A program made the position numbers and the translations under genes. From Bacteroidetes bacterium GWC2_46_850 (lineage in GTDB: Bacteria; Bacteroidota; Bacteroidia; Bacteroidales; Dysgonomonadaceae): 64,000 nucleotides of DNA. The DNA is taken from NCBI GenBank assembly GCA_001768325.1, contig MENQ01000027.1, forward strand, positions 62,001 to 126,000. The letters run 5' to 3'. The notes beneath the pieces were generated by a model. It was not told the DNA's origin and made no database searches. It saw only the letters and a list, made by a program, of their open reading frames with translations. Positions 1-64,000 of the stretch are shown here, piece by piece (position 1 is the first letter of the stretch; every line of letters starts with the position of its first letter).

Positions 1-858
1 TTTGCCGGTGCTGCCGCAGGCGAATATTTCCGCGACACGGGCCGACATGCACTCGTGGTGTATGATGACCTCTCCAAGCAGGCCGTGGCCTACCGTGAGG
101 TCTCGCTCATTCTGAGACGACCCTCCGGTCGTGAAGCATATCCCGGTGACATCTTCTATCTGCATTCCAGACTGCTGGAGAGGGCTGCCAGCATCATCTC
201 ACAGGAGGAGGTGGCCATCAACATGAATGATCTTCCCGGGACACTGAAGGACAGAGTAAAGGGAGGAGGTTCACTTACTGCCCTTCCCATCATTGAAACA
301 CAGGCAGGCGATGTATCGGCTTACATCCCCACCAATGTGATATCCATCACCGATGGTCAGATATTTTTGGAAACCGATCTTTATAATAAGGGCATCCGTC
401 CAGCCATCAATGTGGGTATTTCCGTTTCCCGAGTCGGCGGAAACGCACAGGTAAAAGCAATGAAGAAAGTGGCAGGTACCTTAAAGATTGATCAGGCACA
501 ATATCAGGAGCTTGCTGCATTTGCCAAATTTGGTGGTGACATGGATCCGGTTACAGCCATGGCCATTGATAAGGGACGTAAAAATGAAGAACTACTCGTA
601 CAGCCGGTACATAGCCCCATGCGCATAGAACATCAGATTGCCATCCTCTACTGCGGTACGCATGGACTGCTCAGGGATGTGCCCCTGGAGAAAGTTCCCG
701 CATTTGAGAAGGAATTTCTCTCCATTCTGGATATCAGCCACCGCAGCGATGTGCTGGACCAGCTACAGCGGGGTGAAATAAATGAGGAGATCGCCACGAT
801 CATCGAAACAGTGGCGGCAGACACGGTGAGAACATTGAAAGAAGAAACAAATGGCTGA
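1..858 (+). CDS. atpA: F-type ATP synthase subunit alpha, 3' part (5' end truncated by window edge)
   Basis: Frame is open from base 1 ([63 protein letters not shown]...), classic AtpA sequence; followed by atpG. Confidence 0.97.
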
Positions 859-1720
859 ACTAAAAGAGATAAAGGGCAGACTTCAGTCGGTGCGATCCAC
901 TCAAAAGATTACATCGGCCATGATGATGGTATCCTCAGCCAAACTGCAGAAGGCCCAGCAGATCATCAAGGATCTCTACCCTTATGAACAAGAGTTGTAC
1001 CACCTGTTACAGCTTTTATTGAACCAGCAGGAAGAGTTTGTATCACCCTTTGTTCGTCAAAGACCCATAGAACATGTGGCCATCGTAGTTTTTTCATCTA
1101 ATTCGAGTCTGGCCGGCAGGTTCAACGACGATATCACCGATAAGTTGCAAGCTGTTGTTGCGTCATATCGCCACCTGGGAGATGAAAATGTACGCATCTA
1201 CCCCATCGGTGAGAAAGTAGCAAAGGCCACAAAAGACCTGGGGCTGAGACCGCAAGGCAACTTCACCGAGTTCAGCGAGAAGCCGGCCTACAAAAATACC
1301 CGGCCCATAGCTGATGAACTGACGAATATGTTCCTCGACAAAACCGTTGACCGGGTAGAACTGATTTACCACCATTTCCAAAGTAAGGGAACTCAGGTTG
1401 TAGTGCATGAGCCATACCTTCCGGTAAACCTGAAAAGTAAAAAAGGAAACATCACCACAGACGAGTATATCATTGAGCCCGACAGCGAGTCTATCCTGAA
1501 CCGGTTAATACCGAAAGTGCTCAGACTAAAACTTTATACGATTCACGTCGACTCGGTCACGTCGGAACATGCCGCACGCATGAGAGCCATGCAGATTGCC
1601 ACCGACAATGCCGACAACCTGATTGAGGATCTTAAGCTGGAATACAATAAACTACGGCAGGAATCCATCACCAATGAGTTGCTCGATATCATCGGGGGAT
1701 CTTTTGGCAGATCGGGTTAA
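851..1720 (+). CDS. atpG: F-type ATP synthase subunit gamma
   Basis: [36 protein letters not shown]; overlaps the atpA stop by 8 nt; C-terminal [38 protein letters not shown]. Confidence 0.97.
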
Positions 1721-1747
1721 TCTATCAGCAAGCAAACAGACAATTCC

Positions 1748-2344
1748 CTACAAAATTTTATTTATTTTTTCTATGTAGTCAAGCAGTTCTTCTCTGCCCG
1801 CCCCCTTCTCCGAAGAGGTTACAAAGATGGGAGGCAGTTCTTCCCAAGTCTCTATCAGTTTATCCTTATAAACATTGATATTCATTTGCAGGCGTCCGGA
1901 ACCAAGCTTATCGGCTTTGGTGAAGACAATGCCAAAGGGCACCCCGCTCTCACCCAGCCATTCCATAAACTCCAGGTCTATCTGTTGCGGCTCGTGGCGT
2001 GAATCGACCAACACAAACAGGTTGGTCATCGCCTCCCGACCCAGGATGTAATCTTCAATTAGGGTGCGAAGCTTCTCTCTCCCCTCTTTTCCCCGCCGTG
2101 CATATCCATATCCGGGCAAGTCGACCAGATACCACTCGTTGTTGATCAGAAAATGATTGATCAGCAGCGTCTTCCCGGGTGTTGAAGAAGTCATGGCCAG
2201 GCCTTTCCTATTGGTTAACATGTTAATGAGCGACGATTTACCCACATTGGAGCGACCGATAAAGGCATATTCCGGCTTCCCGTCCTGCGGACATTTGAGG
2301 AAATCGGTATTGCTGATGATGAATTCTGCAGACTTAATAATCAT
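1748..2344 (-). CDS. engB: Ribosome biogenesis GTP-binding protein YihA/YsxC (EngB)
   Basis: [51 protein letters not shown] GTPase motifs; start taken as MIIKSAEF. Confidence 0.95.
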
Positions 2345-2355
2345 ATGTTTGGTTG

Positions 2356-3813
2356 TTAACGGCGCAGCCGAATAGCCCAAAGGCCAAGTCCTGTAATTAA
2401 TCCGTTCAGGAGCAGCAACTCATATCCTACCTGATATCCGAACCACTGCTTCATGCTCACCTCCGTCACAAAACACAATACAGGTGCGGCAATAGCCACC
2501 CATGGCACATATTTGTCCGTCGGTTTCACTTTGGTATAGAGTCCAAAAAAATAAAGTCCCAACAATGGCCCGTAAGTATAGGAAGCCAGCTTGTAGATGG
2601 CGTTGATGATGCTGTCGGACCCGATTGCTTCAATGAGCAGGATGATCAGCACAAAGACGGCACTGATGGCTACATGGACAATGCGGCGTGTACGAATGTC
2701 TTTCCGCTCCTCTTCTTTTGTTTGTGTGACAGCCTTCATGTGCAGAATATCCACGCAAAAGGAGGTGGTGAGCGCCGTCAGTGCCGAGTCGGCACTCGAG
2801 AAAGCAGCAGCCACGATGCCCACCACAAAAATACCCAGTACCAGCGGTCCCAGATGTTCACTGGCAATCATCGGAAGGATGTTATCGGATATCACTGGCT
2901 GTGTAATCGCGTTTTGCTCTGCGAAGATCAGCAGCAATACACCCAGACAAAGAAAAAGAAAGTTGATGGGTGCAAAGGCAAACCCGTAGGATACCACGTT
3001 CTTTTGTGCATCTTTCAGGGTGCGTATGGTGAGGTTTTTCTGCATCTGATCCTGATCCAGGCCGGTCATCACGATCGTGATAAACATACCGCTGAAGAAC
3101 TGTTTAAAAAAGTTTTGCGTCGATGCCCAGTCGTCAAACACGAAGATTCGGGAGTGGGGACTCTCGCCGATGGCCTTCACCACACCTCCGAAATCGAGAT
3201 TGAGTCGCTGGGCCAACTGCCACACGATGAGGATGAGTGCCGCAATGAAAAAAATGGTTTGCAGCCAGTCGGTCCAGATGATCGTCTTGATGCCGCTCTT
3301 GTAACTGTATAACCAGATAATCAGGATGATCCCGATCACGGTCACCACAAAGGGTATACCCCAGGCATCAAACACCAGCGTTTGCAGGATAAAGGCAACC
3401 AAGTAAAGTCTCGCAGCCGCGCCCACAATTTTGGAGAGCAGGAAAAACCAGGCTCCTGTCTTGTAGGATTTCGAGCCGTACCGCTGATCGAGATAACCAT
3501 ATATGGTGGTCAGATTCAATCGGTAGTAGAGCGGCAGCAGCACGTAGGCAATGACCAGATATCCGAAGAAAAAGCCAAACACCATCTGCATGTAAGTCAT
3601 GTCGAGGTTTCTCACCATGCCCGGTACCGAAACAAAGGTCACCCCCGAGATGGAGGTCCCGATCATGGCCACTGCCACCACGTACCATTTGGAGGATTTG
3701 TTGGCACGGAAGAAAGCATCGTTGCCCGATCCTTTCCGGCTGGTGAGGTAAGAAATAAGCATCAAGGCAGCGAAGTAAACTGCAATGATAATCAGGATGA
3801 ATGCCGACTGCAT
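2356..3813 (-). CDS. Sodium:solute symporter (SSS family)
   Basis: Multi-TM protein with SSS-type sequence ([44 protein letters not shown]). Confidence 0.92.
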
Positions 3814-3985
3814 ATATTGAGATTGGGATAATTATTAACCGGTGTGGCGTGAATCATCCGGTTTATTTTTTAACTTTCACTGCAAAAGTAATTAACAACG
3901 GTCAAAAGGGCAAATAAAAAGGGTTAAAACAAAATGAGGTTCCGGTTGTTTATCAAGATAAACAGATATCCATATTATCAGTGAC

Positions 3986-4942
3986 ATGGCAAAAGAAAAA
4001 GTGTGCCTTATTATCAATCCTGTTTCCGGTACGGAATCAAAGAAAAACATTCCCGAAGACGTAGCGGCAGCCTTCGATCAGAAGAAGGTGGATCTGATGA
4101 TCCGTGTCACCGGTTACCCCGAACATGCCACTGAAATTGCCCGCAAGGCGGCCAAAAGGAAATACCGCTACGTGATTGCTGCGGGCGGTGATGGCACCGT
4201 GAACGAGGTGGCCAGAGCCCTGGTCAACACCAGCACCACGCTTGGCATTTTACCACTCGGCTCAGGCAACGGGCTTGCTCGTGATCTCGGCATCCCGATG
4301 GATGCAGAAAAAGCGCTCGGCATCATCCTCCGCGGAAATACGCGTACCATTGATTATGGGATTGCCAATGATCATATTTTTTTCTGTACCTGCGGCTTCG
4401 GCTTCGACGCCTTTGTGAGCGATCGGTTTGCTGAGGATAAAAAAAGAGGCCCCCTGGGTTATGTACGCAATGTATTGGAGAGCGTGGTCGACTTCCGGGC
4501 AGAGGAGTATGAGATCACCTCCGACGAAGGAATTATCAGGGAGAAGGCCTTTATTCTTACCTGTGCCAATGCGTCGCAATATGGGAATGATGCATTTATC
4601 GCACCCGGAGCAAGCATGGACGACGGCAAGATGAATGTCTCCATCCTGAAACCCCTGAATGCGTTGGAGATACCACAGACCACAATCCAGCTCTTTACGA
4701 AGAACATCGATAAAAACAGCAAGATGATCTCCCTGCTCACCCGCAACCTCCACATTAAACGTGCCCGTCCCGGGGTGATGCACATCGATGGCGACCCGGT
4801 GAAAACAGACACCGAGATCACCGTACGCATGATTCACAAAGGGCTGAATGTGCTGGCTCCTTCCCTCTCCGATTTGGTGGAACGAAAAAGGAAGGAAAAT
4901 GAAAATGTATTCAGCGCCCTTACCCGCTGGTTCAACGAATAA
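3986..4942 (+). CDS. Diacylglycerol kinase / YegS-like lipid kinase family protein
   Basis: INPVSGTESKKN, AAGGDGTVNEVARALV, GILPLGSGNGLARDLGIP motifs of the DAGK catalytic domain. Confidence 0.93.
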   Translation: MAKEKVCLIINPVSGTESKKNIPEDVAAAFDQKKVDLMIRVTGYPEHATEIARKAAKRKYRYVIAAGGDGTVNEVARALVNTSTTLGILPLGSGNGLARDLGIPMDAEKALGIILRGNTRTIDYGIANDHIFFCTCGFGFDAFVSDRFAEDKKRGPLGYVRNVLESVVDFRAEEYEITSDEGIIREKAFILTCANASQYGNDAFIAPGASMDDGKMNVSILKPLNALEIPQTTIQLFTKNIDKNSKMISLLTRNLHIKRARPGVMHIDGDPVKTDTEITVRMIHKGLNVLAPSLSDLVERKRKENENVFSALTRWFNE

Positions 4943-7057
4943 TTATCTTTTCTTCCAGATGGTCACCTGCAGCATCTGCTGCGCGGTGTGTCGGGAAGAC
5001 TTTTTCTGAAGTCGTTTTATTTCCAGCGGATCTGCCTGCAGGCTAAAGTGAATCTCCAGTATTTTAGTGATTCCTTCGAGTGAGGTGACAGGCTCACCAT
5101 CCTGTTTGAAGCCGCCCGGCCACTTATCGCGTTTCGTTTTGATAGGATTCCAGTCATAGTCGGACGCCAGCAATAACAAACCACCGTCGTTCAGCCGCGT
5201 ATGTATCTGCGAGAGAAACAGTCCGGGGTCACTCAGTTCTTCCAGCAACGCGGGCACCACAATCAGGTCGTATCCAGCATAGTTGGGTTTCAGGTTCATA
5301 GCATCGGCCTGCATGAACGATATCCTTTTTTTTGCATCTGTAAGACCGAAATCATCAAGCACCACATCACGATAAAATACCAACTCACCCTCATCTTTCA
5401 TGGTGTAACGCATGTATCCCTGTTCCTGCAGTTGAATAGGTATCCGTATCATGCGCGCTGTGAAGTCGAGTGCAGTCACATCCGTGAATGTGCGGGACAG
5501 CTCGAAAGCCAGTCGCCCCGTGTCGGCATTCAGATCCAGTATTCGTTTGTCGCTCTTACCCCGCAACAGGTTGTGAATGATATCAGCCAGTTGCAGGGGA
5601 AGGGTGCGTTCCTTCGTGAATGCATCTCCCCAGTGTTCTTCGCAGGAGCGTGTCACCTCTTCATCCGTTTCGTAGTCGGCATGCTGAATCTTCAATGGTG
5701 CATCGGACTGGATATAGCGAAATCCGGCATGCTGGTAAAAGTGTCTGCGAAACGCATAGCGTGAGTGAATGGTGGCCTCGTTTCCGGTCGATATCCAGGA
5801 GCCGCCTTTAATCAGATTGTGCTTCCCGTCAAAAGTGGGAGTCGAAAAATCGTCGTACATCGGGTGTACCCTGAAGCCAGGGTATCCTGTGATGGGCGTC
5901 TCGGTCCACTGCCACACGTTACCCACCACGTCGAAGAAAGGTCCCTGTGCGAACCGGTCTACCGGACAGGGCGACGTAAAATATTCCAGGTTGATGTTTC
6001 CCGGGGCCTGTTCCCAGTCGGTCACATCGCTCAGCGCTGCCTTCTGGTGCAGCCGGTACCATTCTGCCTCGGTGGGCAGCCGGTAAGTCTTTCCTGTTTT
6101 GGCACTCTTCCAGTTACAGAACGCCTTTGCCTCCAGGTAGTTTACCTCCACCGGCCAGTTCCAGGGCATCTCTATCTCTTCGGCCACCAATCGCAGGCGA
6201 TATCCTTTCTCGTCTTTCCGCCAGAAGAGAGGCATGACTGCCTGCTTAAAGTTTCGCCAGTTCCATCCTTCTTCCGTCCAGTATTGCTGCGACTGATAAC
6301 CCCTGTCCTCCACGAATGCCAGATATTCACCGTTGGAAGTGAGATATTTTGCTGCCACAAAGCCGGATACCTCCTCCTCATAACTGCCATATTCGTTGTC
6401 CCAGCCATATAGTGGATGATCGGAAGGTTTGCCCAGCCTGATGGTGGCACCCTCGACCGGAATCAGGGTGTTCTCCGGTGCACTACCCATATCAGGGCAA
6501 CGTTTGCCAAACAGGCCCGGCCTCAACAATTCAAGTGGTAGCTGTCGGATCAGTACCGACGAGGTCTCAAGATGGATCCGTTCATGCTCGATCCCCATCA
6601 TGATCATCCAGAAAGGACTGTCCCACCCGATGGGTAATTCAGGCGGTGTATTGTCTATCACCTGCAGGATGATTTTCTTTGCTTCATCGCGATAGGCACG
6701 CACCTCCGACACCGGTGGCCAGTCGTAATGATTGTTATCCAGATCATCCCAGCTCATCTCATCCACGCCAATGGCAAAGGTGGACTCGAACTTAGGATTA
6801 ATCCGCCTGTCAATAATCCGGGCCAGGTAAAGCTTGTTAATAAAAAAAACGGCGGTATGACCCAGATAAAAGAGGATGATGTGGCGTAACGGATCGCCCC
6901 GGTGGTAAAAGACCTCATCCGATTTCAGCTGAGTGTATAGCAACTCATCTATGACCCAGGTTTTCAGGAAATAGTTCCGTATTTCCTGCTTTTTTTGTTC
7001 GGGTTTTCCCGAGTGCAAATCGATTGTTTTAGCAATTAAATCGTTCATGTTAAACAT
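4943..7057 (-). CDS. ovoA: 5-histidylcysteine sulfoxide synthase / putative 4-mercaptohistidine N1-methyltransferase (OvoA-like)
   Basis: Three-part architecture: DinB-like N-terminus with HERIHLE, FGE-sulfatase domain (GGSWISTGNEATIHSRYAFRRHFYQHAGFRYI), C-terminal SAM-methyltransferase-like domain. Confidence 0.88.
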   Translation of the reverse strand: MFNMNDLIAKTIDLHSGKPEQKKQEIRNYFLKTWVIDELLYTQLKSDEVFYHRGDPLRHIILFYLGHTAVFFINKLYLARIIDRRINPKFESTFAIGVDEMSWDDLDNNHYDWPPVSEVRAYRDEAKKIILQVIDNTPPELPIGWDSPFWMIMMGIEHERIHLETSSVLIRQLPLELLRPGLFGKRCPDMGSAPENTLIPVEGATIRLGKPSDHPLYGWDNEYGSYEEEVSGFVAAKYLTSNGEYLAFVEDRGYQSQQYWTEEGWNWRNFKQAVMPLFWRKDEKGYRLRLVAEEIEMPWNWPVEVNYLEAKAFCNWKSAKTGKTYRLPTEAEWYRLHQKAALSDVTDWEQAPGNINLEYFTSPCPVDRFAQGPFFDVVGNVWQWTETPITGYPGFRVHPMYDDFSTPTFDGKHNLIKGGSWISTGNEATIHSRYAFRRHFYQHAGFRYIQSDAPLKIQHADYETDEEVTRSCEEHWGDAFTKERTLPLQLADIIHNLLRGKSDKRILDLNADTGRLAFELSRTFTDVTALDFTARMIRIPIQLQEQGYMRYTMKDEGELVFYRDVVLDDFGLTDAKKRISFMQADAMNLKPNYAGYDLIVVPALLEELSDPGLFLSQIHTRLNDGGLLLLASDYDWNPIKTKRDKWPGGFKQDGEPVTSLEGITKILEIHFSLQADPLEIKRLQKKSSRHTAQQMLQVTIWKKR

Positions 7058-7108
7058 AATAAATTAAGTTGATAGTTGAATAGTGAAAACCACGGGGCCA
7101 CATCCCAT

Positions 7109-7675
7109 TTAGACCGGAGGGGAAATAGACAGATGTTTGTGCAAATAGATCTTCTTCATCTCAAATGATTCACCGGAGACATGTTTCTTTGTTTGCGTGA
7201 TGGTCGCCACAGGGTGAAAGCCCAGTTTATTGTAGAGCAACAGGGCGGGTTTATTCTCTTCCCACACGCGGATCACTGCATCGGTATGGGTCTCTGCTGC
7301 CCGGGAAAGCAGTTCGCCGATCAGTGCCGTACCAACGCCCCGGCCACGCAGGTCGGCATGCACCATCAGCTCGGCAATGTAGAGGGTGGTATCAATCGGT
7401 AGATTGGGCATCTCAAGGGCAGGGAAATCCCCGTCGTACCGCAGCGGCAGTCCAAGCACCACACCGACAAGTCGGTCGCCTGTAAAAGCCATGACCCCCA
7501 TGCCTCTTTGCACCAGCTCATTGAGTCTACTTTCTGCTTGTTGCGGATCGATATACTGCGCCTGTTCACCGGTGGTGAAGGCATGAAGATAGAGATAAAA
7601 AATCTGGGAACGAAACTTCGGATAATTGAATTCGTTCAGTGCATAGAGTCGCGTGGGATCCATCGTTTCGTTCAT
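7109..7675 (-). CDS. GNAT family N-acetyltransferase
   Basis: YIAELMVHADLRGRGVGTALIGELLSRA acetyl-CoA binding motif; start chosen at MNETMDPTRL because the longer ORF overlaps the upstream gene. Confidence 0.88.
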   Translation of the reverse strand: MNETMDPTRLYALNEFNYPKFRSQIFYLYLHAFTTGEQAQYIDPQQAESRLNELVQRGMGVMAFTGDRLVGVVLGLPLRYDGDFPALEMPNLPIDTTLYIAELMVHADLRGRGVGTALIGELLSRAAETHTDAVIRVWEENKPALLLYNKLGFHPVATITQTKKHVSGESFEMKKIYLHKHLSISPPV

Positions 7676-7715
7676 CACTGTTTTTAATGGATGAACAAAT
7701 AAAGTAGAAGGATGT

Positions 7716-9479
7716 TCACCACCCTCCCACGCTTCCGCCACCACCACCCATGCCGGAGAAGCCGCCACCGAAAGAGCCGCTGCTCCAATTGCCGCCACCC
7801 GACGAGGTTTGCTGTGGCGGTGTGGCAGCATGGCTTACCGTATTGGATAGGGTGCTGTTGAGCACATGGGCAAGCATGGCGGCTCTCATATAGGATCCGG
7901 TATACCACACCGGTTGATATGGCTCGGGCTGTAGTGTTGAGGAGAGAAAATCTTTCTCGAACTTCTCACCCCACACTTTCTCCATATCAAGTGCGATGGC
8001 ATAAGGAAGGAGTTGTTCAAACAGTGCGGGTGTTACTGTCGGAGGATTGAAAAACTGTAACCTCTTCTCCTCTGCCACATCAATGTACATCTTCAATCCC
8101 TCTATGGAAGAACGGTAATGAAGCTTGCGTTCCCCGGGCCGCACAATCAACCAGCCATAAACCAGATAGCTGACAATCAGCAGGGGGAGGGTCACATAGA
8201 GGGCCGTTTTGTTTGGTTGAAACCGAAACAGATCCTCTTTCACAAACCAGATCAGAATGAAAATATAGAGTATCATCATCAACCAGGGGAGTAAATGAAA
8301 CTTCAGGTTCTGTCCCTCGCTCAGTACCGACCTGAATTGACGGTTCATGCTCTTGCGGTAGTCGCTCATCATATCGGCAATCGAAGCATCATACTTGCCG
8401 TCGAGCGTGATCCTGTCGCTGCCGGTAAAGAGGCTGCTCATCACAATGGACTCTTCCGGCGGAAGTGTGCTGTCACCCTCCTGCAGTTTGATAAGGGCGT
8501 AGCGCCTGTCGCGGCGCATGCCAAACAGTCCCGTCTTCTCCATCACCTCTTCAATGCGGATATATCCTTTGACCGACAGGTTTACGATGGAGGCAGTGAT
8601 AAGGTCATCGAGAAAATGGCCTTTGTGAAGCATTCCCACGGCAGCCGGCGATAGTCCGTCGGGAGGAGAGAACTGGGGAATAACCACCGGCTTGGGTGGG
8701 TCAACACCATACTTGCGCCAGGTAAAAACAAAATAAAACAGCAACAGCCCCATCCACAGGATACTGATGAGAGCCAGCCCGTTGCGGTGAAACCAGGTCA
8801 GTTTGCGCGGTTGGGGAGCAGCAGGTTGTGTGACCACACCTTTGGTGAAACCAACCGAGAGAGTCAGCATCTCACCGGGCGGCAACTGAGCGGCACCCGT
8901 GAAGAGCGACCCGTCTTCTCTGCTTTCAGAGAGACAGTTGCTTTCGGTAGATCCGTAAGCTCCGGTATAGCAACGATGACTGAGTATGTCTGCTCCAGCC
9001 GGCAACCGGACGACTGCGCTGACCGAATCGATGGTTTTGTCGGATACGCCGTTCACATTCCAGCTCAACTCATCGTAATCTTCAAAGAATCCCACCTGTC
9101 CTTCTGTCTTGTACAGCAGATCGTAGGTATAATAACCGGGGTCCAGAAACTTCTCCTTTTCCCCCACATAGATGACCAGGTTGTCGTTTTCCTTCTCGGT
9201 GAAAAAGTTTACCGGATGTCCCTCCAGGAGTACCTCCTGCACATGATAGGATATTTTTATGCGGTTGTCATCCCGATCGCGGCGGCTAAGCGGCAACGCA
9301 CGGGTGATTCCCCGCTTGTAGATCTCTCCGGCTGCGTAGATGCGGATCTGTTCACGCACGGTTGTGATGCCCGTCGTATCCAGACTGACGTCGGCATGAA
9401 ACGAAATCATCCTCTCCTCCTGCGCCGTAAGCGACAGCACAGAGAAGATCAAAAGCAGAAGAATAGTAACGGGGCGCAT
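7716..9479 (-). CDS. DUF2207 domain-containing membrane protein with Gly-rich C-terminus
   Basis: Signal peptide, extracytoplasmic domain, TM segments, tail SSGGGNWSSGSFGGGFSGMGGGGGSVGGW; directly follows LemA gene. Confidence 0.85.
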   Translation of the reverse strand: MRPVTILLLLIFSVLSLTAQEERMISFHADVSLDTTGITTVREQIRIYAAGEIYKRGITRALPLSRRDRDDNRIKISYHVQEVLLEGHPVNFFTEKENDNLVIYVGEKEKFLDPGYYTYDLLYKTEGQVGFFEDYDELSWNVNGVSDKTIDSVSAVVRLPAGADILSHRCYTGAYGSTESNCLSESREDGSLFTGAAQLPPGEMLTLSVGFTKGVVTQPAAPQPRKLTWFHRNGLALISILWMGLLLFYFVFTWRKYGVDPPKPVVIPQFSPPDGLSPAAVGMLHKGHFLDDLITASIVNLSVKGYIRIEEVMEKTGLFGMRRDRRYALIKLQEGDSTLPPEESIVMSSLFTGSDRITLDGKYDASIADMMSDYRKSMNRQFRSVLSEGQNLKFHLLPWLMMILYIFILIWFVKEDLFRFQPNKTALYVTLPLLIVSYLVYGWLIVRPGERKLHYRSSIEGLKMYIDVAEEKRLQFFNPPTVTPALFEQLLPYAIALDMEKVWGEKFEKDFLSSTLQPEPYQPVWYTGSYMRAAMLAHVLNSTLSNTVSHAATPPQQTSSGGGNWSSGSFGGGFSGMGGGGGSVGGW

Positions 9480-10036
9480 CAGAATGTTACCCGGGGCACC
9501 TCTTTTTCGGCTTCATTCTCGAGCTCAAAGAAGAGAGATTTGGTGAACTGAAACATGTTGGCAACGATGTTGCTCGGGAAGGTATCGACCACGATATTCT
9601 TTTCACGCACTGCCCCATTATAGTATCTACGCGATTTTTCAATGTCGGACTCAATCACGCTCAGCTGATCCTGTAGCTGCAGGAAGTTCTGGTTGGCTTT
9701 CAGCTCGGGATACTGCTCCGCCACGGCGAGCAGCCTGATCAGTGCATTGTTGAGGTTGTTCTCGGCTGCTTCCTGCGACTTCACGTCGGTAGCCTGCATG
9801 GCGCTGGCCCGTGCTTTTGTGACGCTGTCGAATGTCTCGCGCTCATGTGTGGCATAACCCTTTACCGTCTCCACCAGATTGGGGATGAGGTCGTGTCTTT
9901 TTTTCAGCTGCACATTGATGCCGCTCCAGGCCTCCTCCACCAGGGTACGCAACCGCACCAGCCTGTTATATATAGAAACACCATAAAGAAGCACCAGCAC
10001 GATCAGCGCAATCAGGATAAGTAGTGTGATTCCCAT
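9479..10036 (-). CDS. lemA: LemA family protein
   Basis: YNRLVRLRTLVEEAWSGINVQLKKRHDLIPNLVETVKGYATHERETFDSVTKARA... typical LemA. Confidence 0.95.
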   Translation of the reverse strand: MGITLLILIALIVLVLLYGVSIYNRLVRLRTLVEEAWSGINVQLKKRHDLIPNLVETVKGYATHERETFDSVTKARASAMQATDVKSQEAAENNLNNALIRLLAVAEQYPELKANQNFLQLQDQLSVIESDIEKSRRYYNGAVREKNIVVDTFPSNIVANMFQFTKSLFFELENEAEKEVPRVTF

Positions 10037-10248
10037 AAATTTACATTTTAATGGTTTGATATTTGTAAACACATAAATAGTTGCTAAAGGTACAATATTT
10101 TTATAATTTTACTGCATCGCCTTACAAATTTTCATTTCATCTTTTTTAACTGAACAACCCAACCCCTAAAAACGTTTGATAAAGATGGGAAAACCTTCCC
10201 TGGCAAATTAATAACACAACATAAAACAAATAAATAAAAGAACCGAAC

Positions 10249-11409
10249 ATGAAGAATTTCATTTTTCAGAACCCGACCAAGCTTGTATTCGGGAAAGGAG
10301 AGATAGCAAGACTGCCGGAACTGCTACCCGATAATGTGAACCTGATGGTCACCTTAGGAGGGGGCAGTGTCACCCGCAACGGGGTATACGACCAGGTAAA
10401 AGCAGCACTCGGCGGGCGTCGTTACATTGAATTCTGGGGCATTGAGCCCAACCCGCGCGTGGAGACGTTGCGCAGAGCCATTCAGTTGGGTAAAGAAAAT
10501 CAGATTAACTACCTGCTGGCAGTGGGTGGCGGCTCGGTGCTCGACGGCACCAAGCTTATTGCGGCAGGCATTGCTGCCGATGAAGATGCGTGGGATATTG
10601 TGTTAAAGGGTGTTGCGGGAGACCAGATTCCCTTTGCATCGGTGATGACGGTGCCGGCCACCGGCTCGGAGATGAATGGCGCCGCCGTAATCACCAGGGA
10701 AGAGACGAAAGAGAAATATGGATTTGGCGGCGATTATCCCCGTTTCTCCATCCTCGATCCACAGGTAACCTACTCCCTTTCGGAGCACCAGATTGCCTGT
10801 GGCCTAGCCGATGCATACACCCATGTGCTGGAACAGTATATGACGACACCGGGACAGTCGCGCATCATGGACCGTTGGGCAGAGGGAGTAATGTTATCGA
10901 TCACAGAGATTGCGCCAAAGATAAAAGACAACCCGCTGGATTATGACCTGATGGCCGACTATATGTTGGCTGCCACACTGGCGCTGAACGATTTCATCCG
11001 CATGGGCATCACCCAGGACTGGACCACGCACCAGATCGGACATGAGCTGACAGCCCTCCACGGCACGACACACGGACATTCGCTGGCCATTGTCATGCCC
11101 GGCCTGTTGCGTGTATTGAAAGATCAAAAGAAAGCCAAACTGCTGCAGTATGGTGAACGCATTTTCGGCATCACGGCTGGTTCCGATGAAGAGCGGGCAG
11201 ACAAAGCCATCGAGATGACTGAATCATTCTATCGGTCGCTCGGTCTGACCACCCGTCTGTCGGAGGAAGGCATCGGGGAAGAAACCATTGAAACCATTGC
11301 CAGCCGGTTCAACGAGCGGGGTGTTGCCTTCGGTGAAAACCACAATGTGACCGGTGACGTGGCAAGGGAGATTTTGGAAAGCTGCTTGCTCTCCTCCGGG
11401 CATATTTGA
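10249..11409 (+). CDS. Iron-containing alcohol dehydrogenase (YqhD/BdhA-like)
   Basis: NPTKLVFGKGEIARLPELLP, AVGGGSVLDGTKLIAAG, GITQDWTTHQIGHELTALHGTTHGHSLAIVMPG. Confidence 0.93.
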   Translation: MKNFIFQNPTKLVFGKGEIARLPELLPDNVNLMVTLGGGSVTRNGVYDQVKAALGGRRYIEFWGIEPNPRVETLRRAIQLGKENQINYLLAVGGGSVLDGTKLIAAGIAADEDAWDIVLKGVAGDQIPFASVMTVPATGSEMNGAAVITREETKEKYGFGGDYPRFSILDPQVTYSLSEHQIACGLADAYTHVLEQYMTTPGQSRIMDRWAEGVMLSITEIAPKIKDNPLDYDLMADYMLAATLALNDFIRMGITQDWTTHQIGHELTALHGTTHGHSLAIVMPGLLRVLKDQKKAKLLQYGERIFGITAGSDEERADKAIEMTESFYRSLGLTTRLSEEGIGEETIETIASRFNERGVAFGENHNVTGDVAREILESCLLSSGHI

Positions 11410-11475
11410 AAATTCTGACGCAGTCCCATGGCGGGATGGAAAGATTTTGTAAATTTGGTTTTTAAAACCCATATA

Positions 11476-14400
11476 ATGCAAAAAATAACCACACTGATCC
11501 TGGCAAGCCTCCTTGTTATGCAGGCTTCGGCACTGGATGACGCCCGCATGCTGCGTTATCCCGACATCAACGGCAACCTCGTCACATTTGTCTATGCCGG
11601 TGACATCTGGACGGTAGATGCCGGCGGTGGCAACGCCCAGCGGCTCACCTCTCACCCGGGCATCGAACTGTTTCCCAAGATCTCACCCGACGGAAGGTGG
11701 ATCGCCTTCTCGGCAGAGTATTCCGGAAACCGGCAGATATGGGTGATGCCATCCCAGGGTGGCACGGCACGACAGCTCACTTTCTACAACTCAGTGGGTG
11801 AAATGCCACCCCGGGGCGGGTTCGACCATGTGGTGCTCGACTGGACACCCGACAGTCGGCGCATCCTCTTTCGGGCCAACCGCACCGAGTTTGGAGAACG
11901 CAATGGCCGCTACTTCACTATTGGATTAGCAGGAGGGCTCGAAGAACCGCTGCCCATCGTGAACGGCGGTTTTGCCACCTACTCCCCCGACGGCTCACAA
12001 CTCTGCTTCACACCCATAGACCGCGAGTTTCGCACCTGGAAAAGATACAAGGGGGGACGTGCAACCGAATTATGGAGCTACAATCTGCAAAACAACAGCG
12101 CCCAGCAAATTACCCAATGGGCCGGATCGGACCAGTGGCCGGTGTGGCTGGGAGACCATATCTTCTACGCTTCCGACCGTGATGCACGCCTCAACATCTG
12201 GCGCTATGACACCATCACCGGCGAAAACGAGCAGATCACCCATCACACCGATTTCGATGTGATGTGGCCCTCCGGCGATAAGGGCAGACTGGTATACGAA
12301 AATGGCGGCTACCTCTACCTGCTGGAACTCTCGACCGGTAAATCGGCAAAGATCACGGTTTCTATTCATTACGACAACCCCAATTTACAATCCCACTTCA
12401 AAAATGTTACCGAATTTATCGGTAGCTACAGCCTCTCTCCCACCGGAAAAAGAGCACTCTTTGAAGCCAGGGGTGATATTTTCTCTGTTCCCACCGAAAA
12501 AGGGGAGATAAAAAACCTCACCAACACACAAGGGGTACGGGAACTCTCGCCCATCTGGTCCCCCGATGGCACACAGATTGCTTACTACTCCGATGCCACC
12601 GGCGAGTATGAACTTTACCTCCTCGAAAACAAGGAGGGTGCTCAACCGCGACAGGTTACCAGTGGCTCTGCAGCCTGGAAGTATGACCCCGAGTGGTCGC
12701 CCCGCAGCACATACCTGGTATATAGCGACCGCACCATGAAACTGAGGCTGGTAGATGCTGCCACAGGCAGACAGATAACCATCGATGAGGCTTCAGGGGA
12801 AGAGATCAGGGACTATGCCTTCTCTCCCGACGGCGACTGGGTAGCTTATAGTAAACCATCGCCCAATTACCAGTCGGCACTCTGGCTCTACCAGCTGTCG
12901 ACCGGCAAAAAGCAGCAGGTCACTGATGCCACCTTCTCCGACGGCAACCCGGTATTCAGCCGCGATGGCAAATTTTTGTTCTTCCTTTCCAACCGCGACT
13001 TCAACCTCGCCTTCAGTAGTTTTGAGTTCGATTATCTCTACAACAACGCCACACGCATCTATGCCGTTCCGTTACGGAACGACGGCAGCACGCTTGCACC
13101 CTATAAGGACGATGCAGAACCCGCAGGTGGTGAAAAAAATAAAGAAGTGGATAAGGCCGATAAGAAGAACAAGAACAAAGAAAAAGAGGTTGACGAGAAG
13201 GATTCAACCCTGCCCGGCGAGGTGAAGGTGACGATCGACTTCGGCAACATCGGTAACCGCATTGAAGTGCTGCCCATGCCTGCAGGCAACTACCGCATCA
13301 TGGGCGTCACGGAAGAAGGGTTGCTCTACTCAGCCGACAATAAGATCATGCGTTACAACCTCAAAGAGGAGAAGACCGAAGAAATTCTCGATGGTGCCGG
13401 CTCCGGGGTCTTGTCTGCCAACGGCAAATCTTTTATCTACCGTACTGGAAAGGAATATGCCGTGGCAAAAACAGAACCCGGACAAAAAGCCGGAAACAAC
13501 AAGATCGACCTGAAAAATTTGATAATGAAGATCGACCCCCGCGCAGAGTGGAATCAAATCTATGCCGACGCTTTCCGTATTTTCCGCGACTACTTCTATG
13601 TGAACAATATGCACGGTGTGGACTGGCCCGGAATACAAAAGAATTACGGGGAGTTACTGCCCTATGTGCCAAGCCGTTTCGATCTCGACTACATCCTCAA
13701 TGAGGTAGTCAGCGAAACCAATACCGGCCATGCGTATGTGGACTGGGGAGATATCAACCGGGTGGAGAGAATTGAGGGGGGACTGCTGGGCGCGGAGCTG
13801 GAAGCCGACCTAACAACAAAACGTTACCGCATCAGGAAGATCTATGCCGGCGAGAACTGGAATGAAAGCCGTCGCTCGCCGCTTACCGAAAGCGGAATTG
13901 ATGTAAAAGAGGGAGACTATCTCCTGCGTATCAACGGACAGGAGCTCACCACCGCACAAAATCCCTATGAGTTGCTGGAGAATCTCGGGGATCGCCATGT
14001 GGAAGTAACAGTCAACGGTACACCCACCACAACCGGTGCAAAAAATTATATGGTAAAGACCGTCAGCAGTGAGACGGAACTCAGGTATCTCGACTGGGTA
14101 CGAAGTCGCCGTGAGATGACAGAACGGCTCTCAGGTGGCCGGGTCGGATATATCCACGTACCCAACACCGCCATCGAGGGGAATCGTGAACTCTTTAAAG
14201 GGATGCTGGCCTATAACGACAAGGAGGCGCTGATCATCGACGACCGTTATAATGGCGGCGGCTTTATCCCCGACAGGATGATCGACCTGCTCAACCGGCG
14301 TACGCTGGTCTACTGGTACCGCAACGGCCTGCCACAACCAATGAAGTCGCCGGGCATTGCGCACGATGGACCCAAAGCCATGCTGATCAACGGTTATTCC

Positions 14401-14763
14401 TCGTCCGGAGGTGATGCCTTTCCCTACTTTTTCCGCAAAACAGGTGAAGGAAAACTGATTGGTACCCGTACCTGGGGCGGCCTGGTGGGTATTTCCGGCA
14501 ACGCCCGTCTGGTGGATGGCGGTTATATCTCCGTGCCCCGTTTTGGCATCTATGATGAAGATGGACAATGGATCATTGAAGGGATCGGTGTCAATCCCGA
14601 TATCGAAGTAGTGGATCGTCCCGAGGAACTGGCCAGGGGCAACGATCCCACTCTCGTAAAAGCAGTTGAGGTGTTACTGGAGGAGCTTCAAAAAAATCCA
14701 CCCAGGCAAGTTACTGCCCCTACCCCTCCAAATCGCTCTCAATGGATTGAAAAAGATTTTTGA
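11476..14763 (+). CDS. Tricorn-like S41 family peptidase (WD40-like/TolB propeller plus PDZ plus S41)
   Basis: Repeated propeller motifs (SPDGRWIAFSAEYSGNRQIWVMPSQGG), PDZ region, catalytic region DDRYNGGGFIPD and INGYSSSGGDAFPYFFRK. Confidence 0.92.
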   Translation: MQKITTLILASLLVMQASALDDARMLRYPDINGNLVTFVYAGDIWTVDAGGGNAQRLTSHPGIELFPKISPDGRWIAFSAEYSGNRQIWVMPSQGGTARQLTFYNSVGEMPPRGGFDHVVLDWTPDSRRILFRANRTEFGERNGRYFTIGLAGGLEEPLPIVNGGFATYSPDGSQLCFTPIDREFRTWKRYKGGRATELWSYNLQNNSAQQITQWAGSDQWPVWLGDHIFYASDRDARLNIWRYDTITGENEQITHHTDFDVMWPSGDKGRLVYENGGYLYLLELSTGKSAKITVSIHYDNPNLQSHFKNVTEFIGSYSLSPTGKRALFEARGDIFSVPTEKGEIKNLTNTQGVRELSPIWSPDGTQIAYYSDATGEYELYLLENKEGAQPRQVTSGSAAWKYDPEWSPRSTYLVYSDRTMKLRLVDAATGRQITIDEASGEEIRDYAFSPDGDWVAYSKPSPNYQSALWLYQLSTGKKQQVTDATFSDGNPVFSRDGKFLFFLSNRDFNLAFSSFEFDYLYNNATRIYAVPLRNDGSTLAPYKDDAEPAGGEKNKEVDKADKKNKNKEKEVDEKDSTLPGEVKVTIDFGNIGNRIEVLPMPAGNYRIMGVTEEGLLYSADNKIMRYNLKEEKTEEILDGAGSGVLSANGKSFIYRTGKEYAVAKTEPGQKAGNNKIDLKNLIMKIDPRAEWNQIYADAFRIFRDYFYVNNMHGVDWPGIQKNYGELLPYVPSRFDLDYILNEVVSETNTGHAYVDWGDINRVERIEGGLLGAELEADLTTKRYRIRKIYAGENWNESRRSPLTESGIDVKEGDYLLRINGQELTTAQNPYELLENLGDRHVEVTVNGTPTTTGAKNYMVKTVSSETELRYLDWVRSRREMTERLSGGRVGYIHVPNTAIEGNRELFKGMLAYNDKEALIIDDRYNGGGFIPDRMIDLLNRRTLVYWYRNGLPQPMKSPGIAHDGPKAMLINGYSSSGGDAFPYFFRKTGEGKLIGTRTWGGLVGISGNARLVDGGYISVPRFGIYDEDGQWIIEGIGVNPDIEVVDRPEELARGNDPTLVKAVEVLLEELQKNPPRQVTAPTPPNRSQWIEKDF

Positions 14764-14832
14764 AGTAAAACAATTGTATCTAACAGGTTGTTGTAAATAA
14801 GATTGATTTCAAGTTTACTAAATAAAAGTTCT

Positions 14833-16065
14833 ATGAACCATTTACAAATTACAGCAATCCTTATTCTTGCATTCTCTTTTCTGTCTGCCTCCTGTGATGA
14901 GCGGAAGGAGAATGCCCAACAACCTCCTGCCGAACTCCTGTCACCGGTGGAGACACAGCAACCCAATACAAATTATACCCCAGCCTTCAAGGGGCAAACA
15001 CGCATTGCCGGGGTACGGACCACCACCCCCTATGCGGCAACCATCATCGCGAGCGGACTCTCCAGCCCGTGGGCTGTCACTGCCCTCCCCGACGGGCGAC
15101 TGGTGATCACCGAAAAGGGGGGCACCTTGCGAATTGCCACAACCGATGGCATAGTGAGTGAAAAGATCACCGGCTTTCCCGAAGTGGACGACAGACGACA
15201 GGGCGGATTAATGGACGTAGCGCCGGCACCCGATTTTGCCTCCAGCCGGATGTTCTATTTCACCTTCGCCGAACGCACGCCACAGGGTTCACTCACCGCG
15301 GTGGGCAAGGGAAGGTTGTCTGACAATGAAACAAGCATAGAGAACTTTCAGACCATCTACCGTGCTATTCCCTATTACGACAACAGCATGCATTTTGGCA
15401 GTCGCATTGTGTTTGATAAAAAGGGCAACATCTTTGTCTCTACCGGTGAACGGTCTGACCTGGCCACCCGTCCCAACGCCCAGAAGCTAAACACAGCCCA
15501 TGGCAAAGTGGTCTATATTACAACCGAAGGTAATCCGGTGGCAGGTAACCCGTTTATCAACACCGCCGATGCACTGCCCGAAATTTACAGCTACGGCCAT
15601 CGCAATCCGCAGGGGCTTGACATCCATCCCATCACAGGCGAACTGTGGCTCAGCGAGATGGGTCCGCGCGGTGGGGATGAGATCAACCTCATTCAGCCTG
15701 GCAAAAACTATGGCTGGCCCACCATCACCTATGGCATTGAGTATAATGGCAACACCATTGGTGATGGCATCACCCAAAAAGAAGGAATGGAACAACCGGT
15801 TTACTACTGGGACCCAGTTCAATCGCCCAGCGGCATGGCCTTCTACAGTGGCAATGTGATCCCCGAATGGGAAAATAACCTTTTCGTCGGAGGCCTGAGT
15901 AGCCGGCATATTGCGCGACTGGTCTTCAAAGAAGGCAAGATAGTGGGTGAGGAACGCCTTTTGGAAGAAGAAGGACAACGCATCCGTGATGTGGCCGATG
16001 GAAAGGATGGAGCACTCTATGCAGTGACCGACGAAGGACGGCTATATCGGATAGCGAAAAAATAA
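14833..16065 (+). CDS. PQQ-dependent sugar dehydrogenase family lipoprotein (glucose/sorbosone dehydrogenase-like)
   Basis: Lipobox-like LSASCDE; GLSSPWAVTALPDGRLVITEKGG, YGHRNPQGLDIHPITGELWLSEMGPRGGDEINLI. Confidence 0.9.
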   Translation: MNHLQITAILILAFSFLSASCDERKENAQQPPAELLSPVETQQPNTNYTPAFKGQTRIAGVRTTTPYAATIIASGLSSPWAVTALPDGRLVITEKGGTLRIATTDGIVSEKITGFPEVDDRRQGGLMDVAPAPDFASSRMFYFTFAERTPQGSLTAVGKGRLSDNETSIENFQTIYRAIPYYDNSMHFGSRIVFDKKGNIFVSTGERSDLATRPNAQKLNTAHGKVVYITTEGNPVAGNPFINTADALPEIYSYGHRNPQGLDIHPITGELWLSEMGPRGGDEINLIQPGKNYGWPTITYGIEYNGNTIGDGITQKEGMEQPVYYWDPVQSPSGMAFYSGNVIPEWENNLFVGGLSSRHIARLVFKEGKIVGEERLLEEEGQRIRDVADGKDGALYAVTDEGRLYRIAKK

Positions 16066-16077
16066 TAAAAAACCATC

Positions 16078-17070
16078 ATGGATAAACGCGAATTTATTAG
16101 ACGAAGCGTCGCCGGTGCTGTGGCCATCGGTGCAACAGGAAAAGTATCCACCGCCTTTGCCGATACAGCGGAGGTGCAAAACATATCCGTGAACAAAGGC
16201 ATCAAACGGAAGTTGGGAAAAACCGGATTCGAGGTTTTTCCGGTGGTCTACGGCGGCATTGTTTCAAGCAGAGACGGACAGGCAGCCTCAGACAATTATG
16301 TTGCCTGGGCACTGGACAGGGGAATCAATTATTTTGATGTAGCTCCTTCGTATGGTGATGCGCAGGAGAAGCTTGGTATTTCACTGAAACCTTTTCGAAA
16401 AGAAAATTATCTGGCCTGTAAAACCACACAACGTTCCAGGGAAGGAGCAGAGAAGGAGTTTGAAGAATCTCTGCGGCTGTTGCACACCGATTACTTCGAT
16501 CTTTACCAGTTGCACAGCCTCACTACGGCTGAAGATGTGGACAAAGCATTTGCTGCCGGTGGTGTGATGGAAATGATTGAAAAGGAAAAAAGCCGCGGTC
16601 GCATCCGCAAGGTGGGATTTTCCGCTCACTCGCAGATACAGGCATTGCGCGCCATGTCGATGTACGACTTCGACACGGTCATGTTCCCGATAAACTGGCA
16701 GATGGATATGCTGGCTCAATGGGGCTCGGGCGTTGCCAAAGATGCCAGACAAAGAGGGATGGGCGTGATTGCCTTAAAAGGGTTGGTACATCGCAAATGG
16801 CTGAATGAAGAAGAACGGAAAAGTTATCCCAAGTCGTGGGTAAAACCCATTGACGTGAGTAATCCTGCCATGGGCATTGCCGCATTGAAATATACCTTCA
16901 GAACAGGCGCAGATGTGATTGTTCCTCCGGGTGATTTCCGCAACTTTGCCTTCTGCGTGGATCACATTGAAGAGATTGTCAACAAACCCCTTACGACAAA
17001 AGAAAAAAAATTGCTTGCGCATGAATTCCTTGCCGTGAAAGAATATCCCTTCTTCAATCCACAGGCCTGA
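16078..17070 (+). CDS. Aldo/keto reductase with N-terminal Tat-like signal
   Basis: MDKREFIRRSVAGAVAIGATG leader; LGKTGFEVFPVVYGG, RGINYFDVAPSYGDAQEKLG, LACKTTQRSREGAEKEFEESLRLLHTDYFDLYQLH. Confidence 0.92.
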   Translation: MDKREFIRRSVAGAVAIGATGKVSTAFADTAEVQNISVNKGIKRKLGKTGFEVFPVVYGGIVSSRDGQAASDNYVAWALDRGINYFDVAPSYGDAQEKLGISLKPFRKENYLACKTTQRSREGAEKEFEESLRLLHTDYFDLYQLHSLTTAEDVDKAFAAGGVMEMIEKEKSRGRIRKVGFSAHSQIQALRAMSMYDFDTVMFPINWQMDMLAQWGSGVAKDARQRGMGVIALKGLVHRKWLNEEERKSYPKSWVKPIDVSNPAMGIAALKYTFRTGADVIVPPGDFRNFAFCVDHIEEIVNKPLTTKEKKLLAHEFLAVKEYPFFNPQA

Positions 17071-17084
17071 TTTTTTAAAAAAAC

Positions 17085-17128
17085 ACAGCCCGGTAACTGA
17101 AGGTGAAAAACTTCAATTACCGGGCTGT
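17085..17128 (+). terminator. Hairpin terminator downstream of aldo/keto reductase
   Basis: acagcccggtaa ... ttaccgggctgt, 12-bp perfect stem. Confidence 0.7.
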
Positions 17129-17157
17129 TATATGGATGCTGCCCACCATTGGCGGAG

Positions 17158-17586
17158 TCAGGATTGCCTTAAGGGGAAATTAATCATCCACCAGATGCCA
17201 AAGCGGTCCCTGAAGCTTCCGAAATAGTCGCCCCAGAACATCTCTTCCATCGGCATCTCCACTTCACCACCTGCAGAGAGTTCATTGAAAAGCCGGTCGG
17301 CCTCTTCGCGGCTGTCAGGCATCAGACTGATGTAGTTGTTATTCCCTGACTTGAAGTGCGACTTCACATGACTCGACACGTCTGATCCCATCAGGATATC
17401 ATCTCCTATTGGCAGACTCACATGCATCACCAGATTGCGATCCTCGTCGGGAATTGGCATCCCCTCCATGTTTATCTCTCCCATTTTGGAAAAATAGGAA
17501 AACTCACCACCGAAAACCGACTTGTAAAAATTGAATGCTTCTTCGCATGTACCATCAAAATTGAGGTAAGGATTTAATTTTGCCAT
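17158..17586 (-). CDS. VOC family protein (PhnB-like, single domain)
   Basis: LNPYLNFDGTCEEAFNFYKSVFGGEFSYFSKMGE; start at MAKLNPYLNF. Confidence 0.9.
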   Translation of the reverse strand: MAKLNPYLNFDGTCEEAFNFYKSVFGGEFSYFSKMGEINMEGMPIPDEDRNLVMHVSLPIGDDILMGSDVSSHVKSHFKSGNNNYISLMPDSREEADRLFNELSAGGEVEMPMEEMFWGDYFGSFRDRFGIWWMINFPLRQS

Positions 17587-17628
17587 AATTTGTAACTGAT
17601 TAAGAACAATTTGTAACTGATTAAGAAA
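17587..17628. repeat. Perfect-to-near-perfect 21-bp tandem duplication in the VOC gene leader
   Basis: aatttgtaactgattaagaac followed by aatttgtaactgattaagaaa. Confidence 0.85.
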
Positions 17629-17695
17629 TTGTAAAGAATATAAAAGCAACATGATTTTTGGGTACTCCCCTGTTAATAATTTCACTTCCTTCCGA

Positions 17696-18535
17696 TCATT
17701 CAGCCGCTTCCTGTAGCTTTAGGATATCCAGCTTATGCATGGTCATCATCACCTCCATCACCCGGGGTGATTTTTGCAAAAGATCTTTCATTACAATGGG
17801 TGTAATCTGCCAGCTTACACCATACTTATCCCGCAGCCAGCCGCACATGCTCTCCACACCGCCGTCGGCGGTGAGCTTCTCCCAGTAATGGTCTACTTCC
17901 TGTTGCGTGTGGCACTCCACAACAAGCGACATCCCTTCGGTAAAGCCAAATGCATGCGGATAAGAGCTGTCCATGATCATCAATAGATAGTCGTTTATTT
18001 TAAATTCTGCATGTTGCACATGTCCAGCCGTCTCACCTTCGTTGCCGGTATACCTGAGAACACCTCTTTTTTCGGATCCCGGAAAAACCGATGTATAAAA
18101 ATCGATCGCCTGCTCCGCTTTTCCATTCTGCTCACCCACGAACATGAGCGTAGGAACAACCTGCTGAATAATATCTTTCTCCCCGCCGGTATAAAGTTGC
18201 CACGATACACCAAAACGATCTTCTATCCAGGCATATTTGCTGCTGAAAGGATAAGAGTCGAGCGGCATCAGTTCCCTGCCTCCTTCTACCAGCTTTGTAT
18301 AAATCGTTTCCACTTCTTTTTCGCGGGTCGTAAGATACATCAGTGAAAAAGAGGGGTTTGTCCGGAACATATCACCGCCGTTCAACAGCATGATACGTTG
18401 TCCGTGCATTTTCAATACATGCACCCATTGATTTTGATCCACTATTTCGGTCTCAGGAAAAACAGATGCATAGTATCCGGCCATTTCGCCTGCATTGTTG
18501 TTGCACCAGATACATGGGTATATCAATTTGTCCAT
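17696..18535 (-). CDS. VOC family protein (two fused PhnB-like domains)
   Basis: Two repeats: IYPCIWCNNNAGEMAGYYASVFPETEIVDQNQW and VVPTLMFVGEQNGKAEQAIDFYTSVFPGSEKRGV. Confidence 0.9.
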   Translation of the reverse strand: MDKLIYPCIWCNNNAGEMAGYYASVFPETEIVDQNQWVHVLKMHGQRIMLLNGGDMFRTNPSFSLMYLTTREKEVETIYTKLVEGGRELMPLDSYPFSSKYAWIEDRFGVSWQLYTGGEKDIIQQVVPTLMFVGEQNGKAEQAIDFYTSVFPGSEKRGVLRYTGNEGETAGHVQHAEFKINDYLLMIMDSSYPHAFGFTEGMSLVVECHTQQEVDHYWEKLTADGGVESMCGWLRDKYGVSWQITPIVMKDLLQKSPRVMEVMMTMHKLDILKLQEAAE

Positions 18536-18662
18536 AATGATATTTATTTAGAATGAATCTACATTGCAAATATAGAGCGGATGGGGTTAAAAACACTTAT
18601 CCTATGGCAAGAAAACAGATTAAATCATAAAAAAGAGCCAAACTGCCCTTATCAAAAGAAAA

Positions 18663-19265
18663 TCATCTTGTTGCGAGAAAACTCCCTTTCGAGAGTTCTT
18701 TTCGTATCCGGCTCAATGATGTGTCGGTGATACCCAGGTAGGTAGCAATCTGTTTCAGGGGTGCCTGGCGGATCACCTGCGGTTTTTCCCTGATAAGCTT
18801 CATATAGCGCTCTGCTGCTCTTTGGGTGATCATTTCCACTGAGCGTTGTTTAAATTGTGAAAGCTCTTCCGAAAACCAGGCACGCCCCCACTCGCTCAGT
18901 CCGGGAATGGTGTGAAACAATTCCTCAAATGCTTCAAAATCTATTTCCCAACAGATGCAATTGGTCAGTGCCTGAATCGATTCTTGGGAATGATTACGCT
19001 TAAACAACGACAAAACTTCGATAACCACCTCCCGTTCTGTAAAGAAGTGCGTGGTGATCTCATTGCCCTCGTAATCAACCACAAAAGAGCGCATCAGTCC
19101 ACTTTGCAATATCAGATAACTACCGGGTTTCTCTCCCTTTTTCAGGTAAAAATCCCCTTTTTTGTATGCCATTTTTTTGTGTAGTGAACTGATTATAAGC
19201 AGATCGTCTTCTGTCAACAACGGGTGAGCATATACATGCTGAAGTATCTTTAGTTTTTCTATCAT
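18663..19265 (-). CDS. Crp/Fnr family transcriptional regulator
   Basis: Cyclic-nucleotide-binding-like domain (KKGDFYLKKGEKPGSYLILQSGLMRSFVVDYEGNEITTHFF) and HTH (LKQIATYLGITDTSLSRIRKEL). Confidence 0.9.
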   Translation of the reverse strand: MIEKLKILQHVYAHPLLTEDDLLIISSLHKKMAYKKGDFYLKKGEKPGSYLILQSGLMRSFVVDYEGNEITTHFFTEREVVIEVLSLFKRNHSQESIQALTNCICWEIDFEAFEELFHTIPGLSEWGRAWFSEELSQFKQRSVEMITQRAAERYMKLIREKPQVIRQAPLKQIATYLGITDTSLSRIRKELSKGSFLATR

Positions 19266-19305
19266 AAGGCTCCCTTGATGTTATTGTTTTGCGATCATGC
19301 CATTT

Positions 19306-20220
19306 TCAGAGTGAACGACGAATGGCTTCCACCGCCGTTGGGTATAAAAACTGATAACCTCTATCGATGATTTTTTGCGGTGAGACACGACTCCCCTCCA
19401 GTACCATGCCGGCCGCCTCACCCATAAAAAGACGCAACATGAAAGCAGGTATTTTTGGAATGAAGCAAGGACGTTTCATCTCTTTTGCTCCTGTTTTCAT
19501 AAAGACGGCATTTGTGATCGATTCCGGAGAGACGGCATTAAAGACTCCTTGCATCCCCTCCTCTTCCACCGCTTTCAGGTAAATCATGCAAAGATCATCC
19601 AGCTGTATCCAGGGCATATATTGTCTGCCGCTGCCCAGGGGTGCTCCCAAGCCAAAGCGGGTAGGCAGCATCATCTTTTTAAAACCTTCGCTCTTATCGG
19701 ATATAACAAACGCGGTTCGCAATACCACAGTACGCAGACCCAGCTCTTCCTGAAAGCCAGATGCCGCAGCTTCCCACTTCTTGCAGGTCCGACTCAGGAA
19801 ATCATTTTTCGCAGGTTGATCCTCCTCGGTGTAAATCTTGTCGCTGGTGTGCATTCCGTAATATCCCACTGCCGAGGCCGAGATAAAAGCTTCGGGCTTT
19901 TTGGGCATCGATTTTATCGTTTCCAGTAAGAGTTTGCTTGTCTGCACACGACTCTCTACAATTTTCTGTTTTTTTCGCCGGGTCCATGTTTCATCACCCA
20001 GGTTAGATCCTGCCAGATGAATGATGACATCGGCCTGCTCCAGTGCTTCCCTGTCGATTTCATTTTTCAGATAATTCCACCGATAACGGGGAATTCCGCC
20101 ATTCACATGTCGTTCCCGGCTCAACCAAATCACATGGTATCCTTTCTCCCTGAGTATTTCCGAGAGCCTTCGCCCAATCATCCCCGAGCCTCCGGTTACT
20201 AAGATCGTCTTCATTTTCAC
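19306..20220 (-). CDS. TIGR01777 family NAD-dependent epimerase-like protein
   Basis: ILVTGGSGMIGRRLSEILREKGYHVIWLSR; EAFISASAVGYYG; C-terminal DUF1731-like RVSPQKIIDRGYQFLYPTAVEAI. Confidence 0.92.
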   Translation of the reverse strand: MKMKTILVTGGSGMIGRRLSEILREKGYHVIWLSRERHVNGGIPRYRWNYLKNEIDREALEQADVIIHLAGSNLGDETWTRRKKQKIVESRVQTSKLLLETIKSMPKKPEAFISASAVGYYGMHTSDKIYTEEDQPAKNDFLSRTCKKWEAAASGFQEELGLRTVVLRTAFVISDKSEGFKKMMLPTRFGLGAPLGSGRQYMPWIQLDDLCMIYLKAVEEEGMQGVFNAVSPESITNAVFMKTGAKEMKRPCFIPKIPAFMLRLFMGEAAGMVLEGSRVSPQKIIDRGYQFLYPTAVEAIRRSL

Positions 20221-20245
20221 ACAATTGATTTATGGCTAAACAAAT

Positions 20246-20270
20246 AAAGACGGCGATTGTTGCCGTCTTT
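20246..20270 (-). terminator. Hairpin terminator downstream of pirin gene
   Basis: aaagacggc gattgtt gccgtcttt, 9-bp stem; T-rich run on the minus strand 3' side. Confidence 0.7.
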
Positions 20271-20295
20271 CGTAAAAAAAAGGAGTTACAGATCC

Positions 20296-21012
20296 CTATG
20301 CCAATTCCATGGGTACCTCCATCAGCAGGATCTCAGATTTCTCTATGGCTTCGAGGGTAAAACTGTCGGTATCCCAGATACCATACCCATCGCGTGCATG
20401 AAGAATCTGATCGCCCACTTTTGCTTGTCCGCTGATTACAAAAAGATAGACTCCGTTACCCTGCTTTTTCAGCTCGTAGGTCTTACCAACACCTGCTCCA
20501 AAATCAGCCAGGTGAAACCAGCTGTCCTGGTTTACCCACATGCCTGCATCTTCTTTGTGGGGCGACACGATTTGCTGAAACGCATCGGGTGTGGCATAAT
20601 CAGCAATATGCATCTGTCCATAGCGGGGCTCTAAGCCCTTTTCCCGGGGAAAGACCCAGATCTGCAAGAATTTTACAGGCCGGTCGGCATTCGCGTTGAA
20701 CTCACTGTGTTTCACGCCCGTACCGGCTGACATCACCTGGATGTCTCCCTTGCGGATGATTCCTCCGTTCCCCATGCTGTCGCGATGTTCCAGATCTCCC
20801 TCCAGTGGTATGGAAATGATCTCCATGTCATTGTGCGGGTGTGTACCAAATCCTTCGCCACCTTCCACGTAATCGTCGTTGATCACGCGCAACACCCCGA
20901 AGTTCATCCGGGACCCGTTGTGATAATTGGCAAAACTGAATGTATGATTGCTTTTCAGCCAGCCATGATCGGCATGCCCGCGGCTATCCGCTGCATGATA
21001 AATAGTTTTCAT
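20296..21012 (-). CDS. Pirin family protein
   Basis: DSRGHADHGWLKSNHTFSFANYHNGSRMNFGVLRVINDDYVEGGEGFGTHPHNDMEIISIPLEGDLEHRDSMGNGGIIRKGDIQVMSAGTGVKHSE. Confidence 0.95.
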   Translation of the reverse strand: MKTIYHAADSRGHADHGWLKSNHTFSFANYHNGSRMNFGVLRVINDDYVEGGEGFGTHPHNDMEIISIPLEGDLEHRDSMGNGGIIRKGDIQVMSAGTGVKHSEFNANADRPVKFLQIWVFPREKGLEPRYGQMHIADYATPDAFQQIVSPHKEDAGMWVNQDSWFHLADFGAGVGKTYELKKQGNGVYLFVISGQAKVGDQILHARDGYGIWDTDSFTLEAIEKSEILLMEVPMELA

Positions 21013-21069
21013 AACAAAGTTCCTTTCATCGATTATATCTATCATAAACAACCGATGTTCTCTTTTTGT

Positions 21070-21753
21070 TCATCGTCTGCTGCCGCTTGTGGCAATCATG
21101 ATGTAATAGAGAAGCGTAGCGAGTGAGCTAAGCGCTGCAACCACATAAGTATACCCTGCCCAGCGGAGTGCATCTTCTGCCTGGCTGTGGTTGCTCACGT
21201 CGGTAATCCCGGCGCTGCTCAGCCATCGGAGTGCCCTGTTGGTTGCGTTTTTCTCCACCGGAAGTGTAATGAAACTGAAGAGTGTAGACAGCGCAAATAT
21301 GGTAATTCCAAACCAAATCAGCATCGGGAAGGTTTCGATCATGATGATTCCCAGGAGCAACACCCACATCACCCATTTTGAAGTGGATGAAATGACGGGA
21401 ACCAGGGCCGACCGCATTTTTAGCGGTGCATACCCTTTTGCGTGCTGCAACGCATGACCTGTCTCGTGGGCGGCGACGGCAGCGGCAGCCACACTGTAAC
21501 TTCCATACACCGGTTCACTCAGGTTGATGGTCTTGTTGAGCGGGTTATAGTGATCGGTAAGCCGGCCTCCGACCGAGATCACCTGCACGTCATAAATCCC
21601 GTTATCGTGCAACATCTTTTCCGCTACATCCCTGCCGGTCATTCCGTTACGCAGGGGTATTTTTGAATAATTCTTAAACCTGTTCTGGAGTCTCGCCTGC
21701 ACAGCCCATCCGGCCAGGGCGATCCCGATAAATATAATCCAAATGAATGCCAT
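21070..21753 (-). CDS. Zinc metallopeptidase (YugP family)
   Basis: VAAHETGHALQHAKGYAPLKMRSALVPV (HExxH-like motif) and TM segments. Confidence 0.92.
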   Translation of the reverse strand: MAFIWIIFIGIALAGWAVQARLQNRFKNYSKIPLRNGMTGRDVAEKMLHDNGIYDVQVISVGGRLTDHYNPLNKTINLSEPVYGSYSVAAAAVAAHETGHALQHAKGYAPLKMRSALVPVISSTSKWVMWVLLLGIIMIETFPMLIWFGITIFALSTLFSFITLPVEKNATNRALRWLSSAGITDVSNHSQAEDALRWAGYTYVVAALSSLATLLYYIMIATSGSRR

Positions 21754-21907
21754 AAATTTTTGTTGTATATCTGTTTAACATATTCGCTGTTTCAAAAGTT
21801 CACTTTCTCATAAAAGTGAATGTCTTCCAACACGTGAATGCGCAAAAATCATACCAATGAATAACTCGTTGTTACAGAGGTTACACAATGCAACCTTTTC
21901 TCACCAT

Positions 21908-22435
21908 TTAAATCAAAAACAAAAAGAGGATTGTAAGCATAATTCCCAAACCAGTCAATGCAAGTCCCCGTTTGCTCTTTCCTGTACCCAATTTAAACAT
22001 AAAAAGGGAAGACACGGCGAGAAACAGAAGTAAGGTTCCGTAGATGGTATTAAACAATGATAAACGATTGTCTCCGGTTACTTTATGCAGGTTGACAAAC
22101 TTTTTGATTAACGGCGGATAATCTTTTCGGCTAATTTTTGCCTCTCCTGTCGTGACATTGTAGCATCCTTCTTTAAAATAAATCACATCACCTTCCTTTT
22201 TTTCTACCCGAAGATTTCTTACGGCCAACTGCTTTGCCAGATCCTCTTCCGGTAAGTTTTGTTTCAAATGAAACGCCGAGGTTTGTTCCTTTTTTAAAAA
22301 ATCGGTGTTCCGGTAAATGAGCAATACCCCACTCAGTACATACACCAACGTCAACCCAAGGGTTAAAAAACCAACATCCCTATGGAGCACCCGCATGATG
22401 TAATAGAGACCCTTTCCTGATTCTTTTTTTTCCAT
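21908..22435 (-). CDS. PepSY-associated TM / PepSY domain-containing membrane protein
   Basis: LHRDVGFLTLGLTLVYVLSGVLLIYRN, internal PepSY-like region, KFVNLHKVTGDNRLSLFNTIYGTLLLFLAVSSLFMF. Confidence 0.75.
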   Translation of the reverse strand: MEKKESGKGLYYIMRVLHRDVGFLTLGLTLVYVLSGVLLIYRNTDFLKKEQTSAFHLKQNLPEEDLAKQLAVRNLRVEKKEGDVIYFKEGCYNVTTGEAKISRKDYPPLIKKFVNLHKVTGDNRLSLFNTIYGTLLLFLAVSSLFMFKLGTGKSKRGLALTGLGIMLTILFLFLI

Positions 22436-22661
22436 TTTTACGCGTTGTATAAAATTTCAAAGACAAATTTAAGATGAAATTTCGAAAAAAGATATTTTAA
22501 ATTCATTGATTTACAATATTTTATACTCTTCAAAAGGAAATTTAAAAGAGAAAAAAGAGAGCTTGACCATCTGATTTTACAAGTATGTCTACAAAAACAG
22601 ACGATTCATCGATTTTTTTCAAGATTTGGGTTTTAAGCATCATTCACATATGAGAAAAACA

Positions 22662-22702
22662 ACACCGCACAAAGTATTCAATACAGACACTTTGTGCGGT
22701 GT
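22662..22702 (-). terminator. Hairpin terminator downstream of purA
   Basis: acaccgcacaaagt ... actttgtgcggtgt, 14-bp perfect stem followed by T-rich sequence on the minus strand. Confidence 0.8.
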
Positions 22703-22722
22703 GGATCAATGTCACCTCCGTT

Positions 22723-23982
22723 TTAACGGATAATTGTCTGTGCCCTGTCCGGACCAAGAGAAACAATGGCGATGGGTACACCCAGTTCCTCCTCGAGAAA
22801 GGTGAGGTAATTGTTGAACTCTTCCGGGAATTCGTCCTCCGACTGCATGGTTGTCATGTCGGTCTTCCAGCCAGGTAACTCTATATACTCCGGATCAATT
22901 CCTTCCGAGATATCGAAAGGCAGGTCTTCGGTTGTTTCTCCGTTGATGTTATAAGCCACACAAGCCTTGATGCTGTCGAAATTATCCAGCACGTCGCTCT
23001 TCATCATCACCAGCTTGGTCACGCCGTTTAACATGATGGTATAGCGCAGTGCCACCAGGTCGATCCAGCCGCAACGGCGCGGTCTGCCTGTGACTGAACC
23101 ATATTCCTTTCCCTGATCGCGCAGCTGCTGTCCGTCGTTATCGAACAGTTCGGTAGGAAAGGGACCGCTCCCTACGCGGGTGCAATAAGCCTTGAAGATG
23201 CCGTACACCTCTCCGATTGTCTTCGGTGCGATACCCAGTCCTGTACAGGAGCCGGCACAAATGGTGTTGGAGGAGGTGACAAAAGGATAGGATCCGAAGT
23301 CGATGTCGAGCATCGATCCCTGTGCCCCTTCTGCCAGTACCTTTCCACCAGCGGCAAGATGCTTATTGATAAAATGCTCGCTCTCGATGATCTGGAAGGT
23401 TTTCATCTTCTCTATTCCCGCGAACCACTGTTTCTCTAACTCGGGCAGTACCCCCTCCCAATCAGAGGGACTCAGTTTTTCCTTGTGGCGTGCAACAGCG
23501 TTCCGGTATTTTTCCTCAAAATTGTGAAACAGATCTCCCACCCTGAGTCCGTGACGGCTCACCTTATCGGTGTAAGCCGGTCCAATTCCTCTTCCGGTAG
23601 TGCCGATCTTCGCATCGCCCATTGCCTTCTCCGAGGCAGCATCCAATAAACGGTGCGTAGGCAGAATGAGGTGGGCCTTTTTAGATATATAGAGCCTGTC
23701 GGTAAGAATGTGACCTGTGGCTTCCAGTGCTTCCACTTCCTGCTTGAATAAAGCGGGATCAATCACCACGCCGTTACCGATGATGTTGATTTTTCCTTCC
23801 TGAAATATTCCGGACGGTATCGATTTCAGGATATATTTTTCGCCTTCAAACTCCAGGGTGTGCCCGGCATTGGGTCCACCCTGAAAGCGTGCTACGATTT
23901 CATAATTGGGCGTGAGCACATCCACCACTTTTCCTTTTCCTTCGTCGCCCCACTGGAGGCCTAAGATTACATCAACTTTCAT
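22723..23982 (-). CDS. purA: Adenylosuccinate synthetase
   Basis: VILGLQWGDEGKGKVVDVL, GGPNAGHT, GTTGRGIGPAYTDK, EGAQGSMLDIDFGSYPFVTSSNT. Confidence 0.98.
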   Translation of the reverse strand: MKVDVILGLQWGDEGKGKVVDVLTPNYEIVARFQGGPNAGHTLEFEGEKYILKSIPSGIFQEGKINIIGNGVVIDPALFKQEVEALEATGHILTDRLYISKKAHLILPTHRLLDAASEKAMGDAKIGTTGRGIGPAYTDKVSRHGLRVGDLFHNFEEKYRNAVARHKEKLSPSDWEGVLPELEKQWFAGIEKMKTFQIIESEHFINKHLAAGGKVLAEGAQGSMLDIDFGSYPFVTSSNTICAGSCTGLGIAPKTIGEVYGIFKAYCTRVGSGPFPTELFDNDGQQLRDQGKEYGSVTGRPRRCGWIDLVALRYTIMLNGVTKLVMMKSDVLDNFDSIKACVAYNINGETTEDLPFDISEGIDPEYIELPGWKTDMTTMQSEDEFPEEFNNYLTFLEEELGVPIAIVSLGPDRAQTIIR

Positions 23983-24496
23983 ATTTCACCTGTTTGTTAT
24001 CGGTTTTTTCGCTGTTGTTACGAGCAAGTCTTCTTAATTCCATCTTTTTGGCATGACTGCATTTACTGCAGGTACCATAGATATACATGCTGTAGTAATT
24101 TACCGTAAATTTTTTAATTTTTTTCAATTGAGCCTGTGTGAGCAAATCGCTGTTTTTGGTCTCCCACACTTGCCCACACGTGGTACAGATCAAATGATCA
24201 TGGTTTTCATTTCCATAAGCTCTCTCATATTTCGAGACGTTGCCACCAAACTGATGTTTCACCACCAGACCACAATCAAGCAGCAATTCTATGGTATTGT
24301 AGAGGGTAGCCCTGCTCACCCGGAAGTTCACATCGATCATCGACTTATAGAGTGTATCCATGTCGAAATGTCCCTTTGTGGTATAGATGTGATCCAGTAT
24401 CGCAAAACGTTCGGGTGTTTTCCGATGTTTGTGCAGCGTAAGATATGCCATAAACTCATCCCGCACCTGTTTTTTTAATTTCTGACTCCCGTCCAT
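23972..24496 (-). CDS. Fur family transcriptional regulator
   Basis: HRKTPERFAILDHIYTTKGHFDMDTLYKSM; RVSRATLYNTIELLLDCGLVVKHQFG; HDHLICTTCGQVWE; CSKCSHAKK. Confidence 0.93.
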   Translation of the reverse strand: MDGSQKLKKQVRDEFMAYLTLHKHRKTPERFAILDHIYTTKGHFDMDTLYKSMIDVNFRVSRATLYNTIELLLDCGLVVKHQFGGNVSKYERAYGNENHDHLICTTCGQVWETKNSDLLTQAQLKKIKKFTVNYYSMYIYGTCSKCSHAKKMELRRLARNNSEKTDNKQVKYES

Positions 24497-24593
24497 TGTT
24501 ACAAAATTATTCCAATTTATTGATTAAACCTAACGATCCGACCTGTTTTTTCAGCTGATATGCAACTAATATAACTAACTGGTATGCACCATA

Positions 24594-26045
24594 TTACTTG
24601 ATAGTTTCAGAGTGATAAAAAAAAGCCGGCGTACTTACTTCACTCTCATTATGATAAGAATCGGAGACAGTGATATAGTAGTAAAAAGCTTTGTCGTCGT
24701 CAGGAATAATAAGTTCTAGCCGGGGTCCACGCACACCGACTGCCAGAATATTCTCCGCTTTGTTGGTAGCAAATTCTTCGGTTGTACTTCTGTATATGTT
24801 ATACGTCACCCTGTCATCGTTTTTTTTCTCTTCCCAGCTAAGCTGAAACAGACCATCAGGCAGTTTTTGCGCCCTGAGGTCGTTCGGTTTGTCCGGCACG
24901 GAATCAGACAACCAGGTCATCTTCGGAAGTTTTGCCGGATGCTGGTAATATGTTTCCAGCGCATGAAGGATGCCCTTGGTATCAGACAGCACATTTTCGG
25001 CCCTGAAAAAGGCCTGACCGGCTGTATTTTTCCGGCGTGTATAATCTAGCTGATTGACGATATCCTGACGTGACCAGCCCAATTCAATCATCTGATAAGC
25101 ACCCAGTCCCGGAACCACAATCCGCCCGTTCCCGTGAATTAACCAATCATCCACATAAGGATAGAAGAGCTGATCCTTGTAATACATCATTGGGTAAACA
25201 GCGTCGTGTATTCCTGTTTTCATCCATTTACCGGCATCCTGATACACCGTCTCGAAAGCGGTCCAGCCATGCCCTGAATTTCCCAATGCACGATATCTAC
25301 CCAAGGGGGAGCTACTTACCTGTACCCAAGGTTTTTGCTGTTTCACCCTGTCATACGCTCTTTTCACAAAACGGGTGATGTTGTCTCTTCTCCAGTCGGC
25401 ACGTGTTTTCCCTTTTCCATGAAGCCGGTACATCCCGTCGTCGGGAAACTGTCCCCTGTTATCCGGATAACGGATATAATCGAAATGGACACCGTCCACA
25501 TCGTAATTGGCAACAATCTCCTCCACGATGGACAGCAGATAATCATCCGTTCTTGGATTACCGGGATCAAGGAACCATTCTCCTTTAAACTTTTTGGTGA
25601 TGGAAGGATTTTTTCTGGTGACCGATGAGGCACCCAGACTTTTTACATGCTTGTCACCGCCCAACGGATAGGTGACGATCCAGGCATGACATTCCAACCC
25701 CCGCTTGTGGCATTCCTCAATAACAAATGCCAATGGATCGAATTTTGAAACGCCTCCACCCATCACGACCATGGATGACATGGGTTCTATCCGGGAATTA
25801 TAAAAAACCTCACCCCGTGCCCTCACCTGGAACATTACCGTGTTAAAATTATTCTTCTTCAGATTATCCAGAATGGAGATCAATTCTCTTTTCTGTTCAT
25901 TCTGACTGGTTCTGTTATGTGGCCAGTCCAGGCCATAGTTTGTAGTCAGCCAGACAGCCCTCACTTCTGTTGCCGGCAGTGCGGATGGAAAAGTCTCCGC
26001 AGAAAAACACAACAAAAGGATGAGCAAAAGAACTATTTTGTTCAT
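24594..26045 (-). CDS. Family 10 glycosylhydrolase-like protein (GHL10/DUF187)
   Basis: EVRAVWLTTNYGLDWPHNR, NTVMFQVRARGEVFYNSRIEPMS, EEIVANYDVDGVHFDYIRYPD, signal peptide, C-terminal Fn3-like region. Confidence 0.92.
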   Translation of the reverse strand: MNKIVLLLILLLCFSAETFPSALPATEVRAVWLTTNYGLDWPHNRTSQNEQKRELISILDNLKKNNFNTVMFQVRARGEVFYNSRIEPMSSMVVMGGGVSKFDPLAFVIEECHKRGLECHAWIVTYPLGGDKHVKSLGASSVTRKNPSITKKFKGEWFLDPGNPRTDDYLLSIVEEIVANYDVDGVHFDYIRYPDNRGQFPDDGMYRLHGKGKTRADWRRDNITRFVKRAYDRVKQQKPWVQVSSSPLGRYRALGNSGHGWTAFETVYQDAGKWMKTGIHDAVYPMMYYKDQLFYPYVDDWLIHGNGRIVVPGLGAYQMIELGWSRQDIVNQLDYTRRKNTAGQAFFRAENVLSDTKGILHALETYYQHPAKLPKMTWLSDSVPDKPNDLRAQKLPDGLFQLSWEEKKNDDRVTYNIYRSTTEEFATNKAENILAVGVRGPRLELIIPDDDKAFYYYITVSDSYHNESEVSTPAFFYHSETIK

Positions 26046-26167
26046 TAATTATATTCGTTCTAAACTTTTGCATGCAAATATAACACAAAAATATCGGTTT
26101 CACTGTGCCGGGAGATGGGTTTTCATGGTAATATATCCCAAAGAAAAATAAAACAGCCTGAAACGAT

Positions 26168-26202
26168 AAAACGTCCCTCTGCGCGAAGCAAAAGAACGTT
26201 TT
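26168..26202 (-). terminator. Candidate hairpin terminator downstream of tRNA-Gly
   Basis: aaaacgt ... acgtttt outer stem; the inner part can extend with G-U pairs around a CTTCGCG-containing loop. No long T-run immediately after it. Confidence 0.5.
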
Positions 26203-26210
26203 TACAGACC

Positions 26211-26286
<76 letters not shown>

Positions 26287-26328
26287 AATAATTTACCTGT
26301 TTCGTACTACAGTTTATTTTCACCCGTT

Positions 26329-26343
26329 ACCTTGCCAAGGTCG
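26329..26343 (-). repeat. Partial tRNA-Gly copy: anticodon-arm fragment
   Basis: accttgccaaggtcg versus accttggcaaggtcg in the intact tRNA, 14 of 15 identical in direct orientation; nearly palindromic, so orientation is ambiguous. Confidence 0.7.
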
Positions 26344-26361
26344 TTTTCATTTCCTTTTTGG

Positions 26362-26397
26362 GGCAAGGTCGTGCTCTATCAACTGAGCTACTTCCGC
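26362..26397 (-). repeat. Partial tRNA-Gly copy: 5' half (acceptor 5' strand, D arm, to anticodon)
   Basis: ggcaaggtcgtgctctatcaactgagctacttccgc matches 26251-26286 at 35 of 36 positions; T-arm and acceptor 3' strand absent. Confidence 0.92.
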
Positions 26398-26410
26398 AGA
26401 AAAAAAGAGC

Positions 26411-26426
26411 GCTACTTCCGTAATAA
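26411..26426 (-). repeat. Partial tRNA-Gly copy: 5' end plus flanking
   Basis: gctacttccgtaataa matches gctacttccgcaataa at 26276-26291 with one mismatch, including 5 nt outside the mature tRNA. Confidence 0.75.
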
Positions 26427-26443
26427 ACCCGGATTTGCGGCTA

Positions 26444-26475
26444 CAAAGATAGCACTTTGTTTTCTAAAATTCAAA
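26444..26475 (-). promoter_or_regulatory. Candidate promoter for the tRNA-Gly transcript
   Basis: Minus strand TTG (26472-26474) - 20 nt - TATCTTTG (26444-26451), matching the Bacteroidetes TTG-N19-21-TAnnTTTG pattern; lies upstream of all partial tRNA copies. Confidence 0.65.
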
Positions 26476-26484
26476 AAAAATAAA

Positions 26485-26961
26485 CTAAAAATTGAGCAGT
26501 GCGATAATCTTTTCCAGAAAATGGATGTCGGTTTCATCGAAACGATTCAAAGCATCGCTATCCACATCCAGAACCGCCTTCACTACCCCATCCTGCAGCA
26601 GGGGTACCACGATTTCGGATTTAGACAGTGAACTGCAGGCAATGTGTCCCGGAAACTGATCCACATCCGGCACGAGAAGGCTCTTTTTTTCTTTCCAGGA
26701 GGTGCCACAAACACCTTTGCCATATGCGATGCGTGTACAGGCTATCGGCCCCTGAAAAGGGCCCAGCACCAGCTGGTCATCGACAACCCGGTAAAACCCG
26801 ACCCAAAAAAAATCGAAGGCTTCTTTCAAAGCCGCTGAAATATTGGCCATGTTGGCAAAGAGATCGGGTTCATCTTCCGTTAATGCTTTCAGCTGTGGAA
26901 GCAGCAACTCATATTTTTCTCTTTTGGAAGCTTCTTTGGGGATATATAAATCTTCGGCCAT
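26485..26961 (-). CDS. msrC: GAF domain protein, free methionine-(R)-sulfoxide reductase type
   Basis: NISAALKEAFDFFWVGFYRVVDDQLVLGPFQGPIACTRIAYGKGVCGTSWKEKKSLLVPDVDQFPGHIACSSLSKSEIVVPL with the conserved Cys positions of fRMsr. Confidence 0.9.
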   Translation of the reverse strand: MAEDLYIPKEASKREKYELLLPQLKALTEDEPDLFANMANISAALKEAFDFFWVGFYRVVDDQLVLGPFQGPIACTRIAYGKGVCGTSWKEKKSLLVPDVDQFPGHIACSSLSKSEIVVPLLQDGVVKAVLDVDSDALNRFDETDIHFLEKIIALLNF

Positions 26962-26979
26962 CTCCCTTGGATATTTAAA

Positions 26980-27010
26980 AAAATCGCGTCGCTCAACGCA
27001 ACGCGATTTT
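26980..27010 (-). terminator. Hairpin terminator downstream of the OmpA-family gene
   Basis: aaaatcgcgt ... acgcgatttt stem between the two minus-strand genes. Confidence 0.7.
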
Positions 27011-27033
27011 AATTATAAAATAAAAGTTCTTCT

Positions 27034-27714
27034 TTATTGAGCCTGTTCCTTGGCGTCCTGAATCATCTTGGCATTGGGCACAATGTATACCTCAACGCGA
27101 CGGTTTTCTGCTCTACCGGCAGCAGTGCTGTTGTCAGCTACAGGCTGTGTAGAACCAAAGCCGTCAGAAGCCATACGATTTCCGGATACACCCTTCGACA
27201 AGAGATAGTTGTAAACCGATTCGGCACGTCGTTGCGACAATGGGTTGTTGATGGCGTCACTACCCGTACTGTCGGTATGTCCGTAAATACTTACATCGGT
27301 ATCGGGGTTGTTCAACAAAGATGTAGCAAACTTATCGAGTGATATGCGGGAAGCTGTATTCAGTGTGCTTGAATTGGTTGCAAACAAAATACCCGACTCA
27401 AAGGTAACTTTGATGGCCTGGCCCTCGTTCACTTTTTCCACCTGTGCACCCTCAATCTGTTCCAGTTCAGCAGCCTGTTTGTCCATTTTGTTTCCAATGA
27501 TGGCACCTGCCGTACCGCCCAATATGGCACCGATACCCGCGCCAATGGCTGCACCTTTGCCGCCGCCTGCGATGGCACCTACTCCGGCACCTACTGCTGC
27601 TCCGGCACCGGCGCCTATACCGCCGCCCTTCACAGTTCTACTGGCTCCACAGCCTGAAAGAATCAAAGACCCACCTAATAACCCGATGGCAAGTAATTTT
27701 GAAAATTGTCTCAT
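27034..27714 (-). CDS. OmpA family lipoprotein with glycine-zipper region
   Basis: Lipobox LILSGCGAS; Gly-zipper GIGAGAGAAVGAGVGAIAGGGKGAAIGAGIGAILGGTAGAIIG; OmpA C-terminal DVSIYGHTDSTGSDAINNPLSQRRAESVYNYLLSKGV. Confidence 0.95.
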   Translation of the reverse strand: MRQFSKLLAIGLLGGSLILSGCGASRTVKGGGIGAGAGAAVGAGVGAIAGGGKGAAIGAGIGAILGGTAGAIIGNKMDKQAAELEQIEGAQVEKVNEGQAIKVTFESGILFATNSSTLNTASRISLDKFATSLLNNPDTDVSIYGHTDSTGSDAINNPLSQRRAESVYNYLLSKGVSGNRMASDGFGSTQPVADNSTAAGRAENRRVEVYIVPNAKMIQDAKEQAQ

Positions 27715-27759
27715 AGTTATCTATTTTTAGAATAAATATTTTGATAAGTTATTCATTTT

Positions 27760-28095
27760 TTAATCGAACAGATTGAGTGTATCGCAATAGGCCAGTTCAC
27801 CGGCTACGATGGCCTCAATTTGTTCGTCGCTAAAATTCCTGATGACATTTTTGGTCGCATCTTTACGGGCATTCTTATAGACAAAATCCAGTAGTTCATC
27901 TTCATCAATTTCAATCTCCGTGTCATCATTTTCATCCAGAAAGCCTTTTTCTTCATAGAACTCATAGATCAGATCCACAATGTAATTGATTTCATCGTCG
28001 GAAAACTCACCCTGCATATCATCCGGCAGATGATCCTGAATAAATTTCAAAGAATCATCCTCGTCGTACTCTAGCACTTTATTTTCTTCGCTCAT
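27760..28095 (-). CDS. Conserved-looking hypothetical acidic protein
   Basis: 111-aa ORF very rich in D/E (LDENDDTEIEIDEDELLDFVYKNARKD); intact, same strand and spacing as neighbours. Confidence 0.75.
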   Translation of the reverse strand: MSEENKVLEYDEDDSLKFIQDHLPDDMQGEFSDDEINYIVDLIYEFYEEKGFLDENDDTEIEIDEDELLDFVYKNARKDATKNVIRNFSDEQIEAIVAGELAYCDTLNLFD

Positions 28096-28246
28096 AACAA
28101 TTTAATTAACCAATAAAGAAATCTACTATCTTTCTTAAAACAAATATCGAAAAAATAAGTTCACCTTTTTCTTTTTCAACTCTTTTCTCCTCGCATGGGG
28201 CTTTTCTCTACATCGGGCTGCTGGCCTCAATATTCCAATTCATTTA

Positions 28247-30220
28247 TCACCCGCGGTAGTTGCGCTTTGCGTTTGCTTTTGCCTGTTCGCGGGCCTGTTT
28301 CTCCTGCATTTTCTGGGCTTCTGCCAGACGAGCCATAAAACCCGACTTCTTTTTCGGCTTTTTCTTATTTTCTTCCAGCTGCGCCAGGATCTTGTCTTCG
28401 TTGATAAACTGTTTCATCAGAAAAGTATGCGCAATGGTAAACAAGGTGGAAAGGAAGTAATAATAGTTCAGTCCGGCGGGATAATTATTCAGGAAGAAGA
28501 ACATGAACACCGACATGAAGATAGGCATGTGTTTCATGCCGGGCAGGGTCTGTTGTCCTGTGTCCATCGAAGTCATGTTGTACTTTGTATAAATCACGTT
28601 GACAACCGTCATCAATAAACAGAAAATGCTAATGTGATTACCCAGAAAACGGGTAATAATCGGTATATTTCCACTCCAGGAGATGAGTGAATCATACGTG
28701 GAAAGGTCATCCGCCCAAAGAAATCCCTGCTGACGCAACTCGATGGCTGACGGAAAAAAGAAGAAGAGAGCCAGCAGCACCGGCATTTGAATGAGCATAG
28801 GCAGACAGCCGCTCATGGGACTCACACCCACCTTGTTATAAAGTTCCATGGTAGCCTGCTGACGCTTCATCATCACATCTTGTTCCTTACCGGGATATTT
28901 CTTTTCAATCTCCTGTATCTGCGGGCGTAGAACTCGCATCTTAGCCGATGAGATGAATGATTTATAGGTCAGCGGAGAGATGATCAGTTTCACCATCAAA
29001 GTGAGAATGAGTATAATAAGGCCCATACCCCATCCAAGGGAGAGGAAAAAATTAAATACCGGGATTACCAACCATTTATTTACCCAACTCAGCCAGCGGT
29101 ATCCCAGATAGACAATTTCCTGAAGTTCAAGTCTGGCACCGTTACTCACATCCTTGTCGTATGCTTTGAGCGTGTTGTAGTGAACAGGGCCGAAATAATA
29201 TTTAAATCCGGCGGAAATCAGGTCGCTGTCGGCACTCATCTCACCGGGTACCCACACTTCGGCTTTATAACTCTTTGTATAATTTCCCTCTTTCAATACC
29301 TCCGAGGTAAGAATCGTGTTGCTGAATGGTTTTTCACCTACAACAACGGAGGTGAAGTATTGATCTTTGAATGCGAACCATTTCATCGGCTCGGAAAATT
29401 CTTTCCGGTCGTTTCTCGATTCACTCATTTTCTCGACATCCTGCCTGTCATATTTATAATGTATCCGGGAAAAACGTTCCTCAAACTGACGACCCTTTTC
29501 CTGTTGACGCACTTTTTGTTCCCACTTCATTCTGAGATTGGTCAGGCTTTCCGGATGGAGGCCGTTTCTCATTCCAACAACACGTACGTCGAAGTCCATC
29601 ATATACTCATCGGCAGGCAGCGTATAGACAAAATCAATGTACTGCTCCGGAGAACTTTGCAGTCGCATAACAACCGACTTCCCATCGGCACTGCGAATGG
29701 GTGTAAATCGCTCCTGCTCAGTAGATAATCGGACACTATTCCGGTTAAACAGATCCAGATTAAAGCGACTTTCATCGTCATTCTCAAAAAGATAGAGACT
29801 GTCACCCGTGTAACGGAGATGCTCTTTCAACCGAACAGACTTGATACTTCCGCCCAGTGTGCTTAACACCAGCTGTATTTTCTCATTCTCCAACACCACC
29901 GTTTCTTCTGCTACAGATGTTGCTGTTTGCAATGAATCGGCAACCAACGCCAGGCTATCGGAAACGCCCGCCTGCAGAGGCTGTCCTGCGCTGAAGAAGT
30001 CGGTCAGGTTACTTCCCTGTTTTAACACAGCTTCACTGCTGCTATCGGGACTCGTGGTGGGGGGCAGATCAGCGGGTACAGGGGTAGTATCCACCTGTGC
30101 TATTGAATCAAGCCGTCGTTGTTCTGCTTCTATCTGTTCGCTGTTGGGCCGGTTATACAGGGTAAAACCAATGATAATCGCAGTGATCAGAAGCAATCCA
30201 ATGATTGTATTTTTATCCAT
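28247..30220 (-). CDS. yidC: Membrane protein insertase YidC
   Basis: MDKNTIIGLLLITAIIIGFTLY, large periplasmic domain, SPLTYKSFISSAKMRVLRPQIQEIEKKYPGKEQDVMMKRQQATMELYNKVGVSPMSGCLPMLIQMPVLLALFFFFPSAIELRQQGFLWADDLSTYD. Confidence 0.98.
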   Translation of the reverse strand: MDKNTIIGLLLITAIIIGFTLYNRPNSEQIEAEQRRLDSIAQVDTTPVPADLPPTTSPDSSSEAVLKQGSNLTDFFSAGQPLQAGVSDSLALVADSLQTATSVAEETVVLENEKIQLVLSTLGGSIKSVRLKEHLRYTGDSLYLFENDDESRFNLDLFNRNSVRLSTEQERFTPIRSADGKSVVMRLQSSPEQYIDFVYTLPADEYMMDFDVRVVGMRNGLHPESLTNLRMKWEQKVRQQEKGRQFEERFSRIHYKYDRQDVEKMSESRNDRKEFSEPMKWFAFKDQYFTSVVVGEKPFSNTILTSEVLKEGNYTKSYKAEVWVPGEMSADSDLISAGFKYYFGPVHYNTLKAYDKDVSNGARLELQEIVYLGYRWLSWVNKWLVIPVFNFFLSLGWGMGLIILILTLMVKLIISPLTYKSFISSAKMRVLRPQIQEIEKKYPGKEQDVMMKRQQATMELYNKVGVSPMSGCLPMLIQMPVLLALFFFFPSAIELRQQGFLWADDLSTYDSLISWSGNIPIITRFLGNHISIFCLLMTVVNVIYTKYNMTSMDTGQQTLPGMKHMPIFMSVFMFFFLNNYPAGLNYYYFLSTLFTIAHTFLMKQFINEDKILAQLEENKKKPKKKSGFMARLAEAQKMQEKQAREQAKANAKRNYRG

Positions 30221-30265
30221 TTTTTATTTGTTGCGGCCATTGCTGCCGTAGTTAATGCATTTAAT

Positions 30266-31897
<1,632 letters not shown>

Positions 31898-31923
31898 TTA
31901 TCGAAATAATTTTTTCAAAGGCG

Positions 31924-31931
31924 CAAAGGTA
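31924..31931 (-). promoter_or_regulatory. Candidate -7 element for pyrG
   Basis: Minus strand TACCTTTG (TAnnTTTG) upstream of the pyrG start; no clear -33 partner at ideal spacing. Confidence 0.45.
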
Positions 31932-32004
31932 CAAAGAAGAATCAAAAAACAGAAATCGGAAAGCAGTTTTCGTCGTATGCATTACTCCATATCCGGCGTC
32001 CGGT

Positions 32005-32676
32005 TTACATGACTTCGAGGCCCATATTTTCACAACGCATGATTTTTCCGGGAAAAGCTTGAACAATCGTATAGTTGTGCGTAGACATGATTACGGCCGT
32101 ACCTTTCTCGGCAATCTCCTGCAACAAGGAAACAATCTGACTACCGGTCTCGGGATCAAGATTTCCTGTCGGCTCATCAGCCAGTAACAGGGCCGGTGAA
32201 TTTAGTAGAGCACGGGCAATAACCACACGCTGTTGTTCACCACCCGACAACTCGTGCGGCATTTTATATGTCTTGTGCTGCATCCCCACCTGCACAAGCA
32301 CTTCGTTGATACGATCTTTTATCTCCCGCTTGTTTTTCCAGCCAGTAGCCCGGAGCACAAATTCCAGGTTCTTTTCCACGCTCCTGTCTATCAGTAGCTG
32401 AAAATCCTGAAATACAATTCCTATCTTACGGCGCAAGTACGGCACCAGCTTGCGTTTGATGGAGCCAAGCTCATAGTCGAACACGCGTGCGCTGCCCTCA
32501 GCGATGGGCAGCTCTGCATACATGCTCTTCATCAGGGTACTCTTTCCCGATCCCACTTTGCCGATGATATAGAGGAAATCGCCCCGGCTAACCGTCAGGT
32601 TTACATTGCGCAGGATAATGTTCTCTTCGCGGTTTAACTGTACGTTTGAATAATTTATCAATTGTTCCTGCACCAT
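32005..32676 (-). CDS. ftsE: ABC transporter ATP-binding protein, FtsE-like
   Basis: Walker A GKVGSGKSTLMKSMYAEL, LSGGEQQRVVIARALLNSPALLLADEPTGNLDPETG, short single-domain ABC ATPase. Confidence 0.88.
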   Translation of the reverse strand: MVQEQLINYSNVQLNREENIILRNVNLTVSRGDFLYIIGKVGSGKSTLMKSMYAELPIAEGSARVFDYELGSIKRKLVPYLRRKIGIVFQDFQLLIDRSVEKNLEFVLRATGWKNKREIKDRINEVLVQVGMQHKTYKMPHELSGGEQQRVVIARALLNSPALLLADEPTGNLDPETGSQIVSLLQEIAEKGTAVIMSTHNYTIVQAFPGKIMRCENMGLEVM

Positions 32677-33143
32677 TATTTTATGAATTGAATCGTAAAC
32701 GGATATTTCCAGTACTCACCGTTATTTGCTTTTACGGAAGCCAGGATGACCAGGACAACAAAGAGAATACCGACCACAATTGCCAGGGGTATTCCAATCA
32801 CCGTGATGGTGAATACGGCGGCATAGATGGTAAAGCTGATCATGAAATTGAGAATATTCTTGCCATGCATATCTACGTTCGCATTGGTCTCCTTGTTGGT
32901 AATCCACATGAGTATGGGCACAAAGAAGCCTGCCAGCGGGATGATGATACCGGCAAACTGACTAAGATGCATCAGCATCAGGTAGCTGTTTTCGGTCATT
33001 CCGAACAGGGGTCTCCCCGAAGAGCGGCCATATGTACTGCCCTCCTCGTTCAGTATCTTCGCTTTTTCACGCAGGTATTCCTCTTCGGAAATACTCCCTT
33101 TTTCCCGTAATTCATCGAGAATCTTTAAATCTTCGTATTTCAT
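32676..33143 (-). CDS. DUF4870-like membrane protein with N-terminal SHOCT-like segment
   Basis: LDELREKGSISEEEYLREKAKIL then LMHLSQFAGIIIPLAGFFVPILMWITNKETNANVDMHGKNILNFMISFTIYA. Confidence 0.88.
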   Translation of the reverse strand: MKYEDLKILDELREKGSISEEEYLREKAKILNEEGSTYGRSSGRPLFGMTENSYLMLMHLSQFAGIIIPLAGFFVPILMWITNKETNANVDMHGKNILNFMISFTIYAAVFTITVIGIPLAIVVGILFVVLVILASVKANNGEYWKYPFTIQFIK

Positions 33144-33179
33144 CGCTTCAGGATTTTTAGTTTTTTATTAGTAACCTCC

Positions 33180-33587
33180 TTACAAAGATATATTTTTTCC
33201 GTAAGATCTTCGTTTCCTGAAGAAAATAATTATCAGGACGGTAGCTGTCAGTGAGCCGAGGATATCGGCAATCCAGTCGCCCCACTCGGCGCTGCGCAAA
33301 GCGAAGAAGTACTTCTGCAACAATTCGATGACTCCGCCATAGAGGACAGGGACCAGAAAACCCCAGCATATCCACCGCAAGGTGTGTGGATTTCCGCCAT
33401 GCATCCGGTAATAGTCTATCATTGAAACAGCCGAAAGGAAGAAGAACATGCCGAAGTGTACCAGCTTATCCCATGGAATATTCCCGGGCATATCGGGTAC
33501 TTGTGATGGTGAGACAAGACATGTGGCAATAAAGATAATAAACCCGGTGAGCAACGGTAGGAACGTATATCGAAGTAGTAATTTCAT
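33180..33587 (-). CDS. VanZ family protein
   Basis: PWDKLVHFGMFFFLSAVSMIDYYR...LVPVLYGGVIELLQKYFFALRSAEWGDWIADILGSLTATVLIIIFF; start at MKLLLRY. Confidence 0.88.
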   Translation of the reverse strand: MKLLLRYTFLPLLTGFIIFIATCLVSPSQVPDMPGNIPWDKLVHFGMFFFLSAVSMIDYYRMHGGNPHTLRWICWGFLVPVLYGGVIELLQKYFFALRSAEWGDWIADILGSLTATVLIIIFFRKRRSYGKNISL

Positions 33588-33755
33588 TCGTGGACAATTA
33601 AACAGTAAACGATCGCAAAGATAGCAGGGATTTATAAACATATAACTAAAAGAACAGTACAGTTTCGTAAAAAATTTGTTCCTTTGCCTGAAAATGATAT
33701 GGAAGCTGCGTCAGCTGCTTCATAATGACAACATAGAGGAATTCGGGAACAAATT

Positions 33756-35468
33756 ATGAGAAAAAGTATTTTTTTTATACTTTCAGCGATTGCAGTGATG
33801 CAGGCTGTGGCACAACCCCCTGCGGAGGAAAGGAACCAACGTTATTACGACATCAATAAAAATATCGACATTTTCAATTCCGTCCTCAGGGAACTGGATT
33901 TGTTTTACGTTGACAGCATAGAGGTAAACAACCTGGTACAGGGTACCATCAACAACATGCTTACCCGGCTCGACCCCTACACCGAATATTATGCGGAAGA
34001 GAATATGGGCGATCTGCAGTTTCTCACCACGGGTGAGTATGCCGGTATCGGCGCCATCATTTCCCACAATAATGGACAGGTGATCATCAACGAACCTTAC
34101 GAAGGTTTACCGGCCGATAAGGCAGGGTTAAAAGCAGGCGACATCATTCTGGAGATCGATGGTGAAGATATGCGCCAGGCCAACGTGAAGCAGGTCAGCG
34201 ACAAGCTGAAAGGTACGCCGGGCACCCTGCTTAAGCTGGCCATACAACGACCGGGTGAAAAAAAACAACGAACACTCTCCATTGAGCGTGAAAAGATAGA
34301 GATGGATCCGATCACCTACGCCGGAATGGTGAACAAGGAAACCGGATACTTTCACTATGGTAGCTTCACGGCCAACAGTGCCGAGCGGGTGAAAGAAACC
34401 GTCATCAAACTCAAACAACAGGGAGCCACTTCACTGATCATGGACCTGCGGGGTAACGGTGGTGGCATTCTCGATGAAGCGGTGGATGTCGTCAATCTGT
34501 TTGTACCCAAAGGTGAGGAGATCGTTTTCACCCGGGGAAAAGTAAAACAATGGGACCGCTCCTACCACACGCAAAACCAGCCCCTCGATGAAATCATTCC
34601 CATCGTGGTACTGATCGATACCGGTTCAGCTTCCGCTTCGGAGATTGTGGCAGGCAGCCTGCAGGATCTGGATCGTGCGGTGATCGTGGGCAATCGTTCT
34701 TTCGGTAAAGGACTGGTACAGACACCCCGCGATCTTCCTTATGGCGGGAACATCAAAATTACTACTTCCAAATATTACATTCCCAGCGGACGGTGTATAC
34801 AGGCGCTCGATTATTCACACCGCAATCCCGATGGCAGCGTGGCCCGTGTGCCCGACTCGCTCACCAGTGTCTTCAGAACCAGAAACGGAAGGGAAGTACG
34901 CGATGGCGGCGGTATCACACCCGATATCACCGTTCCGCAGGAGGTCAGTGGTACCATTGTATATTACCTGATGGCCGACAACATCATCTTTGATTTTGTG
35001 ACCGGCTGGATGCAGGAAAACCCGGAAATTGCATCACCTGAGATATTTCGCCTGACCGATACCGACTATGCTAAATTCCGGGAATTTGTGAAGAAGAAAG
35101 ATTTCAAATATGATCAGCTGAGCGAACGTTCGCTGGAGCAACTCAGAAGCATGATGCAGTTTGAAGGATACATGGATGTGGCCTCGGCAGAATATAAAGC
35201 ACTGGAAGCAAAGCTACAGCCCGATCTTGATCGCGACCTGGAATTATTCGGCGAGCAGATCAGGAAGATGATCGAGTCGGAAATCGTACAGCGTCATTAT
35301 TACAAAAAAGGAGTACTCATTCACCAGCTCTCCGACGATAAGGTGTTCGATAAAGCCTTGGAGATGCTTCACAATCCCGATTCCTATCATTCACTTATCC
35401 GGCCTAAAACGGCAACCATCCCTCCTGCAAAAGAGATTCAGGAGAAAATGAAGGATCAGTACTCATAA
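33756..35468 (+). CDS. S41 family C-terminal processing peptidase
   Basis: PDZ (GLPADKAGLKAGDIILEIDGEDM) and catalytic LIDTGSASASEIVAGSLQDLDRAVIVGNRSFGKGLVQ. Confidence 0.95.
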   Translation: MRKSIFFILSAIAVMQAVAQPPAEERNQRYYDINKNIDIFNSVLRELDLFYVDSIEVNNLVQGTINNMLTRLDPYTEYYAEENMGDLQFLTTGEYAGIGAIISHNNGQVIINEPYEGLPADKAGLKAGDIILEIDGEDMRQANVKQVSDKLKGTPGTLLKLAIQRPGEKKQRTLSIEREKIEMDPITYAGMVNKETGYFHYGSFTANSAERVKETVIKLKQQGATSLIMDLRGNGGGILDEAVDVVNLFVPKGEEIVFTRGKVKQWDRSYHTQNQPLDEIIPIVVLIDTGSASASEIVAGSLQDLDRAVIVGNRSFGKGLVQTPRDLPYGGNIKITTSKYYIPSGRCIQALDYSHRNPDGSVARVPDSLTSVFRTRNGREVRDGGGITPDITVPQEVSGTIVYYLMADNIIFDFVTGWMQENPEIASPEIFRLTDTDYAKFREFVKKKDFKYDQLSERSLEQLRSMMQFEGYMDVASAEYKALEAKLQPDLDRDLELFGEQIRKMIESEIVQRHYYKKGVLIHQLSDDKVFDKALEMLHNPDSYHSLIRPKTATIPPAKEIQEKMKDQYS

Positions 35469-35560
35469 ATCAAACATGGGTTAATTCTTCAGGGGGGGTG
35501 AGTCTCAAAGCCGAAGTTTAGAGTATAAGAACAACAGTATTGTGCTCCGGGATTTGAGGT

Positions 35561-36628
35561 TTGAGCATGAAACGAGCAACAACAATATTACTTTTCTTTA
35601 GTCTCTGTCTGGGGATAACACCACAGGAGAGCCGTGTGACCCTGCTCTTTGCCGGTGATGCAATGCAGCATCTGCCGCAGGTGCAGGGTGCAAGAAATGA
35701 AGATGGGAGCTTTGCATACGACTCCTGCTTTTATTTGGTGAAAGAACGCATTTCGGCCGCCGATATTGCAGGCTTAAACTTTGAAACTACACTGGGTGCG
35801 GTTCCATATACCGGTTACCCACTTTTCAGCTCCCCCGATGCATTTGCTTTCAGCCTGAGAGATGCAGGGTTCGATATTTTCTTTCAGGCCAATAATCATG
35901 CGCTCGACCGGGGCCGGAAAGGGCTGGAACGAACCATCGACCAACTCGACTCAATGGGTATCAAACACACCGGCACCTTCCGGACGGAAGCGGCACGCTC
36001 TTTATACTACCCGCTCATGGTCATCAAAAATGGAATTCGCATTGCTTTTTTGAACTACACCTACGATACCAACGGGTTGCCTGTGAAGGAGCCAAACAAG
36101 GTGAATGTGACCGATACCAATCTCATCATACAGGATATCCGTCACACACAACTATACAAGCCCGACATCATTGTTGCCCAGATGCACTGGGGAGAGGAAT
36201 ATCGGACCACTCCTTCATTTGAGCAGCAGGAACTGGCCGATCTTTTACTGAGCCACGGCATTCGCATCATCATCGGGCACCACCCGCATGTAGTACAACC
36301 CATTGTGACGGAGAAGAAAGAAGATGAAATTCAACGTGTTGTCTATTATTCCCTGGGAAACTTCATTTCAAATCAACAGCGATTACACACCGGAGGCGGC
36401 ATGCTGGCGGAGATTGTGATCAGCAAAAAAGACGCCGTGTCGCCGGTCGTCATCGAAAAATGCGACTACTTATTGGTGTGGGTACAAAAAAGGATGAATA
36501 ACGGGAAGGTTCACTTCAGTCTTGTTCCATCATGGGAAGCAGATAAACAGCCGATGGGTGAAGAAGACAAACAAAAAATGGATAAGTTTGTTGAGGATAT
36601 GGAAAGCATCCTTCAACAGGAATTATAA
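35561..36628 (+). CDS. CapA family protein (PGA_cap-type metallophosphatase fold)
   Basis: LLFAGDAMQHLPQVQGAR, FETTLG, FQANNHALDRGRKGLERTIDQLDSMGIKHTGTF, HWGEEYRTTPSFEQQELADLLLSHGIRIIIGHHPHVVQP. Confidence 0.93.
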   Translation: MSMKRATTILLFFSLCLGITPQESRVTLLFAGDAMQHLPQVQGARNEDGSFAYDSCFYLVKERISAADIAGLNFETTLGAVPYTGYPLFSSPDAFAFSLRDAGFDIFFQANNHALDRGRKGLERTIDQLDSMGIKHTGTFRTEAARSLYYPLMVIKNGIRIAFLNYTYDTNGLPVKEPNKVNVTDTNLIIQDIRHTQLYKPDIIVAQMHWGEEYRTTPSFEQQELADLLLSHGIRIIIGHHPHVVQPIVTEKKEDEIQRVVYYSLGNFISNQQRLHTGGGMLAEIVISKKDAVSPVVIEKCDYLLVWVQKRMNNGKVHFSLVPSWEADKQPMGEEDKQKMDKFVEDMESILQQEL

Positions 36629-36637
36629 ATCACGATC

Positions 36638-37102
36638 ATGGGACTGATGGATTTTATCATACGTATCCTGGCTGCTACCGCCGCGGGTGGTGCACTGGGA
36701 TTGGAAAGAGAATCAAACAACAAAAGCGCTGGCCTGCGTACTCACACCCTGGTGGCTGTGAGTGCCTGCATATTTACACTTATCTCCCTCAGGGTAGTAG
36801 ACGATGGCGGGTCGGGCGACCCCACGCGGGTTGTGGGACAGATTGTGACGGGTATCGGCTTTCTGGGTGCCGGTGTAATCTTGCACAGGGGTGCCAATGT
36901 GCAGGGACTGACCACAGCTGCTACCATCTGGAGCAGCGCGGCATTGGGCTGCCTGGCCGCATTTGGATTTTACTGGGAATTGGCTGCTGCCACAGTATTG
37001 ATCATTTTCGTCAACACTGTTTTTAAAAAGGCAGACATCTGGTTTCTGAGGAATCCCAAAAAGGGAAAAAAGACCGGTGAAAACAAAGATTTGTTCGAGT
37101 AA
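36638..37102 (+). CDS. MgtC/SapB family protein
   Basis: AAGGALGLERESNNKSAGLRTHTLVAVSACIFTLIS, VTGIGFLGAGVILHRGANVQGLTTAATIWSSAALG. Confidence 0.95.
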   Translation: MGLMDFIIRILAATAAGGALGLERESNNKSAGLRTHTLVAVSACIFTLISLRVVDDGGSGDPTRVVGQIVTGIGFLGAGVILHRGANVQGLTTAATIWSSAALGCLAAFGFYWELAAATVLIIFVNTVFKKADIWFLRNPKKGKKTGENKDLFE

Positions 37103-37116
37103 GAAATCACGAAGGA

Positions 37117-37965
37117 TCACATGATCTGCGATACCAGAATTCCGGTGCAGGATCTCTGTCCCAGACAATAGTCGCTGAGTCTCTTTTCGTCGATCACCAC
37201 CTTTTTCCGGGCACTGGAAGCATGAATGAAAGTCAGCCTGTCCCCTTCACGAAAAGCAAAACCTGTATGTGATACATCCAAACCGCGGATGTCGGTGGTA
37301 AAGCCAATCATCGCCATGTGCGGAATCAGGGGTGCGGTGATGGCTATATTTGCTTTGGGAAGAAAGGCAAAACCACCTCTGCCGTTGATCTCCTTCTCCC
37401 TCACGACAATCGCCTGCAGTGTGGCATCATCGTCCTTCAACTGCCTATACGACTCCCTGTGAGCAGACATAAAACCGATGGCTTTCTCTTCCATTCTTCC
37501 GCCCAGGGCGACCGATATGTTTTTCAATTTTCCGTTTCGTTCATTTTCATACACCCAATCGGAAGTATAGTGAACGCGCGAAGCATATCCGTTGATTTCG
37601 CCGTTGCGGTATCGGATATGTTGCAATTCGTTCAGATAGGTATTAAATGCAGGAATTGCCGACGATGCAGTACGGGATAGTGCGATCACCGTTTCAACGA
37701 ACGTGGTGCAATCGAACACACGCAGGTTCACCACGAGTGTTTCCTCCTCAACGGTTTCGAGTGTCTGGGCCACATACGGCTTCCCAAGAAAGAAGGTAGC
37801 CGTCTTCTCCAGCACCTCTGTTTTGGAGAGATTTTTAAAAGGCTTTATGTAGGAGAGATATTGATGAAAAATCTGCAGATCTTCGGGGGTAAACTGCGCT
37901 TTCGGCTGCGCAGACATCCCGCCGGCAGCCAAAAACATGCATATCATAAAGGAGATTAACTTCAT
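37117..37965 (-). CDS. DUF1460 domain-containing protein (N-acetylmuramoyl-L-alanine amidase-like)
   Basis: FLGKPYVAQTLE..EETLVVNLRVFDCTTFVETVIALSRT; GLDVSHTGFAFREGDRLTFIHASSARKKVVIDEKRLSDYC. Confidence 0.9.
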   Translation of the reverse strand: MKLISFMICMFLAAGGMSAQPKAQFTPEDLQIFHQYLSYIKPFKNLSKTEVLEKTATFFLGKPYVAQTLETVEEETLVVNLRVFDCTTFVETVIALSRTASSAIPAFNTYLNELQHIRYRNGEINGYASRVHYTSDWVYENERNGKLKNISVALGGRMEEKAIGFMSAHRESYRQLKDDDATLQAIVVREKEINGRGGFAFLPKANIAITAPLIPHMAMIGFTTDIRGLDVSHTGFAFREGDRLTFIHASSARKKVVIDEKRLSDYCLGQRSCTGILVSQIM

Positions 37966-37982
37966 TGTTCAAATAAAAGCAA

Positions 37983-38651
37983 TTACCTCTTGCTCATTTT
38001 TTTTGCTCTTTTATCTTGTTCTTTGCGTATCTTCTCGTTTTGCTTGTAAATTTTTTTGTTATCCTTCTCCCATTTTTTCATCATCTTCTGCTCTCTTTTG
38101 GCTATTTCCTTATCCCTTTTTTCAATCTCTTTGTTAATTTTTTTCATTTCTTTGTCGGAGTAGGGTTCGAGGAATAACAACCGATCGTTCATCTGAACAC
38201 GGTTACGACGAGCAATAACCGGGTTGTGGTAGCGTCCGTAGTCATCATAAATATCTCTCCAGTACCGATTTTTGTTGCTCATCATCGCTTTCATCCGATG
38301 AAACTCAGCCGATCCGGGCTTGATACCATAACGTTTGGCAATGACTCCCCATCCGTTGCCCTGGGGATAATCACGATAGACACCGAGCAGTTCGCCCACC
38401 GGCACACCGAGGAAGTTACTTATTTCCAGTCCCAGGACTACATTCCCCCAGTTATAGTCGAACTCGCTAAAGAGCTGAACCAAGGTATTGCGTGGTACAT
38501 CATAATGATTTTGATACAACCCGATCACCTGATCGTCGGTATAGCGATCGGAGTAACTTCTGATATCCCGGGAAAACTGCAGGTAGTCCGTTTGTGCAAA
38601 CATCACAACAGAAAGCAATGTCAGTGAAATTGTAGCGATTACCTTTTTCAT
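37983..38651 (-). CDS. Secreted hypothetical protein with Lys/Glu-rich C-terminal coiled coil
   Basis: Signal peptide MKKVIATISLTLLSVVMFAQ; C-terminus KKINKEIEKRDKEIAKREQKMMKKWEKDNKKIYKQNEKIRKEQDKRAKKMSKR. Confidence 0.8.
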   Translation of the reverse strand: MKKVIATISLTLLSVVMFAQTDYLQFSRDIRSYSDRYTDDQVIGLYQNHYDVPRNTLVQLFSEFDYNWGNVVLGLEISNFLGVPVGELLGVYRDYPQGNGWGVIAKRYGIKPGSAEFHRMKAMMSNKNRYWRDIYDDYGRYHNPVIARRNRVQMNDRLLFLEPYSDKEMKKINKEIEKRDKEIAKREQKMMKKWEKDNKKIYKQNEKIRKEQDKRAKKMSKR

Positions 38652-38732
38652 AATTCTGCCTTTTAGTTAAATTAATCTTTTGCTTTTATCCTTTGATGCG
38701 ATAAAAGAGAAAAGGTTTATTTTCTATCGCCA

Positions 38733-39803
38733 CTACGCCTGTTTTGTTCTTGCCAGCAGAGAGTAATCCATGATGGTCATGGCAGCCATTGCTTCCACGA
38801 TGGGTACCGCCCGGGGCAAAACGCAGGGATCGTGTCTCCCGCGGGCCTTGAGGGTGGTATCCTTTCCGTGGATATCCACCGACTGTTGTTCAGTGAGGAT
38901 GGTGGATACCGGCTTAAAAGCTACCCGGAAATAGATATCCTGCCCGTTGGAGATACCTGCCTGAATACCCCCGGAGTTGTTCGTGCGGGTGCTAATCCTG
39001 CCCTGGTCATCATAAAACGAATCGTTCACTTCGGAACCGCGCCCGGTGACATTGAATCCCATGCCATACTCGAAACCTTTGACCGCATTGATGCCCAACA
39101 TGGCCGCACCCAGGGTGGCATGTAACTTTCCAAAGACAGGCTCTCCGAGGCCCACGGGTGTCCCTTGTATGACACAGGTGATGATGCCGCCGATGGTATC
39201 TCCCTGGTAGCGCACCTCATTGATGAGCTTGATCATCTTTTCCGCCACCTCGGGATCGGGACAGCGTACCATGTTTTCTTCGGTGCGAGAGAGGTCGTAT
39301 TTCCTGTAATCGGTTTCCAGCGCAATCTCTCCCACCTGTGAAGTATAAGCTGTAATGTCAATCTGGTACTGACGGAGCCACAACTTGGCCACCGCACCGG
39401 CCACAATGCGCGCAATGGTCTCCCGGGCAGAGGAACGACCACCACCGCGGTGGTCACGTAGACCATATTTCTGTTGATAGGTAAAGTCGGCATGAGACGG
39501 ACGAAATACCTCTTTGAGGTTGTCGTAGTCTGACGATTGCTGGTTTTCATTTCGCACGATAAATCCAATGGGGGCTCCGGTTGTCTTACCCTCGAATATT
39601 CCCGAGAGCAACTCTACCTTATCCGATTCTTTCCTGGGCGTGGTGATGCGCGACTGTCCCGGGCGCCGTCTGTCCAGTTCGGCCTGAATGAAATCCATAT
39701 CAATCTCCAGACCCGGCGGGCACCCGTCGATCACGCCCCCCACCGCTGCGCCGTGCGACTCACCGAAAGAGGTGAGCCTGTATATCGTACCAAATGTGTT
39801 CAT
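38733..39803 (-). CDS. aroC: Chorismate synthase
   Basis: [96 protein letters not shown]. Confidence 0.98.
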
Positions 39804-39811
39804 TTTTCCAA

Positions 39812-40414
39812 TTAACAGTTACAACCCGATCCACAGCCTCCGCCGGCAGAGCCGCAGCCACAGGCATCTTCACTTTCGTTGCCTTCACCACAGGAACCAC
39901 AACCGCCCGAGCCGCAACCGCAGCCGCCACCACTGAACAGTGTGGCGATCTCTTCGGCCGTAGCCTCACGCACCTCCATTACCTTTCCCGCAAAATGCAT
40001 GATCTCACCGGCCAGCGGATGGTTAAAGTCCATGGTTACCTGCTCTTCACCAATAGAAACCACAGAGCCCATCAGGCGATTTCCCGACGAGTCCATCATC
40101 GGCAACGTGTTTCCTTCGAAGAGCATCTCCTCGTCTATCTTGCCGTCGATTTCAAAAATATTTTTCGGAAGTTCAATGATCTTGCTTTCGTCATAATCTC
40201 CATAAGCCTCTTCCGGCGTCAGATGAAAAGAAAATGAATCGCCTGCCGCAAGGCCATCGATCTGTTTTTCAAACGCTTCCAGCATGGAGTTGGTACCATA
40301 AATGAATGCCATTGGATTTTCGGCAGTAGCCTGCTCCATCAATTCACGTTCTTCGCCTTCGCCCACATTTAAGTCGTAGGTCAGTGTGACATATTTGTTG
40401 TCTGTTATCTTCAT
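39812..40414 (-). CDS. SlyD-like FKBP-type peptidyl-prolyl isomerase with Cys/Gly-rich tail
   Basis: [58 protein letters not shown], tail [39 protein letters not shown]. Confidence 0.92.
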
Positions 40415-40489
40415 TGTGTTTATTATATTTATATCTGTGTATATCTGTGATTGATCCATCTCTTTGAAACAATATTCATGGAACGATGT

Positions 40490-41662
40490 TTATCCGTCGA
40501 CCGCTATTTTTAGATTTTTAAGAGCTTTCTCCAGCACCGACCGCGCTGTTCCCACGTTGAGCCGCATAAAACCTTCACCACCCTGTCCAAATATCGCGCC
40601 GTCGTTCAGCGCCAGGTGTGCCTTCTTCACAAACAGGCTTACCAGCTCGGGCTGGGAAAGGTTTAATGCACGACAATCGAGCCACACCAGAAAGGAAGCT
40701 TCCGGCAGGATGGCTTTTATCTGCGGGATATGCTCCTTCAGATAATTATCTACAAAATCCACATTGCCCTGCACGTATTCATTCATCTGATCGAGCCACT
40801 CTTCTCCTTCTTCATAGGCGGCAGTCGTGGCAGTATAGGCAAAGATGGTTCCCTGAGAAAGTTCGCGTGGCTCCAGATAAGCCAGGTATTGCTCCCTGAT
40901 CTTTTTGTTGGGTATGACTGAAAACGAACTGACGATGCCGGCTACGTTGAATGACTTGCTGGGTGCCATCAGGGTCAGGCTTATTTCTTCGGCCTTTGCC
41001 GATACGGAGGCAAAGGGAATATGGCTGAAACCCGGTAACGCCATATCGGCGTGAATTTCATCCGAGAGAACCATCACTCCGTGATCGTAACAGATTTCTG
41101 CCAGTTCACGCAGCTCAGCCCCGCTCCATACCCTTCCTCCCGGGTTGTGGGGGTTACATAAGATGAATATCTTGCATGTCTGTTGGGAGAGGATATCGCG
41201 AAGTCCGTCGAAATCCATCCGGTACTGTCCGTTCTCCAGGATCAGGGGGTTGTTGATCACATTCCGATTTAAGGCAGTGGGTACCAGACGAAACGGGTGA
41301 TATACCGGTGGTTGGATGATGATGTTATCCCCTGTTTCAGTAAAGACATCCACAGCAAAGGCAATTCCCTTTACCACACCCGGGACAAAGTTGATCTGTT
41401 CCTTCAGCACCTCCCATCCGTGACGCTTTTTGAGCCATCTGACAATGGAACTGAGATAGTTTTCAGGTGGAATCGTGTATCCGAAAATACCATGCTCCAC
41501 TCTTTTTTGTAATGCTTCTATGATGGCTGGGGCAGACTTGAAATCGGTGTCGGCCACCCATAGTGGGATCAGATCCGCATCGCCGTACAGTGTTTTCAGT
41601 TTATCTTGTTTTACACTGCCCGTAAGGGATCGATCAATTATTTCGTCGAAATTATACTTCAT
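40490..41662 (-). CDS. MalY/PatB family PLP-dependent aminotransferase / C-S lyase
   Basis: DLIPLWVADTDFKSAPAIIEALQKRVEHGIFGYT, CNPHNPGGRVWSGAELRELAEICYDHGVMVLSDEIHADMAL, APSKSFNVAGI. Confidence 0.93.
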   Translation of the reverse strand: MKYNFDEIIDRSLTGSVKQDKLKTLYGDADLIPLWVADTDFKSAPAIIEALQKRVEHGIFGYTIPPENYLSSIVRWLKKRHGWEVLKEQINFVPGVVKGIAFAVDVFTETGDNIIIQPPVYHPFRLVPTALNRNVINNPLILENGQYRMDFDGLRDILSQQTCKIFILCNPHNPGGRVWSGAELRELAEICYDHGVMVLSDEIHADMALPGFSHIPFASVSAKAEEISLTLMAPSKSFNVAGIVSSFSVIPNKKIREQYLAYLEPRELSQGTIFAYTATTAAYEEGEEWLDQMNEYVQGNVDFVDNYLKEHIPQIKAILPEASFLVWLDCRALNLSQPELVSLFVKKAHLALNDGAIFGQGGEGFMRLNVGTARSVLEKALKNLKIAVDG

Positions 41663-41677
41663 ATGATCAGAAAAAAT

Positions 41678-42520
41678 TCAATAATAACTGCTACGGAGCC
41701 AATCGCTGCCGCCGGCATTCCTGCCTCCGAAATTAAGCGACTCAAACGCCAGTCCCAGCATAAACTGATGGATCACTATTTTCGTGGTGAGATCATTTAC
41801 ATCTGTCCGGTAATAATCTCCCAGATAACCCGCCCGGAATGTAATCTTCCGCAGGGGCACATCTACCGTGAAATAGTTGCGCAAGGCGAGCTGGTTATGG
41901 AAAGAACCCAGGTGAACCGTTCCCTTGTTGTTTCCCAATGTAAATATTTCATAGTAGGAATGCCCGTATTCAGGCGAGAAAAACATACCAACAAACGGGG
42001 TGGAGAGTTGCCAGCGAAACGTTGCCCAGGGAAAGCTATACAGTGCCATTGCCGAGAGGTTGAGGTTGGTGGATATTTTCAGTGACCCGGGATTGTTGGA
42101 GTTCCGCACATTGTAGATACCACCCAGGGAGGCATCCCATCCACCACCACCCAGCAGTTTAAAACGCGGTGTCTGCAATAAGGGATACAAGCCGGTTAGG
42201 TAGTAGCTGATGTCACCATAATATTCCGACGCTGAAGCAGTGGGATTTTCAGTGATGCCTACCTGTATCTGAAATTGCTGCTGCAACAACAGCTTACCCA
42301 TAAAATGGGGGGTTCGTTTCAGTCGGTCGTGCATTAGCGTCATGCTGATGCCACTGTATGTAAGCGGCGACAGATAACTATCTGACAAATAAGATTTTCC
42401 AATGCCAAACAGGGTGGAATGATTCACCGTGTTCACCGGTCCCGACAGGGAACGATCCTGTGAAAACAAACCGCAGAAAAAACTGATCCAGATAAGTATC
42501 GATGTTGTTGCTTGTTTCAT
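41678..42520 (-). CDS. Predicted outer-membrane beta-barrel-like protein (possibly DUF3316)
   Basis: Signal peptide, alternating aromatic/hydrophobic strands, GYLGDYYRTDVNDLTTKIVIHQFMLGLAFESLNFGGRNAGGSDWLRSSYY; family assignment uncertain. Confidence 0.65.
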   Translation of the reverse strand: MKQATTSILIWISFFCGLFSQDRSLSGPVNTVNHSTLFGIGKSYLSDSYLSPLTYSGISMTLMHDRLKRTPHFMGKLLLQQQFQIQVGITENPTASASEYYGDISYYLTGLYPLLQTPRFKLLGGGGWDASLGGIYNVRNSNNPGSLKISTNLNLSAMALYSFPWATFRWQLSTPFVGMFFSPEYGHSYYEIFTLGNNKGTVHLGSFHNQLALRNYFTVDVPLRKITFRAGYLGDYYRTDVNDLTTKIVIHQFMLGLAFESLNFGGRNAGGSDWLRSSYY

Positions 42521-42536
42521 GCGATTGTACTGTCTG

Positions 42537-45254
42537 TTAATCGAATAATTTCATCTGGCCCGTGATTTCATCCCGTAAATCAGCATCGGAGATGGAGTTT
42601 TCTCCATTTTCCTCATCTATCTCCACTTTCATTGTTTCCTGCTGCTCCGGTTCAGGTTCCGGGAATCTGAGGGGCTCAAGCTCCTCCACCGTTTTTACCT
42701 CGAAGTTCGATATCCGTTTGCCTTTTGCTTTGTAACCCTTCACACCGATAAATTCATCCACTTCAATCTCCAGCGGTTCGCGGAAATCATCATTTCCGCC
42801 AAAGATAACCTTTATGCGCGGATAAACCACGTCGGTAAGCAAGAATAAACGGGAATCGGGATTGTCCCCCAGAAAATTCAACGGTTTCTCCGATGCTTCC
42901 AGGGTGAATCGCTTCAGGTAGGCAAATCCCTGATCGGCATCAAACAATGCCGCAGACCATATTTTGCTTTCTTCAAACTTTTCTATCTGGTGAATGTCGG
43001 CAGGAAAATGGTTGGTCAGATCGAAATTACAAACGCGGTAATCACCACCACGGGTAGTAACCAGAATCATATCATCACCCTGAAACTCACCCAGGTACTT
43101 CCCTCCCCCCTCATAGTTGAGGCGGAGCACATCGGGATCGAACCACACCTTGCGACCGCCCAGGGTGGAGAGTCCCTTGTGTTTCAACTGGATGCGATGC
43201 ACATCGGCCTTGGTGAGAATGTTCCCCATCGCACCGCGTCCCTTGATGTCTATTTCGCTGAAATCTTTTTCAAACTGTAGTATGCGCAGACGCGGTTTGG
43301 GCTTCAAAATCACTTTGATGGTCTCCGCTTCGCCATTCGGATTGGCACTAAAATATGCAATACGCGATCCCGGCTTTCCTTTTGTCAGGTCATACTCCTT
43401 GTCGCGGGTGACCCCGGTCACCGGAAAGCGTTTGATGTAGTGCGCTCCCGTCTTGCCGTCGCGATAGACCACGTTATAGATAGTACGCTTGTCGTTCTTC
43501 TTGAATACACTTGCATAAAGTATTCCTTTACCAACGAACATTTTTTCACTGACCTTTACCACTTTATATTTACCATCTTTAAAGAATACGATGGCATCGT
43601 CAATGTCGGAGCAGTTGCACACAAACTCATCTTTCTTCATGCCGGTACCAATGAATCCTTCCTCCCGGTTCACGTAGAGTTTTTCGTTGGCTTCTGCCAC
43701 CTTTACCGCCTCAATATTCTCAAAACTGCGTATTTCCGTTTTCCGTGGATAATTCTTTCCGTAACGGTCTTTCAGCATAAGATACCAGGATATGGTATAA
43801 TCCACCAGGGTATTGAGATGGTGGGTAATCTCATCAATCTCCTCCAGCAGCCTTGCGATGAGCTCATTGGCCTTGTCGGAGTTAAATTTGAGAATGCGGG
43901 CCATCTTGATTTCCATCAGCCTGACCAGGTCGTCACGTGTGATCTCCCGGATGAAACCCGCCTTAAAGGGTGTCAGCCGTTTATCGATGTGAGTCAGGGC
44001 AATGTCCATGTTGCCTGCGTTTTCAAACTCTTTATCCTTGTATATTCGTTCTTCAATGAAGATTTTTTCAAGTGATGCAAACAGGAGTGCCTCCTGTTTC
44101 TCGGTTCGCTCAATTTCCAGTTCGAGGCGCAGGCTCTCCTTCGTGGTGTCGACCGAGACCCGCATCACATCGCTCACGGTCAGGAAATGTGGTTTGTTGT
44201 CGTCGATGACGCAACAGTTGGGAGAGATGCTGATTTCACAGTCGGTAAAGGCATAGAGGGCATCGATGGTCTTGTCGGATGACACACCCGGTGCAAGCTG
44301 TACCTGAATCTCCACGTTCTGTGCGGTGATATCGTCTACTTTCTTGATTTTTATTTTTCCCTTTTCATTTGCCTTCAGGATAGAATCTACCACGCTGGCA
44401 GTCGTCCGTCCAAAAGGAATATCTTTGATGACAAGGGTTTTATTGTCAAGCTTCGTGATGGTGGAACGCACTTTCACCGAACCGCCGCGTTCTCCGTCGT
44501 TATACTTCTCGACATCGATATAACCGCCCGTTTGAAAGTCGGGATAAAGCCTGAACTGTTTACCTTCGAGGTAGGCGATGGCGGCATCGCACAACTCGTT
44601 GAAGTTATGGGGTAGAATTTTGGAGGAGAGGCCCACAGCGATACCTTCCGCTCCCTGTGCCAACAGCAGCGGAAACTTGGCAGGCAGGGTCACCGGTTCC
44701 TTGTTTCTGCCATCATAGGAAGCTTTCCATTCAGTTGTTTTGGGATTAAACAACACCTCGAGGGCAAATTTTGTCAGCCGGGCTTCGATATAACGGGGTG
44801 CGGCAGCACCGTCGCCGGTAAGGATATTTCCCCAGTTACCCTGCGTATCGATCAGCAGATCTTTTTGTCCGAGCTGTACCAGTGCATCGCCAATGGAAGC
44901 GTCGCCATGCGGATGGTACTGCATTGTATTTCCGATGATGTTGGCGACCTTGTTGTAACGACCGTCGTCCATCCGCTTCATCGAGTGCAGGATTCGTCGC
45001 TGCACCGGCTTCAGTCCGTCGGAGATATGCGGCACGGCACGTTCCAGTATCACATAGGAAGCATAGTCCAAAAACCAGCTCTGATACATTTTGGAGAGAT
45101 TGAGTGTGCTGTCGTCACCCAATTTAACGGGTATTTTTGGATTGGTTCCCGACTTGTACGATAAGTCGGTTTCCTCCTCTTCCCCGGGTCCATTTTTTTC
45201 GCTTATTTCGTCTTTATTAATTTGATCTGCAGACATACCTGAGTTACTATGCAA
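42537..45254 (-). CDS. parC: DNA gyrase/topoisomerase IV subunit A (ParC-like)
   Basis: SKMYQSWFLDYASYVILERAVPHISDGLKPVQRRILHSMKRMDDGRYNKVANIIGNTMQYHPHGDASIGDALVQLGQKD. Confidence 0.93.
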   Translation of the reverse strand: MHSNSGMSADQINKDEISEKNGPGEEEETDLSYKSGTNPKIPVKLGDDSTLNLSKMYQSWFLDYASYVILERAVPHISDGLKPVQRRILHSMKRMDDGRYNKVANIIGNTMQYHPHGDASIGDALVQLGQKDLLIDTQGNWGNILTGDGAAAPRYIEARLTKFALEVLFNPKTTEWKASYDGRNKEPVTLPAKFPLLLAQGAEGIAVGLSSKILPHNFNELCDAAIAYLEGKQFRLYPDFQTGGYIDVEKYNDGERGGSVKVRSTITKLDNKTLVIKDIPFGRTTASVVDSILKANEKGKIKIKKVDDITAQNVEIQVQLAPGVSSDKTIDALYAFTDCEISISPNCCVIDDNKPHFLTVSDVMRVSVDTTKESLRLELEIERTEKQEALLFASLEKIFIEERIYKDKEFENAGNMDIALTHIDKRLTPFKAGFIREITRDDLVRLMEIKMARILKFNSDKANELIARLLEEIDEITHHLNTLVDYTISWYLMLKDRYGKNYPRKTEIRSFENIEAVKVAEANEKLYVNREEGFIGTGMKKDEFVCNCSDIDDAIVFFKDGKYKVVKVSEKMFVGKGILYASVFKKNDKRTIYNVVYRDGKTGAHYIKRFPVTGVTRDKEYDLTKGKPGSRIAYFSANPNGEAETIKVILKPKPRLRILQFEKDFSEIDIKGRGAMGNILTKADVHRIQLKHKGLSTLGGRKVWFDPDVLRLNYEGGGKYLGEFQGDDMILVTTRGGDYRVCNFDLTNHFPADIHQIEKFEESKIWSAALFDADQGFAYLKRFTLEASEKPLNFLGDNPDSRLFLLTDVVYPRIKVIFGGNDDFREPLEIEVDEFIGVKGYKAKGKRISNFEVKTVEELEPLRFPEPEPEQQETMKVEIDEENGENSISDADLRDEITGQMKLFD

Positions 45255-45330
45255 ACGCCACGCCGGCGGCTTTCAAAACCGAAGTCGTACAATTCTTGCT
45301 ATGGGATGTTTTTGTTCTATTAAAATCGTC

Positions 45331-45360
45331 CAAAGATAGGAAATTTGAGGGTTAAATCAA
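45331..45360 (-). promoter_or_regulatory. Candidate parC promoter
   Basis: Minus strand TTG (45358-45360) - 19 nt - TATCTTTG (45331-45338), matching the Bacteroidetes promoter pattern. Confidence 0.6.
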
Positions 45361-45569
45361 AAAGATTTTTCCCGGGTCACCCGTCTGAACGACAAACAGA
45401 CCATCTGTGGAAGAAATCCACTAATTTATCCGGGTGGGGAAAGAGACTGGTAAAAATGAGAAAAGATCTGCAAAAAATAAACTACTTTTACAGAAAACTG
45501 TTTAATAGAAAGAAAAGAGCGGGATATAACTCTGAGATAACCCAAATATGGATCATCAATAAAAAGTCT

Positions 45570-46484
45570 ATGAAGAGAGAAAAATTAGTCCAAACATCTA
45601 AAATTCAGTTGATGCTGCTATTAACGGCATTCATACTGACATCTTGCGGGAACGTTCCGTTTACGGGAAGAAGACAATTGCAGCTGGTATCGAACCAGGA
45701 AGTTATTGCTTTGAGCTTGCAGCAGTATCAGGATTTCATGCGTACTGCCCCGCTGGAAAAAGGCACATCCAACGCCCAGATGGTCAGCCGTGTAGGCAGC
45801 CGTATTGCCGGTGCGGTGGAAAGTTTTTATACCAACAACGGCTATGCATCGGAACTGGAGAACTTCGCATGGGAGTTCAGCCTGGTGAAGGAAAACAGCG
45901 TAAATGCTTTCGCCATGCCGGGGGGGAAGGTAGTTATTTATTCCGGTTTGCTTCCGGTTACCCAGACGGAAGAGGCCCTGGCTGTGGTGATAGGTCATGA
46001 GATTGCCCATGTGATTGCCCAGCATTCCAGTGAAAGGCTGAGCCAACAGATAGCATTGCAATATGGCGGAGCTATTGCCGGAGGGTTACTGGGTAATTCT
46101 CAGGTTGCGCAGCAGCTGGGACAGACCGTTTTTGGTCTTGGTGCCCAATATGGCGTGATGATGCCCTATGCGCGTAAGCAGGAGTACGAGGCAGATGAGA
46201 TCGGGTTAATCGTGATGGCGATGGCTGGATATGACCCGCGTGTAGCAGTACCCTTCTGGACGAGGATGGCTGAGAGCGGTGGCGGTGCTCAGGTACCCGA
46301 ATTTCTCAGTACCCACCCTACAGATAGCAAGCGTATTGCCTCTATAGAAAAGATCATGCCCAATGTGATGCAGTATTACAAAGGGGCCGGCGTGCAGAAT
46401 CAAACATCCGCGCCGATTCAAACAAAAACAACTGTTCCTGCCGAAACAGAAAAGGCAAAGACATCGAAAGAGTGGTCTTTCTGA
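45570..46484 (+). CDS. M48 family metallopeptidase lipoprotein
   Basis: Lipobox FILTSCGNV; AVVIGHEIAHVIAQHSSERLSQQIA (HExxH), RKQEYEADEIGLIVMAMAGYDPRVAVPFWTRM; start at MKREKLVQ. Confidence 0.93.
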   Translation: MKREKLVQTSKIQLMLLLTAFILTSCGNVPFTGRRQLQLVSNQEVIALSLQQYQDFMRTAPLEKGTSNAQMVSRVGSRIAGAVESFYTNNGYASELENFAWEFSLVKENSVNAFAMPGGKVVIYSGLLPVTQTEEALAVVIGHEIAHVIAQHSSERLSQQIALQYGGAIAGGLLGNSQVAQQLGQTVFGLGAQYGVMMPYARKQEYEADEIGLIVMAMAGYDPRVAVPFWTRMAESGGGAQVPEFLSTHPTDSKRIASIEKIMPNVMQYYKGAGVQNQTSAPIQTKTTVPAETEKAKTSKEWSF

Positions 46485-46524
46485 TCGCGTCTTTCTGACT
46501 ATTCATATACTGTTCAGCACACAT

Positions 46525-46563
46525 AAAAGAGCGGTGTTTCCGGAAAAGAAACACCGCTCTTTT
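46525..46563 (+). terminator. Hairpin terminator between convergent M48 and DUF4293 genes
   Basis: aaaagagcggtgtttc cggaaaa gaaacaccgctctttt, long perfect stem with flanking A/T tracts. Confidence 0.85.
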
Positions 46564-46575
46564 GTATTCGTTTTA

Positions 46576-47031
46576 TTACTTCCGCAACCGGTTCAGTGAT
46601 CTGATCAGCGCCTCATCTGCACCTATTTTCCGGATAGCCAGAATGGTCAATATGATTGCAATGACGGGCATGATGAGACCCACGCCCACCTTCTGGAATA
46701 CCAGATTTTCCACCGGGAACAGGTTGTAAAGGATGAAGCCGAAATAAAGGTAGAAACCGATCATCAGCATGGCATTGAAGACCGACAGTCTGATCTGCAG
46801 TATTCTTTGTTTATAGAGAAAAACCGTAATCAGAGACAGAACCGAACTCACCATCCCCAGTGTGAACAGCCCCCAGGTAGAGTCGTTGAGAACTTCATTT
46901 AGATAGATGCCAATCGCTTCAAAAACCACTTTATCTCCATTGTACATGAAAAATGCCAGCGGTGTGACCGATGCAACGAGCATGGCTGCGGCTGCCAGCA
47001 GCAGAAAAAGTGTCTGTATCCGTTGCAGCAT
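46576..47031 (-). CDS. DUF4293 domain-containing membrane protein
   Basis: MLQRIQTLFLLLAAAAMLVASVTPLAFF with four TM segments, next to an rpoZ-like gene and bamD. Confidence 0.85.
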   Translation of the reverse strand: MLQRIQTLFLLLAAAAMLVASVTPLAFFMYNGDKVVFEAIGIYLNEVLNDSTWGLFTLGMVSSVLSLITVFLYKQRILQIRLSVFNAMLMIGFYLYFGFILYNLFPVENLVFQKVGVGLIMPVIAIILTILAIRKIGADEALIRSLNRLRK

Positions 47032-47035
47032 AACC

Positions 47036-47368
47036 TTAAAACAGTTCTTTTTCCTTCAACGGATTTCGATAATAAATCTCCTGCTCCTTCCATTCCTCAA
47101 TGGCAAGCAGTGATGGTTTTGGAAGCTTCTCGTAGAAACGGGATATCTCAATCTGTTCGTGGTTTTCAAATACCTCTTCAAGATTGTCGCTATAGGATGC
47201 AAATTCCTGCAGCTTGGTGTCGAGGTCTTGCTTCATTTCCACTGAGAGTTGGTTGGCTCGCTTGCTGATAATCCGTACCATCTCGTATACATTTCCCACG
47301 GGCTCTGACAGTCTCATGACATCCTGTGTTTCCGTGTTGGAGTTGGCGGCAATTTTTCTATAATCCAT
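47036..47368 (-). CDS. rpoZ: DNA-directed RNA polymerase omega-like subunit (Bacteroidetes type)
   Basis: SEPVGNVYEMVRIISKRANQLSVEMKQDLDTKLQEFA resembles Bacteroidetes omega; conserved neighbourhood with bamD. Confidence 0.8.
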   Translation of the reverse strand: MDYRKIAANSNTETQDVMRLSEPVGNVYEMVRIISKRANQLSVEMKQDLDTKLQEFASYSDNLEEVFENHEQIEISRFYEKLPKPSLLAIEEWKEQEIYYRNPLKEKELF

Positions 47369-47403
47369 TTGTTTGTGTACTATATCAATTATTTGTTTGT
47401 TAT

Positions 47404-48219
47404 TCAGGTTGTGGGCAGCACCTCTATTTTTTCCTGTGCCTCTTTATAATACTTCTCGGCTTCGTTCTTGTACTTTCCTTCCGGAAAAGTGTTGGTGTAA
47501 TTGAAGTATTCGTCTACCACCATGCGGTAACGTTCCGGCTGTGTGAGCAGCGTGCTTCGTTGAGCGTACTCATGTCGTGCTCTGAGGATGGTGATCTGAT
47601 AATCTTCCAGATATCGGGAATAGGGATAGCTTTTGATTGCCTCCCTTGCCGTAATCACGGCCGATTCATAATTATTTCCCATATAGTTACCCAGATCCAG
47701 ATAGAGTTGAGCTGCAAGAAGTTCTTTGTGGGCCAGCTTCTCCTGCAATTCAAACAGGTAGTTCTTGGCCTGCTCTCCCCTTTCGGTTTGCGGGTAACGT
47801 TCGATATATTTTTGAAACTCGGCAATGGCACGATAAGTCTTGGTTTGATCCAGCCGGGCCTCGGGTGAATCGAGATACATACCATAAGCGGAGTAAAACA
47901 AGGCCGATTCGGCATACTCACCCTTGGGATATGTGTTGTAATAGGTGGTGAATACTTCCGTGGCAGAGTAATAATCTTTTGAATTGTAGTGGCTCTGCGC
48001 CAGTAAATACAAAGACTCCTCAGCCTGAGCCGTTCCCTTCATGAAGGTCACCAGTTCCTCGAGAAGCGTAATAGACCGATTGTATTTTCCTTCTTCAAAA
48101 TACTTTTTTGCGTAGGTGTACTTCAGGTCCCTGTCGGTACTTTTCAATATTTTGTTGTACTCGTTGCAGGAAACCAGCAACACAGCAAGGAGCAAAAAAC
48201 AGATAGTTTTTATTTTCAT
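47404..48219 (-). CDS. bamD: Outer membrane protein assembly factor BamD
   Basis: Lipobox LLVSCNEYNKILKSTDRDLKYTYAKKYFEEGKYNRSITLLEELV; TPR repeats; YPQTERGEQAKNYLFELQEKLAHKE. Confidence 0.93.
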   Translation of the reverse strand: MKIKTICFLLLAVLLVSCNEYNKILKSTDRDLKYTYAKKYFEEGKYNRSITLLEELVTFMKGTAQAEESLYLLAQSHYNSKDYYSATEVFTTYYNTYPKGEYAESALFYSAYGMYLDSPEARLDQTKTYRAIAEFQKYIERYPQTERGEQAKNYLFELQEKLAHKELLAAQLYLDLGNYMGNNYESAVITAREAIKSYPYSRYLEDYQITILRARHEYAQRSTLLTQPERYRMVVDEYFNYTNTFPEGKYKNEAEKYYKEAQEKIEVLPTT

Positions 48220-48300
48220 CTCGTTACAAGCCGGTTTAAGGGTGCAAATTTACTGAATCTTTCTCATTTTCTGATCAGAGATCACCCTTTTTATTCTATT

Positions 48301-49812
48301 TTAGGATTTTGAATCAATATATTGTAAAATACTGTCCACATATCTCCTGTCGTTAGACAGCTTGGGCACCTTATTTTGCCCTCCTGTTTTTTCTCTCTGC
48401 TTCATCCATTCGTAAAACGTTCCCTTTTCCATTGTTCGTATCCTGGGCATTTCCAGAGAGAGGTTATAAGATCGTTTTGCTTCGTAGTCGGAGTTCAGCT
48501 TTTTGAGACTTTCGTCCAGCAGCTCCGCAAACAGGTTCATGTTCGACGGGGGCGTCTCGAATTCGATGAACCACTCATGGGCACCATTGTTGTTATCGCC
48601 AAAGTAAACCGGTGCCACGGTATATTCCGTGATTTTCGCATGGGTGCTGCGGCAAGCTTCGTTGATGGCCCTGTCGGCGTTGTCCACGATCAGTTCCTCT
48701 CCAAAGGCATTGATAAACTGTCGGGTACGTCCGGTCAGCTTAAAGAGGTACGGATGGGTGCTGGTGAATTCAATGGTATCCCCAATTTTGTATCGCCACA
48801 ACCCGCCACTCGTACTGATCACCACAGCGTATTGCTTACCGGCTTCCACGCCACCAAGGGGAACAGTCTCAGGCTGGGCCTTGTCCCATTCACCGGCCGG
48901 GATAAATTCATAGTATACTTCGTTATCGAGCAGCAGGAGCAGATCTTTTGATTCCGGTGCAAACTGTACGCCGAAGAAACCTTCCGAGGCGTTATAGGTC
49001 TCCCAGTAACGCATTCTCGGGGTAGGAATTATTTTTTCAAACTGCTCCTGAAACGGAAGAAAACCTACCCCTCCGTGAAAGAATACTTCCAGTTGGGGCC
49101 ATATGTCGGGTATCGCCCTTCCGGTTTCCTCCACAATCTTTTTTAGTAATATCAGCATCCAGGAGGGCACGCCCACCATGGCGCGAATATCATTTCCGAT
49201 GGCATAGTCGGTCAATTTTTGCAATTTCTCTTCCCAATCGGGGATCAGGGCAATGCTTTCGGGTGTTCTTCTTCGTCTGGCCGGTGCCGGGAGGTTCTTC
49301 ATCAATATGGCCGATATATCACCTGTGTAAATGCCGTTGCCAATCTGGTTTGTCTGTTGGCTTCCTCCCAAAACAAGCGTTTTGCCCAAAATGAAAGCGC
49401 TGTCGGGATGATGTACCGCATACATGCCCAGCATTTGATAGCCGGCCCGATAGTTACCATTGAAGAGCGACTCCCTGGTGACAGGGATATATTTGCTTTT
49501 GTCTTCCGTTGTACCCGAGGACATGGCAAACCACCTCACGGGTGTATCCCAGAGCACATCAGTCTGCTTCTCTACAATGATCTTTTCCAACCAGGGACGT
49601 AAATCTTCGTACGCAATCACGGGTACCTGCCGGCGAAAGTCGTCATCATTGTTGATTTCTGTGAAATGGTTTTGAAACCCGTACTGCGTTTTTTGTCCGT
49701 GTTCAAGCAGGTAATTGAGGGTTTGTTGTTGTGTTCCCAACGGATCTTTCACAAATTTCTCTACCGGCTTGTAATAAGAAGTAAGTATGTTGCGGGCTAT
49801 TTTTCGAATCAT
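48301..49812 (-). CDS. GH3 auxin-responsive promoter family protein (acyl-amide synthetase fold)
   Basis: RWFAMSSGTTEDKSKYIPVTRESL, RYWETYNASEGFFGVQF, VVISTSGGLWRYKIGDTIEFTS, KLTGRTRQFINAFGEELIVDNADRAI. Confidence 0.92.
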   Translation of the reverse strand: MIRKIARNILTSYYKPVEKFVKDPLGTQQQTLNYLLEHGQKTQYGFQNHFTEINNDDDFRRQVPVIAYEDLRPWLEKIIVEKQTDVLWDTPVRWFAMSSGTTEDKSKYIPVTRESLFNGNYRAGYQMLGMYAVHHPDSAFILGKTLVLGGSQQTNQIGNGIYTGDISAILMKNLPAPARRRRTPESIALIPDWEEKLQKLTDYAIGNDIRAMVGVPSWMLILLKKIVEETGRAIPDIWPQLEVFFHGGVGFLPFQEQFEKIIPTPRMRYWETYNASEGFFGVQFAPESKDLLLLLDNEVYYEFIPAGEWDKAQPETVPLGGVEAGKQYAVVISTSGGLWRYKIGDTIEFTSTHPYLFKLTGRTRQFINAFGEELIVDNADRAINEACRSTHAKITEYTVAPVYFGDNNNGAHEWFIEFETPPSNMNLFAELLDESLKKLNSDYEAKRSYNLSLEMPRIRTMEKGTFYEWMKQREKTGGQNKVPKLSNDRRYVDSILQYIDSKS

Positions 49813-49835
49813 TCTCGGCGTATCAATAGTAGGGG

Positions 49836-49843
49836 CAAAGGTA
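49836..49843 (-). promoter_or_regulatory. Candidate -7 element for GH3 gene
   Basis: Minus strand TACCTTTG about 24 nt before the chosen ATG. Confidence 0.4.
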
Positions 49844-49897
49844 TAGAGGAGTTTCTGAAAATGAAAAAATAAAATCACAATTTTAGATAAAAACCGA

Positions 49898-50599
49898 CTA
49901 TCCGATGCGGCTGATTTTGCGTAACCGATCCTCGTCGATGATCTTTATTTTTCTTCCGTCGATGGTAATGACGCGCTCATTCACGAAGTTAGAGAGGGTG
50001 CGGATGGCATTGGAGGTTGTCATGTTCGACAGGTTTGCCAGATCTTCGCGCGCCAGATAAATGTTGATGGTTGCCCCATCCTCTTCCAGTCCGTAACTCT
50101 CTTTGAGGAAGATCAAAGATTCGGCCAGCCGGCCGCGCACATGTTTTTGGGTAAGATTGACAACCCGTTGATCGGCAATACCCAAGTCTACCGACAGCAT
50201 CTGAATGAAAAACAAAGCCAGATCGCCGTTGTTACGCAGGAACTGCTCAATCAGCTCCATGGGAATCATGCAAACGGTGCAGGACTCAAAAGCCGATGCG
50301 GCTGTTACATAAGGCTCTCGTGCAAAATAGGCCCTGTACCCGAAATACTGCACAGGGCGGATGATGCGGATGATTTGACTTCTTCCCCCCACTCCGCTTT
50401 TAAAAATTTTCACCTTCCCATTAAAAAGGCACATCAGATCGCGTGGCGTCTCATCCTCAAGATAGATCAGTTCATTTTTTTTAAAATGAATAACACGCGC
50501 ATTACCACGTAATTGATCACGCTCGCCATCCGTCAACATCCTCCAAATATCGGGTAAAGTAGAGGACAAATCAATCAAATCTTTCTTCTTTCCTGGCAT
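49898..50599 (-). CDS. Crp/Fnr family transcriptional regulator
   Basis: HFKKNELIYLEDETPRDLMCLFNGKVKIFKSGVGGRSQIIRIIRPVQYFGYRAYFAREPYVTAASAFESCTVCMIP; HTH region IYLAREDLANLSNMTTSNAIRTLSNFVNERVI. Confidence 0.93.
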   Translation of the reverse strand: MPGKKKDLIDLSSTLPDIWRMLTDGERDQLRGNARVIHFKKNELIYLEDETPRDLMCLFNGKVKIFKSGVGGRSQIIRIIRPVQYFGYRAYFAREPYVTAASAFESCTVCMIPMELIEQFLRNNGDLALFFIQMLSVDLGIADQRVVNLTQKHVRGRLAESLIFLKESYGLEEDGATINIYLAREDLANLSNMTTSNAIRTLSNFVNERVITIDGRKIKIIDEDRLRKISRIG

Positions 50600-50627
50600 A
50601 AGTGCTATAGAACTATGTTCTAAAACA

Positions 50628-50635
50628 CAAATATA
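50628..50635 (-). promoter_or_regulatory. Candidate -7 element for Crp/Fnr regulator
   Basis: Minus strand TATATTTG in the divergent intergenic region. Confidence 0.4.
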
Positions 50636-50703
50636 TATATTATTTTTCGATGAGTAACAAAAAAGTAATCATAAAAAATATTCGGTTGCGTTTAAAAAAA
50701 ATG

Positions 50704-50711
50704 TAAGTTTG
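50704..50711 (+). promoter_or_regulatory. Candidate -7 element immediately upstream of DUF5686-type gene
   Basis: TAAGTTTG ending 9 nt before the ATG at 50721. Confidence 0.45.
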
Positions 50712-50720
50712 CAAATCGGA

Positions 50721-52871
50721 ATGAAAAAAGGAGTCATCTTACATATTTTCTTTCTTTTTATTGCCACTTCCAACAACTTCGTGTTCAGTCAGTCAGGGCC
50801 TGTGGACACGATCCTGTACCGGGCAATGAATGCTGCTGAAAAATACAACGACCTGGTAGAACATTTCACGGCCGAGGTATACACGCGTACCTATATGGAA
50901 ACGGTCAAAAAAAATTTCCTCTACAAATATACCCACCTCATTCCGCGTTTTGCATTGCATGATCCCAAGAACAACGAGGCTTTGATAGAAACCATCGGCG
51001 ATCTCCATTACGATTATCCCCACAGCTATGTGCATGACATTCGCTATGTCTCGGGGACGCTCACCGCAAGAAAAGATATTGAGATGATACCCTTTGAGTT
51101 GCTCAACATCAACATATACGGTGAAACCACCAACGACGAGAGCTTTTTCATGCCGGTGCGCTTCAGTACGGCGAAATATTACCGTTACTCGCTCTATCAG
51201 ACTTTCACCGAAAACAGCAAGACTTACTACAATATCCAGTACAAACCGATATATGAAAACACAAAACTGCTAAAAGGTTCATTTATTGTAGAGCATGGCA
51301 CCTGGCGGATCATTTTTTTTCGGGGCGAGGGACTGGATATCTTTTCAGACTTCTCTTTTGAGATGACCATGGGTGATGAGTGGATTACCAACTACCTGCC
51401 GGTACATTTCACCATATACCAGACCGTTTCTTATCTGGGCAACGTGCTGGCAGAAAGACATCTGGCCAACATCAAATACAGCGACATCCAGCTGCGCCAG
51501 ATCAAAGAGGTGCCCCGCTCCCTCAACATCAGCGACATCTACAAAGTACGACTCGATTCGGTACCGGTGCGTAGCGACTCGCTCTTTTGGGAGGAGATGA
51601 GGCCCATTCCGCTGCAGGCAAGAGAGAGAGAGGTAATAAACCGGCACATGGCCGAACAAAAAGAAAAGGCATACCGCACCGCCAACGACACCCTGTCGGG
51701 AGTGCAACGAGCCCAGCAGATGGCGCAGCGAATGGTGATGAACTCCAGCTACAAGTACCGCTCTTCACGCATCGGCTATTCCGGGCTGCTGAACCCGTTC
51801 ATGCTGGGATACAGCTCACGTGATGGGATAAGTTACCGCCAGAAGCTGTCGTGCAACATCGACTTAAAGCACAATCGCACGGTGGGTATCAATGCCTTCG
51901 CCGGATATCTGTTTCGCCGGAAAGAATTTTTCACCGACCTCACAACCACCTGGAACTACGACCCCTACCACCTGGGAAGTGCTACTTTTTCCGTGGGGAT
52001 CGGTAATCCCACCTACAGCTCCCTGTTTGTCGACCAGATTCAGGACAGCCTCAAAAACAGGGGTCTCACCTTCGAAGACATCTCGTTAAATTATTACAAG
52101 GACTATTATTTCAAGCTATATAATACGTTTGAAGCGCTGAATGGCCTGCTGTTACAGACCGGAATAGACTATCACATCAGGAAAAGCAAGGATAACACGC
52201 TCAAGTTTCGGTCGCTCTCCGACGGCAGCGAGCCCATCTCCGACCTGTTCGGCATAAAAAGGTCGTTCGCTCCTTTCGTGCGTATCAGCTGGACTCCGAG
52301 GCAATATTACCGTTATGAGGGGCGACAGAAGATCTATGAACGTTCCGATTTTCCCACTTTCAAGCTGGAACTTTCACGCAGTTTCCTCGATATTCTGGGA
52401 AGCACCACACAGTTTAACCGGATTGAATTCGACATCAGCCAGCATATCCCTTTCGGGCTGCGTCATTCCCTTCAGTACCATGTGGGCACCGGCAGATTCA
52501 TCAACCAGAAGACTGAATATTTTGCCGACTTCGTCTATTTTTCCAAAAACAATTTTCTGGATAACTGGAACGACGGCCTCGGGGGAAATTTCAACCTGTT
52601 GAGTCGGGATCTGTACAATGCCTCCGACTCCTACATCCAGGGGCACATCATGTTTGAAACCCCCTTTCTGATTTTGAAAAACATTGATTTTGTATCGAAC
52701 TTCGCCGACAAGGAACGCATCTATCTCAGCCAGCTGTATACCCCACAGATCATTTCCTACACGGAGCTTGGCTACGGTATTGGCAACCGTTTTTTCAATG
52801 CCGGATTCTTTTGCGCCTTTCACAAGGATCAATTTAAGCAACTGGGTGTCAGGGCAGCATTTGAGTTGTAA
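50721..52871 (+). CDS. DUF5686 family outer-membrane-associated protein
   Basis: Signal peptide, about 716 aa, long beta-strand-rich C-terminus ending QLGVRAAFEL; resembles Bacteroidetes DUF5686 (carboxypeptidase-like regulatory/OMP) proteins. Confidence 0.8.
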   Translation: MKKGVILHIFFLFIATSNNFVFSQSGPVDTILYRAMNAAEKYNDLVEHFTAEVYTRTYMETVKKNFLYKYTHLIPRFALHDPKNNEALIETIGDLHYDYPHSYVHDIRYVSGTLTARKDIEMIPFELLNINIYGETTNDESFFMPVRFSTAKYYRYSLYQTFTENSKTYYNIQYKPIYENTKLLKGSFIVEHGTWRIIFFRGEGLDIFSDFSFEMTMGDEWITNYLPVHFTIYQTVSYLGNVLAERHLANIKYSDIQLRQIKEVPRSLNISDIYKVRLDSVPVRSDSLFWEEMRPIPLQAREREVINRHMAEQKEKAYRTANDTLSGVQRAQQMAQRMVMNSSYKYRSSRIGYSGLLNPFMLGYSSRDGISYRQKLSCNIDLKHNRTVGINAFAGYLFRRKEFFTDLTTTWNYDPYHLGSATFSVGIGNPTYSSLFVDQIQDSLKNRGLTFEDISLNYYKDYYFKLYNTFEALNGLLLQTGIDYHIRKSKDNTLKFRSLSDGSEPISDLFGIKRSFAPFVRISWTPRQYYRYEGRQKIYERSDFPTFKLELSRSFLDILGSTTQFNRIEFDISQHIPFGLRHSLQYHVGTGRFINQKTEYFADFVYFSKNNFLDNWNDGLGGNFNLLSRDLYNASDSYIQGHIMFETPFLILKNIDFVSNFADKERIYLSQLYTPQIISYTELGYGIGNRFFNAGFFCAFHKDQFKQLGVRAAFEL

Positions 52872-52891
52872 TATTATTTTCTTTATATTTG
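52861..52891 (+). promoter_or_regulatory. Candidate ispE promoter overlapping the end of the DUF5686 gene
   Basis: TTG (52861-52863) - 20 nt - TATATTTG (52884-52891), about 19 nt before the ispE ATG. Confidence 0.6.
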
Positions 52892-52910
52892 CAAAAAAGA
52901 TACGCAACAG

Positions 52911-53729
52911 ATGATTTGTTTTCCCAATGCGAAGATAAATTTAGGACTACACATCGTTTCACGCCGGTCGGACGGATATCATAACCTGGAGACCATTTTC
53001 TACCCCATTGGCATGCGGGATGCGCTGGAAATCATTCCTGGACCTCTGTCGGGGGAACATCGATTTTTTCAGACAGGCATCCCCATTGAGGGAGATCCGG
53101 CAGAAAACCTGGTGATGAAGGCCCTCAAGCTGATTTCGGCTGAGAGAGAGATTCCGCCCGTCGATGTACATCTGCTTAAAAAGATCCCTACCGGCGCCGG
53201 ATTGGGAGGAGGTTCGTCGGATGCGGCTTTCACGCTGCGGCTATTGAACGATACCTTTGCATTGGGATACTCCCACGACCATCTGCTGCGCCTGGCAGCA
53301 CAGCTGGGTGCCGACTGTCCCTTTTTTATCCGCAACACAGCTTCCTTTGCCACCGGCATCGGCGATATGCTGGAGCCAGTGTCTCTTAGCCTGGACAGCT
53401 ACTTCCTGTTGCTGGTAAAACCCGACATCGCGGTTTCCACAAAGGAAGCCTATGCGATGATAACGCCCCTGCAGCCTGCAATATCGTTAAGAGAAATCAT
53501 AAAAAAACCCATTTCGGAATGGAAGGATTGGATGAAAAATGATTTTGAAATTCCTGTTTTCAAAAAATATCCCGAAATTTATGCCATCAAACAGCAGCTA
53601 TATGATCTGGGTGCTGTTTATGCGGCAATGAGCGGCTCAGGATCAGCGGTTTTCGGCATTTTTAAGCAGGAGCCCCCCTGGCAAAGCCTTTTCAACCGGC
53701 ATTTTGTCTGGACAGGCAGCGCCAAATAA
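52911..53729 (+). CDS. ispE: 4-diphosphocytidyl-2-C-methyl-D-erythritol kinase
   Basis: [66 protein letters not shown]. Confidence 0.97.
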
Positions 53730-53773
53730 ACAGATGGCAGATGAAAAAACGTTACACGATCAAGTTATATAAA

Positions 53774-56323
53774 ATGAAAATAAGAAAACAACACGTAGGG
53801 TATCTTCTTGCGGGACTCCTGGGAGTACTCAGCCTGCAGGCCGGTGAGCCGGTCTCTCCGCAGAGGATCGGTCTCTTCGGACCCGTTCCTGTTCAAAAGC
53901 CAATCCTGCTCGACAGCACGAACCTGAACAATATCGCCTACTCCGATGAGATGCTACTCTCTTCCCCCATCTCCTTCCCCGCTCAGGAACGGTTCACAAA
54001 GGAGGTAACACCCGATACGGCAGGGTTCTTCTTCCTGAAGAAACCGGCAACTGGCAAAGCGTTCCAGTTGCTGTCGTTCTATGTCGCAGGCGACCGTTAC
54101 GGCAAGGGAAAGCTCACCGTAACATCGCCCAACCCGCTTGAGTTGTGGATCGATGGCGTGAAGCGGGCCACCAAGAACCAAGTCAATGACAGCCTGCACC
54201 AGTCCGGTCAGGTAGATACCAACCTGAACGGCTTCACCAACAACGTACGGGTTGTGATCAAGGTACTCACCGATGCAGAAAACAAGACAGAACCCGCGGT
54301 AAAGGTTGCCCTGAAGCCCGACGAGCCCGACTCCCTGCTGGTCTATACATTTGATAATATCCCCCAACGCCGGACAGTGATCAAAGACATCCTGGAGGGT
54401 AAACGGGTCAACAACGCCGTGATCTCTCCCGGTGGCCGGTTTGTGTTACTGTCGCTTCGCGAGACCCTTCCCGGAGGAGAAAACCGCAACTACACCGAAG
54501 TATACGATGTGAAACAGAAACGTACCATTCTTTCTGAGCCGGCCGGACGATCACAGTTAAACTGGATGCCTAAACAGGAACTGCTCTATTTTGTGACCGA
54601 CAGTGAGGAAGGACGATCGGTGGTGACGCTCGATCCGTTGACCACGGAAAGTAAAATCATTGCTCGAGGTCTTCCGAAAGAGAATTTTCACATTGCACCC
54701 GACGAGAAATCGCTTTTCTTCTCTGCAAAGGAGACACTCTCCATCAGCAATCCGGGAGGCCTGAAGCGGTTGATCGGCATCGACGACAGACAGTCACAAT
54801 ACCGCGAGCGCTACTTCCTATATCGTTATTTCTTCGACAGCGGACTTACCCAGCAGCTCACCTTCGGAAGGCATACCGCCTCGCTCAACGATGTGACCGA
54901 TGATATGCAATACCTTCTTTTTTCAACTTCCGAAGAAGATCTGACTGAACGGCCTTTTAACAAAAGCTCACTCTACAGGCTTAACCTGATGACGATGGCG
55001 ATGGACACCCTGTGGAAAGAGCAAACCTACACCTATTCGGCCCAATTTTCCCCCGATGGGAAGAAGCTGCTTATTCACGGCGCGCCCGAAGCGTTCAACG
55101 GCATTGGTCTGAATATCAATACAGGACAAATAGCCAACAGTTATGACACCCAATCGTTCCTGATGGATATTGAAACAAAAAAGGTGGAGCCACTCACCCG
55201 ATTTTTCGACCCCAGCATCAACGCACAGGAGTGGAACCGGCTCGACAACACCATCTACTACCGTGTGGAGGAGGGTGACCGTGCCAACATGTATCGCTAT
55301 CATCCCCGCACAAAAAAGTTTGAGAAACTGCCCCTTAGGGAGGAGGTAATCCGCTCGTTCAACATTGCCGAAAATGCCCTATGGGCAACTTATACCGGTG
55401 TCAGTGCCTCTAACTCGAACAGAAGCTATCTGCTGAATCTGAAAACAATGGAGTCGATTCTCATTTCCGACCCTTATGCAGAACAACTGAACGGACTCAC
55501 CCTTGGTGAGGTGAAAGAGTGGCAGTTCACCAGTTCCTTTGGCGATGTCATTGAAGGACGTTATTATCTGCCGCCATACTTCAATCCAAAGAAAAAATAC
55601 CCGCTTATCGTCTATTATTATGGTGGTACCAGCCCCACCGCCCGCACTTTTGAAAGTACCTATCCACTGCACGTATATGCGGCCCAGGACTACGTGGTAT
55701 ATACCCTGCAGCCGAGTGGTACAACCGGTTACGGTCAGGAGTTCTCGGCACGGCATGTGAACGCCTGGGGCGAGCAGACTGCCGATGAGATCATTGAAGG
55801 TGTGAACGCATTCGTAACCGCACATCCATTCGTGGATGGTACAAAAATAGGCAATATCGGCGCCTCTTATGGAGGATTCATGACACAGTACCTCATCACC
55901 CAGACCGACCTGTTTGCTGCCTCGGTGTCGCATGCCGGCATCAGCAACATCACCAGCTACTGGGGTGAAGGTTACTGGGGTTATTCCTACAGCGCCGGTG
56001 CCAGCGCGGGCAGCTATCCCTGGAACAACCCGGAACTATACGTAAAACAAAGTCCTCTCTTTCATGCCGACAAGATTAAAACTCCCCTGCTGTTGCTGCA
56101 CGGTACGGCCGACACCAATGTTCCCATCGGTGAGAGCATCCAGATGTACACTGCGCTGAAGCTGCTGAACAAACCGGTGGAGTTTATCCAGGTGGAGGGA
56201 GAGAATCATGCCATTTATGATTATGACAAGCGTATCGCCTGGAACAATGCCATCTACGCATGGTTCGCCAAATGGCTGAAGAATGACGCCCGTTGGTGGG
56301 ATTCAATGTATCCGGAGAAATAG
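53774..56323 (+). CDS. S9 family peptidase (prolyl oligopeptidase / DPP-like)
   Basis: Propeller region then GNIGASYGGFMTQYLITQTDLFAASVSHAGISNITSYWGEGYWGYSY (GxSxGG), HGTADTNVPIGESIQMYTALK, GENHAIYDYDKR. Confidence 0.93.
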   Translation: MKIRKQHVGYLLAGLLGVLSLQAGEPVSPQRIGLFGPVPVQKPILLDSTNLNNIAYSDEMLLSSPISFPAQERFTKEVTPDTAGFFFLKKPATGKAFQLLSFYVAGDRYGKGKLTVTSPNPLELWIDGVKRATKNQVNDSLHQSGQVDTNLNGFTNNVRVVIKVLTDAENKTEPAVKVALKPDEPDSLLVYTFDNIPQRRTVIKDILEGKRVNNAVISPGGRFVLLSLRETLPGGENRNYTEVYDVKQKRTILSEPAGRSQLNWMPKQELLYFVTDSEEGRSVVTLDPLTTESKIIARGLPKENFHIAPDEKSLFFSAKETLSISNPGGLKRLIGIDDRQSQYRERYFLYRYFFDSGLTQQLTFGRHTASLNDVTDDMQYLLFSTSEEDLTERPFNKSSLYRLNLMTMAMDTLWKEQTYTYSAQFSPDGKKLLIHGAPEAFNGIGLNINTGQIANSYDTQSFLMDIETKKVEPLTRFFDPSINAQEWNRLDNTIYYRVEEGDRANMYRYHPRTKKFEKLPLREEVIRSFNIAENALWATYTGVSASNSNRSYLLNLKTMESILISDPYAEQLNGLTLGEVKEWQFTSSFGDVIEGRYYLPPYFNPKKKYPLIVYYYGGTSPTARTFESTYPLHVYAAQDYVVYTLQPSGTTGYGQEFSARHVNAWGEQTADEIIEGVNAFVTAHPFVDGTKIGNIGASYGGFMTQYLITQTDLFAASVSHAGISNITSYWGEGYWGYSYSAGASAGSYPWNNPELYVKQSPLFHADKIKTPLLLLHGTADTNVPIGESIQMYTALKLLNKPVEFIQVEGENHAIYDYDKRIAWNNAIYAWFAKWLKNDARWWDSMYPEK

Positions 56324-56358
56324 AACCGGACAAAATATAATTGAGAAAAAAAACGACT

Positions 56359-57144
56359 ATGGATCTGGAAAAACTGTGCAGTGAGGTAAAGCAAATCGCC
56401 CGAACGACGGGTGCCTATTTAAAAAATGAGCAGGCTCTGCTCGGGCGAAACGATATCGAACTGAAAGGCGCACGCAATTATGTCACCTACATCGACAAGG
56501 AAGCCGAGCAGATGCTGGTAGCGGCGCTGCAGGAGCTGTTCCCCGAAGCCGGATTTCTCACCGAGGAGGATACAGTAGCTTTTGAGCAGCGTGCCTTCAC
56601 CTGGATCATCGATCCGCTGGACGGCACCACCAACTACGTGCACGGCGACACCCCTTTTTCTGTGAGCATTGCATTGATGCACAACGGTAAGGTGATCCTG
56701 GGCGTGGTATTTGACCCTGTGGCCGACCAGATATTTTATGCCACCGAAAAGGGAAAAGCTTTCCTGAACGACCTCCCCCTGCAGGTGAGCAAGCAGGCCA
56801 CGCTGGAAAACGGCTACATAGGATTCGGCATTCCCTACAGCCTTGATGAAAAAGGAGAACTGATCCTGCAACACGCAATGAGGCAATTCCGGAAATGCAG
56901 CTTCCGCATCAAAGGGTCAGCGGCACTGGAGATTTGCTATGTGGCGGCCGGCATCAGCGATACCTACTTCCACTCGGGACTATCGCCGTGGGATGTAGCT
57001 GCAGGAGCATTCATTCTGCAGTGCGCGGGGGGTAAATGCAGCGACTTCACCGGTGGCGACAATTACATTTTCGGGAAAGAGATGGTCGCTTCCAACGGAG
57101 CCATCCATCAGGAAATCATGGACCACATCATTCACGGACGCTAA
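56359..57144 (+). CDS. Inositol monophosphatase family protein
   Basis: FLTEEDTVAFEQRAFTWIIDPLDGTTNYVHGDTPFSVSIAL; SPWDVAAGAFILQCAGGKCSDFTGG; start at MDLEKL. Confidence 0.95.
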   Translation: MDLEKLCSEVKQIARTTGAYLKNEQALLGRNDIELKGARNYVTYIDKEAEQMLVAALQELFPEAGFLTEEDTVAFEQRAFTWIIDPLDGTTNYVHGDTPFSVSIALMHNGKVILGVVFDPVADQIFYATEKGKAFLNDLPLQVSKQATLENGYIGFGIPYSLDEKGELILQHAMRQFRKCSFRIKGSAALEICYVAAGISDTYFHSGLSPWDVAAGAFILQCAGGKCSDFTGGDNYIFGKEMVASNGAIHQEIMDHIIHGR

Positions 57145-57938
57145 TGGACAACCAAACCATCCTCATCGCTTTTCTGCTCACGCTGTTCGCCGGTCTGTCC
57201 ACCGGCATCGGTAGCCTGATCGCTTTCGTGGCCAAACGCACGAACACCAACTTTCTGAGCCTTGCCCTGGGTCTTTCTGCCGGGGTGATGATCTATGTCT
57301 CTTTCATGGAGATGCTACCAAAGTCACTGGCATCGCTGTCGGGCATATACGGTGAAAAAGCTGGAATGCTTTACATGATCCTCGGATTATTCGGCGGCAT
57401 CGCGCTGATCGCGCTAATCGACTTTCTGATTCCCGAATCAAGAAACCCGCACGAGATGCACGGAGTGGAAGAGATGAAATCGAACTACCGGCTGAAACAG
57501 ACCGGCATCATCACGGCGGTGACCATCGCCATTCACAACTTTCCCGAAGGAATCGCCACCTTCATGTCGGCCCTGAGTTCAATGGAAGTAGCCATCCCCA
57601 TCACGGCTGCCATCGCCATACACAATATCCCCGAAGGCATTGCGGTTGCCGTTCCCATCTATCATTCCACGGGAAGCAAAAAGAAGGCATTCTGGCTTTC
57701 CTTTGCGTCGGGACTTGCCGAGCCGGTGGGCGCGCTGATTGCCTTTTTGTTCCTGCTACCGTTCTGGAATCCGGCGCTGGATGGGTTGATCCTGTCGGCC
57801 GTATCCGGAATTATGATTTTTATCTCGCTGGACGAGTTGCTTCCCAGCGCCGAGAAATATGGCAAACACCATCTTTCCATCATCGGTCTGGTCGCCGGAA
57901 TGGCTGTGATGGCAGTCAGTTTGTTTCTGTTTATTTAA
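57144..57938 (+). CDS. zupT: Zinc transporter ZupT (ZIP family)
   Basis: LALGLSAGVMIYVSFMEMLPKS, AVTIAIHNFPEGIATFMSAL, AIAIHNIPEGIAVAVPIYHSTGSKKKAFWLSFASGLAEPVGA. Confidence 0.95.
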   Translation: MDNQTILIAFLLTLFAGLSTGIGSLIAFVAKRTNTNFLSLALGLSAGVMIYVSFMEMLPKSLASLSGIYGEKAGMLYMILGLFGGIALIALIDFLIPESRNPHEMHGVEEMKSNYRLKQTGIITAVTIAIHNFPEGIATFMSALSSMEVAIPITAAIAIHNIPEGIAVAVPIYHSTGSKKKAFWLSFASGLAEPVGALIAFLFLLPFWNPALDGLILSAVSGIMIFISLDELLPSAEKYGKHHLSIIGLVAGMAVMAVSLFLFI

Positions 57939-58014
57939 ACAAAAAATAAGTATCTTTGTAGCTTTGTATAAGACAGGGTATATACCTCGTGAAAATTAAT
58001 CAATACGTACCACA

Positions 58015-58575
58015 ATGAGAACAGATTTAAAACAAATAGGCGAACGCATCAGGGGTTTACGTGATGCGATCGATTTCTCACCCGCAGAGATGGCCCACAG
58101 GCTGGAGGTGGATGAAGCAGTCTATCTGCAATATGAGACGGGCGAAAAGGACATCTCTGTTTCGTTCTTACAGCGAATTGAACGGGAGTTCAACGTGGAT
58201 CTGGCCACCCTGATGTTTGGTACCGAACCCAAAATGAATGCTTACTTTATCACCCGCAAAGATAAAGGGGTTAGCGTGGAAAGAGTATCGGCCTACAAGT
58301 ACCAGTCGCTCACCTCGGGCTTCACCAACAATGTAGCTGAGGTTTTCGTGGTAACGGTAGAACCAAAGCCCATGGAAGATGATTTCTACCAGAATATTCA
58401 CGCGGGTCAGGAGTTCAACATGATTCTGGAAGGAAGCATGATGTTGAAAATAAATGAAAAAGATCTGATCCTCAATGAGGGAGACAGCATTTATTTCGAC
58501 TCCTCCCTTCCGCACGGCATGAAAGCGCTCAACAACAAGCAGGTAAAGTTTCTTACCGTAGTTTTATACCCCTAA
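58015..58575 (+). CDS. XRE family transcriptional regulator with C-terminal cupin
   Basis: IGERIRGLRDAIDFSPAEMAHRLEVDEAVYLQYETGEKDISVSFLQRIEREFNVDL; cupin QNIHAGQEFNMILEGSMMLKINEKDLILNEGDSIYFDSSLPHGMKAL. Confidence 0.93.
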   Translation: MRTDLKQIGERIRGLRDAIDFSPAEMAHRLEVDEAVYLQYETGEKDISVSFLQRIEREFNVDLATLMFGTEPKMNAYFITRKDKGVSVERVSAYKYQSLTSGFTNNVAEVFVVTVEPKPMEDDFYQNIHAGQEFNMILEGSMMLKINEKDLILNEGDSIYFDSSLPHGMKALNNKQVKFLTVVLYP

Positions 58576-58605
58576 CACACGCAATCCCTCAATCATCAGG
58601 TTATC

Positions 58606-60261
58606 ATGTTAGAAAGATTTGTAAAGAAAACTGCATTCAGTTCGCATCAGGATTTTATTGAAAATTACGAGATCCTGGTACCCGAAAACTTCAATTTTGC
58701 CTACGATGTGGTGGATGCCTGGGCAGCGACAGATCCGCAAAAACGGGCACTCTGCTGGACGGACGACAAGGGAGCTCACCACAATCTTACCTTCGGGGAA
58801 CTAAAGACCCTGTCCGATAAGACCGCTTCCTTCTTTCAGTCACTGGGCATTGGAAAAGGAGATATGGTCATGCTCATCCTCAAGCGAAGCATCGAGTTCT
58901 GGCAGACCATCCTCGCATTGCACAAGATCGGTGCCGTGGCAATTCCCGCGACGCACCTGCTGACCGACAAAGATATCATCTACCGCAATAACGCGGCAGA
59001 CGTCAAGGTTATTGTGGCTGCGGCCGACGATAACCTGATCACCCATGTGGATCTTGCCATGGGTCAATCGTCCACGGTGAAGCACCGTGTTCTTGTCGGC
59101 GAAAACATTCCGGAAGGATGGACCGGTTTTCACCAGGGAGTGAAAGATGCTGCACCCTTTGTAAAGCCGGAAAAAGTCAATTCCAATGAGGACATCATGA
59201 TCCTTTATTTTACTTCCGGCACCACGGGACAGCCCAAGATGGTGATCCATGATTTCACTTATCCGCTGGGACATATCACCACCGCCAAATACTGGCACAA
59301 CCTGCACGAAAACAGCGTTCACCTCACCGTGGCCGACACAGGGTGGGCCAAGGCAGTATGGGGCAAGCTTTACGGACAGTGGATCGTGGGAGCCTGCGTA
59401 TTTGTGTATGACTTTGAAGGACGCTTTGTTCCCGACGACATGTTGCGTATGATATCGACCTACAAGGTAACCTCCTTCTGTGCGCCTCCTACCATCTTCC
59501 GCTTTCTCATCCGCGAAGATCTGAACAAGTATGATCTCTCGTCGCTGGAATACTGTACTACGGCCGGAGAAGCGCTGAATCCATCGGTATTTGAATCATT
59601 TTATGAAAAGACAGGTATCAAGATGATGGAAGCTTTTGGCCAGACAGAGACGGCACCCACCATCATCACCTTCCCCTGGATTGAGCCGAAGCCGGGCTCC
59701 ATGGGGATGCCCAACCCGCTCTACAAGATGGATCTGCTCACCTGGGACGGCCGCTCTGCAGAAGATGGAGAACAGGGCGAGATTGTCTTCTACACCGATG
59801 AGAACAGGCCCCTGTCGCTGTTCATGGGATATTACCGCGATCAGGAACTGACCAGGCAGGTTTATGCCGACCATGTGTACCACACGGGCGACATGGCGTG
59901 GCGTGACGAAGATGGTTACTACTGGTTCGTGGGCCGCACCGATGATGTGATCAAAAGCTCCGGCTACCGCATCGGCCCTTTCGAGGTGGAGAGCGCCGTG
60001 ATGACGCATCCCGCCGTGGTAGAGTGTGCCATCACGGGTGTGCCCGACGAAATACGCGGGCAGGTGATCAAAGCCACCATCGTGCTGGCCGAAGAATATA
60101 AAACACGCGCAGGTGATGAGCTGATCGCAGAGATTCAGGAGCATGTGAAAAATGTGACGGCTCCCTATAAATACCCGCGTGTAATTGAATTTGTGCATGA
60201 ATTGCCGAAAACCATCAGCGGAAAGATCCGCCGGGTAGAGATACGGGAGAAAAGTAAATAG
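58606..60261 (+). CDS. AMP-binding acyl-CoA synthetase
   Basis: YFTSGTTGQPKMVIHDF, TVADTGWAKAVWGKLYGQW, AFGQTETAPTI, GRTDDVIKSSGYRIGPFEVESAVMTHPAVVECAITGVPDE, KTISGKIRRVEIR. Confidence 0.93.
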   Translation: MLERFVKKTAFSSHQDFIENYEILVPENFNFAYDVVDAWAATDPQKRALCWTDDKGAHHNLTFGELKTLSDKTASFFQSLGIGKGDMVMLILKRSIEFWQTILALHKIGAVAIPATHLLTDKDIIYRNNAADVKVIVAAADDNLITHVDLAMGQSSTVKHRVLVGENIPEGWTGFHQGVKDAAPFVKPEKVNSNEDIMILYFTSGTTGQPKMVIHDFTYPLGHITTAKYWHNLHENSVHLTVADTGWAKAVWGKLYGQWIVGACVFVYDFEGRFVPDDMLRMISTYKVTSFCAPPTIFRFLIREDLNKYDLSSLEYCTTAGEALNPSVFESFYEKTGIKMMEAFGQTETAPTIITFPWIEPKPGSMGMPNPLYKMDLLTWDGRSAEDGEQGEIVFYTDENRPLSLFMGYYRDQELTRQVYADHVYHTGDMAWRDEDGYYWFVGRTDDVIKSSGYRIGPFEVESAVMTHPAVVECAITGVPDEIRGQVIKATIVLAEEYKTRAGDELIAEIQEHVKNVTAPYKYPRVIEFVHELPKTISGKIRRVEIREKSK

Positions 60262-60367
60262 GGATCAGGGGTTAGCGATCAGCCAAAATAATGGGTGGTT
60301 GTCAGTGACTGCGGTCCAGGAGTAAATTGTATTATAAAAATATTTAGAACAAAAACAGAACATTGAT

Positions 60368-61249
60368 ATGAAACGAGCGTATGTATTCCCCGGTCAGGGA
60401 GCCCAGTTTGTGGGCATGGGAAAAGAGTTATATGACACACTGCCTTTGGCGAAGGAGCTTTTCGAGAAGGCGAACGAGATATTGGGCTTCCGGATCACGG
60501 ATCTGATGTTTGCCGGTACGGACGAAGACTTACGACAAACAAAGGTGACGCAACCGGCCATCTTCCTCCACTCGGTGATTCTGGCAAAGAGCCTGGGTGA
60601 AGAGTTTCAGCCCGACATGACGGCCGGACATTCGCTGGGTGAATTCTCTGCCCTGGTAGCTGCCGGTGCTTTGTCGTTTGAGAACGGATTAAAGCTGGTC
60701 TATGCCCGTGCGTTGGCCATGCAAAAAGCCTGTGAAGCCAATCCTTCCACCATGGCTGCTATCCTGGGACTACCCGACGAGAAGGTGGAAGAGATTTGTG
60801 CTCTGGTGGATGATGTGGTGGTTCCCGCCAACTACAACTGTCCTGGGCAGATTGTGATCTCCGGATCGAACAGCGGAATAGAAAAAGCATGTGAGCTGAT
60901 GAAGGAAGCAGGTGCCAAAAGAGCGCTGCCGCTGAAGGTGGGTGGCGCTTTTCACTCACCGCTGATGGAGCCGGCCAGGCTGGAACTGATGGAAGCAATC
61001 GAAGCAACACCCCTCTCGGTGCCGGTTTGTCCCGTCTATCAGAATGTCTCCACCGTGGGAGAAACCGATCCTACAGTCATCAGGAAGAATCTCATCGTGC
61101 AGCTTACCTCCCCCGTGAAATGGACGCAATCGGTACAACAGATGATTGCCGATGGTGCCGTTGAATTTGTGGAGCTGGGTCCGGGTAGTGTGCTGCAGGG
61201 GTTGATATCTAAGATAGACAAGGGTGTAACGGTTTCCGGGAAACAATAA
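60368..61249 (+). CDS. fabD: Malonyl-CoA:ACP transacylase
   Basis: AYVFPGQGAQFVGMGKELYD, MTAGHSLGEFSALVAAGALSFENGLKLVYARALAMQKACE, VGGAFHSPLMEPA. Confidence 0.97.
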   Translation: MKRAYVFPGQGAQFVGMGKELYDTLPLAKELFEKANEILGFRITDLMFAGTDEDLRQTKVTQPAIFLHSVILAKSLGEEFQPDMTAGHSLGEFSALVAAGALSFENGLKLVYARALAMQKACEANPSTMAAILGLPDEKVEEICALVDDVVVPANYNCPGQIVISGSNSGIEKACELMKEAGAKRALPLKVGGAFHSPLMEPARLELMEAIEATPLSVPVCPVYQNVSTVGETDPTVIRKNLIVQLTSPVKWTQSVQQMIADGAVEFVELGPGSVLQGLISKIDKGVTVSGKQ

Positions 61250-61318
61250 CCGGTTTACAGGTGTTTAAACAATACGCACCGTAGCAGAATACAAAATCTA
61301 ACAATTAAAACAAACGCT

Positions 61319-62014
61319 ATGCAGAAAATATTGTTTATACTCGCTTTTAGCACAAGCATCATTCTTCAGACAAACGCGCAGGATATATTCAAAGCGCCCG
61401 ATTTTGCACAGATCGAAAGGAACACCAAAGAATCAGTTTCCTCCTATTACTATCCGAACCTGATAAAAAAATATCAGGACGGAACCCAGATGACCCCTGA
61501 GGAGGGAAGGCACCTTTATTTTGGGTACATATACCAGCCGGGATATGTTCCAACCGACACTTCCGAATTCAACAGCAAGCTGGCGGCAATCTTGTCAAAA
61601 CAATCTTTCGTTCAGGAAGACTACAAAAATATCGTGCAATATGCTGATGCTCTACTGCTGGAAGATCCGTTCAACCTGCGTGCGCTGAATGCAAAACTAT
61701 TGGTATATGCGCAGGAGAATAATACGGAAGAATACAAGAAGGTAGCTCTCAAGCGGCGTATCGTGCAGGATGCCATTATCGGCACCGGCGACGGCATGTC
61801 GGAGAAGACACCTTTTTATGTCATCAAAGTGGCTCATGAATATGACATTCTGCCTTTCCTGGGGTACAACTTCGGAGGAGAAGACAAAATTTTGAAAGGA
61901 AATAAGGTTAATTATCTGTCGCTGGGCGAGAACCGTTTCGGCGTAGAACGGGTTTACTTCAACATCAGTCCCATCATTGATCACCTCAGTGTGCGCGGCG
62001 GCGGAAAAATGTAA
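61319..62014 (+). CDS. DUF4919 domain-containing protein
   Basis: Signal peptide; LYFGYIYQPGYVPTDTSEF, FNLRALNAKLLVYAQENNTEEYKKVALKRRIVQDAIIGTGDGMSEKTPFYVIKVAHEYDIL, C-terminal ERVYFNISPI. Confidence 0.82.
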   Translation: MQKILFILAFSTSIILQTNAQDIFKAPDFAQIERNTKESVSSYYYPNLIKKYQDGTQMTPEEGRHLYFGYIYQPGYVPTDTSEFNSKLAAILSKQSFVQEDYKNIVQYADALLLEDPFNLRALNAKLLVYAQENNTEEYKKVALKRRIVQDAIIGTGDGMSEKTPFYVIKVAHEYDILPFLGYNFGGEDKILKGNKVNYLSLGENRFGVERVYFNISPIIDHLSVRGGGKM

Positions 62015-62041
62015 ATATTCTCCTGTCGGAAAGAAATTCGT

Positions 62042-62088
62042 AAGGGCTTAAAACTGCAGTCTCAACGACAGCTGTATTTTAAGCCCTT
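62042..62088. terminator. Bidirectional-type hairpin between convergent DUF4919 and corA genes
   Basis: aagggcttaaaa ... ttttaagccctt, 12-bp perfect stem. Confidence 0.75.
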
Positions 62089-62100
62089 TCTGTTTGTATA

Positions 62101-63165
62101 TCAGAACCATTTTTTTCTTTTAAAATACCAGAGCATGCCGGCTGCAATAAGCAGCATCACGACCCAGACAATGAAATAGCCGTGCGGCAGTTGCAGTTCC
62201 GGCATGTTTTTGAAATTCATTCCATACACGCCCACGATAAAGGTGAGCGGAATGAATATCACCGAAAAGACCGTCAGAAGTGCCATGATGTCGTTCAGCC
62301 TGGTACTCATGGAAGAGTGATAAATATTCAATTCATCGTACAGTATCTCACGATAATAATCCAATAGTTCCACTGCCTGGCTTATGTTATCCTGCAACTC
62401 TTTAAAATATTTATAATTTTTCCGCGTAATAAAGTCGCCGTCGTTCTTCACGAGGCTCGTAATCATCTCCCTGGCAGGTTTTATGTAACGCCCCAGATCG
62501 CTCAGTTCGCGTTTGAATAAGTTAATTATTTTTAGTATTCCCCTGTCGGGGTTGAGCACCATCTTGTTCTCCAGTGCCTCAATTTTTTCGCCAAGAACAC
62601 CCAGAATAAAGATGTAATTGTCAATCACAACATCAAGCAGGGCAAAGGCAAGATAATCGGCTCCCAGAGACCTGAATCTCCTGTTATGTTTTTTAAGTCG
62701 CTCTTTTACGGGATTAAACAGGCTGCTGTGCTCTTCCTGAAAGGTGATCAACATATTGCTCATCACCACGATACTCAGATTATTGATGGACACCTGATTC
62801 AACGTTTCGTCGAACTGCATCATTTTGATGGACAAGAAGAGCCCGTCGTCAAATTCTTCCGTCTGTGGGCGCGTACCCGGCTCCATCACATCCGAGAGAA
62901 TCTCTGCCGGAATATGCAGGCGATCTGCCAGTTCTCTCATCAGTGTCTCATTGTGAAGACCGTCTATATTCAGCCATAAGAGCTTGTCTTCATACGACTG
63001 AAGTTCTTCTACCGAATGAATGATTGTTTCAGTCACATCTTCTGTTCCGATATCAAAAACAGTCATTCGCACCTCCGGGGAACGATGCCGCCCCCGAAAT
63101 TTCAGTTCATGCGGCGAGAGTCCGATATCTTCTTGGCGTTTAGGTAGGGTCTGGTGCATAAGCAA
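62101..63165 (-). CDS. corA: Magnesium/cobalt transporter CorA
   Basis: LLWLNIDGLHNETLMRELADRLHIPAEILSDVMEPGTRPQTEEFDDGLFLSIKMM; C-terminal FIPLTFIVGVYGMNFKNMPEL (GMN motif). Confidence 0.96.
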   Translation of the reverse strand: MLMHQTLPKRQEDIGLSPHELKFRGRHRSPEVRMTVFDIGTEDVTETIIHSVEELQSYEDKLLWLNIDGLHNETLMRELADRLHIPAEILSDVMEPGTRPQTEEFDDGLFLSIKMMQFDETLNQVSINNLSIVVMSNMLITFQEEHSSLFNPVKERLKKHNRRFRSLGADYLAFALLDVVIDNYIFILGVLGEKIEALENKMVLNPDRGILKIINLFKRELSDLGRYIKPAREMITSLVKNDGDFITRKNYKYFKELQDNISQAVELLDYYREILYDELNIYHSSMSTRLNDIMALLTVFSVIFIPLTFIVGVYGMNFKNMPELQLPHGYFIVWVVMLLIAAGMLWYFKRKKWF

Positions 63166-63345
63166 AAATTAAAAAGATAATGAGACTGCAAGGTACAATT
63201 ATTTTTGTAACCAAACGATTAAGAATTATGACATGCCACCTGTTAACAACGACCGATGCAGACAATCAATTTACTACCCACACAATTTTCCTGGCACACT
63301 ATTTGCTCAATCTATCTTACTCCAAATTATATAAACAGAAAGAAT

Positions 63346-63945
63346 ATGAATTTTTTAAATATTGCACAAAGCAGATACGCCACAAAAAAATATGATCCGG
63401 GTAAAAAGATTGACGATGAGACAATAGAGAAGCTGAAAGAGATTATCAGGTTGAGTCCTTCCTCTATCAACAGCCAACCATGGAAGTTCACTTTTGTTTC
63501 CGATGAGAAGGTCAAAAGCGAGTTGGCGGAGTTTTCTTACAACAACAAGCATAAGGTATTGGATGCAAGCCACGTTGTGGTATTCAGCGTAATTAAGGAT
63601 GTGGAAGCTTTTGAAAATAATAAGCTTACCTTACTGCCAGAGGGGACCAGAGCCTATTATAATCGCGTGTTAAAGCCCAGAGGCGTCGAGCAGGTGATGA
63701 CATGGTTAACCTCTCAGGTTTATCTCTCATTGGGATTCTTCCTGAGTGCCACTGCGAGCTTGGGGTTAGATTCTACTCCCATGGAGGGTATTCAGGCAGA
63801 AGCGTATGATCAGGTATTGGAGAATGATAATTATAAGACACTGTTTGCTGTTGCAATAGGTTATCGTGATGAGGAGGATAAAAACCAGCCTACCCATACG
63901 CCCAAGTTTAGATTGGAGCAAGATCAGATTATAAGGTCAATATAA
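63346..63945 (+). CDS. Nitroreductase family NAD(P)H oxidoreductase
   Basis: QSRYATKKYDPGKKIDDETIEKLKEIIRLSPSSINSQPWKFTFVSDEKVKSELAEF; FLSATASLGLDSTPMEGIQAEAYDQVL. Confidence 0.93.
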   Translation: MNFLNIAQSRYATKKYDPGKKIDDETIEKLKEIIRLSPSSINSQPWKFTFVSDEKVKSELAEFSYNNKHKVLDASHVVVFSVIKDVEAFENNKLTLLPEGTRAYYNRVLKPRGVEQVMTWLTSQVYLSLGFFLSATASLGLDSTPMEGIQAEAYDQVLENDNYKTLFAVAIGYRDEEDKNQPTHTPKFRLEQDQIIRSI

Positions 63946-64000
63946 GATCTGATTTCTCTTCTGTCGGCCGACCGAGTTCGCCGGATTTTACATTTTTTTT

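Follow-up and report, generated by a model that had tools for sequence, protein, structure and literature searches.

Bacterial tRNA genes are usually held to be controlled by promoters, gene copy number and decay, and we know of no described leader that competes with a tRNA for the tRNA's own fold. Several known systems nevertheless come close. At E. coli tyrT, 178-bp repeats (rtT RNA) repeat the 3′ end of tRNA-Tyr downstream within the tRNA transcript. T-box leaders are RNAs able to pair with a tRNA anticodon, eukaryotic tRNA introns pair with the anticodon, and attenuators and anti-antisense leaders work through mutually exclusive hairpins. Here, we analyzed a stretch of 64,000 nt from Bacteroidetes bacterium GWC2_46_850 (hereafter, the window), in which an intact tRNA-Gly(GCC) gene is preceded by a 70-nt unit consisting of a copy of the tRNA 5′ half, a loop and an element, C, that is antisense to the tRNA anticodon arm.

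Like tyrT, this element can form tandem repeats, each containing part of the neighboring tRNA, inside what is likely the tRNA transcript; unlike tyrT, where the 3′ end is repeated downstream, the 5′ half lies upstream, is joined to an anticodon-arm antisense and occurs in many families. The leader RNA shares with T-box leaders the potential to pair with an anticodon (here GGC with GCC), but the gene under control would be that of the tRNA, and complementarity extends over ~15 nt of the arm. A T-box covariance model found no match in the window and 12 other loci, and no aminoacyl-tRNA synthetase or amino-acid gene lies downstream, where tRNA-Gly is found. The predicted alternation of hairpins, with a sense segment (A) masking the antisense C until its target is made, recalls attenuators and anti-antisense leaders; those act on a terminator or ribosome site, whereas the target here would be the tRNA fold and the masking segment copies that target. 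Finally, in one predicted fold, extra RNA follows nt 36 within the anticodon loop and is paired with the anticodon arm, as in tRNA introns, but an intact gene is also present here, and neither group I nor group II intron models matched the window or 12 other loci.

Over the same window and 12 loci, no Rfam family other than tRNA was found at the gathering threshold, and relaxing it to E ≤ 10 in the window added only weak matches to two unrelated families. The unit itself does not match RF00005; the intact tRNA alone does. Our literature searches, which covered tRNA leaders, copies of tRNA halves and attenuation in tRNA operons, turned up no such element. As far as we have checked, then, the element is unreported, with neither an Rfam family nor a paper, and it has probably been overlooked because annotation programs list only the intact tRNA.

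Architecture of the tRNA-Gly(GCC) leader

A first-pass annotation had pointed to partial self-copies upstream of tRNA-Gly(GCC), and we recovered each of them where it had placed them. All parts lie on the minus strand and are listed in the order of transcription:

26444–26475 (−): promoter-like site of the Bacteroides type, fitting the consensus, with TTTG (26472–26475), 20 nt and TATCTTTG (26444–26451)
26411–26426 (−): short copy of the beginning of the tRNA (5′ acceptor strand and TAGC), 15/16 identical with flank
26362–26397 (−): copy of the tRNA 5′ half, nt 1–36, whose last nucleotide is the end of the anticodon GCC (sequence comparison)
26362–26369 (−): segment A, the last 8 nt of the half, pairing partner of C in the predicted fold
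26344–26361 (−): variable loop of the unit, CCAAAAAGGAAATGAAAA (alignment)
26329–26343 (−): element C, CGACCTTGGCAAGGT, 15 nt, 15/15 complementary to tRNA nt 29–43 (26244–26258)
26287–26328 (−): unconserved linker
26211–26286 (−): intact tRNA-Gly(GCC) (ARAGORN; RF00005, 71.4 bits)

The 5′-half copy is identical to the tRNA at 36/37 positions, one flanking base counted. Element C had been read as a fragment of the anticodon arm in sense orientation. That copy exists (14/15), because the arm itself is nearly palindromic, but the reading missed the exact 15/15 antisense match, which proves the more important of the two. Across the aligned units, unit size stays close to that of a tRNA (66–76 nt). 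A short 5′ piece (GCGGAAGTAGC plus ~8 nt) stands ahead of the half in many same-genus loci; the piece at 26411–26426 is thus also shared.

The Bacteroides promoter consensus consists of TTTG at −33 and TAnnTTTG at −7 (PMC7366714). In 82/97 arrays, the 150 nt ahead of the first unit contain TAnnTTTG, in 74 of them with TTG at the right distance, compared with 3/97 arrays in which the linker before the tRNA contains it, although the linker is shorter (mean 37 nt). This distribution bears out the earlier observation that the only clear promoter lies ahead of the copies and makes it likely that leader and tRNA are co-transcribed from the upstream promoter. In the window, transcription would start near 26437.

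Distribution and specificity of the unit

Same-genus loci were initially found by BLAST of the region, independently of the pattern used for the wider scan. The half, loop and C precede tRNA-Gly(GCC) at two kinds of loci, with tRNA-Gly either alone or followed by tRNA-Leu(TAA). Units are single or tandem, with one to eight copies per array, and they are near-identical within arrays; one finished genome carries eight near-identical 118-nt units. Scanning the GTDB species genomes for the pattern returned at least 118 stretches, nearly all from Bacteroidales among the matches listed, and these matches cover at least eight named families of the order: Dysgonomonadaceae, Bacteroidaceae, Tannerellaceae, Paludibacteraceae, Rikenellaceae, Odoribacteraceae, Porphyromonadaceae and Prevotellaceae. 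Pattern matches outside Bacteroidota (Yersinia, Afifella, Maritimibacter and two others, L154 and L164) have no half-tRNA and were discarded as chance matches.

With a covariance model, whose counts are lower bounds given the strict Infernal filters and the existence of divergent or truncated units, we detected the unit in 27/39 species genomes of the genus, in 26/66 genomes and 5/12 genera of the family, in 8/393 genomes spread evenly over Bacteroidales families, and in 0/147 other genomes drawn across the phylum. Some near-complete same-genus genomes (e.g., G008) gave no match with this model. Given this patchiness, the unit is not essential. The loops group by family, as under vertical descent, with 72/96 nearest neighbors belonging to the same family where 23 were expected.

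The association with tRNA-Gly is close. Among 143 pattern-matched units in GTDB species genomes, 109 have tRNA-Gly within 900 nt downstream, 27 run to the end of the available sequence, and 7 are followed by masked bases, more units or a tRNA-Gly copy missed by the strict pattern. The downstream gene is tRNA-Gly, with tRNA-Leu next in part of the loci. In the genome of the window, both tRNA-Gly(GCC) loci carry the leader (second locus: L005, L227) and none of the other tRNA genes does (43 tRNA genes listed); the only other long upstream match among the 43 comes from tandem intact tRNA-Asn genes. This confinement to tRNA-Gly(GCC), including the second locus, argues against a chance occurrence, and a general trait of tRNA leaders in this genome can likewise be dismissed. 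At one locus (L077, ~3120), a GCC-type unit precedes a tRNA-Gly read as anticodon TCC, and C no longer fits the anticodon.

Conservation and covariation with the tRNA

Within the genus, mean pairwise identity was 96% for the tRNA, 92% for the half and 92% for C, compared with 76% for the loop (shuffled, 59%), 53% for the linker (shuffled, 49%) and 56–60% for the flanks. Between families, the loop is near random. The order-wide conservation of C is partly by construction because 9 of its 13 positions lay in the search pattern. The first-pass annotation had proposed that the copies would be a neutral scar if relatives lacked them or decayed randomly there; most species of the genus have the copies, with half and C conserved. 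A dead tandem tRNA copy decaying neutrally does not account for the 92% identity of half and C against 53% in the linker. The suggestion that the copies are simply the scar of collapsed tandem tRNA genes also fails as the whole story, since the non-tRNA part is conserved and the unit is common to several families; such a collapse is a possible origin of the unit. The observation that prompted the follow-up is real and not a local scar.

Two free bases of C, facing tRNA nt 42–43, match the own tRNA in 106/113 units: the tRNA stem at 27–28 is of type CA, CG or TA, and C follows it. Matched C and tRNA types vary inside several families, and three of the seven exceptions are C-to-T changes that preserve a G-U pair. 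The half and the tRNA differ at three loci, and C sides with the tRNA each time. Neither in the window nor in its relatives does the loop contain a clear partner for the two bases of C, so that pairing with the tRNA would explain them best; the rival explanation is quasipalindrome correction.

The acceptor strand of the half matches that of its own tRNA across four main types, and halves depart from the tRNA mainly in the D loop (15/113). In five loci (L020, L023, L024, L039 and L049), the D loop of the half reads AGGATNGGTA, which is absent from the adjacent tRNA-Gly, while the acceptor and anticodon strands match. Two loci (L034 and L035) have a half without acceptor strand and D arm; A and C are kept there, and C is still predicted to pair with the tRNA. 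C may therefore be the core of the element.

Two predicted folds and a predicted switch point

Folds were predicted with RNAfold. For the unit alone in the window, A pairs with C at −19.9 kcal/mol (z = −2.6), which is the hairpin between ACCTTGCC and GGCAAGGT that had been described before. In the leader alone, C is predicted to pair with the half in 79/83 loci. The fold of the whole precursor is another matter: a hairpin followed by a normal cloverleaf had been envisaged, but in the predicted minimum the tRNA pairs through its anticodon arm with C and through its 3′ half with the leader half, so that the tRNA is captured by the leader and the hairpin stands for the unit alone. This fold lies below that of leader and tRNA folded apart in 83/83 loci, by a mean of 11.5 kcal/mol, a secondary-structure energy that leaves out tRNA tertiary contacts, Mg2+ and modifications, all of which favor the true tRNA. 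A kinetic balance between the two is therefore the sober reading. The acceptor strand of the leader half is predicted to pair with the tRNA 3′ strand in 80/83 loci. When the transcript was grown in silico, C moved to the tRNA as nt 37–44 appeared in 82/83 loci.

This predicted gain depends on the partner. Compared with −11.5 kcal/mol for the cognate tRNA, the mean was −9.9 kcal/mol with a same-type tRNA and −7.1 kcal/mol with an other-type tRNA. It fell to −5.3 kcal/mol when the half was retained and the rest shuffled, and to a mean of −1.5 kcal/mol for 42 other tRNA leaders of the genome, the most extreme of which belongs to a tRNA-Thr in a tRNA cluster with another tRNA gene just upstream. 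A change at the central base of C loses just 2.3 kcal/mol, owing to the palindromic nature of the arm.

We also considered a terminator. The unit hairpin in the window has no U-run. In two same-genus loci (L015 and L048), the hairpin is followed by 5–6 T, resembling an intrinsic terminator; as such T-runs occur in few loci only, a terminator is not general.

A proposed bistable leader and its alternatives

The explanation that we find best, plausible but just short of probable, is that the unit is a cis-acting bistable leader that modulates the maturation of tRNA-Gly(GCC). A conserved element stands upstream of one gene class and has alternative predicted folds, as expected of a leader. We infer the transcription, the effect on maturation, the purpose and the trigger of the proposed switch. 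The unit would be transcribed together with the tRNA from the upstream promoter. Segment A of the half-tRNA would initially pair with C, so that the unit hairpin is closed and C is masked. Once tRNA nt 37–43 emerge, C could pair instead with the whole tRNA anticodon arm. The freed leader half might then replace the true 5′ half, laying its acceptor strand on the tRNA 3′ acceptor strand and forming its own D arm; the result would be a counterfeit cloverleaf whose anticodon domain holds the true 5′ half as a loop. If RNase P and tertiary folding of the tRNA act before this, a normal tRNA would be made; if they are late, the precursor would be captured and lost. The unit could thereby tune the yield of tRNA-Gly(GCC) as a timer, an attenuator or a dosage control, with unit copy number as a possible dial. 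The earlier idea that a precursor carrying a tRNA-half mimic could affect maturation is supported; the first-pass annotation also suggested that the mimic might act on RNase P or tRNA-modifying enzymes or serve as a GlyRS decoy.

It is also possible, if somewhat doubtful, that the leader belongs to a class of RNA switches not known before. The tRNA gene would come with an imitation of the tRNA 5′ half and with a sequence antisense to the tRNA anticodon arm, a nascent tRNA that fails to mature in time would be captured into the counterfeit cloverleaf, and kinetic competition within the precursor would set the supply, with copy number as the dial. If true, this would be a previously unreported form of tRNA control, directly testable, in common gut, oral and digester bacteria.

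The main rival, unlikely in our view yet serious, is a mutational attractor that has no function. In this account, tRNA-Gly was partly duplicated in tandem and its anticodon arm copied in inverted form; recombination among the direct repeats, together with quasipalindrome (template-switch) correction, would keep the copies similar to the tRNA, and slippage would make the array grow or shrink. C and the tRNA arm form a perfect inverted repeat at a distance of 70 nt, and recombination and correction could match the half and C to the tRNA without selection. The variation from one to eight copies, the near-identity of units inside arrays, the tracking of the tRNA acceptor strand by the half, the patchiness across the order and the tandem intact tRNA-Gly genes with similar spacing in other Bacteroidales all fit this account. 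Against it, a deletion between 36-nt repeats ~110 nt apart is expected to be permanent, yet 27/39 species retain the unit; the loop, which no repeat could correct, stays above random within the genus; the halves agree with the tRNA in the acceptor and anticodon strands but vary in the D loop; and C and A persist in units with a truncated half. Should the repeat be neutral, it would still be a striking, mutationally self-maintaining one, useful for measuring natural template-switch correction.

A role in trans is improbable. Here, a leader fragment containing the half-tRNA and C, freed by RNase P, would act either as a decoy tRNA half or as an antisense RNA and bind a ribonuclease, a tRNA enzyme or tRNA-Gly(GCC) itself. 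The mature tRNA has in its anticodon arm the complement of C (predicted duplex, −28.5 kcal/mol), the near-tRNA-sized unit has a stable predicted fold, and arrays would raise the dose; however, the unit always lies directly in cis to tRNA-Gly, with none seen elsewhere, and in the free leader C is predicted to be masked by the half. We regard as very improbable that the unit is a product of site-specific integration, that is, a cassette or remnant inserting at the tRNA-Gly anticodon loop with the 5′ half restoring the gene. Integrases are known to use anticodon arms as core sites, the half stops exactly at anticodon nt 36, and C is an inverted copy of that core, but only tens of nucleotides separate the last unit from the tRNA, and the nearest half starts 79–118 nt from it at the loci measured, with neither an element nor an integrase in between. 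The clustering of loops by family also speaks against integration, as does the lack of any match in IMG/VR viral contigs, for which we likewise rejected a phage origin.

In other Bacteroidales (L188–L196), two or more nearby intact tRNA-Gly(GCC) genes stand in place of half-tRNA units, possibly the ancestral state; some of these genes are in tight tandem, including three intact ones at 105-nt spacing at one locus (L188).
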